Virus record (IMG/VR): IMGVR_UViG_3300031862_000019
Coordinates: 1 to 34,717 of that record
Length of the DNA: 34,717 bases
From: a virus
Strand: one strand, 5' to 3'
Under the pieces are notes generated by a model. That model saw only the letters and a program-made list of their open reading frames with translations. It did no database searches and was not told the DNA's origin. Within the stretch, counting starts at the first letter, position 1; every line of letters starts with the position of its first letter. Shown here in pieces: positions 1 through 34,717 of the stretch. The translations under genes were made by a program, and so were the position numbers.

Positions 1-106
1 GGCTATATCCAACTATTGGAGTCAGCTCTTTTTGTCAGATTTTATTTTGATAAGTCAACTCGCCATAAATTTCTTTTGCTTTTTTATTATATGCGATAGT
101 GGCTTC

Positions 107-256
107 TTATGAAAGATTCCCCCCCCCTTGTTCTGGGATATTTTCCCAATTAGTTTTTCTTATTTCGTCATTCCCGCAAAAAAAACAAAGATGAGTTTCT
201 TCGTCTCCCTCAAAATACTTTCCGCAAGCATCGCACAAAAAAATGATTTTTGACAT
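107..256 (-). CDS. Small zinc-ribbon protein, 49 aa
   Basis: A 49-codon reading frame starts at ATG 256 and ends at TAA 107-109. It encodes a CxxC pair near residues 8-11 (CDAC) and a second pair near 24-27 (CFFC), the usual arrangement of a small zinc ribbon. The rest is acidic and ends in a glycine run encoded by a 9-base C tract (119-127 on the plus strand). After the stop the same frame stays open for 23 more codons with protein-like composition, so the TAA may be a recent nonsense change, or the G/C tract may cause frame slippage. It is the last gene visible in the leftward early operon. The function is unknown; small zinc ribbons of this sort usually bind nucleic acid or protein. Confidence 0.5.
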   Translation of the reverse strand: MSKIIFLCDACGKYFEGDEETHLCFFCGNDEIRKTNWENIPEQGGGNLS

Positions 257-295
257 AAAAATTTAATTTAATTTATTCAATTTATTTTTTATCTT

Positions 296-610
296 TTAAT
301 ACTTATCAAAATTATCAAAGACTTCTTTGGGAACATTGGTCATTTTTGCTATCCATCTTCCAATTTCTCTAAAAGAATGAGCCGCCATACTACATCCAAC
401 TTGATAATCAATTTCTTTATTTTCTAAAACCATAAGTCCACCCATATACATTTTGCCTAATTCTGGGGATAAATCTACTAATTTTTCCCAAATCTTTTTT
501 TGGATAGCATTAAATTTAATTGGTTCTCTCCTAAAAATCAAATCTGATAATACTCCATTTCTAAAAGAAAGACCATCTTTCCATTGACCTGTTTTTTTGT
601 CCTTAACCAT
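296..610 (-). CDS. Hypothetical protein, 104 aa
   Basis: An intact 104-codon frame lies in the leftward early operon, 19 bases after the preceding gene. It has no signal peptide, membrane segment or Cys cluster. The second half contains AAHSFREIGRWIAKM, a helix pattern slightly reminiscent of some HEPN-like helical proteins. That resemblance is too weak for a family call. The ribosome-binding site is poor (only A-rich sequence before ATG 610). Confidence 0.6.
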   Translation of the reverse strand: MVKDKKTGQWKDGLSFRNGVLSDLIFRREPIKFNAIQKKIWEKLVDLSPELGKMYMGGLMVLENKEIDYQVGCSMAAHSFREIGRWIAKMTNVPKEVFDNFDKY

Positions 611-629
611 ATCTTTTTGCCTTTTATTT

Positions 630-872
630 TTATTTAATTTTTTTGTTTTTGCCCTTTTTATAGGTTTGGTTTAAGGTTTTTATAATACAATTTTTAAGAG
701 AATCTGGCAAATCTTCTTCAAAATAATCTGCTAAAAATCTTTCTTTAGGAGAAGATTCTACTTTATACCAAGTATTATAAAAATGTGCTGTATAAGCAAT
801 CGCTCCTTCTGGTATTGCCATACAAGCAGGACAATCTATTCTAATTATTTTCTCTTTTTTTTTATTTTTCAT
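630..872 (-). CDS. Hypothetical protein, 80 aa, lysine-rich
   Basis: An 80-codon frame with a Lys-rich N-terminus, a CPAC motif near residues 14-17 and a Lys-rich C-terminus. A single CxxC is not enough for a zinc site unless the protein dimerises. The start region is nearly identical to that of the downstream methyltransferase gene (shared 20-base sequence at 861-880 and 2875-2894), giving both proteins the N-terminus MKNKK. Function unknown. Confidence 0.55.
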   Translation of the reverse strand: MKNKKKEKIIRIDCPACMAIPEGAIAYTAHFYNTWYKVESSPKERFLADYFEEDLPDSLKNCIIKTLNQTYKKGKNKKIK

Positions 873-888
873 CTTTTAATTGGCTTAA

Positions 889-2886
889 TTAGAATAAAGA
901 ATTAGGAATTACTTTAATTCTGGCTTCAGCTATTTTAACATATTCAGGTTCTTTCTCTATTCCAATAAAATCCCTTCCTATTTTTTTAGCCGCCATACAG
1001 GTTGTGCCACTTCCAGCAAATGGGTCTAATACTATACCACCTTTTGGAGTTTTGGTTAGAAGACAAAGATATTCGCACAATTTCAAACTTTTTACTGTGG
1101 GATGTATGTTGCCTCTTTCAACATTATGTCTTTTGAAATCTTTATTATTTTTATTCTTTTCATTTTCTTCATTTAATTTTTGCCGAATTTCTTTGGTTGT
1201 AAGTTTTCCGTTTAGCCAATAAAATTCTTCACATCCCATATTCCTTTCACTTCTACTTGCCTTCGCTACATAAAAGAAACGAGAAGCACCACCTGTATCG
1301 TTAAAGCCACACTCATAATTCATTTCTATATTTTGTGGTATTTTTTGATAGATTGTTGTCCCATCGTTTCTTGCACCACCACGATTACTTCTTACACTTT
1401 TTCTTATTCCACTTTGCTTATCTAATATATAACACGGACATTCGGGGTTGGTGTGGATTATGGCTTTCCCCACACTTCTTTCCCGATAATTTTTGATTGA
1501 ACCACGCCCTTCTTCTCCGCCAGCAAAAGTTCCTTTTGGGGCATCGTGAATGCTTACTATTTCTTCTTTTCCTTCTCTTACCTCATCACAAATACAAGAA
1601 ATCAGTAAGTTTGCCGGAAAGCGACCTTGAGGATTATTTTTATATCCTATTGTTGGATAAGTTATTCCTGGTTTTCCAAATTGATTTTTATGTGCCTGTG
1701 ACAAATCCTTAATAGTTGTTTTGGTTGTTTCTGTTCCAACCCTTCCTCCATCTATATTCAATCCCGCCACTCCATATTTCAAGGCATTCTCGGCATAAGA
1801 ACCTTCATTGGGCCTGACGCACATTAAGATTGGTTCCCAACTTGGTTTTAATCCGTGAGATTTCCAGCCGTTCCAGAGTTTGGCTTCTTCACTTTGTCCT
1901 TTATATTTTCGCCATTCGCAATTACAAGGGTCTTGTCCATATAATAATTTCCCACATTCTTTACATTTTTTATATCTTTTAATGTGTTTTGTAGTGTCAG
2001 TTTGGGCCGAAAATTCTGTAAATTCCGATTTATTTTCAATTTCTTTCCCCGCTCTTTTATCTATTTGTTTGGCTATATCAGTCGCTTTTGGAAATCCTTG
2101 CCCATACAAAAACATAATCGTATCTTTAATAATCCACCCCGCATCCTCTATCGCACAAGCTAACCTATGCCAAGTTCTTGTGCCGCCAAAACATAATAAG
2201 GTTGCTCCTGGTTTGGCGACTCGGAGACATTCTTTTGCCCACAAATAATGAAAAAACTCTTGTTTATTTATTGGGATTGGATTTTCTTTATATTCTCTTA
2301 TTTCTTTCATTTCTTGCCAATTTTTCTCCATTGCTGATACATTAGGTTTTCCGTGCCATCTATTACCTTTTTTTTGGCATTTCCAGTTAGTTAATGCTTC
2401 ATACCATTTGAAAAATTCTCTTTGTTTTTTTGCTTGTAAAGGAAATCTAAAAAATAATTCTGCAAGTTTCAAACAATCCTCTCGTTTATTTACAATAAAA
2501 GAGATTTGTGGTTTAGACGTTTTCCACTCTTTTCTTTCTTGAGTTCTACCAAATCCTAAAGTATTTTTTATTTTTTCTAAAATTGCTTTATCGTCTTTCC
2601 GTAGGTTAATTATAAAATGAGTTTCGTAATAATCACCGTTTCTTACCCTATGTATTCTAAAACATCCTTCTCCGTCTACGAACCCTGAAAACCAATATCC
2701 AAAAGATGGCTCTATCAAATTTACTTTATCCCATTCTTTATTCATAAATTCCAAAAAATAGGGCGGATCAGTAATAATCGTATCAATAGAATTGTCTGGA
2801 ATTTCTTTGAGAATTTCCATACAATCACCACAAAGTATTTGATTTTTGAAATCGTCAGGATATTTCATATCTTTTTTATTTTTCAT
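889..2886 (-). CDS. DNA methyltransferase (N6-A/N4-C, beta-type order) interrupted by a LAGLIDADG domain
   Basis: The protein transfers a methyl group from S-adenosylmethionine to an exocyclic amino group of adenine or cytosine in DNA. The catalytic motif DPPY is at residues 40-43, and the SAM-binding motif (LDPFAGSGTT) comes near the C-terminus, so motif IV precedes motif I as in beta-class N6/N4 enzymes. The target-recognition region between them includes a Cys-rich patch (CKECG then CNC). The protein is 665 aa, longer than relatives because about 150 residues after NKEWDK (residues ~55-208) are a LAGLIDADG endonuclease-like segment. The methyltransferase resumes with the AKECLRVAKPGATLLCFGG block. 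The frame stays open throughout. It probably protects phage DNA from restriction; whether the enzyme works with the insert is unknown. Start ATG 2886 lies 8 bases after the previous gene with only an A-rich leader. Confidence 0.88.
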   Translation of the reverse strand: MKNKKDMKYPDDFKNQILCGDCMEILKEIPDNSIDTIITDPPYFLEFMNKEWDKVNLIEPSFGYWFSGFVDGEGCFRIHRVRNGDYYETHFIINLRKDDKAILEKIKNTLGFGRTQERKEWKTSKPQISFIVNKREDCLKLAELFFRFPLQAKKQREFFKWYEALTNWKCQKKGNRWHGKPNVSAMEKNWQEMKEIREYKENPIPINKQEFFHYLWAKECLRVAKPGATLLCFGGTRTWHRLACAIEDAGWIIKDTIMFLYGQGFPKATDIAKQIDKRAGKEIENKSEFTEFSAQTDTTKHIKRYKKCKECGKLLYGQDPCNCEWRKYKGQSEEAKLWNGWKSHGLKPSWEPILMCVRPNEGSYAENALKYGVAGLNIDGGRVGTETTKTTIKDLSQAHKNQFGKPGITYPTIGYKNNPQGRFPANLLISCICDEVREGKEEIVSIHDAPKGTFAGGEEGRGSIKNYRERSVGKAIIHTNPECPCYILDKQSGIRKSVRSNRGGARNDGTTIYQKIPQNIEMNYECGFNDTGGASRFFYVAKASRSERNMGCEEFYWLNGKLTTKEIRQKLNEENEKNKNNKDFKRHNVERGNIHPTVKSLKLCEYLCLLTKTPKGGIVLDPFAGSGTTCMAAKKIGRDFIGIEKEPEYVKIAEARIKVIPNSLF
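2263..2724 (-). mobile_element. In-frame LAGLIDADG homing-endonuclease-like insertion inside the methyltransferase
   Basis: Residues ~55-208 of the methyltransferase contain one LAGLIDADG-type motif (FSGFVDGEGCF, residues 66-76). It is followed by the beta-strand/helix pattern of single-motif homing endonucleases (HFIINLRKDDKAILEKIKN, then ISFIVNKREDCLKLAELFF). Upstream and downstream sequence are ordinary methyltransferase. I see no intein start residue with block A at the N-edge and no HN-C/S/T at the C-edge. The insert is about 460 bases, nearly all needed for the endonuclease domain, which leaves little room for a group I intron core. Boundaries are approximate, judged from where methyltransferase-like sequence stops and resumes. 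A domain insertion without splicing is the simplest reading. Confidence 0.75.
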
Positions 2887-2894
2887 CTTTTAAT

Positions 2895-3179
2895 TTAAAA
2901 TGTTATTATTTCATCTTCAATAAAATCATCGTGGTTGTTAAAAAATCTTTTATTCCAACATTTATAACGATAAACATATTGCCGTTTTCCAGTTTTTTGG
3001 TTGTATTTATGATAAGGATAGGACTTTCCGCATTCGGGATATTCCTCATAATAATTTTCAGCCCCCACTAAAGTTTCTATCAATGGGAGACCACATTCCC
3101 TGCAAAAAAATTCTCTATGGGGCTTTACCATTCGCCAAGTTATGTAAGTTTTTGTTTCTATATCTTCTTTCATATTCAA
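2895..3179 (-). CDS. Zinc-ribbon-like hypothetical protein, 94 aa
   Basis: A 94-codon frame whose start overlaps the stop of the preceding gene by 4 bases (ATGA), a sign of translational coupling. It has a CxxC pair (CREC, residues ~25-28), then single cysteines in EYPECGKSY and YRYKCWNKR, consistent with a degenerate zinc ribbon. Aromatic and basic residues are abundant. No enzyme motif is seen. A second in-frame ATG two codons later is an alternative start. Confidence 0.6.
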   Translation of the reverse strand: MNMKEDIETKTYITWRMVKPHREFFCRECGLPLIETLVGAENYYEEYPECGKSYPYHKYNQKTGKRQYVYRYKCWNKRFFNNHDDFIEDEIITF

Positions 3180-3487
3180 AATAAAGATTTTTGGAATTCC
3201 TCAATATCTTCTGTTGACGAAAACATATACCAAGCGATAACTCCCAATTTAGTTCCCCTTGCGTCAAAATAACTATTATACTTTTTAATAAATTCTAATG
3301 CTATCGCTTTTTCAATCTGCCAAACTTTTCCGCTATCTCCGACCCGAACAAACAATTTATCATTACCATTATTTGCACTTAATAATCTTAAGTTTACTCC
3401 TATCCCAATGGACTTTCCGTCCCAATGATATAATTTCCCTGCGGTGTAAAATGGTTCTCTAATATGAATTATATTTTCATTTTCCAT
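3176..3487 (-). CDS. Hypothetical protein, 103 aa
   Basis: A complete 103-codon frame, coupled by a 4-base overlap to the zinc-ribbon gene that follows. The N-terminal half is beta-rich and the C-terminal half contains a helix around KAIALEFIKKY. No recognisable motif, membrane segment or signal. Function unknown. Confidence 0.55.
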   Translation of the reverse strand: MENENIIHIREPFYTAGKLYHWDGKSIGIGVNLRLLSANNGNDKLFVRVGDSGKVWQIEKAIALEFIKKYNSYFDARGTKLGVIAWYMFSSTEDIEEFQKSLF

Positions 3488-3561
3488 ATAATTTCAGAAG
3501 GAGGTATAACTATGTCAGCTCCGCCCTCAAAAACCCCGTGTAGCCCCAAAAAATCGTTAGT

Positions 3562-3891
3562 TTATAGGATAAAAATAGCCAATCCTCCCTTTTTACGCTT
3601 AAACCTCTTAAAACTGTTTATAAATAACAATTTTATTTTTCCCCAAAAACGAACAAATAAATTAGGTTTTGGTTCTTCTTTGGGCTTTATTTCCACTTTG
3701 GGATTTATCATTATTTTTCCTTTCACTCCAAGCTCTCTTTGTTTTCGCATTATTATTTCTTGAACTTCATAAGCGTCTCCACTTTTAAATAATTTACCCA
3801 AAATCCATTTCGGTTTATATTTTCTTTTCGCCCATTTATCCTTTTTAGGATTTTCCAGACCCCTTTTAAATCGTTGTTCTTCTGTCGTCAT
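3562..3891 (-). CDS. Basic hypothetical protein, 109 aa
   Basis: The frame encodes a strongly basic protein: a Lys/Arg-rich N-terminus, a central Pro-Lys-Glu linker (PKVEIKPKEEPKP) and a C-terminal amphipathic basic segment (FVRFWGKIKLLFINSFKRF) ending in hydrophobic GGLAIFIL. This composition fits a nucleic-acid-binding or membrane-surface protein, but no family is recognised. About 75 bases without a gene on this strand follow its stop; that stretch holds a strong ribosome-binding-site-like sequence on the opposite strand. Confidence 0.5.
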   Translation of the reverse strand: MTTEEQRFKRGLENPKKDKWAKRKYKPKWILGKLFKSGDAYEVQEIIMRKQRELGVKGKIMINPKVEIKPKEEPKPNLFVRFWGKIKLLFINSFKRFKRKKGGLAIFIL

Positions 3892-3952
3892 TTTACCCGA
3901 TAAATTTTAATCCCTATTTTCTATAAAAATTTAATTTTTATTTCCTTATTGT

Positions 3953-4264
3953 CTAACATAATTTTTTAATTTTTTGTTTCATCATAAAAGCAAAAGTTTT
4001 TTTGCCAATTTTCCTCTCTTTTGCCCGAATCATTCGGTCAAAAACTTTATGGCATCTCCAACAATAAGAAATTAAATTATCTTCTCTGTCTCCCAGATAC
4101 TTCGGTTTGAAAAATCTTCTCGGAATTATATGATGAACTTCTATCAAGGGCGAAGTTTCTCCAAAAATTTGTTCTTTATATTTACATATTGGAGATTGAC
4201 ATTTACATTTATCTCTTTTCAAAATCCTTTTCCTTATTTTTTTCCAACTATAATTTCCTTTCAT
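3953..4264 (-). CDS. HNH endonuclease, 103 aa
   Basis: A small free-standing HNH nuclease. The N-terminal WKKIRKRILKRDKCKC is the standard entry to the fold. Cys pairs for zinc are at the N-side (KCKCQSPIC) and C-side (CWRCHK). The catalytic HHIIPR lies near residues 44-49, and DNLISYCWRCH supplies the Asn and final His. Such nucleases cut DNA and in phages act either as homing endonucleases or, beside terminase, in packaging. Here the gene sits in the replication region, so homing is more likely. Its start overlaps the previous gene by 4 bases. Confidence 0.88.
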   Translation of the reverse strand: MKGNYSWKKIRKRILKRDKCKCQSPICKYKEQIFGETSPLIEVHHIIPRRFFKPKYLGDREDNLISYCWRCHKVFDRMIRAKERKIGKKTFAFMMKQKIKKLC

Positions 4265-4527
4265 TCTTTTCCACTTCCCAACATTGGAAGTTCGTTCTTC
4301 AAATCTTTAAAATAACTTTCAATCCCTCTTAATTCTTCCCCCTCATCCTTCTTGTATCGGTCAACAATATAATTAAGAGCAATCACATAAGCAACATTTA
4401 TTACCTTATCCGACAAGACCACAAATTTTGCCTGACCCATCGCCAGAATTTTCGCCATCTTTTTATATTCTTCACGATTCAAACTAATCGTTTCCCCCCC
4501 ACTAAGTTTTATATAATAATAGGGCGT
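4261..4527 (-). CDS. Hypothetical protein, 73-88 aa; start codon unclear
   Basis: The conventional start is TTG at 4482, giving 73 aa. Coding-like sequence continues upstream in frame (YYYIKLSGGETISL before the Asn-Arg-Glu-Glu), back to a stop at 4543-4545. There is no ATG, GTG or TTG in that extension, but an ACG at 4525-4527 sits 8 bases after a good Shine-Dalgarno AAGGA (4536-4540). I therefore mark 4527 as the probable start, using a rare ACG codon or a mutated ATG, giving 88 aa. A 7-base G tract lies inside the extension. The protein is small and helical, with no known motif, and is coupled to the HNH gene downstream. Confidence 0.55.
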   Translation of the reverse strand, partial: TPYYYIKLSGGETISLNREEYKKMAKILAMGQAKFVVLSDKVINVAYVIALNYIVDRYKKDEGEELRGIESYFKDLKNELPMLGSGKE

Positions 4528-4549
4528 ATATTTATTCCTTTTTTAAACC

Positions 4550-5413
4550 TTATAATTTTACTACATTATTTTGTTTTTTCCGATAAGAATTAACAATTTG
4601 AACTACATTATAATAAAGCCACCTGAAAGAAGTCATCTTCCCAGAATAAAATTTATCTTTCGCCCCAATTCTGATTGCCATTTCCGTTCCCTTAACCCCG
4701 AACTTTTTAAGACACAACCACGCATATCTCCGATTTTGTTTCTCCGATTCATCAAGTTTCTTTATATCAATTTCCTTTTTCAATAATTCGGTCAAATAAT
4801 TTATATCCTCATTCGGCACTTTTTTAACCACGACTTCCCCCGCCTTTATATGAGGATTATCCCTCATTGTCCTATGGCATCTTTTACAATGCCAGAACTT
4901 AACCTCCTCCAATTCTTCTGCGGGGTGAGGACAATTTATAATCTCCTCCATTGACATATCTTTCTGTAATAAGGTCTCTTTTAATTCCCGAACTGACATC
5001 ACTCTCGCCTGTTCCTTCCAATCTTTAAAATTAATTTTCCCTTTAAGGATTAGGGGTGCTAAAATATCTAATTTCGTTTGCCCGATTTCCGCCAATTCTG
5101 TTTCCTCTTCTTTTAATTGTTCAATGAAAACTTTATAAATTCTTATTAGTTTTTCTGCCATATTAACTGCCGATTTTGGATTTGCCCCCAAATGAGGCAA
5201 TGGAATTTCTGGTTTATTGCAAAATTCTTCAAAGGTAACCTCCCTTGAACTATCTTCAAACTTATACAATTTATCCTTTTTAATTTGCCATAAACAAAAT
5301 CCCGCCTTCAGAAAACTAATCTGTCCCGTCAATAAAACCTTCTTTAGAGCTTCCACCAAATCAAAATACTTCTTCGCTTGTTTTTCTCCATCAACGATTT
5401 TTTGGGTAGTCAT
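4550..5413 (-). CDS. Hypothetical protein with zinc-ribbon centre, 287 aa
   Basis: The protein follows the SSB-like gene by 4 bases and is probably cotranscribed with the nuclease and SSB. The N-terminal ~140 residues are helical (LKAGFCLWQIKKDKLYKF, then NMAEKLIRIYKVFIEQL), similar in style to helix-turn-helix or ParB-like adaptor regions. A probable zinc site occupies residues ~160-180 (CPHP then HCKRCHR). The C-terminal part is basic and helical. Its place beside recombination genes suggests a role in replication or as an SSB partner, but no family is identified. Confidence 0.6.
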   Translation of the reverse strand: MTTQKIVDGEKQAKKYFDLVEALKKVLLTGQISFLKAGFCLWQIKKDKLYKFEDSSREVTFEEFCNKPEIPLPHLGANPKSAVNMAEKLIRIYKVFIEQLKEEETELAEIGQTKLDILAPLILKGKINFKDWKEQARVMSVRELKETLLQKDMSMEEIINCPHPAEELEEVKFWHCKRCHRTMRDNPHIKAGEVVVKKVPNEDINYLTELLKKEIDIKKLDESEKQNRRYAWLCLKKFGVKGTEMAIRIGAKDKFYSGKMTSFRWLYYNVVQIVNSYRKKQNNVVKL

Positions 5414-5417
5414 ATTT

Positions 5418-6257
5418 TTAAAATGGAATATCTTTTATATTTATTGCTTCTTCTTCCTCAATAATAGGAAAACCATCTTTCGGGTCTATCCTCTTTTTTG
5501 GATTTCTGATAATTGGTCTTGAGGCATCTTCCATCCCTTCTTCTTCAACAACTTCCTCCTCTACTACGGGCTTATTGTCGGCATAAAACGCCTCAACCTT
5601 CTCAAGACCTTCAAAAACCTCTTTAATCTTTTCCTCCACGACCATTTCTTGTTCAACATTCAATTTTTTCCCCCTCTGAAAACTCATAGCAAAATAATTT
5701 TTACGCAATGCCTCATTTGTTTCCTCTCCTATTCCGACCACAGTTTCAAATTCGTAGATATGCTCATTCGGTTTAAATTCCTTCCAATAGTCAAAAAGAT
5801 AACTCAATCCCTTCCCCTTAACCACAAGTTTCACCACTTCCACATCTTCCCCTTCCGCCAAGCCAAGCAAAAAATAAATAGATTGCCTCATTTTAAGATT
5901 TGGATATTTCTCCCTCAATTCTTGAATCGTTCCTTCCGTTATCAACTGACTTCTCCCTCCCTTTGTCCCCCTCTCAAAAAGAGAAACTTTATCTTTCCAA
6001 CTATTATGTTCGTTGGTATAACGAGAATATGATTTTGTAAATTCCGAAAACGACCTTCGGACTTTTAACATTACTCCTGAAATTTGTTCTCCAAGTTCTA
6101 TTCTTATTGTTCTTTTTTCCCCCTCCTTTGCGTCTTCATTTGTGATAAATTTGTAAAATTTACCTTCCTCCCCGTGTAATTTGACAATAGGGACAATGTA
6201 TTGTGGGGCAGATTTTATTGTATCTTCCCCCGACATTTTTGATAAATCTGGATTCAT
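5418..6257 (-). CDS. Probable single-stranded DNA-binding protein, 279 aa
   Basis: Residues ~20-200 are a beta-rich globular region. Residues ~225-279 form a disordered, very acidic tail rich in E and V that ends in NIKDIPF. A terminal acidic-DIPF peptide is the hallmark of bacterial SSB tails, which recruit replication and repair partners. The gene lies directly downstream of a zinc ribbon and a PD-(D/E)XK nuclease, the usual company of a phage recombination SSB. I cannot recognise the OB fold by eye, so the role rests on tail and context. The length exceeds typical SSB (~170 aa), more like large phage versions. Confidence 0.65.
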   Translation of the reverse strand: MNPDLSKMSGEDTIKSAPQYIVPIVKLHGEEGKFYKFITNEDAKEGEKRTIRIELGEQISGVMLKVRRSFSEFTKSYSRYTNEHNSWKDKVSLFERGTKGGRSQLITEGTIQELREKYPNLKMRQSIYFLLGLAEGEDVEVVKLVVKGKGLSYLFDYWKEFKPNEHIYEFETVVGIGEETNEALRKNYFAMSFQRGKKLNVEQEMVVEEKIKEVFEGLEKVEAFYADNKPVVEEEVVEEEGMEDASRPIIRNPKKRIDPKDGFPIIEEEEAINIKDIPF

Positions 6258-6265
6258 ATTTTTGT

Positions 6266-6499
6266 TTAATTTTCACCCATCTTCATTGTTGATTTCCCGA
6301 AACCACAATGAGGACAGTTGAACGCCAAACATTTAATTTTTATAAATTCATTTTTTGAATTGACCCGACCTCGCCAGATACTTTCCGCTTTCTTCCCGCA
6401 TTTCCTACATTTCCCCTTAAAAAGTTTCAGGGCGGTTTTCTCTGTTTGAATCGGGGGATTGAAAAATTTAAATTTATTCCCTACTTTTTCCCTTGTCAT
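6266..6499 (-). CDS. Zinc-ribbon protein, 77 aa
   Basis: Four cysteines in two pairs (CRKC near residue 31 and CPHC near residue 62) form a clear zinc ribbon, with a third cysteine in CLAFN just before the second pair. The start overlaps the nuclease gene stop by 4 bases (ATGA), so the two are translated together. Its probable role is as a nucleic-acid-binding accessory to the nuclease or to the SSB-like protein downstream; this is inferred from context only. Confidence 0.7.
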   Translation of the reverse strand: MTREKVGNKFKFFNPPIQTEKTALKLFKGKCRKCGKKAESIWRGRVNSKNEFIKIKCLAFNCPHCGFGKSTMKMGEN

Positions 6500-7560
6500 A
6501 GATACATTTGAGTTAATTTACCATCCTTCATTGATGCCTTACGATTTATTTCATTTAGTTTCATTTTGCATTTCCTCTCCCACTCCTCCGCTTTTTGAAA
6601 TCCCGTAATCTTCGTAAAATATGGAGACCTCGCTATTTTCCAATTTTTTTCCCAAAGACCTCCCATTTTCCCCTTTTTAGTATTAAAAATTAAATCGGGT
6701 TCTCTCGGAGGTTCTTTGTCCATAATAAAATACATTGACATTGTTTTAACATCTTCTTCAAATGCCTTTTGTAATCTTTCTGTAGCAAAAACCACAGGAC
6801 ATTCCTCTAAAGTCAAATCATCTTTTGAAATATAAAGAATAACCCCCTCATCAAGATTTTCCCCCTTAATATACATAAAAGTTTGTAATTGATGATGAAA
6901 ATACCCCTCCCCAATATAATCTTTTTTATTCCAGAAGGCATTGCTATTTACCGATTTCACTTCCACAATTCTCGGTTTCTTCAATCCATCGGGAAATTTT
7001 TGAGCCAGACCATTCAAAATTTTTTCTCCTTTGTATTTGATAAAATTTGAAAAACGATAATAACTGAATGGCATTTGGATTTCCGCCTCCTGATAAATTT
7101 TCTTTGCTTCTTCAAGAACTCTCTGTTCAATCTCAAATGTTTTCTTAAAAGTTTTCTTTACCTTTCCCCAATCATAAACATTACCAATTTTTGCATCATA
7201 TTTTCCACAAACTCTTAATGTTTCTGCTGTTTCTGGTATATTAACCCACTTTTGCGTATCAATTAAAACCCCCGCCTTCGCCAAAATCTCAATCACCAAG
7301 TCTTCAAATGTATCTCCTGCCGAGAAAATTCTCAATGTTCTGCTGTCATAAGGATTTGTCGGTTGAACTCCTTTCATTTTATAAAATCTATCCAGATAAG
7401 GACTTCCCAAATCTGAAGCATTAATATAATCCCTCGCCTTTGTTTCCCTTTGTTCCAACTGCTCAACAGCATTCCACAAGGAAGCAACGCCTAAAATTTC
7501 TTTCGGAGGTTCTTCTATTTTCTTTTCCTCTCCCACAATTTTTTCTTCTTTTTCTTCCAT
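6496..7560 (-). CDS. PD-(D/E)XK superfamily nuclease (RecB/Cas4-like exonuclease), 354 aa
   Basis: The catalytic signature is visible: an upstream helix with Glu (FEDLVIEIL, ~85-93), Asp122 in CGKYDAKI, Glu200 and Lys202 in IVEVKS, and a helix with Gln224 and Tyr230 (HHQLQTFMY). This order matches RecB/Cas4-like nucleases, which degrade or process DNA ends with divalent metal. The first ~25 residues are acidic and probably disordered. I see no Cys cluster for an iron-sulphur site, unlike true Cas4. With the SSB-like gene downstream it likely works in phage recombination or replication. The gene starts 25 bases after SpoVG, just past a terminator-like hairpin, with no good Shine-Dalgarno. Confidence 0.85.
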   Translation of the reverse strand: MEEKEEKIVGEEKKIEEPPKEILGVASLWNAVEQLEQRETKARDYINASDLGSPYLDRFYKMKGVQPTNPYDSRTLRIFSAGDTFEDLVIEILAKAGVLIDTQKWVNIPETAETLRVCGKYDAKIGNVYDWGKVKKTFKKTFEIEQRVLEEAKKIYQEAEIQMPFSYYRFSNFIKYKGEKILNGLAQKFPDGLKKPRIVEVKSVNSNAFWNKKDYIGEGYFHHQLQTFMYIKGENLDEGVILYISKDDLTLEECPVVFATERLQKAFEEDVKTMSMYFIMDKEPPREPDLIFNTKKGKMGGLWEKNWKIARSPYFTKITGFQKAEEWERKCKMKLNEINRKASMKDGKLTQMYL

Positions 7561-7570
7561 AAAAATAAAA

Positions 7571-7600
7571 ACTACCCAAAAAACCTAAAATTCGGGTAGT
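7571..7600 (-). terminator. Intrinsic terminator/attenuator at the spoVG 3' end
   Basis: On the minus strand ACTACCC (7594-7600) pairs with GGGTAGT (7571-7577) across a 16-base loop, immediately followed by a T-rich tract (7561-7570). The stem spans the SpoVG stop codon at 7585-7587. The nuclease gene starts directly after the T tract, so this probably attenuates rather than fully blocks transcription. Confidence 0.65.
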
Positions 7601-7902
7601 AATTGATGTTTAATTTTAGTATTATTCTGACCCTCAAATAATTTATTAACTTTGTTAATCACAGCTTCTTCAATCGCCCTACCCACTCCAGAATTTATAG
7701 GGTGAAAAGTGTTAATGTTTTTTTCACCAATCTTTTTGCTGGGATAAACTAACCGATAACCAGAACCATCCAAACGAGTATAAATAGCAACAGAACTTAC
7801 ATAGTATTTTTCGTCTAAAATAAAAGAGGCGAAACCAATCAGTCCCTCTTTAGGTTTTACGGGTATAAATTCTATTTCACTTATTTTTACTTCCTGATTC
7901 AT
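7585..7902 (-). CDS. spoVG: SpoVG family protein, 105 aa
   Basis: Residues 5-90 carry the SpoVG fold signature: EFIPVKPKEGLIGFAS, the segment YYVSSVAIYTRLDGSGYRLV, YPSKK, and FHPIN before a C-terminal helix. SpoVG proteins are small DNA- and RNA-binding regulators common in Firmicutes and spirochaetes and found in their phages. The length is typical. The gene has its own sigma-70-like promoter (7928-7955) and a terminator across its stop codon, so it is probably expressed as a separate unit at the head of the replication cluster. Its likely role is regulation of phage or host genes. Confidence 0.9.
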   Translation of the reverse strand: MNQEVKISEIEFIPVKPKEGLIGFASFILDEKYYVSSVAIYTRLDGSGYRLVYPSKKIGEKNINTFHPINSGVGRAIEEAVINKVNKLFEGQNNTKIKHQLLPEF

Positions 7903-7927
7903 AATTAAAGTTGTTCTTTATTCTTTT

Positions 7928-7955
7928 ATTTTACACAACCAAGAGAACTTGTCAA
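7928..7955 (-). promoter_or_regulatory. Sigma-70-type promoter for spoVG and replication genes
   Basis: On the minus strand TTGACA (7950-7955) is followed after 16 bases by TAAAAT (7928-7933). It reads left into spoVG, whose start is about 25 bases further on. The recurring 15-base motif lies 12 bases upstream of the -35 element. Confidence 0.75.
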
Positions 7956-7966
7956 GAGCTATCAGT

Positions 7967-7981
7967 CATATTCAACTATGA
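7967..7981 (-). repeat. 15-base intergenic motif, copy 1
   Basis: CATATTCAACTATGA on the plus strand (TCATAGTTGAATATG on the minus strand), identical to copies at 19234-19248 and 27355-27369. The similarity to copy 2 extends about 20 bases to the right, across the stop codon of the adjacent gene. The ends are dyad-symmetric (CATA...TATG). Confidence 0.85.
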
Positions 7982-7984
7982 TTT

Positions 7985-8380
7985 TTAAGAAAACTGTCCT
8001 TGCCGATTCCTCTTCCTTTTTAAAGAAATAAAGTGTTGTTTCCTTTTGAACTTTTCCGATTTTTTAAAATGAGAAATTTTTTCCAGATGAAGCCGACCCT
8101 GTTCACAATTATATCTAAAATTTGTATGTCCCCTCTTGAACTGATATTTTTTGCCATCTAAATTTTTATATGTCTCGTTCTCAAAAACCTTCTGCCTCCG
8201 AACTTCCCGAATTCTTAAACATTCAAGGGGTTGAGTTTTATAAAAACCCCATTTCTCTTTGTATTCTGGAATAGTCAAAAAATGCGTCTGCAAATGTCTT
8301 ACAGTTATTTTTTCCATCTTCCTTCCGCACTCCTCACAAATAATAAAATCATATTCAATTTGAGGAATCCCATAACCCAT
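7985..8380 (-). CDS. Ros/MucR-like zinc-finger protein, ~131 aa
   Basis: The segment FIICEECGRKMEKITVRHLQTHFLTIPEYKEKWGF (quoted as Cys-x2-Cys, then His-x3-4-His, then EYKEKWG) matches the Ros/MucR pattern of a zinc finger followed by the conserved Tyr-x-x-Lys-Trp-Gly. A basic C-terminal half follows, rich in Lys/Arg and ending in RNRQGQFS. An open frame extends upstream to 8488, but that part overlaps the previous gene by 100 bases and looks out of frame, so ATG 8380, 8 bases after the previous stop, is preferred. Likely a DNA-binding regulator; in phages such domains also occur next to homing endonuclease genes. Confidence 0.7.
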   Translation of the reverse strand: MGYGIPQIEYDFIICEECGRKMEKITVRHLQTHFLTIPEYKEKWGFYKTQPLECLRIREVRRQKVFENETYKNLDGKKYQFKRGHTNFRYNCEQGRLHLEKISHFKKSEKFKRKQHFISLKRKRNRQGQFS

Positions 8381-8387
8381 AAATTTA

Positions 8388-8918
8388 TTACTCAAGAATT
8401 TTTGTTTTGATTGGAACTCCCATATAACCAATCCAAAATTCTTGCAGGATATTATCATCCATTGAAGAAACTTCCTTTGCCGATTCAAAATCTTTTAAGA
8501 TTTTTTCTTTCCTATCAACGATTTCAAAAGTTTTAAAAAGCGTATCCCCCTCCGAATTCATACCGATAATTTGTAGCATTTCTTTCCGATTCGGGTCTTG
8601 GCTTGGTATGGGCTGTTCCGCTTCTCCCACATCTATCTTCCTCACTTCCTCTTTTGACAAAATTGAAGCCCACGCTTCGCTTACAAAAATGATAAATTCA
8701 ACCTCAAACTCTTGTTTGTTCGCCCTCTGCCCGAATTGTTTAAAGGCATCTCTCCGATTTTCAAATGCCTTCCCGACCAGAGGCATTATCACTTGTCCAT
8801 TTTTTCCGAAAACCATCGCAACAGGCATCACCTCATCAAATTGTTTGAAATTCAATTTAACTTTTTCCTCTATTTCTGCAAAAATATCTTTGAATTTTTT
8901 TATTTTTTCATTTTCCAT
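8388..8918 (-). CDS. Hypothetical early phage protein, 176 aa
   Basis: The protein has a helical N-terminus, a central hydrophobic stretch (VMPVAMVFGKNGQVIMPLV), a second beta/helix stretch (EVEFIIFVSEAWASIL) and an acidic C-terminal half. The pattern resembles uncharacterised phage proteins with a conserved hydrophobic core around VFVSEAW, but I know no function. There are no metal or membrane motifs. The gene is preceded by stem-loop element B and an AAAGGTTGG motif, with a long AT-rich gap before the start. Confidence 0.6.
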   Translation of the reverse strand: MENEKIKKFKDIFAEIEEKVKLNFKQFDEVMPVAMVFGKNGQVIMPLVGKAFENRRDAFKQFGQRANKQEFEVEFIIFVSEAWASILSKEEVRKIDVGEAEQPIPSQDPNRKEMLQIIGMNSEGDTLFKTFEIVDRKEKILKDFESAKEVSSMDDNILQEFWIGYMGVPIKTKILE

Positions 8919-8944
8919 ATCAATTTAATTTATTTTATTTTCTT

Positions 8945-9012
8945 CCAACCTTTCTCCGAGAATTAACTTCTCGCCCTTGCCAACAAGGATAATGGCAAGG
9001 ACAAAAGTCAAT
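8945..9012 (-). repeat. Stem-loop leader element B
   Basis: An outer stem of ATTAACTT (8962-8969) with AAGTCAAT (9005-9012) allows one G-U pair in RNA. The inner stem is CCTTGCC (8975-8981) with GGCAAGG (8994-9000). On the minus strand the structure is followed by AAAGGTTGG (8945-8953) and an AT-rich stretch leading to the next ATG. The outer arms and flanks match element A at 9368-9436 while the inner stem sequence is different, so structure rather than sequence is kept. It overlaps the stop codon of the 107-aa gene. Confidence 0.75.
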
Positions 9013-9335
9013 CATTTTTTACTCAATTTTTCTTCAGCTTCTTCCAAGCTATCAGCACCTTCTATTATTTCTTCAGCTTCTAATTCTTCCGCTCTTCTTT
9101 CTTCGGCTTCCAATTTCCCAGTCGCCCCAACTAAAGTTTCAAGCATTTTGCCCTGAAGTTCAATAATTTTACTTTGAGTTTCTTTTACAAATTCCCCCAT
9201 AACCTCACTTGCTTTTTTAAATAAAGGTGCGGTCATTCCTCTCGCCTCAATCCAACCGATTTTGCCAGCATTATACTGGTTGATAATCGCCTCAATTTCA
9301 CTTTTAATTTGTTCTAACTCATCTTTTTTTTCCAT
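9012..9335 (-). CDS. Coiled-coil hypothetical protein, 107 aa
   Basis: The first gene after the strong early promoter near 9.52 kb. Charged and Ala/Glu/Leu-rich heptads run through most of the protein (residues ~40-105), ending in a very acidic stretch and Lys-Lys, so it is probably an extended coiled coil. No catalytic motif. It is flanked on both sides by matching stem-loop elements in the same orientation, which makes it look like a cassette. Function unknown. Confidence 0.6.
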   Translation of the reverse strand: MEKKDELEQIKSEIEAIINQYNAGKIGWIEARGMTAPLFKKASEVMGEFVKETQSKIIELQGKMLETLVGATGKLEAEERRAEELEAEEIIEGADSLEEAEEKLSKK

Positions 9336-9367
9336 ATTTAATGAAATAAATTGCGAATAATTTTTTA

Positions 9368-9436
9368 CCGACCTTTAATGATTAACTTCCCGTTTCTATC
9401 CCGCAGGGTCTTGCGGAACAGAAACCAAAAGTCAAT
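9368..9436 (-). repeat. Stem-loop leader element A
   Basis: The outer stem is ATTAACTT (9381-9388) with AAGTCAAT (9429-9436). The inner stem is GTTTCTATCCCGCA (9392-9405) with TGCGGAACAGAAAC (9412-9425), 14 pairs including G-U wobbles, closed by a 6-base loop. On the minus strand it is followed by AAAGGTCGG (9368-9376) and an AT-rich leader to ATG 9335. It lies inside the transcript from the promoter at 9510-9537. Confidence 0.8.
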
Positions 9437-9509
9437 TCCCCAGAATCATATTCCCGATTATTCTTTTTTTAAAAAAATTTCATTGACAAGATTCTCCTCT
9501 TCTACTTTC

Positions 9510-9537
9510 ATTATAGCATATCTGTAGAATTTGTCAA
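9510..9537 (-). promoter_or_regulatory. Consensus sigma-70 promoter for the early genes
   Basis: On the minus strand TTGACA (9532-9537), a 16-base spacer and TATAAT (9510-9515). Both hexamers are perfect. An 8-base C run abuts the -35 element. An inverted copy of the -35 flank (TTGACAAGATTC on the plus strand, 9483-9494) makes a symmetric pair around the start site that could be an operator. It drives the coiled-coil gene and probably the following early genes. Confidence 0.85.
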
Positions 9538-9722
9538 GGGGGGGGTCTTAAATTTAACAAAAAAACCTTGAATTTTGGTCAAAATAGGTAAAATACCTCA
9601 AATTTCCCCCATAAATCAAAGATTTTAACGATTATAATGCCCCGTAGAGCCCTTTTAATTCAAAAGTTGATATAAGTATTGGCTTAGGCCAAATAAACGG
9701 AATTTCCTGCTATAAATCACTT

Positions 9723-10277
9723 TTATTGTGTATATTTTATAAAACATCGCCAACTTCCCCACCAAGTTCCATTCGGATATTGTTCATTTGGCGGAACGCC
9801 CCAATGACTCGTTCCATCGTGCCTTAATAACCACTTCCCTGCCAAATCATTACATTCATAATCAAAAATCGCTTCATTTCTTTCTTTACTGACGGGCAAA
9901 TAAACTTTCTGCCAACATCTTTCTGGCATATAAGCATCATCTTCTTTCATTCTGTCAAGAGTGGTATTCCACGTTTTCCAGAGAAATTGCCAATTTCCCA
10001 TTCCCCCCGCACACCCGAACTGATGATTACATTCCTTACAATTCCCGCTCGGATTCTCACATTTAGGAATTAAAATTTCCAACTCCTTATACCAAAGCTC
10101 TTTTGAAGATTTCGGATATTCAAAATCAATAAAAGTTCCTCCAATTAAAAAGGGGTATGTTTTATCAAAAAACAAACCCCCAACCTCCTTTGGTTGACTT
10201 TTTGAAACTACCTTCCAGCAAAAAAGAAGTAAAAAAGCAATTATTATCGCCAAAACGATTTTGAATTTATTGGACAT
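9723..10277 (-). CDS. Membrane-anchored Cys-rich protein, 184 aa
   Basis: Residues 6-24 form a hydrophobic N-terminal segment (IVLAIIIAFLLLFCWKV) after a short Lys-containing head, so it is a signal anchor or uncleaved signal. The rest is outside the membrane and has about eight cysteines, including CENPSGNCKECNHQFGC, plus many Trp residues. This suggests disulphide bonds or a metal site. It is the last gene of the lysis/late region, overlapping the holin candidate by 11 bases. Possible roles are host envelope modification, superinfection exclusion or lysis; none is proven. Confidence 0.6.
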   Translation of the reverse strand: MSNKFKIVLAIIIAFLLLFCWKVVSKSQPKEVGGLFFDKTYPFLIGGTFIDFEYPKSSKELWYKELEILIPKCENPSGNCKECNHQFGCAGGMGNWQFLWKTWNTTLDRMKEDDAYMPERCWQKVYLPVSKERNEAIFDYECNDLAGKWLLRHDGTSHWGVPPNEQYPNGTWWGSWRCFIKYTQ

Positions 10278-10524
10278 CAGCAGGTTTTTCCTCGTCTTTA
10301 TATTCTGGCAACATTCTATATCCCTTTTCTATTCCAGCTAATCCTCCCGAAAGAAAGGCAACAGTAAGAGCTAAAATCCAAGCTCTTAAATCCGTATAAG
10401 AAAGATTTGTCATTGGAGGCACAACCGCAACGGAAGCCAGACCGCTTATTACGAATACGATAACGAACCTTCTTAAAGTCCGATACCAAAACCCTTTTAA
10501 TTCCACTAAAATTTGTGTTTTCAT
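10267..10524 (-). CDS. Holin candidate, r1t-like, 85 aa
   Basis: The start at ATG 10524 is chosen because the longer frame to 10575 would begin inside the promoter. The 85-aa product has two hydrophobic segments (RFVIVFVISGLASVAVV, ~20-36, and LRAWILALTVAFLSGGLAGI, ~47-66) joined by a short polar turn, and a charged C-terminus (EYKDEEKPADVQ). Size and layout match class II holins such as r1t-like holins, which open the membrane for endolysin. A perfect promoter sits just upstream. The lysin candidate is two kilobases upstream in the same direction. Confidence 0.65.
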   Translation of the reverse strand: MKTQILVELKGFWYRTLRRFVIVFVISGLASVAVVPPMTNLSYTDLRAWILALTVAFLSGGLAGIEKGYRMLPEYKDEEKPADVQ

Positions 10525-10546
10525 ATTTTTTTTACTACCTGCTTCC

Positions 10547-10575
10547 ATTATACAGGAAGCAAGGATTATTGTCAA
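10547..10575 (-). promoter_or_regulatory. Perfect sigma-70 promoter ahead of the holin
   Basis: On the minus strand TTGACA (10570-10575), a 17-base spacer and TATAAT (10547-10552). All twelve positions match consensus. A dyad GCTTCC/GGAAGC overlaps the -10 element and could be an operator or an early hairpin in the RNA. The next start codon is ATG 10524. Confidence 0.88.
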
Positions 10576-10581
10576 CGACCT

Positions 10582-10683
10582 TTATTTTTTTCTTGGCATT
10601 GTTAGATATAAAACTGCCCAGAAAAGAAAACAACATAAAGCTAAATATCCCAGAAAATTTTTGATAATTTCAAAGTTTGTCAT
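10582..10683 (-). CDS. Tiny membrane protein, 33 aa
   Basis: A 33-codon frame starts at ATG 10683, inside the end of the 28-aa gene upstream (14-base overlap), and stops at TAA 10582-10584. It has one hydrophobic segment (FLGYLALCCFLFWAVLYL) followed by TMPRKK, a positive-inside tail typical of a single-pass microprotein. No independent ribosome-binding site is seen, so translation would be coupled. Together with its neighbour it sits directly before the holin promoter. A lysis accessory is plausible but unproven. Confidence 0.5.
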   Translation of the reverse strand: MTNFEIIKNFLGYLALCCFLFWAVLYLTMPRKK

Positions 10684-10756
10684 AGTTAGGAATTAAATAA
10701 CAACAACCACACAATAACCCTGCTAAAAATAATGAAAATAAAATAATATCCTGCAT
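10670..10756 (-). CDS. Tiny membrane protein, 28 aa
   Basis: ATG 10756 to TGA 10670-10672 encodes a 28-residue peptide that is mostly one hydrophobic helix (DIILFSLFLAGLLCGCCYL) with three cysteines and a short polar tail. The sequence AGGG that could serve as Shine-Dalgarno lies in the 3' arm of the stem-loop at 10764-10799, so folding could control translation. Two overlapping membrane microproteins next to a holin suggest regulators or accessories of lysis. Confidence 0.5.
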   Translation of the reverse strand: MQDIILFSLFLAGLLCGCCYLIPNYDKL

Positions 10757-10763
10757 ATTTTTG

Positions 10764-10799
10764 CCCTGCCTCGCCACGAAAAATCGTGGCTACGCAGGG
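10764..10799 (-). terminator. Two-tier stem-loop
   Basis: Outer stem CCCTGC (10764-10769) with GCAGGG (10794-10799), a symmetric 3+3 internal loop, and inner stem GCCACGA (10773-10779) with TCGTGGC (10784-10790) around an AAAA loop. On the minus strand it is followed by CAAAAAT, too few Us for a strong terminator. It may instead be a processing or translation-control hairpin for the 28-aa gene. Confidence 0.6.
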
Positions 10800-10802
10800 A
10801 CT

Positions 10803-10818
10803 AAATCCTATAGGATTT
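10803..10818. repeat. Perfect 16-base palindrome after the metallophosphoesterase stop
   Basis: AAATCCTATAGGATTT is an exact palindrome immediately after the stop codon at 10819-10821. It could act as a protein-binding site. As RNA hairpin it would have almost no loop, so a DNA-level role is more likely. Confidence 0.7.
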
Positions 10819-11886
10819 TTAATTTAAAAGTTTCAACCTATGAACCCAAGTAATTCCTTTACGAGGGTGAACACTAAACATAACTTGAAGCGTGCTACAC
10901 TCCCAGCCATATTCTCTCCTAACAAATTCATCGTCGGAAACCAATGTTCCATTGACAATAAGTTCCTGATTATTCTGTTGCAAATGTCCGTAGTTATGCC
11001 AATGTCCGCAAATCATAAAATTCCACTTTTCCATAAAAGAAGTCGCCCACCTCAACATCTTTTGAAGTAGAGCATAAAGAGGAATGTTATAAGAACCTCC
11101 CCGAACTTGGTCTCCGTGAACCAACAAAAATTTCCAGTTATAGATATTCACTATTTGATAAAATTCTCTGGCTATATTGAAATGAACTCTTGGATTATTT
11201 TTAAATGCTTTCGCTGTCAAATGATAAAGAATATCATCAAAGTTTGTTTTATCTGATGTTCCCTTCATTCCTTTCCCGTGATTTCCCCTGACACAATAAA
11301 CATAAACTTCATCAAAATGTTTTGATATTTCGGTAATAAGATATTCTAACAAGGTATCAGCGACTAAAACTTGGTCTCCCCATACCATTTCCAGTTCCGA
11401 CAAATCAACTTTGAATCCAATTAACTCCGATTGCGTGAAATCCCCCAAAGCAAAAATATGTATTTTTCTTATAGGGTATGCCAATCTATGAAGGGCAAGC
11501 GTTTTCAAAAATGATTTCAAAAGATAAACAACTCTTTCTTTGGCAACTTCCGCGTTGAAACTTCTTGTTTTATGTCCAATCTGCCAATCAGATATTACCA
11601 AGACGATTTCTTCTTCATCCCCCTTGCCTTGTTTTATTCTCTCTATTTTTATTTTAGGCAAACCTTCCAGCTTTGAACTTTTTATTTTGCTTATAAAAGT
11701 TTCAACGACCTCATTAAAAGCCATTCTTCTATTTTGAACTTCTCCAGACCTTTTTATCCCTTGATTACGTATCTGGTGTGCAATAGCCCATTTTGACTTC
11801 CCTCTCAAACCAGCCAAAAGTTCTTCCCAAGAAGCTATTGCTCCTCTTTCCTTAATAAAATTTAATTCTTCTTTTGTCCATTTCAT
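10819..11886 (-). CDS. Calcineurin-like metallophosphoesterase with N-terminal HTH-like domain, 355 aa
   Basis: The five metallophosphoesterase motifs are present: SDWQIGH (Asp100, with Gln at 102 in place of the usual His), GDF (Asp149), RGNHGK (Asn202-His203), VHGD (His257) and GHWH (His295, His297). These bind two metal ions and hydrolyse phosphoesters. Residues 1-47 (WTKEELNFIKERGAIASWEEL, then IAHQIRNQGIKR) look like a Myb/HTH DNA-binding module, common on phage enzymes of this sort. It may process DNA or nucleotides. The start overlaps the 58-aa gene by 4 bases (ATGA). Confidence 0.85.
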   Translation of the reverse strand: MKWTKEELNFIKERGAIASWEELLAGLRGKSKWAIAHQIRNQGIKRSGEVQNRRMAFNEVVETFISKIKSSKLEGLPKIKIERIKQGKGDEEEIVLVISDWQIGHKTRSFNAEVAKERVVYLLKSFLKTLALHRLAYPIRKIHIFALGDFTQSELIGFKVDLSELEMVWGDQVLVADTLLEYLITEISKHFDEVYVYCVRGNHGKGMKGTSDKTNFDDILYHLTAKAFKNNPRVHFNIAREFYQIVNIYNWKFLLVHGDQVRGGSYNIPLYALLQKMLRWATSFMEKWNFMICGHWHNYGHLQQNNQELIVNGTLVSDDEFVRREYGWECSTLQVMFSVHPRKGITWVHRLKLLN

Positions 11887-12059
11887 ATCTTTTTTTTACA
11901 TTCCTCGCACAAATGTTCTTTAATTCTATCTTTTGTATCCCGAATAGTATCTTTAATTATTGCAATTATATCTTGATTTATTGGAATAAAACGCTTGCCG
12001 ATTTCCCATATCTTACCTTGCTGAATTTCATAAAGTTGTTGTTCTAAAGTTTTTTTCAT
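11883..12059 (-). CDS. Small hypothetical protein, 58 aa
   Basis: ATG 12059 overlaps the lysin stop (TAATG) and its own TGA overlaps the start of the metallophosphoesterase (ATGA), so the frame is tightly coupled on both sides, good evidence that it is real. It is helical and charged, and ends in CEECKKKI, one CxxC that could join a metal site in a dimer. Function unknown. Confidence 0.7.
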   Translation of the reverse strand: MKKTLEQQLYEIQQGKIWEIGKRFIPINQDIIAIIKDTIRDTKDRIKEHLCEECKKKI

Positions 12060-12601
12060 TAAAGTTGATTTACCAATTCAATTATCTTTTTTTTTATTTC
12101 TTCCTTCGTAAAAATAGAACTTATCTGATGTTCAAAAATCCTCAATCCGCAAATTGTCCTTGCGGGAATTGGTTTATACCTCGTAGTTAATAATAATTGG
12201 TCGCCATAGAAAGGGTCGGAAATAAAATAATCATTCCCCTGTTTTTCCCACGCAACAATAAAATGGTCTTGTTTACCGATTTTAACTTTTAAGATACAAG
12301 GCAAATTCTCATTTAATTTTTCAAGGGGAGCGGCAGTTTTGTCGCAATTCACAGTTTCTTTGTAAATTATATCGGGATAAATTCCGCTTATCATTTCCCA
12401 CTTAACCATATCGTCCTGAAATCCCCCCACTTTTATTAACTCATCGTGAAGTTTGGCGGGGTTAGTTTCCTTGCCCCAGTAAAGACAAAGCATAGCCAAA
12501 GAACTAATAGCACACCCATAATCTTTAAAGGTTGAATTTGTATTGTTAATTTTTTTATCTGCCCATTTGGGGTCTTTTTGAGAAAAAATTGGGAAGTTCA
12601 T
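12059..12601 (-). CDS. C39-like cysteine peptidase, probable endolysin, 180 aa
   Basis: Residues 6-43 (FSQKDPKWADKKI, then DYGCAISSLAMLCLYWG) match the start of peptidase C39-like papain-fold enzymes, with Cys30 as nucleophile. His113 (QDHFIVAWE) and Asp129 (YFISDPF) complete the triad. Phages use such domains to cut peptide bonds in the cell wall, and this gene lies in the lysis region after a TM protein and before the holin. No separate cell-wall-binding domain is seen; the ~30 C-terminal residues are a charged helix. A role in maturation rather than lysis cannot be excluded. Confidence 0.8.
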   Translation of the reverse strand: MNFPIFSQKDPKWADKKINNTNSTFKDYGCAISSLAMLCLYWGKETNPAKLHDELIKVGGFQDDMVKWEMISGIYPDIIYKETVNCDKTAAPLEKLNENLPCILKVKIGKQDHFIVAWEKQGNDYFISDPFYGDQLLLTTRYKPIPARTICGLRIFEHQISSIFTKEEIKKKIIELVNQL

Positions 12602-12804
12602 TTTGTTTCTAATAAGCCATAATTTCTGATGACATTACGGACAAAATCTTGTTCGCAATGACAGAAAATAGCTGTTTTTCTTAATGCTTCTTTTTGATTT
12701 TCCTCTATCTTAATCAATCCTAAAAAGGTTTGAACTATTTTAGCCCTTAACTCAACATTTTCTTCCGATGGCGATAGTAAAAAATCTCCAAGTTTCATAA
12801 TCAA
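12598..12804 (-). CDS. Small hypothetical protein, 68 aa
   Basis: The frame is locked between neighbours with 4-base overlaps on both sides, so expression is almost certainly coupled to the lysin. It is helical, with CHCEQDF near residue 48, and has no membrane segment. Alternative start: the second Met two codons later. Possible lysis accessory or lysin regulator; unproven. Confidence 0.6.
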   Translation of the reverse strand: MIMKLGDFLLSPSEENVELRAKIVQTFLGLIKIEENQKEALRKTAIFCHCEQDFVRNVIRNYGLLETK

Positions 12805-13082
12805 CTTAATTTACCTTTTATTTCGCTTAAAATTTCAATCATTTTAACCTGTCCTATATTCAACTCTTTAAGTTCTGATTTTATGTTATCAAGACTTTCC
12901 CTAATATGAGTCAAATCGTTTCGTCTAATCTCCAACATTGTTTCAGAAATATCCTTTTTTCCGTTCCTTCTCATAATTAATTTCATTATAATCTCATAAC
13001 TTTGTATCACCGCCCACAACGCCAAGATAGCGACAATCGCTGTGCCGCCTAACTCTTTTAAATTGTTTAGTAAAATTTCCAT
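12801..13082 (-). CDS. TM plus coiled-coil protein, holin- or XhlA-like candidate, 93 aa
   Basis: One membrane segment (GTAIVAILALWAVIQSYEIIM, ~13-33) is followed by a basic stretch and a long amphipathic coiled coil (~50-93: RESLDNIKSELKELNIGQVK). This layout resembles XhlA-type or pinholin-like lysis accessory proteins. It lies directly upstream of the lysin gene pair with coupled starts. It could act as a second holin component; the candidate at 10267-10524 is the other. Confidence 0.65.
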   Translation of the reverse strand: MEILLNNLKELGGTAIVAILALWAVIQSYEIIMKLIMRRNGKKDISETMLEIRRNDLTHIRESLDNIKSELKELNIGQVKMIEILSEIKGKLS

Positions 13083-13084
13083 TT

Positions 13085-13543
13085 TTAGAAACTTCCACCA
13101 TCAATAAAGAAAGCCCAAGCCCTTCTTAAAATGATGGGCGGAGCATATTTTATTAAAAGTAAAAGTTCTGCGAAACTAAAACATTCCTGTGAATTCTCTA
13201 TCGCCAAAGAGTTTTGTAAAATCTCAACGAATTTCCCGATAGACGTTGGCGTTTCGTCAAAAAATTCTCCTCTATCAATCCAACCGCCCAATCTTTGATA
13301 TTGCCGAGAGATACAAACATTTTTCCAACCCGCCCAACTGCCTAATCTTTGTGCCTTGAATTTAACTAATTCCAAAGGGAAGGGAAGTAGTCCGCCTAAT
13401 TTTCCAAGATTTTGGTATTTATATTCCAAAAGTTCCGAAGGGAAAGGCAATACGCCTGATGGACTTGGCAATTCTTGATATTTAAAACTCAATGAAGCCG
13501 AAGAAATATCATTATTCAATTTTCCCAAATTTTGTAAAAACAC
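13085..13543 (-). CDS. Repeat-containing hypothetical protein, 152 aa, possibly 5'-truncated
   Basis: The N-terminal two thirds hold about five imperfect ~20-residue repeats, each with Q-x-L-G/P and then LPFP-x-EL-x3-K. The Gln positions are ~4, 23, 44, 65 and 83. The C-terminal 50 residues are helical. The only standard start is GTG 13543, which overlaps the HNH gene by 32 bases, and the repeat phase begins right at the start. The true 5' end may have been displaced by insertion of the HNH gene. The place after distal tail genes suggests a tail or host-contact protein. No family recognised. Confidence 0.55.
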
Positions 13544-13733
13544 TCTTATTATGTGCTCTACCCTTATAATTGTCAGTTAAACTATGACAATTCTTACATA
13601 GAGCAACGCCATTATCTATATTGAATCTTAATTCAGGGTATTTAACCCACGATTTGATATGATGTGCTTCCAGATGAACACCCCTTTTCCCACAAAATTG
13701 ACAGGTAAAATTATCTCTCAAAAATATAGCCAT
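13512..13733 (-). CDS. HNH endonuclease, 73 aa
   Basis: A compact HNH nuclease: [17 protein letters not shown] (first zinc Cys pair), EAHHIKSW (catalytic His), then [15 protein letters not shown] (second Cys pair and final His). Such genes act as selfish homing endonucleases in phage genomes. The frame is continuous with that of the preceding tail gene, separated only by its TGA stop and nine codons (FQKKQERWR, which match the usual HNH entry helix), so the ATG at 13733 may be internal to an older, longer nuclease. Confidence 0.85.
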
Positions 13734-13760
13734 TCGCCATCTTTCTTGTTTCTTCTGAAA

Positions 13761-14681
13761 TCATAAATTTTCTTTAATGAATAAACCTCTAAAGGCCACC
13801 CTTTGTAAATTTTGTTCATCAATTCCTGAGACTAAAACATACCTGAAAGTATCTCCTGTTATCGGATTTTTGACCTGTTGTCCAGTAGGATAAATGGGTT
13901 TCGGAACTCCAAAAATATCTGAAACTCTCGCCCAATAATTATAATGATAATAAAATGCCACGCTACCATAAAAAGCCGAGTATTTTGTAAAATACAAATT
14001 CCAATAAGTTTTTTTCCCGCCCAAAATAGCTACATATTCAATAAACTTTCTTCTTGCTGTATCATAACAACTTCCAACCCCCGTTCCAGCATAACAATTA
14101 TAGCCATTTATTCTTGCACCACATTTCATTTGCGAGGGCGAAGCTCCAAGGTCTATCCACTTATCAGTTCCCCCAAAGACATAAAGAGTGCAGGCATTAA
14201 CTCCATTATCAATCCCGACAAGGGTTGGGTCTTCCCCAAAAATATCCGAACTTTCAGGATAACCAACAAAAACAACTTCAAATCCATTACTCCCATACTG
14301 CGAAAATATAACCCCATTTGTTAAAATCCTAATCAAACAATTCAGACAGCTTTCACCATCATCATAATACTTATTCACGGGTTTATGGACATAAGAACCA
14401 GACAATCTTCCTGTCCCAATGTCATAACCACTACCAATCCCAACATACATATTTGAAAAAACTGGAGTTCCGAATGGATTGTCATAAGCTCCGTAAGCAA
14501 GACGCAAATAATATCTTGCCGAGTTGTGGTCAACGGGAGATTCCAAAATTCTAACTTCAGTATTAGTTTCTGGCGTTCCGCCCGAATAAATCAAAGTCCA
14601 ACCCTGTGCCACAAGTTTGTCTTTGATATAGCCAATCCAGAATTTTTGTTTCATTGACGTATATTCGTAAAATAAAGCCAT
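13761..14681 (-). CDS. Distal tail protein, paralogue 1, 306 aa
   Basis: This protein and its neighbour upstream share blocks: GYPESSDIFGEDP here and GFPNDADIFGAD there; GGKKTYWNLYFTKYSAFY here and GGQKTFWDMYITKYTFYN there; ARVSDIFGVP here and ARLTDVFFFP there. Both start with a helix and a strand that look alike. They sit after the tail hub gene, where baseplate and receptor-binding proteins are found. The protein is rich in Tyr, Gly and Cys (Cys pairs SCLNC and CGARINGYNCY), which fits an extracellular beta-rich structure. The exact role (baseplate or receptor binding) is inferred from position. Confidence 0.65.
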   Translation of the reverse strand: MALFYEYTSMKQKFWIGYIKDKLVAQGWTLIYSGGTPETNTEVRILESPVDHNSARYYLRLAYGAYDNPFGTPVFSNMYVGIGSGYDIGTGRLSGSYVHKPVNKYYDDGESCLNCLIRILTNGVIFSQYGSNGFEVVFVGYPESSDIFGEDPTLVGIDNGVNACTLYVFGGTDKWIDLGASPSQMKCGARINGYNCYAGTGVGSCYDTARRKFIEYVAILGGKKTYWNLYFTKYSAFYGSVAFYYHYNYWARVSDIFGVPKPIYPTGQQVKNPITGDTFRYVLVSGIDEQNLQRVAFRGLFIKENL

Positions 14682-14685
14682 AATT

Positions 14686-15531
14686 TTAAACTGTTTTCTT
14701 CAACAAAATGAAGCTCCATCGGTCATCGCTCCCGACATAGCCACTCATTTGAAAACAAATATATTTATTGCCCGTATTTTCATCTGTGATTTCAAGCAGA
14801 TGTTCCGATTGAGAAAATGGAAAAAAGAAAACATCTGTGAGCCGAGCATAGGTATTATAAAAAGTATATTTTGTAATATACATATCCCAAAAGGTTTTCT
14901 GCCCGCCCATACTATCCGACCAAACAACATAAGAATAACCACCATAAGCATCAACATAACAATTGCCACAATGAATTTTAATGTCCCGATATGACCCCCA
15001 AGCCCCAGAACTATCTTTGCCATACAATCTCTGTGTAGTCCCATTTGTTAAAGCCAAACTTAAAAGCCCATTTAACCCTTCTTCATTCCCGCCAGAACCA
15101 TTATCAGCCCCAAAAATATCGGCATCATTCGGAAATCCCGTAAATATACCCGTTCTATTTCCAGCACTTTGTCCCATTGGGTCAACTAAAAGAATAAATC
15201 CATTGTCAATTACCCGAAAGAAGTATTGACAAATTTGAGTAGCTCCCGAATAGATGTTAATCGGTTGTAGAATATACGCTTCCGTTGGGTTTCCATTTGC
15301 GTCAGCATTTTTTGCCGAATAAATATCTATGCGATAATCCCCAAAATAATGAAAACAAATATACCAATAAGAACCATTATGAGTTATCGGACTTTTCAAA
15401 GCCATTGCCCAACCGACAGCATTCGGAGTTCCGCTCTCTCCAGCTTTAACATACCCATCTGCTATCAGATTATTCGTTAAGTTTTGCATTAAGTATTGAC
15501 CCTGAACTTGTGCTTCGTGCCAATAGGTCAT
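14686..15531 (-). CDS. Distal tail protein, paralogue 2, 281 aa
   Basis: It is the upstream partner of the tandem pair and shares the DIFG, GG-K-T-W-D/N and TKY blocks with 13761-14681. It begins with TYWHEAQVQGQYLMQNLTNNLI, like the KQKFWIGYIKDKLV helix of the partner. It is Gly/Tyr/Asn-rich with no membrane segment. A 4-base gap separates the two genes, consistent with duplication and divergence. Likely a baseplate or receptor-binding protein. No adhesion family is recognisable by eye. Confidence 0.65.
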   Translation of the reverse strand: MTYWHEAQVQGQYLMQNLTNNLIADGYVKAGESGTPNAVGWAMALKSPITHNGSYWYICFHYFGDYRIDIYSAKNADANGNPTEAYILQPINIYSGATQICQYFFRVIDNGFILLVDPMGQSAGNRTGIFTGFPNDADIFGADNGSGGNEEGLNGLLSLALTNGTTQRLYGKDSSGAWGSYRDIKIHCGNCYVDAYGGYSYVVWSDSMGGQKTFWDMYITKYTFYNTYARLTDVFFFPFSQSEHLLEITDENTGNKYICFQMSGYVGSDDRWSFILLKKTV

Positions 15532-15716
15532 ATCTTCACAATTTCAAGCAAGGGCATCAAATCGCATATTTTATATTCGGTTTGACACTCCGAGCATTGA
15601 AAACAAATTGAACCTTCCTTCGCCCCATATTTATCACGATAAAAAATCACCTTGATTATGTCATCAAAAGTTCCAAGAATTTTTTGACAGGTTTCGCATT
15701 TTGTTTCGGTTGTCAT
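15528..15716 (-). CDS. Zinc-ribbon protein, 62 aa
   Basis: Two clean Cys pairs, CETC (residues ~7-10) and CSEC (~40-43), plus extra cysteines at FQCSEC and YKICD, form a small zinc ribbon. It lies between the tail hub gene and the paralogous tail pair, coupled by a 4-base overlap to the downstream gene. Small Cys4 proteins in tail clusters are usually of unknown role. Confidence 0.65.
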   Translation of the reverse strand: MTTETKCETCQKILGTFDDIIKVIFYRDKYGAKEGSICFQCSECQTEYKICDLMPLLEIVKI

Positions 15717-15718
15717 AT

Positions 15719-17809
15719 TTAATCTGGCATTTGTTTGGTTCTAACCAGAACTGTCAAATTTGACCCTTTCGTTGTAGAACCAACCTGCGTAATATCAATA
15801 TCAAATCTTTTGTTTTTTAAATCCGTCATATTTAATTCTGGTGAAATATAAATTTTAGAACCATCATTAATTTCAGCAGTATGAAGAACTCCATCATCTT
15901 TCAAAATATCAATTTTTATTGAATTCCCAACGGGTGCGACTTGAACAAATGCCACTATTTCAAAAATTCTTCCATTGGTTGCTGGCAAAAGAGTAGGAGC
16001 AACTTTTGTTCCCACAGCCAATTCCCCCATAACAGTAAAAACCATAGAACATTCAATATCTATCCGAGAATTTACTCTTTCAATCCTTCCATCTTCGTGA
16101 GTTAATAGTCCCATATCAATTCCATTTTTATTTAAAAGATTTGCCATTTGTAATTTTCCATCCTCTATTTTTGCCTCTATTTTCCCTAAATTTTCCAAAT
16201 TTTTAGGGTCAAGGTCAATTGCCTCTACTGGAAAAACTCTTAACTGGTGCGAAGACATAAATCCTCCCTCATCTCCCGTTGATGCTAATGTTCTCATAGT
16301 CCAATTCAATCCGAGCGGAGGGTCAGTTGTCCATTCGCCAACTGGAGGAGGACTTATTCTTTTTTGTTCAATTTTTTGCCATTCTCTTATTTCACCTTCT
16401 TCTTTTACTATTTTTCTTAATTGCCTTCTGGAATAAGTTATCCCGCCATCTTCTTTATCATCTAAAGCAATTTTGCCAGAAAAAATTATCAACCTACCCT
16501 TTTGTTTTTCCGACCCCAAAGAAAGATTTTGAATGTCATCTTCGGCAACCCCTTCAACATCTACATTCATTGGGGAAATTGGAATTTCCGCAACTCTTTC
16601 CCTTTCAAATTCCAACAAACTTTTTTTCATAGCCAACGGAAACCAAGGGGGTCTGACCGACAATTCTAATCTGACAAAATCGTAATTATATTCCACGCTT
16701 TGAATTATAAAAATTTTATTAAGAGCATAAGTTTGTGAACCTCCCATAAATTTTGGGTCAATGAAGGTGCAAGTATCTCCTGCCTTTATGCTTTCAATAT
16801 CATATCCCTCAATGTCGTCTCCATTACTATCAATAATCTCAACAGTCGCCCTAACAAAAGGAAGATAATTTTCCCGTAAGAATTTCCACGCAATTTTGTC
16901 GGCAGTTTCTTCCCTCAAAACATTGGAATCATAAATTATTTTTACCCTCCTTCCATAATTATTGATGCTGTTCAAAAGCTCTGTTTTAAAAGGTTCTTCA
17001 AAAGTGGTTTCATCATAAACTTTATAAAATTGTTTCCCTCTTTTTATTTCGCCTTCGGTGGGGTCATCTGGGAAAAATCCCCCGATAAATCTAACTATAT
17101 TTTTTAAATCCCTGATGCTTTTGAAAGGTTCAAATTTCAATAAATGTTTTCCGATTATAAATGTATGGTCAGCACTTGAAACATTTGCCTCTCTGAAATA
17201 AACTTTTGTTTTTCTGTCTGATTGGTCAACATCAGCAACCCAGAACCAATTTTCAGGCGACATTTCCCTCGCCTTATCAATAGCCGACCTGTAAGAAACA
17301 TTATTGAAAGTATATCTGCTTATTATCTCTCCCGTATTGTCCAAATCTCCTTTTGCGATATTGAGACCATTCGCAATCGCCTTCGTTAAAATATCATCAA
17401 TAATTTCATCAACCCTTTTATCATTGTAATTCATCGCAGTTCTCCCCGTAGTCCTATCAAAAAAATCACTATCTTCTAATTCCACAACCCACCCAAATAC
17501 AGTTATGTCAACATATTCCTGTCCGCCCTCCAAGACGGGCTGGTAATCAGAAATGTATCCCGAATAAATCAATCTTCCATTCTGGGCTTCTTTGTCCGAA
17601 ATATAAGTTTCCACCCGATTTCTAAAGGCAACATCGTTATCCTCTCCAAAATTTCCAAAAGGTCTTGCCAATTTTATTGTCATTTCCCCCAATCCACTAT
17701 TTATAACCATTTTAAAAGAAGGGACATTGATAATCTCCGTTGACCAAGTTTTCAAATAAACGCCATTTTTGTCATAGATTTTATGAAAAAACTTTTTGTT
17801 TTGGAACAT
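15719..17809 (-). CDS. Tail-associated hub protein (Gp37-like/Tal), 696 aa
   Basis: The gene follows Dit, separated from it only by an HNH gene, where siphophages carry the baseplate hub or tail-associated lysin. The N-terminal ~350 residues have the beta-rich pattern of such hubs (KLARPFGNFGEDNDV, ETYISDKEAQNGRLIYSGYI, ITVFGWVVELED). These resemble the ReqiPepy6 Gp37-like and similar tail proteins. The C-terminal half is more variable and ends with GSTTKGSNLTVLVRT, typical of a receptor-facing part. No peptidase motif is seen. The start ATG 17809 lies inside the HNH gene (29-base overlap) and has no clear Shine-Dalgarno. Confidence 0.75.
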   Translation of the reverse strand: MFQNKKFFHKIYDKNGVYLKTWSTEIINVPSFKMVINSGLGEMTIKLARPFGNFGEDNDVAFRNRVETYISDKEAQNGRLIYSGYISDYQPVLEGGQEYVDITVFGWVVELEDSDFFDRTTGRTAMNYNDKRVDEIIDDILTKAIANGLNIAKGDLDNTGEIISRYTFNNVSYRSAIDKAREMSPENWFWVADVDQSDRKTKVYFREANVSSADHTFIIGKHLLKFEPFKSIRDLKNIVRFIGGFFPDDPTEGEIKRGKQFYKVYDETTFEEPFKTELLNSINNYGRRVKIIYDSNVLREETADKIAWKFLRENYLPFVRATVEIIDSNGDDIEGYDIESIKAGDTCTFIDPKFMGGSQTYALNKIFIIQSVEYNYDFVRLELSVRPPWFPLAMKKSLLEFERERVAEIPISPMNVDVEGVAEDDIQNLSLGSEKQKGRLIIFSGKIALDDKEDGGITYSRRQLRKIVKEEGEIREWQKIEQKRISPPPVGEWTTDPPLGLNWTMRTLASTGDEGGFMSSHQLRVFPVEAIDLDPKNLENLGKIEAKIEDGKLQMANLLNKNGIDMGLLTHEDGRIERVNSRIDIECSMVFTVMGELAVGTKVAPTLLPATNGRIFEIVAFVQVAPVGNSIKIDILKDDGVLHTAEINDGSKIYISPELNMTDLKNKRFDIDITQVGSTTKGSNLTVLVRTKQMPD

Positions 17810-18332
17810 ATTTTATAATTTTAGTATATTTTTTGCTATTACAACTTTTACAAAGAGGTTGGACATTCTCAATGTTATCCGACCCCCCCTTACTCAATGG
17901 AATTATGTGGTCTTCTGTCAATTTGATTTCTGGTTCTTTCTTTCCACAACAGGGACAAATCCAATTATATTGTGCTTTTAAAGTTTGCCATTCACCCCAA
18001 GTATGTGAACCGACTGCCCCACTATTTAATAATCTATTCCTTTTATTTTTAACCCAAGAAACATATTCCTTATTTTGACATCTTCCATCTTTCCAAAGAA
18101 AACATTTTTCACCCCGAATCCTTAAATTTTTATCATATTTCCCCGCCCAAGGTTTCTTTTTGCCGAGATGTCTTTTGCTTATTTTTTTCTTTGTTGTTTC
18201 TGAATGTTTTTTACCTAACATCGGTTGTTTATTCTTTCTTAAATTTCCGTAGCTATTTCCTTTTTGAAAACCTTGATGGGAATAATGTGGATATTTGCCA
18301 GTATTTTTGTAAAAATTTCTTTGATAACCCAT
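17781..18332 (-). CDS. HNH homing endonuclease with NUMOD3-like repeats, 183 aa
   Basis: The N-terminal half carries the NUMOD3-like pattern (GKKHSETTKKKISKRHLGKKKPW), a DNA-binding module of homing endonucleases. The C-terminal half is an HNH nuclease with CPCCGKKE, EDHIIPLSKGG and NVQPLCKSCNSKK. The gene sits 5 bases after Dit and overlaps the hub start by 29 bases, as expected for an insertion that spares both neighbours. It likely cleaves uninserted copies of this locus in related phages. Confidence 0.88.
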   Translation of the reverse strand: MGYQRNFYKNTGKYPHYSHQGFQKGNSYGNLRKNKQPMLGKKHSETTKKKISKRHLGKKKPWAGKYDKNLRIRGEKCFLWKDGRCQNKEYVSWVKNKRNRLLNSGAVGSHTWGEWQTLKAQYNWICPCCGKKEPEIKLTEDHIIPLSKGGSDNIENVQPLCKSCNSKKYTKIIKYVPKQKVFS

Positions 18333-18337
18333 ATTTT

Positions 18338-19102
18338 CTAAAGAAATTCCTTAAAATACTTAAACTTAACGGTTATCGTCCCCGCGAAAACTATTGTAAA
18401 AAAATTTATTCCCGCAAGCCATTCGGTAAAAACTCCTTCGTAAGGAATTGGAGTTCCTTCTCCTTCTTCGGTATCTGCTTCTTCAACCGACCATTTGTCA
18501 TAATCAATCCTAACAAATTTATTCGCCTCTTTATTCAAAATTTTTAAATACCTTGCTGAACTATCAATAATTTGGATTTCCCCCGCACCAGTTCCCCCGA
18601 TATAAATTTTAGGTCGGGCTTCCGCACTTCCTAAATTATTGAATTCTCCGCTATAAGGTGAAGAATTCAAAGAGCCATAATCAACTATTGTTTGAATTAT
18701 ATCTTTCCCCTTTCCCTCTGGGACAATAAAAGTAATTGAATAAGGACACCAATCCAAATGGTCTGGTTCTCTTTCAATCGCCAATTCTGACATTATTGCC
18801 CGATATCTCCGAGTTCCTCCCGCATACTCAATATCTAAATTTCCCTCCAAATGAACCATCTTTTTTAATTCATCAATCGCCAATTCCAGATTCGCTGTCG
18901 TGTCTTTTTGAATATAACCTTTTAAAGAAATTGTTTTCCTTTCAAAATAAGAAGCGACTAATTTTTCTCCGTCCCTTCTTGCTATTTTATAAATAGAAAT
19001 CTCACGACTTGGTGCAGAATCGTGAAACAAAGTTTCCACTATTCGTGGGTCTATATTATCTAATTGATAATCATTAAATTTTACTGATGTAGGTGTTGGC
19101 AT
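18338..19102 (-). CDS. Distal tail protein (Dit), 254 aa
   Basis: Dit forms the ring that joins the tail tube to the baseplate. The order tape measure - this gene - hub is the standard one, and the length (254) is usual. The N-terminal half has the phage tail protein pattern: RDGEKLVASYFERKTISLKGYI, then a helix (NLELAIDELKKMVH), a strand pair and YSITFIVPEG. The C-terminal ~120 residues are beta-rich (galectin-like domain of Dit). The Shine-Dalgarno AAGGA lies 9 bases before ATG 19102. Confidence 0.8.
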   Translation of the reverse strand: MPTPTSVKFNDYQLDNIDPRIVETLFHDSAPSREISIYKIARRDGEKLVASYFERKTISLKGYIQKDTTANLELAIDELKKMVHLEGNLDIEYAGGTRRYRAIMSELAIEREPDHLDWCPYSITFIVPEGKGKDIIQTIVDYGSLNSSPYSGEFNNLGSAEARPKIYIGGTGAGEIQIIDSSARYLKILNKEANKFVRIDYDKWSVEEADTEEGEGTPIPYEGVFTEWLAGINFFTIVFAGTITVKFKYFKEFL

Positions 19103-19233
19103 ATAATACGTCCTTAAAACGATTTCTCCCCTATAAAAAACGATTTTTATTGTAAAGACGATGTCTATTCAAGCTATTCATTTTTATTTAAAATTACGCA
19201 CATTTCCTCCTCAAATCTATCCATTCTCAAATG

Positions 19234-19248
19234 CATATTCAACTATGA
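19234..19248 (-). repeat. 15-base intergenic motif, copy 2
   Basis: Identical to copies at 7967-7981 and 27355-27369. It lies just after the tape measure stop codon; similarity to copy 1 continues into the gene end (GGCAAGG...AGTTT). The rest of the 148-base gap to Dit holds an orphan Shine-Dalgarno-like GAGGAGG (minus strand, near 19209) and a 20-codon frame of doubtful value beginning at the motif's own ATG. Confidence 0.85.
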
Positions 19249-19250
19249 TT

Positions 19251-21449
19251 TTAATAAACTCCCCTTGCCGCTTTTTCAAAATCCCTCATTAAAACATTTC
19301 TTATTTTATCCACTAACCGATTTTCGTCTGCCTCCTTCGTAAGCGACATTCCTCCATAAAAATTAACATTTACCATCGGAAATTTCCCCGCAGGTAAAAC
19401 AAATTCTCCAGCGTGAACCATTGCCATTCCCGTATTTGGAACTAAACCTCCTCTTTGAAATCCGAAAAGAGTTCCGAATTCTTTTTTAACTCCTTCCCAC
19501 CAACCTTTCGCACCTCCTCCTTCTTCTTTATATTTTATCTGTCCTTCCGCTACCGCTTCCCCAACCTTCCCACCAACTTTTTGGAGAAATTTTCCAAAAG
19601 GAGTTTTCTCAATGGCATCAGCAATCCCTTGCACAATTCCTTTCATTATTGCACCTCCAAGAGTTATCCCAGTTGAGGTCATTTGTCTTGACCAATCTTG
19701 AATTACACTTGCGGTAAGTATTTTAGAAAAATCGGTTTGGATTGTAGGGCTTATCATTGTGGCAACTCCTCCTGCGGGCGTAGTCGTTCCCGTTGTTGTT
19801 TTTGCCAATTTTTCCGCAACATTTTGAGTAGTCGCCAATTTCGTCTGCACACTTTCAATCCCAGCCAACTGAATCTTGACCGCATCATCAATGTATTTTC
19901 CGACTTCATTTTCTATTTCTTTGAAAGCAGGCATTGTCGCCTTCGCAGATGTAATCACATCATCAACCCAATCTTCCTGTGCCATTGTAATTTTGGAAAT
20001 GGTTTCCACAGTATCATTGTGAATTTCCGCCAAACTTTCTTTGAAATCTTCGGTTCTCTCCGCCAATTTACTTTGAATTTCCGCCCTTTGTTCATCATAT
20101 TGAGCAATTTCCTCAATCCGACTTTTCGCAAGTTCATCTAATTTGTCTTTAAAATTATCTTTTGCTTCCTTAACTTCCCTCGCATATCTTTCTTTAACCA
20201 AATCAATTTCGTCCTTGTTCATTTCGCTCTGAACCATAATCCTATCCTCCGAATGTTTTTTCAAAAATGCTTCCTCCTCCGCAATTTTCATTTGCAAATC
20301 TGCAACCTTGACTTCGTTAATCTCCTCCGCCATATTCAACTCTTCATTCAGATTTGTCTTGTAATCCCTCAATTTTTCCTGATGGCTTTTTATTTCTTCA
20401 GCGATACTCTGTTTATAATCGGTTTCCTTTTCAAGATTAGTTTTTGCGAATTCTTCCCGCAAATCTTCCTCTTGTTTAGTAATCTTGTCCAAAGCGTCTT
20501 TATGCTTTTTAGCCAAATCATTTAGGTCTTTAATGATTTCTTCTTTCGCCTTTTTATAATCTTTTGTTAATTTTAAAACACTTTTTGTTTGGCTATCAAA
20601 TGCCTCCCGAATTCCAAGTGTCGCTTTCGCCACCGCATCTCTTTGTTTTCCCTGAATTTCTGCAACCTCATTGGCTTGGTTAATCATTTCTTTTGTTTTC
20701 ATTAAATCCTCTATCTTTGCAGAATCCATTAAGCCCATTTTTTGTAAAAAATTACTAATCGCAGGTAAAACCCTTCCCCCGATTGCTATTGAAAGAGCTT
20801 CCCAATAATCTTTTAATTTTGAAGTAGTCAAATTAAATTCATTCAATCTTTCAATGTCTTTTTGCGTAATAGTTGCCCCCATTAACTCACCGATTTGTCT
20901 TAATTGTTCTCCTGTCCTTTGAAATAGAGATTGTAAACCAATCGCTCCCCTTCCGAATAATTGAAAAGTGGCATTTGCCCTTTCCGCACCATTCTCCATT
21001 TTCCCTATCGCATCAACAGAATCATAAAAAACATCCGTTAAACTCTTGCTTTTACCTCCTGTATCAACAATGGAAACCCCCATTTTTTTAAAAATTTCGG
21101 GAGTCATTATTATTCTTCTTGACAACATCAAAAACGCATATCCCAATCTTTCCGTATCAACTCCCAATGCCTGTGAAATACTTATTAAATTACTCGCCTC
21201 CTCTGCCGACATTCCCGTTAAATCCGTCAGGTATTTCGTCTGTTTAACCAGACCCATATAACTTCTCGTTGCCATTGTGATTACTCCAACAACTGCCCCC
21301 ACTACCCCAGCCAATCCCATCAAAATCTTCCTCGCATTTCCCGATTGCAAGCCAAAATCAGCCATTACTTTTATCGCTTGTTTCATCGGACTTGAAAATT
21401 TAGAAATGTCCGCCTTTATTTCACTGACTAAAGTTCCAACGATGGCCAT
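19251..21449 (-). CDS. Tape measure protein, 732 aa
   Basis: The tape measure fixes tail length and passes into the host with the DNA. Residues ~40-65 are hydrophobic (KILMGLAGVVGAVVGVITMA), ~260-530 form a very long charged coiled coil, and the C-terminal region has RGGLVPNTGMAMVHAGEFVLPAG, a pattern common at tape-measure C-termini. At about 0.15 nm per residue, 732 aa would give a tail near 110 nm (inference). Shine-Dalgarno AGGAT precedes ATG 21449 by 7 bases. It follows the chaperone extension frame by 4 bases, as in lambda-type operons. Confidence 0.88.
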   Translation of the reverse strand: MAIVGTLVSEIKADISKFSSPMKQAIKVMADFGLQSGNARKILMGLAGVVGAVVGVITMATRSYMGLVKQTKYLTDLTGMSAEEASNLISISQALGVDTERLGYAFLMLSRRIIMTPEIFKKMGVSIVDTGGKSKSLTDVFYDSVDAIGKMENGAERANATFQLFGRGAIGLQSLFQRTGEQLRQIGELMGATITQKDIERLNEFNLTTSKLKDYWEALSIAIGGRVLPAISNFLQKMGLMDSAKIEDLMKTKEMINQANEVAEIQGKQRDAVAKATLGIREAFDSQTKSVLKLTKDYKKAKEEIIKDLNDLAKKHKDALDKITKQEEDLREEFAKTNLEKETDYKQSIAEEIKSHQEKLRDYKTNLNEELNMAEEINEVKVADLQMKIAEEEAFLKKHSEDRIMVQSEMNKDEIDLVKERYAREVKEAKDNFKDKLDELAKSRIEEIAQYDEQRAEIQSKLAERTEDFKESLAEIHNDTVETISKITMAQEDWVDDVITSAKATMPAFKEIENEVGKYIDDAVKIQLAGIESVQTKLATTQNVAEKLAKTTTGTTTPAGGVATMISPTIQTDFSKILTASVIQDWSRQMTSTGITLGGAIMKGIVQGIADAIEKTPFGKFLQKVGGKVGEAVAEGQIKYKEEGGGAKGWWEGVKKEFGTLFGFQRGGLVPNTGMAMVHAGEFVLPAGKFPMVNVNFYGGMSLTKEADENRLVDKIRNVLMRDFEKAARGVY

Positions 21450-21453
21450 ATAA

Positions 21454-21995
21454 TTATCCTAAAAGCATTTTAAATTTCTCTATGTCCTGTTTCGTTGCGA
21501 CCTTTTTCTTCCTTTTTCCGAGCCAAACATCTAAAAGCAAATTGATTTGTTCAATGGTCAATTCACCAATCTGTTCAAATGTCCAATTTGTCTTTTCAAT
21601 TAAGAAGGCAAATAATTCGCCCCAAGTTCCTTCATTCCCTTCATTTTCCTTTACTTTTCTCCTTCTTTCGGGGGCTTCAAAAAACCCAATCGTTGTAATA
21701 TCTCCTTCCCCATTTCTGGTTTTTCCAGAAACAAAGAAGCGGGCAAATTATCATTGAGATAGTCCTCATTCATATCGGGATAAACTTTTTGAGAGCAAAG
21801 AAATAAGGCATAGACGAGGACTTTAAAATCCGTGCCTAAATCTCCCTTGCTTTCAAGTCCTCCGATATAACTTTGCATAAGGGCTAAATCTTTGATACCT
21901 GCCCGCTTCACCATCAACTTCAATTCGCCTATCTGTATTTCAAAAGGAAGATTAACTAACTTTGGTAGTTCATTTTTTTGTGTTTTGTCATCCAT
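21454..21995 (-). CDS. Tail assembly chaperone, -1 frameshift product (gpGT-like), ~180 aa
   Basis: The 114-aa frame (21651-21995) overlaps a second frame with no start codon that stays open in the -1 phase from the slippery site to TAA 21454-21456. The extension encodes about 74 residues with protein-like sequence (GTWGELFAFLIEKTNWTFE, then QINLLLDVWLGKRKKKV). The shift site is T TTT TTG at 21678-21684 (codons 105-106 of the short frame). This gene pair sits between tail tube and tape measure, exactly where lambda G/GT and relatives use programmed -1 frameshifting. The fusion would guide tape-measure and tube assembly and be absent from mature tails. Confidence 0.85.
21651..21995 (-). CDS. 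Tail assembly chaperone, short form (gpG-like), 114 aa
   Basis: The main frame product is ATG 21995 to TAA 21651. It is mostly helical with a short beta start (FEIQIGELKLMVKRAG), and ends PPKEGEK. It is the more abundant partner of the frameshift product; the ratio of the two matters for tail assembly in studied phages. No Shine-Dalgarno is obvious before the start, which follows the tail tube by 21 bases. Confidence 0.8.
   Translation of the reverse strand: MDDKTQKNELPKLVNLPFEIQIGELKLMVKRAGIKDLALMQSYIGGLESKGDLGTDFKVLVYALFLCSQKVYPDMNEDYLNDNLPASLFLEKPEMGKEILQRLGFLKPPKEGEK
21678..21684 (-). promoter_or_regulatory. -1 slippery heptamer T TTT TTG
   Basis: Read on the minus strand in the chaperone frame the codons are GGT TTT TTG AAG. 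The heptamer T-TTT-TTG fits the X-XXY-YYZ rule. After slipping, reading goes on at GAA GCC CCC. A G/C-rich stretch follows within six bases. No other good heptamer lies in the overlap. Confidence 0.8.
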
Positions 21996-22016
21996 AAGTG
22001 CTTTATGGTTTATGCT

Positions 22017-22517
22017 TTAAAGCGTTCCCTCACCAGCAATAAATACTTTTACATCACGAGCAGTCATTTCAAAATCACATTCCCCATACTCCTCCAGAGT
22101 GGCAGAAGTCGGCATTGAAAGAATAATCGCATCAGTAAATTGGAACTGAACCGCTTTGTCCGTGTCATCATCAATATAACCCGTAAATGTTGGATTCAGA
22201 GTTGGTGCTTGTCCGTCTTTTACTGAAACCATATAATCGTTATTGTCATTAGCCCCTTCTCCCATCATCGCTTCGTAGACTTCCTTATTGATTGATTTCA
22301 CCTTACCTCTTAATGCGACTTTGAATGTCGCTCTTTTGATAGCGGCTAACTTGATTGAATTCAATCTCCTTAATTCCTTTTCAGCGAAAGAAACCTCAAT
22401 AGAAACATTATCAAGATTAACTAACCGATGGGAAATTGGAGAACCCCCCAAATCAATATAGCCCGTATTAAAGAATAATTTTGCTGTGAGTGGCGTGCCA
22501 TCTGCTATTTTAGGCAT
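22017..22517 (-). CDS. Major tail tube protein, 166 aa
   Basis: Its place directly before the chaperone pair and its composition (beta-rich: ISHRLVNLDNVSIEVSFAE, RATFKVALRGKVKS, CDFEMTARDVKVFIAGEG) fit the tube-forming protein of a siphophage. The length is usual. The start at ATG 22517 has only GTGGAT as ribosome-binding site, although the product should be abundant. The hairpin with an AAAGGTCGG motif lies ~85-120 bases upstream. Confidence 0.75.
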   Translation of the reverse strand: MPKIADGTPLTAKLFFNTGYIDLGGSPISHRLVNLDNVSIEVSFAEKELRRLNSIKLAAIKRATFKVALRGKVKSINKEVYEAMMGEGANDNNDYMVSVKDGQAPTLNPTFTGYIDDDTDKAVQFQFTDAIILSMPTSATLEEYGECDFEMTARDVKVFIAGEGTL

Positions 22518-22602
22518 AAATCCACAATTCTTTAGGCAATCATTTTCCCTTATTATTTTAAAGAAAAATAATCACCTGTTGAATTTAATTACTTTTAATT
22601 TT

Positions 22603-22634
22603 CCGACCTTTATGGGGCTTTTAATAATAAGCCC
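22603..22634 (-). repeat. Hairpin with AAAGGTCGG motif upstream of the tail tube
   Basis: On the minus strand GGGCTT (22629-22634) pairs with AAGCCC (22615-22620), and CAT is followed by AAAGGTCGG (22603-22611). The hairpin spans the stop codon of the tail terminator gene. The same hairpin-then-AAAGGTYGG order is found at leader elements A and B. Confidence 0.6.
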
Positions 22635-23019
22635 AGAAAATAAAACGCAAACTTCTATGCCAAATCCTCCTATCGCTTTCAAATAAATCACTCCCGCTAT
22701 CTTCCCTTGACCATCTTAAAATTTTTCCCTCATACCCCGAATTGAATTGTTTGAAATTAAGAACCTCCACGACCCTATCCGATATTTTTACCGTTTCCAG
22801 ATGAGAAGAATTTGACCAAATATCTATTGTGAAATGATTTTCTTTAACCCCCTTCGGATTTGTGGCAGTAGTTTCTCCCACCATAAAAAAGGTTATTAAG
22901 GGAAATTGAACCTCTGGAGTAATATCCACCCCTTGCGGAAAAACACGATTGCCAATAAATCCCTGCAAGGTAGGGTCAGCCAATAATTTATCCACAATGA
23001 ATTTTTCAAGAATTCTCAT
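22621..23019 (-). CDS. Tail terminator / completion protein (DUF3168-like), 132 aa
   Basis: The layout fits the DUF3168 family: a start helix (EKFIVDKLLADPTLQGFIGNRV), then QFPLITFFMVGE, NHFTIDIWSNS and a late strand RSLRFIFWAYY. In siphophages this protein caps the tail tube where it joins the head. It lies between an HK97-gp10-like gene and the tube gene, as expected. The stop is just upstream of the hairpin. Confidence 0.7.
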   Translation of the reverse strand: MRILEKFIVDKLLADPTLQGFIGNRVFPQGVDITPEVQFPLITFFMVGETTATNPKGVKENHFTIDIWSNSSHLETVKISDRVVEVLNFKQFNSGYEGKILRWSREDSGSDLFESDRRIWHRSLRFIFWAYY

Positions 23020-23020
23020 A

Positions 23021-23467
23021 TTAACTTCTGCTTATTTGTTGCAATGTTTTTATAGTTGCTTTCTCCATCAATTTTGTTATTTTTGGCTTTGTTGCGATAA
23101 ATGTTTTCGTTACAAAGGGTCTCGGTTTCATTCTTGAAGTCCCAAATTCCAAATAAACCGAATAGCCAATTTCATCAATCGGGTTATCGGCATTTACCCC
23201 AACATAGCGGGCAATTTTATCTCCCTCAACTCTTAATTTTCCAAACCCTTTTCCTTCCTTCGGTGAAGCAGATTCCGCCAATTTCCCTGTCCTTCTTCTC
23301 GGCACATCATCAGGAGAACCAACAACATTTATTAAATTATGGCAATACTCCGTAAATAATTTTGAAGCATCATTAACCCCCTGAATAATGTTCAGGGTCA
23401 GAATTGCTTTACTTTTTGACATTCTTCTCTGTCCCAATTCAAAATTTTTCAAAACCATATCAAACAT
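23021..23467 (-). CDS. HK97 gp10-like head-tail protein, 148 aa
   Basis: The C-terminal half carries YSVYLEFGTSRMKPRPFVTKTF, the signature block of HK97 gp10 family proteins, which take part in head-tail joining or tail completion. RRRTGKLAESAS (residues ~57-68) is also usual in the family. The first ATG (23467) follows the previous stop by 2 bases; another in-frame ATG at 23422, with GAGAAGA upstream, is an alternative start giving 133 aa. Confidence 0.82.
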   Translation of the reverse strand: MFDMVLKNFELGQRRMSKSKAILTLNIIQGVNDASKLFTEYCHNLINVVGSPDDVPRRRTGKLAESASPKEGKGFGKLRVEGDKIARYVGVNADNPIDEIGYSVYLEFGTSRMKPRPFVTKTFIATKPKITKLMEKATIKTLQQISRS

Positions 23468-23469
23468 AT

Positions 23470-23826
23470 TTAAGGAATCAAAAGGTCAAACTCATAATGG
23501 TGGATTCCTCCCATACTATCATAATGAGGTTGCACCCCTTGAACGATATAAATTATATCCCCATCAATCACCCTATCCTCCGCCTTAATATCAACCTCCT
23601 CATCAATATACAATTTCGCCAAAGGAGGAACTCTCTCTCCCGTGGGTTTAAATTGTATTGGTGCAGAACTAATTTCTATCCTGCACTCCAAAGCCGAATA
23701 AATTGTATCCCAAGTTTCCAAATTCCCATAAGTAGGTGCGTTCAATTCATCTCTTGGTGCGACCCCAAGAACTTTTCGCCTTTTAACTACAACTGTCTTA
23801 TTTAATAAAAATCCTATATTTGACAT
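23470..23826 (-). CDS. Head closure protein (head-tail adaptor), 118 aa
   Basis: The protein is a small beta-barrel-like chain with a conserved style (NKTVVVKRRKVLG, TWDTIYSALECRIE, PLAKLYIDEEVDIKAEDRVI, GDIIYIVQGV) as in SPP1 gp16-like head-closure proteins. The order connector - closure - gp10 - terminator supports this. The frame could be extended to TTG 23847, but that would begin inside the hairpin tail, so ATG 23826 is chosen. Confidence 0.7.
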   Translation of the reverse strand: MSNIGFLLNKTVVVKRRKVLGVAPRDELNAPTYGNLETWDTIYSALECRIEISSAPIQFKPTGERVPPLAKLYIDEEVDIKAEDRVIDGDIIYIVQGVQPHYDSMGGIHHYEFDLLIP

Positions 23827-23841
23827 AATTCTTAAAAATAA

Positions 23842-23891
23842 AACCAAAAGAATTCCCGATTGACAATTCTGTCAATCTTTCTCTTTTGGTT
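23842..23891 (-). terminator. Two-tier stem-loop with T-rich tail
   Basis: Outer stem AACCAAAAGA (23842-23851) with TCTTTTGGTT (23882-23891); inner stem ATTGACA (23859-23865) with TGTCAAT (23870-23876), loop of 4. On the minus strand it is followed by TTATTTTTAAG. It could be an intrinsic terminator with read-through, or an RNA-stabilising structure between the 257-aa gene and the head closure gene. Confidence 0.65.
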
Positions 23892-23907
23892 GTTCCATTA
23901 AGAGATT

Positions 23908-24681
23908 TTATTTTCTGCTGATTTTTCCTCTTGGATAAAATATAAGCGTAACTTCCCTTTCTCTTTCTGAATTATCGGCTTTCTTCAATTCTTTCTTAGT
24001 TAATTTTTCAATAAAATCCAATTTACCCCTTTCAAAAGAAAATCCCGCTCCCGAATCTTCTCTCTGAACCGCCCCAACAAAAGATTTTATTTCTGGAGAA
24101 ATTCCCCCGAAACTTCCCGTCTCAAATGTTTTGTTTCCAAGACGATATGTTCCCCCTTCTATTTTATGTTCAAGCAATAAATCTCCCAATCTTTCCTTTG
24201 ATATGTTCGGCATTTTTACTTTTGCCAAGACATCAGCACCCGTTAAATCACTTTCAAAAAATAAGGCACTATTCTGTTTAAGACCCCCGACACATTCCGC
24301 AGTCGTATCCTTTAATTTTTCAACATTTTTTGTTCGCCCCGAATATGCTATTGATGGTTCAAAGGTGGGCTTTCCCAGCTCATTATAAAATCCAATCACA
24401 TCTTCCTTTTTCTGAATGCTAAAATCAGTTTCATTTGCAAACTTCGCTTCAATATAAGTGTGAGCACCTTTAAATTCAACATCTTTGAGATGAGCTTCTG
24501 CGTCAACCATTCTGTTTAATGGTTTCTCTGGATTCTGTCTGAAAGAGGTAATCCCGACCCTCTCTCTTTGCCCAGCAGGTTCTCTTGTTTCTGGAATAAA
24601 AAGATGCCTCCCCTGATAGGTAATCCATTGTCCCTGTTTTCTAATTTCCTCTTTCCAAAGTTTTTTAAATTCATCAATCAT
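23908..24681 (-). CDS. Hypothetical phage protein in connector region, 257 aa
   Basis: A complete frame with a good Shine-Dalgarno (AAGGA, 9 bases before ATG 24681). The N-terminal ~30 residues contain QWITYQGRHLFIPE, a short motif seen in various phage head-region proteins. The rest alternates charged and beta-like segments and includes one Cys (AECVGG). It lies between the connector and the closure protein. Not recognised as an enzyme; a structural or accessory head protein is possible. Confidence 0.55.
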   Translation of the reverse strand: MIDEFKKLWKEEIRKQGQWITYQGRHLFIPETREPAGQRERVGITSFRQNPEKPLNRMVDAEAHLKDVEFKGAHTYIEAKFANETDFSIQKKEDVIGFYNELGKPTFEPSIAYSGRTKNVEKLKDTTAECVGGLKQNSALFFESDLTGADVLAKVKMPNISKERLGDLLLEHKIEGGTYRLGNKTFETGSFGGISPEIKSFVGAVQREDSGAGFSFERGKLDFIEKLTKKELKKADNSEREREVTLIFYPRGKISRK

Positions 24682-24695
24682 ATTTTTTGTCCTTT

Positions 24696-25655
24696 TTATG
24701 TCATTCTAATTGTAATCAATTTATATGGGTCTAACATTCTTTTAACTTCCTCATTTATCGGATTGTATTCCCCCCAGCCCAAGGTCAAATTTCCTGTCCT
24801 AAGGTTATTCAATCCGAGAGGATTTTGTTTCGCTGTCCCCCAGAATTTTCCCGCAATTAATGCAACCGCACATTTAATTTCCTCTGGGATTATATCATAC
24901 CCGAAAGTATAATTTGTCCAGATAATTCCGAGTTGTGATTGCTCCAGAAGAACCGAAGGAATCGGAGCTCCCGTAGTTCCCGCACAAGAAATCAAAGGAA
25001 CTATCTGGTAAAATCTCTGTTGTGGGTGTTGAATCAAATAAGTCAATTCAAATTTTATAAACCATTTCAAAACCTGAATATAAATTGTATTTATTTTCTG
25101 AACGGGAGGATATTTCAACGGAACAGTAGTCAATCTTGGATTTGCAACCTGAATTGTAACATTAGGATAAATCTCATCAATCGTCATCTTTTGAAAATAC
25201 CTCCGACAATACCGATTGACTTCTGAAGAAGCACATAAAAGAAGTTCATCAATAGTCCCATCATTATATTCTGGCGAACTTGCCGATAATCTTAACCCCC
25301 TCGCAATAGGATGTTTTATGAATTCCTCTTTTGTCATATAAGGAATATCATAAGGCACAACCATCGGTTGATTATCTGGAGTATTCATTGGAGTTTCCCA
25401 AAACCCCGAAACCCTTTTCGGAAATTCTATGAGCTGGTCTTCGCCAATCGCTTTATCCGCCTTGAACGCTTTAATCTTAAAAATATACTCCCATTCATCA
25501 ACTCCAGCATAAGTATAATTTGTAATTGGTGGAACAATATCAACAACCTTAACCCAATCCTCAACGTCAGGATTTAAAGGTTTCTTCCAAACCTCATATT
25601 TATCTGCTGTCTCCACAGCGTTCCAACTAATTTGTATATCACGCATTGTTGGCAT
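24696..25655 (-). CDS. FN3-like domain fused to head-tail connector, 319 aa
   Basis: Residues ~5-75 look like a fibronectin type III domain: ISWNAVETADKYEVWKKPL, a linker, NYTYAGVDEWEYIFKIKAF. Residues ~110-319 resemble gp6/gp15-type head-tail connectors: a helix (TIDELLLCASSEVNRYCRRYF), a variable middle and a late helix (IPEEIKCAVALIAGKFWG). Connectors sit under the portal and open the way to the tail. The fused FN3 would probably face outward. The fusion is unusual. No clear Shine-Dalgarno. Confidence 0.65.
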   Translation of the reverse strand: MPTMRDIQISWNAVETADKYEVWKKPLNPDVEDWVKVVDIVPPITNYTYAGVDEWEYIFKIKAFKADKAIGEDQLIEFPKRVSGFWETPMNTPDNQPMVVPYDIPYMTKEEFIKHPIARGLRLSASSPEYNDGTIDELLLCASSEVNRYCRRYFQKMTIDEIYPNVTIQVANPRLTTVPLKYPPVQKINTIYIQVLKWFIKFELTYLIQHPQQRFYQIVPLISCAGTTGAPIPSVLLEQSQLGIIWTNYTFGYDIIPEEIKCAVALIAGKFWGTAKQNPLGLNNLRTGNLTLGWGEYNPINEEVKRMLDPYKLITIRMT

Positions 25656-25670
25656 ATTTTAATCATTCCC

Positions 25671-25701
25671 GACAGGCAACCCCCTAAACGAGTTGCCTGT
25701 C
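25671..25701 (-). repeat. Perfect 10-bp stem-loop before the connector gene
   Basis: GACAGGCAAC (25671-25680) is exactly complementary to GTTGCCTGTC (25692-25701), with an 11-base loop. It lies 15 bases before ATG 25655 on the minus strand. No T tract follows, so an RNA-level control or processing hairpin is more likely than a terminator. Confidence 0.7.
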
Positions 25702-25722
25702 AAGAATGTTTCAAATGAGGCA

Positions 25723-25770
25723 GGGTTGAAAGCCAAATAAATTCGGAAAGCCGACCCTTACTTTCAGCCC
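25723..25770 (-). repeat. Two-tier stem-loop after the 67-83-aa gene
   Basis: Outer stem GGGTTGAAAG (25723-25732) with CTTTCAGCCC (25761-25770), with one G-U pair; inner stem TCGG (25743-25746) with CCGA (25751-25754). The inner loop carries GGGTCGG on the minus strand, a variant of the AAAGGTCGG motif. Confidence 0.6.
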
Positions 25771-25792
25771 CGCTTATCATTTATTTTCAAAT

Positions 25793-25999
25793 TTAGTATT
25801 CACACACCTCGTTCTTAACAAGGCCTGCGATTTCCTGTGCACAGGTTATTTCATCTTTGGTGTTATTTTCAAGAATCGCCCTCACATCAGAATTTCCATC
25901 TCCATTATGCGAATAAATGGCTCGTCTGGTAGCTCTGAAAGCAAGTTTCAAAATCTTTGCAACCATTCCCGCCTTTTTGATTGTATATGGATAAGTCAT
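25793..25999 (-). CDS. Small hypothetical protein downstream of the capsid gene, 68 aa
   Basis: The longest frame runs to a TTG at 26044 (83 aa); ATG 25999 is chosen here. The protein has a basic helix (VAKILKLAFRATRRAIY), a short HNGDGNSD turn and an acidic second half with two Cys (CAQEI, VCEY). Lying between major capsid and connector, it may be a minor head protein. No family recognised. Confidence 0.45.
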   Translation of the reverse strand: MTYPYTIKKAGMVAKILKLAFRATRRAIYSHNGDGNSDVRAILENNTKDEITCAQEIAGLVKNEVCEY

Positions 26000-26131
26000 A
26001 CTGTTTCTAATTTTCCTTTCATAATTCGGCTTTGTTTCTAACAACCCCGAAACTATTTAGGAAAATCTCCTTTGTATTTAAGTCCTTTAGGGTAGGACTA
26101 ATCCCGACCTTTTCAATTCTTTACAAAGAGT

Positions 26132-26199
26132 TATCCTTTAACTCTTACCACCATCAGGCAATCTCGGTAAGAGATTATTGCCCGATGGATTAAAGGATA
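26132..26199 (-). repeat. Long multi-tier stem-loop downstream of the major capsid gene
   Basis: Outer stem TATCCTTTAA (26132-26141) with TTAAAGGATA (26190-26199); middle stem CCATCAGGCAAT (26151-26162) with ATTGCCCGATGG (26177-26188), one wobble; apical AATCTC/GAGATT. An alternative GAGTTA/TAACTC hairpin shares the left arm, so two folds compete. An AAAGGTCGG motif (26104-26112) follows on the minus strand. Likely an mRNA stabiliser or partial terminator after the most expressed gene. Confidence 0.75.
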
Positions 26200-26240
26200 T
26201 TCCCTCACAAGGAAAAGGTAATTATCGTTCCCAATCTTCA

Positions 26241-27281
26241 TCAGGAAGTTGGGTCTGATACGTCTTTGATACGAGTTTGCCAAGGTTCTGCTTTGACAGC
26301 AAGAACTGCGTATTCGTTAATGTAGAATCGGACAGTATCGGCAATTTTAGCCAATTCAGTTCTTCCGATTGGAAGCAAATCAATCATTTCAATTTCAGGA
26401 ACACAGAGAATGAAAACATCTGAAACGACATTGCCCTCTGGTTCAGCGTGGTATGGAGATGCGGGATTTATAAAGAAATCACCAATCAAGGGCAACACAC
26501 CAGCAGGAGTTTGGATATTGTTTGCGTGCAATCCCATTGTAACGACAGTCCCTTGCTGTGCGATGTATCTCAAATCTCCAAGCAATAATGAATTGATTTG
26601 ATTCTGAACTCCATAAGACAAGAAGATATGAGTTGGCTGTCCACCCTGCAATCTGATTAACTTAATCGCTCTCCAAATATCTTGAATCTCAACGGGATTT
26701 CCAGCTTTATCAATTACGTTTGAATTGATTTGTTTTATCAAACCATCAAACTGCAAAGGATTTGTTGAATCCCCGTGAAAGATTGCCCATTCCTCCGCCT
26801 GTATAACTTGTCTTAACTTTGCCTCTGCAACTTCCGCTTCAATATCAGTAAAAGACCGACCCGAAGCTATCATTGGGCCTGTGATATTCGCAGTAATTCC
26901 AAGATATTTGTAAGCGGCAGTTTTCTGGGTATAAGCTGGGTCTGAAGAAGTTGGTAAATCACCATCGGCATAGAAAATATCAGTAGTCAATTCGGCAACT
27001 GTTCCGCCTAATTTACTTCGGACATTCCAAAGGTGGGCTCTACCTTCACCCTTCACTCTTTTCAGAATATCCCTTAACGGAGTTTCACGATAGGTGAGTT
27101 TCACAATAGCAGATTCCAAATCCTGCCTTGCGAGCAAAGAGCTTGGAATACCACCAGCAAAACTCATATCTACCGCTTTCTCAAACGCATCAAGAGCTTT
27201 TTGTATGTCAGGCATTTTACTATAAGACATTTCTGCCTTTGGTCTGTCGGTCTCTACCAAGTGGGGTTGCTCCCAAGACAT
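26241..27281 (-). CDS. Major capsid protein, HK97 fold, 346 aa
   Basis: The sequence has the build of HK97-fold capsid proteins: a helical N-terminal arm (~25-50), a long mixed middle (ARQDLESAIVKLTYRETPLRDIL; AYTQKTAAYKYLGITANITGP; AEEWAIFHGDS) and a C-terminal beta domain with LPIGRTELAKIADTVRFYINEYAVLAVKAEPWQ. The last part is a typical phage capsid ending. It follows the protease gene in the normal order. No Shine-Dalgarno is visible (TCGTGTCGTA before ATG 27281), odd for the most abundant protein. Confidence 0.85.
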   Translation of the reverse strand: MSWEQPHLVETDRPKAEMSYSKMPDIQKALDAFEKAVDMSFAGGIPSSLLARQDLESAIVKLTYRETPLRDILKRVKGEGRAHLWNVRSKLGGTVAELTTDIFYADGDLPTSSDPAYTQKTAAYKYLGITANITGPMIASGRSFTDIEAEVAEAKLRQVIQAEEWAIFHGDSTNPLQFDGLIKQINSNVIDKAGNPVEIQDIWRAIKLIRLQGGQPTHIFLSYGVQNQINSLLLGDLRYIAQQGTVVTMGLHANNIQTPAGVLPLIGDFFINPASPYHAEPEGNVVSDVFILCVPEIEMIDLLPIGRTELAKIADTVRFYINEYAVLAVKAEPWQTRIKDVSDPTS

Positions 27282-27314
27282 TACGACACGATTGTTTCTT
27301 AAGGGGTTTTTCGG

Positions 27315-27369
27315 ATTTTATAATACCAAGTCAGAAAGAGCTTTTTGTAATTGTCATATTCAACTATGA
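27315..27369 (-). promoter_or_regulatory. Candidate capsid-gene promoter with 15-base motif copy 3
   Basis: The motif (27355-27369) is 34 bases upstream of a -10-like TAAAAT (27315-27320), nearly the same spacing (33) as between copy 1 and the -10 of the spoVG promoter. No good -35 is present here, so the motif may bind an activator. The start codon of the capsid gene lies about 35 bases further on. Confidence 0.45.
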
Positions 27370-27456
27370 CTTTCCATTAGCTCCCTACTCAACCCAGAAA
27401 GAATCAATCAATTTTTTGTCCCTTGATAGCGACAGATTAAATTAAATTTTTAAACT

Positions 27457-29415
27457 CTATTTATCCTCTCCAAACGAGGACAAATGCTTTTTGAAAAAAC
27501 CTTGAAAACCAATTTTTGGATTCTTTAAATCCTTCTGTATTTCATCTTCCCCACCCTCTCCGCCTTCATTCCCGATATTTTTCTCAATGGTATAAACCTT
27601 TTCGCTTGCAATTCCCTTTCTCTTATTGGGAGTTTTTATCATCTTTTGCACCTGTTCAACTAATGGGCCTATAATTCTCTTTCCTTCCTTTTCAAACTGT
27701 TCCCTAATGGCTTTGGCAATAGTTTCCGCTAAAACTCTTTCCTCCGATATTGATTTTGTGGTTTCTTCTTCCGTTGTAGTTGTAGTTGTGGTTTCTTCTG
27801 GTTTCTTTTCGGGAGTTGTGGTCGTTTCCTCTTTCTTGACTTTTCCCTTTTCAGTCTCTGAAGTGGTTGTGGCCCTCTCAGCTTTTGGTTTCTCTGTCTC
27901 TGTGGTAGTTGTCCTTTCTCCTGCGACAGAAGTCGTTTCTTTCGGTTCTCTTTGAGGTTGTTTGATAAAATCCCTCAATTCTTTAGCTAAACTTGTGAAT
28001 CCATCGGCAATTTGTTTAATCAAATCATCACCTTCGGTTTTCTCCTTCTCAACTGGTTTGGTTTCGGTTGTAGTCCCTTCGGTTGTAGTTTCCCCTGTTG
28101 TAGTCCCTTCGGTTGTGGTTTCCTTTTTGGTCTCCTTATTACATTTCGTTTCCTCTGGTTTGGTTTCGGTAGTTTCAGTAGTTGTGGTTTCCTCTTTTTT
28201 TGGTTCTGGCATTTTCTTTGAAATTTCTGCGACAGATTTGGCAATTTGAAATTGGTAATCCAGATTTGGAAACTCTTTAAGATATTCCGAATACTCTGGA
28301 ATCGGAGCTTTGAACAGATGGTCTGTTAAAGAACCCGATTTGCTTTTTGCAATTAACCAAGTGTCAAAATTGCTTGGTCTGTTCGTAACAGAAATTTCTT
28401 TTAAAATTACATCGTAAAATGTTTTGACCTTTTTGCCTAAACCGTCTGCAATTTCTATCCCCGACTTTTTGACATTTCCAGCAACGGATAGTCCAATTTG
28501 CAGACCCTTTTTTAGGGCTTTATACAAATCCAATGACCTTGAATTATCAGGGTCAAGTTTTGCCTTAATATGAATCTGGTCTCTTTCGTCTTTCCACGCC
28601 TTACTAATCCAACCGAGAACTGCGTCCCAAGTTTTCTGATGTTCACTCCTTAAAGGGACACCATCTTTATTTATTTTTTCCACCATCGCATCAATCGCTT
28701 CGGGAGACATTCTTTCCTCGTCTTGGTCAACGTTGATAGTTGAGGCGACCCCCTCAACAAACATTTTATCTTTATTAAAATCTTTTACTTCTGCACTTTC
28801 GGTAAATTTTTTATATTCTGGTTGGATTATCATTCCTTCGTCATCAGTCAAATACGCCTTCTCAATAAAAAATTCAAAAGATTTTTCAACGGACTTCTCC
28901 TTAATGACAACCCTTTCTTTCTCGACTTTTCTCTGTTTCTCCAGATGATATTCTTTAGCCAGCCCGACCAGATATTTCGCTTTCGCAAGAATTCTCTGTC
29001 CCGCATCATATTCAGATTTCCTTAATTGTTTCTGGTAATTTTTTATTACCAACTCTTTGAGAACCCTTGCACTTTCAAGGATTCTTTTGGCATAATCAAT
29101 ATCAACACTATTGACCAATTCTTTCGTCTCCATTCCTATCTCAACATCTTTTTTCACCTCCATTTTTTCCACCCACTTATCATCTTCCTTTTTATATTTG
29201 TCCTTCACCGCACCCCAAGCCACCCTAAAAGCATATTCTTCTGGTTTCCTTCCTTTTGGCGGATTATCAAAGGCACTATTAAAAGCACCTTGAAAAATCT
29301 CTTGTCCGTGTTTGGGCAATTCCTTAACCGCCTCTGGCAAATCTGCCAGCTTTGGATAAGGTTTTGAAAACTTTTCCTTGCTGAATTTTGATTTGAAAAA
29401 TTCAATAAATTCCAT
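27457..29415 (-). CDS. Prohead protease (ChaB + XkdF-like) with Thr/Glu-rich scaffold-like tail, 652 aa
   Basis: Residues ~20-76 (YPKLADLPEAVKELP, then YAFRVAWGAVKDKYKK) match the ChaB domain. Residues ~185-360 look like an XkdF/HK97-type serine protease, with candidate His259 (LRSEHQKTWD) and Ser310 (LQIGLSVAG) and the usual EISVTNRP block. Residues ~405-565 are low-complexity Thr/Glu/Lys repeats, and the end is a charged helix. Protease and scaffold are often fused in such phages, and the tail could act as scaffold. ATG 29415 has a good Shine-Dalgarno (AGAGGA); the 13 extra codons upstream are not needed. Confidence 0.82.
   Translation of the reverse strand: MEFIEFFKSKFSKEKFSKPYPKLADLPEAVKELPKHGQEIFQGAFNSAFDNPPKGRKPEEYAFRVAWGAVKDKYKKEDDKWVEKMEVKKDVEIGMETKELVNSVDIDYAKRILESARVLKELVIKNYQKQLRKSEYDAGQRILAKAKYLVGLAKEYHLEKQRKVEKERVVIKEKSVEKSFEFFIEKAYLTDDEGMIIQPEYKKFTESAEVKDFNKDKMFVEGVASTINVDQDEERMSPEAIDAMVEKINKDGVPLRSEHQKTWDAVLGWISKAWKDERDQIHIKAKLDPDNSRSLDLYKALKKGLQIGLSVAGNVKKSGIEIADGLGKKVKTFYDVILKEISVTNRPSNFDTWLIAKSKSGSLTDHLFKAPIPEYSEYLKEFPNLDYQFQIAKSVAEISKKMPEPKKEETTTTETTETKPEETKCNKETKKETTTEGTTTGETTTEGTTTETKPVEKEKTEGDDLIKQIADGFTSLAKELRDFIKQPQREPKETTSVAGERTTTTETEKPKAERATTTSETEKGKVKKEETTTTPEKKPEETTTTTTTEEETTKSISEERVLAETIAKAIREQFEKEGKRIIGPLVEQVQKMIKTPNKRKGIASEKVYTIEKNIGNEGGEGGEDEIQKDLKNPKIGFQGFFKKHLSSFGEDK
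27735..28203 (-). repeat. Low-complexity Thr/Glu-coding repeat
   Basis: Direct imperfect repeats of GGTTGTAGT/GGTTGTGGT units joined by CCCTTC or TTTCC (best seen 28063-28124 and again near 27770-27900) encode TTT-E-T-T/K runs. Such tracts can expand or shrink by slippage, so the length of the scaffold-like tail may vary among relatives. Confidence 0.7.
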
Positions 29416-29433
29416 ATAATTTAGTCCTCTTAA

Positions 29434-29479
29434 AATGATTTCATAAGCCCACAATTTCTTATGGACTTATCAAATCATT
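29434..29479 (-). repeat. 17-bp stem-loop just before the protease ribosome-binding site
   Basis: AATGATTT-c-ATAAGCCC (29434-29450) pairs with GGACTTAT-c-AAATCATT (29463-29479): 8 bp, one mismatch, 8 bp with one wobble, loop of 12. It overlaps the stop codon of the 76-aa gene and is followed on the minus strand by the AGAGGA ribosome-binding site of the protease. Confidence 0.75.
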
Positions 29480-29705
29480 CTGCTGGTTCTACTTCTGTTT
29501 TATCCAAAACAGTTTGCCCCTCAAAAGAAACTCCCGCTTGCCATTCATAAGCAAAGAATACTTCTTTTCGCCTTCCTATCCCCGATTCGTCTTTAACCAG
29601 ATATTTATAAACCGCTCCGCTCATATCTTTACTTTTTAAAAATAAACTATTCGGGACATAACCCTCCAAACTCTTTATTAAATTTAATTCTTGTTCTAAA
29701 ATCAT
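29475..29705 (-). CDS. Small hypothetical head-region protein, 76 aa
   Basis: The frame starts at ATG 29705 (4-base overlap with the LamG gene) and ends inside the stem-loop. The protein has a beta-rich core (SGAVYKYLVKDESGIGRRKEVFFAYEWQAG) and an acidic end. Its position suggests a small head accessory, but no family is known to me. Confidence 0.6.
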   Translation of the reverse strand: MILEQELNLIKSLEGYVPNSLFLKSKDMSGAVYKYLVKDESGIGRRKEVFFAYEWQAGVSFEGQTVLDKTEVEPAE

Positions 29706-31216
29706 ATTTTGGTTTTATAATTTATGATTATCCCTTTCATACCAACATCAGGTATCGGACTTATTGGAGTTAATTCAATTCCCTGTCCCCCATTCCACCT
29801 TGCCAAAACTTCTTCAGCAGTTAAAACTTTTGTATAAATTGCCAATTCATCAAGCCAACCTTGAATACCGCCAACACCATTATCTCTTGCCCCTATTGAT
29901 AAATTATTAGCAATCAAAATCGTATCGGTCAAATTATCATAACTTGTTGTAATGGCTCGTAGTATTCCATCAATATAAACCTTTACGCCCGACGCTGAAC
30001 TTGACCCATTATAAGAAATTGCAAAGTAATGCCATACATTATCATTGAAAATTTGATTTGTTTGAACATCAACCCTGTTATTTGTGTTATTTATCAAGAA
30101 AAATCTTATTGCCCCGCTTATCAGCATATTCACCCCCCAACCTCTATAAGGCGAAACATTTTGGTCTTTACAAATTATCAGTCCGTCTTTACTTACTCCT
30201 TGTTTAAACCACCCATCAACGGAAAATGGCACATTCCTTTCAAACCCTGCTATCTGTCCACAATTAACAAATTCATTAACCCCATCAAATTGCAAACAAT
30301 TATTCAATTTCCCGACAACCCAATCGCTTTCTTCCATATTCGTTAAAACTCCGTCCCGACCATTTCCCGAACTGTCATAAGCGATAAAGCCATTCAAAGA
30401 ATTAAGATGATAAAGAGCATAAACGTCTGGTATTCCTATCGCTGTTTTCTTTGCCTTTAATGTCAAATTACTTTGAATATCCACCGCCTCATTAAATTTT
30501 AAATAAAAATGTTTTCCGCTATTACCTGACGAAATTGACCAGATGTCTGGATTTACCAAATCATAAATAGTGGTATCGGCTAAATTTGTAAGGGTCTCTC
30601 TAAAAATTTCAACCCCGTCCACTTCTATTGTCAGCTCCACCCCGATATTTGAAAAATTCAAAGATATTCCTTCCAATTTCCCGTTAAAATCCAAGCTCTT
30701 TAACAAAGTATCTACCGTATCAAGAAGAATTTGAACCTTGCTTTTATAAAATCTTGGACTATATTTTTCCATCTCCCCTCCCCCTTCTTCAATCGCAACT
30801 TTTAAATTTCCCGATGGAGTTAAAGAATCTGGTAATTGGCTTTCTTTTGCCAGTTCATCTATCGCACTTAATATGTCCAAAAGAGTATCCTCAACCCCCT
30901 GTAAGGTTGTTTCTTTGGCAACATCTGCCAAATAATCCCTGACCTGTATTAAAGTTGCTTCCTTTGAAAGGTCGCTTATTCCAGAAGTGTAATCCACTAT
31001 CTCATCTAACAAATCTTTAATTTCATCTTGAACCTGAACCAATAACCTGTTGCTAACTACGCCCGCCCTTTCATCTGTTGCCCCATCTTTTATCTCTACC
31101 GCCCCTATCTCAATATCTTCAACTTTTAATTCCGCCTCCACACGCAGGGCTTTTTTAATCCTGTCATAAACAAGATTCAAAATATCGCTTGTTGATTTTG
31201 AACTTCCATCACCCAT
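29702..31216 (-). CDS. LamG/concanavalin-like domain protein, 504 aa
   Basis: The C-terminal ~240 residues are a LamG-like jelly-roll: ALYHLNSLNGFIAYDSSGNGRDGVL at the start, FSVDGWFKQG, VWHYFAISYNG, VKVYIDG, then LSIGARDNG and GWLDELAIY, ending with LTAEEVLARW. The N-terminal ~150 residues hold helical repeats with LAKE-T/S-x-L spacers (SKEATLIQV, AKETTLQGV, AKESQL), common in phage surface proteins. Such domains bind sugars or proteins. Placement between portal and protease, rather than in the tail, is unusual and suggests a head decoration or head fibre. Confidence 0.75.
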   Translation of the reverse strand: MGDGSSKSTSDILNLVYDRIKKALRVEAELKVEDIEIGAVEIKDGATDERAGVVSNRLLVQVQDEIKDLLDEIVDYTSGISDLSKEATLIQVRDYLADVAKETTLQGVEDTLLDILSAIDELAKESQLPDSLTPSGNLKVAIEEGGGEMEKYSPRFYKSKVQILLDTVDTLLKSLDFNGKLEGISLNFSNIGVELTIEVDGVEIFRETLTNLADTTIYDLVNPDIWSISSGNSGKHFYLKFNEAVDIQSNLTLKAKKTAIGIPDVYALYHLNSLNGFIAYDSSGNGRDGVLTNMEESDWVVGKLNNCLQFDGVNEFVNCGQIAGFERNVPFSVDGWFKQGVSKDGLIICKDQNVSPYRGWGVNMLISGAIRFFLINNTNNRVDVQTNQIFNDNVWHYFAISYNGSSSASGVKVYIDGILRAITTSYDNLTDTILIANNLSIGARDNGVGGIQGWLDELAIYTKVLTAEEVLARWNGGQGIELTPISPIPDVGMKGIIINYKTKI

Positions 31217-31218
31217 AA

Positions 31219-34200
31219 TTATTTGTCTTTATATTTATTAAAAAAATTTACGATTCCTTTTGTGATTGCTTTGCTTAAACTTTTCGCTTCCAAAGCAGGA
31301 ACATAATTTGCAAAATCCCACCCTTCAGGAATAATCGGAACTATACTGCATCGGCAATTTGGGTGCAACGGAATCCTTCCCTCCAAATCACTTTTCGCAA
31401 AGGTTTGACCTTCAAATTCCGCAACACAATCCTCACAGGCATCAGGATATAAAATAACTTCCGCTTCTTCTAAATCAAATTCTCCCATTGTTTTCAGAAT
31501 TCCCTGCGAAATCGCCCAAGCCATTTCCGTTCTCGCAATTCTTCCCGCCCTCCATTCGTCTTCCCAGCCCAATAAATCCTTGACCCCTTTCGCCATTGTG
31601 TTATAATCATAATCTTTTTCCTTCGCCTCCTGAAGATAATCCCTGACGCTATCGTGCAAGGTCATCGCAACCGACTTTGAAGTTGCACTTGACCTGTCTG
31701 AAAAAATGAATTCTGTCTCATTCAGCCAATCACTTTTTTGTTTTGCAAGAATATCATTTATCTGGTTTTGCAACGGAGGATTCAATAATTTATTTGCAAT
31801 ATAAGCCGAAGCCAAACCCGTTCCGAGCCAAAACGCCTTTTCATATAAACCCGATTTCTTTTTGGTCTCCGCCAATCCCCATTCCGCATCGGCATTTTCC
31901 CATTCGTCAAAAACATCTTCCTCCCATTGTTTTGAAATTTCTTTCGCACTTTTAACCATCTTCATTTTCGGGATAATCACTTTTGAATAAACATTTTTAA
32001 ATTGATTGTTAAGGTGCACCTTCAACTCATCCTCTATTTTTGAAATTTTATTCTCCCAAATCCCAACCAGTTCCTCCTCATTTTTTATTTTGATTTTTTT
32101 TTTAATTGATTTTGTTATTGAACCGAACTTATAAGTTTCATATTTGATTCCTTCCGCTTCCTCCCGAACCACAATCCCGTAAATTTCTTCTGGTTTTTCT
32201 TTTATCCACCTCAAAATATCTTCCCGACACAAAGGCAAATCTTTATTAACCCCCATAAATTCAACACCGACTTGTGCCTCAATTCCATATTTATCAATGT
32301 TTCTTGAAGCAAGAACCGCAACGAGTTTGAAAATCGCCCTCGCAACTTCCATATCATCTTGGCTAACCATATTCCCGCCTATCACATCAACATAATTTCC
32401 CTTTGTCGGTTGCCATTCTTTATTTTCGTCAATATGTGCCTGTTTCAACATATCAACTTTATCTTCCTCCCCGACAATTCTTTCCTTTCTTTCTTCTAAA
32501 AACAAATCTTGCAATTCGGGAATTCCAGCGAGAGCATCGGCAATATCCTCTGAATGATTCTTCCAAGGATGGCTTTCGCTACCCTTAAATTGATAATCCA
32601 AACCCCAACCTCTTAAATCATTTGAAATAAGATATTGATTCGCCCTTCTATCCCCCATTTGTAATTTTTTTTCTGCCTTCCAAATATCAGCCAAATCTTT
32701 TATTGCCTGATAATACTTTCTTGGCTCTCTCGCCATATCATCTTGTAAAACCTTATCCGTTAATTGCCTCCCCGCCTTGAATTCTGAAACCAAATAAAAC
32801 GGATATTCCCTTGATTTCCCCCATTTTACTTCCCATTTTTTAGAATAGTATTCCGAACTTAATGTTTTATATTTTTGAAATTCCGCTTTTAATTCTGCCG
32901 ATGGCAAATAAGTATCTAAATCTTTTAACGCAACTTTCCGAACCTGAATCACATTCACCCCTTCTTTCGCCATTAAATTTGAGTATTCTTCCTCTACTTC
33001 AGGTGCGGTAAGATTAACCGCCACGGGAGGTTTAATATAATATCCTCTTTTTTGCAATTTATCCGTCCAGACGAATGGTTGCCCAAATCCCCTATCGTCA
33101 ACCCAACAAAGATATTCCCCGACTTGAACTGTTTTTTCAAATTTTGAAATAATCATTTGGTCTGTTCTTTCGCCAGTAATATCGGTTATCGCTGTATCTC
33201 TCGCTCCCGCCACTCCTTCCTTTTCTACGCTTTTTGAACCTCCCTCATTCTTAACCCCCGCATCATCTTTTTCACTCGCTCCCATTTCTTCAAGGGGAGT
33301 CGGGTCAATTTCGTAAGGGCCTTGTTGCGTTATAATAAATGGTTTCACTCCTCCAGCGATTGGTTCTAATCCTTTTAATTTCCGATATTCATTTATTGAA
33401 GTTGCTCCCGCTTGACTTTCTATTTGAAAAATTTTTGCCCTTTGTTCTTCATCAATTAAATCAATATCTTGCCAATCAAACATCAAATCCTCAAAACCAA
33501 ACTGACCACAAATTATTTTTTCATTTATCATTTCTTTAATTATCTCCAGATAAGTCCGATACCCTTTCGCTTTTGAAATCTCTCTTTGAGTTTCTGCGGT
33601 TGCTCTATTTATATCAAAAGTAATTCCAATATCTTGCGGAGAAATTTCAAAGGCGGCAGTCATCAACCTTGCGAGCCATAATTGATATTGCATAAATTGC
33701 ATATCCTTATTGCTCTGTTCCTGTAATTTCATTATCTCTGGAGTTTTTCCTCCTCCATAGAAAACAGTTTTCCAAGGTTTCCCCTCTACTTCCGCTTTCC
33801 AATATGCCCTCCACGCCTCAACTTCTTCCTGTGGGACATTCTCCCCCAGATTTATCAAGGCAGGGGGCAATGTTCCGACTTCAAAGAACGAACCATTGTA
33901 ATTATCAGCATTGAGAATGTTTGTCGCAACCATAATCACTCCCTCCATCGGAGACAGCCCATAACCATAATTTTTAATATCCCCCTGCGGATTCGCCATT
34001 ATGTAAACCAATTCGTCCATATTAAATTCCGCATCTGGTTTCGCTGTCGTATTCAATGGCATCATTTGATAATACGCAGGTTCTCCAAAAATTCCGTGAA
34101 TATCTATATTTGGCTTAATCGTTGACCCATCAAGATAATACATCTCCGCAATTTCTCCCCCCCGATTCTTTACCAATTCAATCACCCCCGCATCTAAAAC

Positions 34201-34584
34201 CAATAAATCTTCCAGAACTTTTGATAAAAGAGTTCTGAAATTTTCTTGTGGATTCGGTCTCTTGAATAAGTTTTTAATCATTTCCATTTTCTTCGGGTCA
34301 GGAATTACTTTCGGATTAACAGGAACGATATTCCATTTGGTCTTGACAATTTCGTGTTTTAATGTATTGATACAAAGCCGAGCGATAGAACAGGACTTTC
34401 CCATTCTCCTCAAGGTTTCAAAGGTCATTCTGCTCGGTTTTCTTAATCCCTTTTCTGACTTCCGATAAAACAATTTCATTGGGTCTAAAACAATGCCCTT
34501 CCGATTGGAATTATATGCCTGCTTCTCTTTAATTTCTTTTTCTAATTCAGCAGTCGTTTTAAATATAACGGGTTGATTTGCCAT
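31219..34584 (-). CDS. Portal - MuF fusion with a large central insertion, 1121 aa
   Basis: Residues ~40-420 have the phage portal pattern (RMGKSCSIARLCINTLKHEI, then DLLVLDAGVIELV, YIMANPQGDIKNYGYGLSPM, FDINRATAETQ). Residues ~975-1085 are a Mu gpF-like head-morphogenesis domain with Cys1050, Cys1053, Cys1077 and Cys1079 (ACEDCV ... PLHPNCRCSIVPI). Between lie ~550 residues not found in standard portals. Part of this (520-700) reads like a protein-kinase C-lobe: FYLVSEFKAG (hinge-like), a helix, MGDRRANQYLI with Asp645 and LDYQF with Asp663, 18 residues apart as in kinases. Portal-MuF fusions are known; the insert is the odd part. Start ATG 34584. Confidence 0.82.
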   Translation of the reverse strand: MANQPVIFKTTAELEKEIKEKQAYNSNRKGIVLDPMKLFYRKSEKGLRKPSRMTFETLRRMGKSCSIARLCINTLKHEIVKTKWNIVPVNPKVIPDPKKMEMIKNLFKRPNPQENFRTLLSKVLEDLLVLDAGVIELVKNRGGEIAEMYYLDGSTIKPNIDIHGIFGEPAYYQMMPLNTTAKPDAEFNMDELVYIMANPQGDIKNYGYGLSPMEGVIMVATNILNADNYNGSFFEVGTLPPALINLGENVPQEEVEAWRAYWKAEVEGKPWKTVFYGGGKTPEIMKLQEQSNKDMQFMQYQLWLARLMTAAFEISPQDIGITFDINRATAETQREISKAKGYRTYLEIIKEMINEKIICGQFGFEDLMFDWQDIDLIDEEQRAKIFQIESQAGATSINEYRKLKGLEPIAGGVKPFIITQQGPYEIDPTPLEEMGASEKDDAGVKNEGGSKSVEKEGVAGARDTAITDITGERTDQMIISKFEKTVQVGEYLCWVDDRGFGQPFVWTDKLQKRGYYIKPPVAVNLTAPEVEEEYSNLMAKEGVNVIQVRKVALKDLDTYLPSAELKAEFQKYKTLSSEYYSKKWEVKWGKSREYPFYLVSEFKAGRQLTDKVLQDDMAREPRKYYQAIKDLADIWKAEKKLQMGDRRANQYLISNDLRGWGLDYQFKGSESHPWKNHSEDIADALAGIPELQDLFLEERKERIVGEEDKVDMLKQAHIDENKEWQPTKGNYVDVIGGNMVSQDDMEVARAIFKLVAVLASRNIDKYGIEAQVGVEFMGVNKDLPLCREDILRWIKEKPEEIYGIVVREEAEGIKYETYKFGSITKSIKKKIKIKNEEELVGIWENKISKIEDELKVHLNNQFKNVYSKVIIPKMKMVKSAKEISKQWEEDVFDEWENADAEWGLAETKKKSGLYEKAFWLGTGLASAYIANKLLNPPLQNQINDILAKQKSDWLNETEFIFSDRSSATSKSVAMTLHDSVRDYLQEAKEKDYDYNTMAKGVKDLLGWEDEWRAGRIARTEMAWAISQGILKTMGEFDLEEAEVILYPDACEDCVAEFEGQTFAKSDLEGRIPLHPNCRCSIVPIIPEGWDFANYVPALEAKSLSKAITKGIVNFFNKYKDK

Positions 34585-34587
34585 ATT

Positions 34588-34701
34588 TTATTGAAGGCGT
34601 TTTTTAAATCTTTTTCTTGGTCTTTCCTCGTTAACTATTGGAGGTTTTTCCTCAACTATTTCTGGGCTTTTTGATTGATTGTCAATCACTTCAACTTTCA
34701 T
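34588..34701 (-). CDS. 3' end of a gene running off the window, or a 37-aa protein
   Basis: The frame ends at TAA 34588-34590 and is open to the right edge of the window. An ATG at 34701 with GAGAGA upstream would give 37 aa with acidic first half and a very basic end (RPRKRFKKRLQ). It may instead be the C-terminus of a longer gene; a terminase subunit would be expected here, next to the portal. It is 3 bases from the portal start. Confidence 0.5.
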   Translation of the reverse strand: MKVEVIDNQSKSPEIVEEKPPIVNEERPRKRFKKRLQ

Positions 34702-34717
34702 ATTTTCTCTCGGTGAA

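Follow-up and report, generated by a model that had tools for sequence, protein, structure and literature searches.

Candidate structured leaders at gene junctions of a phage, with a motif also enriched in one Paceibacteria order

The RNase III processing hairpins of phage T7 have a long, interrupted stem, lie between genes on the coding strand and occur several times per genome with unlike sequences. Repeated stem-loops are also described for T4-type phages, whose promoter early stem-loops (PeSLs) stand beside early promoters and flank small orphan genes (Arbiol 2010 and Comeau 2014, as cited in PMC4503421). On the bacterial side, Bacteroidetes, Tenericutes and Carsonella initiate translation without an anti-Shine-Dalgarno (anti-SD) sequence and have few SD sites before their genes (PMC6107228). 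That survey reports no motif complementary to the variant 16S tails, and its text does not mention Parcubacteria or Patescibacteria.

The locus described here lies in the IMG/VR virus record IMGVR_UViG_3300031862_000019. The window, meaning the whole stretch of DNA analysed, is 34,717 nucleotides long and includes genes for a portal protein, an SU10-like capsid protein, a Cas4-like exonuclease and a SpoVG-like protein. No relatives were retrieved when the two flanking genes, the Cas4-like gene and the exonuclease were searched as single proteins. An earlier note on this DNA had reported two copies, A and B, of a stem-loop leader element with conserved outer arms and different inner stems. The pair is present as described on the minus strand, and the arms ATTGACTTTTG and GAAGTTAAT co-occur in the window exactly twice, at A and at B. 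The reading favoured here, with a probability of roughly 0.5, is that A and B are structured gene-junction leaders of a class found in phages that share a motif with a Paceibacteria order. The features of the locus are:

9510-9537, minus strand: sigma70-type promoter TTGACA-16-TATAAT, matching 12 of 12 consensus positions, upstream of A
9381-9436, minus strand: element A, a hairpin with a 10-bp outer stem, a G/G mismatch, a 14-bp inner stem and a 6-nt loop
9368-9376, minus strand: leader motif AAAGGTCGG after A, recognised by sequence and motif enrichment
9336-9367, minus strand: AT-rich leader (~85% AT) up to the start codon on the A side
9012-9335, minus strand: small gene of 107 amino acids between A and B, of no known family
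8961-9013, minus strand: element B, a hairpin with an outer stem of ~11 bp and an inner stem of 10+2 bp
8945-8953, minus strand: leader motif variant AAAGGTTGG after B, recognised by sequence; the same variant heads a leader in contig L204
8919-8944, minus strand: AT-rich leader (~89% AT) up to the start codon on the B side
8388-8918, minus strand: gene of 176 amino acids downstream of B, of no known family

Each element forms one long hairpin, of 24 bp in A and 23 bp in B, the latter with one unpaired base on its 3' side. In context, the minus-strand RNA folds at -33.7 kcal/mol for A (z -5.2; -8.1 when folded alone) and at -28.9 kcal/mol for B (z -4.9; alone -6.8), and none of 200 shuffles was equally stable. 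The plus strand folds far worse (z -1.5 for A and -2.6 for B) because the stems contain G-U pairs, and the structure is therefore one of the coding-strand RNA, the genes here being on the minus strand. The sequence shared by A and B is limited to the arms, of ~11 and ~9 nt. Their inner segments are unrelated in sequence, though each pairs by itself (14 bp, z -6.4 in A; 10+2 bp with one mismatch, z -4.9 in B), with stability reached by 0 of 500 shuffles in either case. The inner stem length of 14 bp given earlier for A is correct, whereas the 7 bp given for B falls short of its 10+2 bp. It is well supported that the A and B hairpins are coding-strand RNA structures. No Rfam match above the gathering score was found in the window.

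The perfect promoter at 9537-9510 places A in a 5' untranslated region. A alone has a promoter, none being found next to B; the 5' arm of B instead shares bases with the stop codon that ends the 107-amino-acid gene (9335-9012). The promoter before A and the start of B at a stop codon amend the earlier description. A five-codon mini-ORF, MILGN (9432-9449, minus strand), is present in the A leader; its stop codon is inside the 5' arm of the hairpin, mirroring the overlap of B with a gene stop. As had been noticed, AAAGGT(C/T)GG follows both elements (9376-9368 and 8953-8945) and continues into AT-rich leaders that run to ATGGAAAA; it is nevertheless a separate leader motif and not part of the A/B repeat.

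This motif extends well beyond the two elements. Among 8-mers in front of genes of the phage group, AAAGGTCG shows the strongest enrichment, with 15 occurrences observed against 0.34 expected. It is typically positioned 22-45 nt before the ATG with an AT-rich spacer, and is found just downstream of -10 boxes in host and phage genes. SD-like sites occur in the last 20 nt before the start of 7 out of 43 called genes of the window. That AAAGGTCG itself acts as a Shine-Dalgarno sequence was considered and rejected on account of its distance of 22-45 nt and the lack of a consistent complement in 16S loci.

When GTDB genomes were scanned for the AAAGGTCG-AT-ATGAAA leader, 89 stretches matched, with a strong concentration in Paceibacteria. 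Because such a motif-based scan carries a selection effect, one order was sampled separately, and its 80 genomes gave 154 strict matches to the leader versus 23 to the reversed pattern. A sample of the phylum from which three members of the order were removed (113 genomes) had 12 matches versus about 16 for the control; a phylum-wide motif was rejected, as genomes outside the order did not exceed the reversed control. The data support AAAGGTCG as a motif of gene leaders both in these phages and in one Paceibacteria order. The CCUCC anti-SD is missing in 47 of 48 16S tails of the order to which genome G022 belongs, the one tail that has it (G227) looking like foreign sequence. Five hosts examined separately, one of them from the order, are also without an anti-SD. 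Its loss is apparently a trait of the whole G022 order. RNase III (TIGR02191) is encoded by 56 of the 60 genomes searched in the inferred host order. The shared motif suggests that the window phage probably infects Paceibacteria; no relatives of its capsid protein were found in GTDB genomes.

The six best-scoring long coding-strand hairpins of the window are all intergenic. Further long hairpins of the window, besides A and B, are:

22526-22585, minus strand: long junction hairpin before gene 22017-22517, with AAAGGTCGG just upstream of it at about 22603-22611
25658-25715, minus strand: long coding-strand hairpin directly before gene 24696-25655
29432-29481, minus strand: long coding-strand hairpin that overlaps the upstream stop codon, before a gene starting at ~29415

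Elsewhere in the window, AAAATCATAGTTGAATATGA is present in three minus-strand copies with at most one mismatch (7966-7985, 19233-19252 and 27354-27373), a number reached in 0 of 100 shuffles. It contains the dyad TCATA-n6-TATGA. One copy is just upstream of the TTGACA-TAAAAT promoter of the SpoVG-like gene and another upstream of the capsid gene, and the repeat looks like an operator or a phage promoter element. After the capsid gene, at about 26060-26112 (minus strand), a leader AAAGGTCGGG or AAAGGTCGAGG precedes a small hairpin with loop (C/T)ACCCTAA, which may form a GGG/CCC pseudoknot. The same arrangement is found at G002 11112, G003 11768 and G015 22958, with differing stems among the four related phages. 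A hairpin at 26131-26205 (minus strand), also after the capsid gene, has two mutually exclusive pairings, CCATCGGGCAAT/ATTGCCTGATGG or CTCTTACC/GGTAAGAG, and might be a switch. An insertion in the DNA methylase gene at 889-2886 has the look of a LAGLIDADG-type endonuclease or an intein (SGFVDGEGCFRI...).

The exact arm pattern of A and B gave six matches in IMG/VR attributable to chance, mostly inside coding sequence, and no copy of the elements is present in 20 related contigs collected by capsid alignment. In one 76% identical relative (L010, 9387-11011) the capsid gene lies in two frames with ~370 nt between them, as by an intron or insertion. The capsid-related contigs have long coding-strand hairpins at gene junctions again, with sequences unlike each other; in G011, like in A and B, a hairpin, here with the end AAGTTAAT..., leads into the motif, here AAAGGTCA. 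Independent members were sought by searching IMG/VR for the leader pattern, which yielded 38 contigs chosen regardless of hairpins. In these, the window and two contigs of earlier matches, 23 of 123 leaders have an upstream fold with z < -3. The contigs compared are fragments. As the motif was what led to L187, L204 and L180, their hairpins, and not their motif content, are independent evidence.

The full architecture, in which long hairpins of unlike inner stems precede AAAGGTCG(G), then 22-45 nt of AT-rich leader and the ATG, is found in L187, L204, L180, L169 and G011. Six hairpin leaders were counted in L187, five in L204 (L204/L068) and three in L180. The terminase of L187 is unrelated to that of the relatives of the window phage. 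The earlier note had named a lack of further members in relatives as a refutation; for the architecture this fails, with 14 more elements examined in five other contigs, while the arm sequence of A and B has no further copy. The sense fold is more stable than the antisense in all 16 elements, A and B included, by a mean of 9 kcal/mol, supporting the earlier argument that compensation in the inner stems reflects a selected RNA structure. Rfam has no match at the elements of L187, L204, L180 and L045, the only hits being tRNAs in L180, a contig that has an array of 12 tRNA genes (4891-5843) along with its hairpin leaders. Neutral drift after a single leader had been duplicated, with the pairing left over and functionless, would agree with the finding of only two copies, both of them in the window, and of no copy in related contigs. 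It is very improbable, as two unrelated but well-paired inner stems are not expected from one ancestor without selection and the pattern recurs in unrelated phages.

Like A and B, several contigs repeat one outer-arm pair around inner stems that differ. Such alike outer and unlike inner stems are found in L187, L204/L068, L180, G011 and L103/L205 (the last from a MAG labelled Desulfobacterota that may be misbinned), and the inner stems differ in every case among the hairpin leaders compared. The outer arms ATCTCTTTA and ATAAGGAG..TTTAAAGGTCGG are common to L187 and L204, and L180 and L103 have another common pair (TAGCC.TTGA / AATGAG.GGCTA). Conservation of the outer stem within a phage, and not of the inner one, is what a protein-bound site would show, and the elements are clustered in runs of small genes. 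Translational control, by a phage or host protein that binds the outer stem or by gating of the leader, with co-regulation of the small genes, is possible though doubtful: outer stems differ between phages, and in most motif-bearing cases motif and start codon are outside the stem, with 22-50 nt free after the hairpin, so that it does not mask the start.

The earlier view of a cassette that brackets a single small gene holds only loosely: an orphan gene does lie between A and B, but every junction has a hairpin to itself, and the comparisons gave no instance of a gene that had moved together with its leader. Mobile cassettes at gene boundaries, of the T4 PeSL type, in which small genes are shuffled by recombination at repeated leader modules, would also account for the early-type promoter adjoining A and for the series of orphan genes in L187 and in L204, where each gene has a hairpin leader. 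B has no promoter, however, the arms shared by A and B are too short (~11 and ~9 nt) to speak for such modules, and the one distant homolog of the 176-amino-acid gene, in G017, has a leader without the hairpin and AAAGGTCG, which makes cassettes unlikely.

Among 15 hairpins with a gene upstream, 13 start close to the end of its stop codon, from 9 nt ahead of that point to 8 nt beyond it. Hairpins directly after stop codons, and a T-run following the stem in one element of the L103 group, would suit intergenic terminators or attenuators of transcription that are weak or decayed. This is quite unlikely, as the U-tract is absent at A and B, the terminator scan calls neither, and the long stems lead at once into the leader of the following gene. 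Without a U-tract, A and B are not plain terminators. Nearly all of the 16 elements have 15-25 bp with a bulge or mismatch. Hairpins are present at 18 of 51 junctions with the motif versus 19 of 104 without it (p = 0.027), in a set that takes in motif-picked contigs and some stretches of one contig.

As structured gene-junction leaders, A and B would be units that begin at the stop codon of the preceding gene (or at a promoter) and continue with a long hairpin, whose two stems are stacked, then AAAGGU(C/U)GG, an unstructured AT-rich stretch of 22-45 nt and the AUG. AAAGGUCG and the AT-rich stretch would be a ribosome-entry leader in place of a Shine-Dalgarno sequence. The hairpin, of 15-25 bp with an interruption near the junction of inner and outer stems, would be cut by host RNase III or act as another barrier. 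The upstream message would then keep a protective 3' hairpin, and the downstream AAAGGUCG leader would be freed and lie near the 5' end of its message. The inner stem, if selected only for pairing, would drift, and the outer stem would be kept within a phage as part of a processing or recognition site. The likeness to T7 suggests that the hairpin is probably a host RNase III substrate; the fit to a processing hairpin comes from its position at stop codons, its length of ~two helical turns, the interruption, the missing U-tract and the RNase III of the host order. Against this explanation, A is promoter-proximal in a 5' untranslated region where only a five-codon mini-ORF ends, and most AAAGGTCG leaders have no hairpin while some junction hairpins have no motif. 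The layout may shape cutting and translation of gene-dense messages. A broader proposal is put forward tentatively: the Paceibacteria order without anti-SD would recruit ribosomes through AAAGGUCG and the AT-rich stretch, and its phages would use the same leader preceded by long, fast-evolving hairpins, so that every cistron in a dense operon would have a processed 5' leader to itself.

For the start of translation in bacteria without an anti-SD, the survey in PMC6107228 found no replacement motif. A concrete candidate now comes from phages and from a large, uncultured host order, and the phage leaders allow structure and motif to be tested separately. The viruses of Paceibacteria are difficult to assign, and leaders that combine hairpin and motif may be of use in recognising them.

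The A/B class resembles the RNase III sites of T7 in having long, interrupted, intergenic stems of ~two helical turns on the transcribed strand, and RNase III is encoded in the inferred host order (56/60). It differs from them by outer stems that are repeated within a phage, by the AAAGGTCG leader after the hairpin, by an inferred host without anti-SD and by cleavage that is here a prediction. Unlike intrinsic terminators, no GC-rich stem with a U-tract is called at A or B. Unlike Shine-Dalgarno leaders, SD-like sites precede 7 of 43 genes and CCUCC is missing in 47 of 48 tails of the order. The elements depart from the T4 PeSLs, as these are described in PMC4503421, in that a promoter is found at A and none at B, so that there is no early promoter for each stem-loop, and in that the shared arms have only ~11 and ~9 nt and no shuffled copy was found. 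The system described here is like the organisms of PMC6107228 in the loss of CCUCC from the 16S tail and the few SD sites before genes, and unlike them in the enrichment of a leader motif, AAAGGTCG, 22-45 nt upstream; this motif likewise has no clear complementarity to the 16S.
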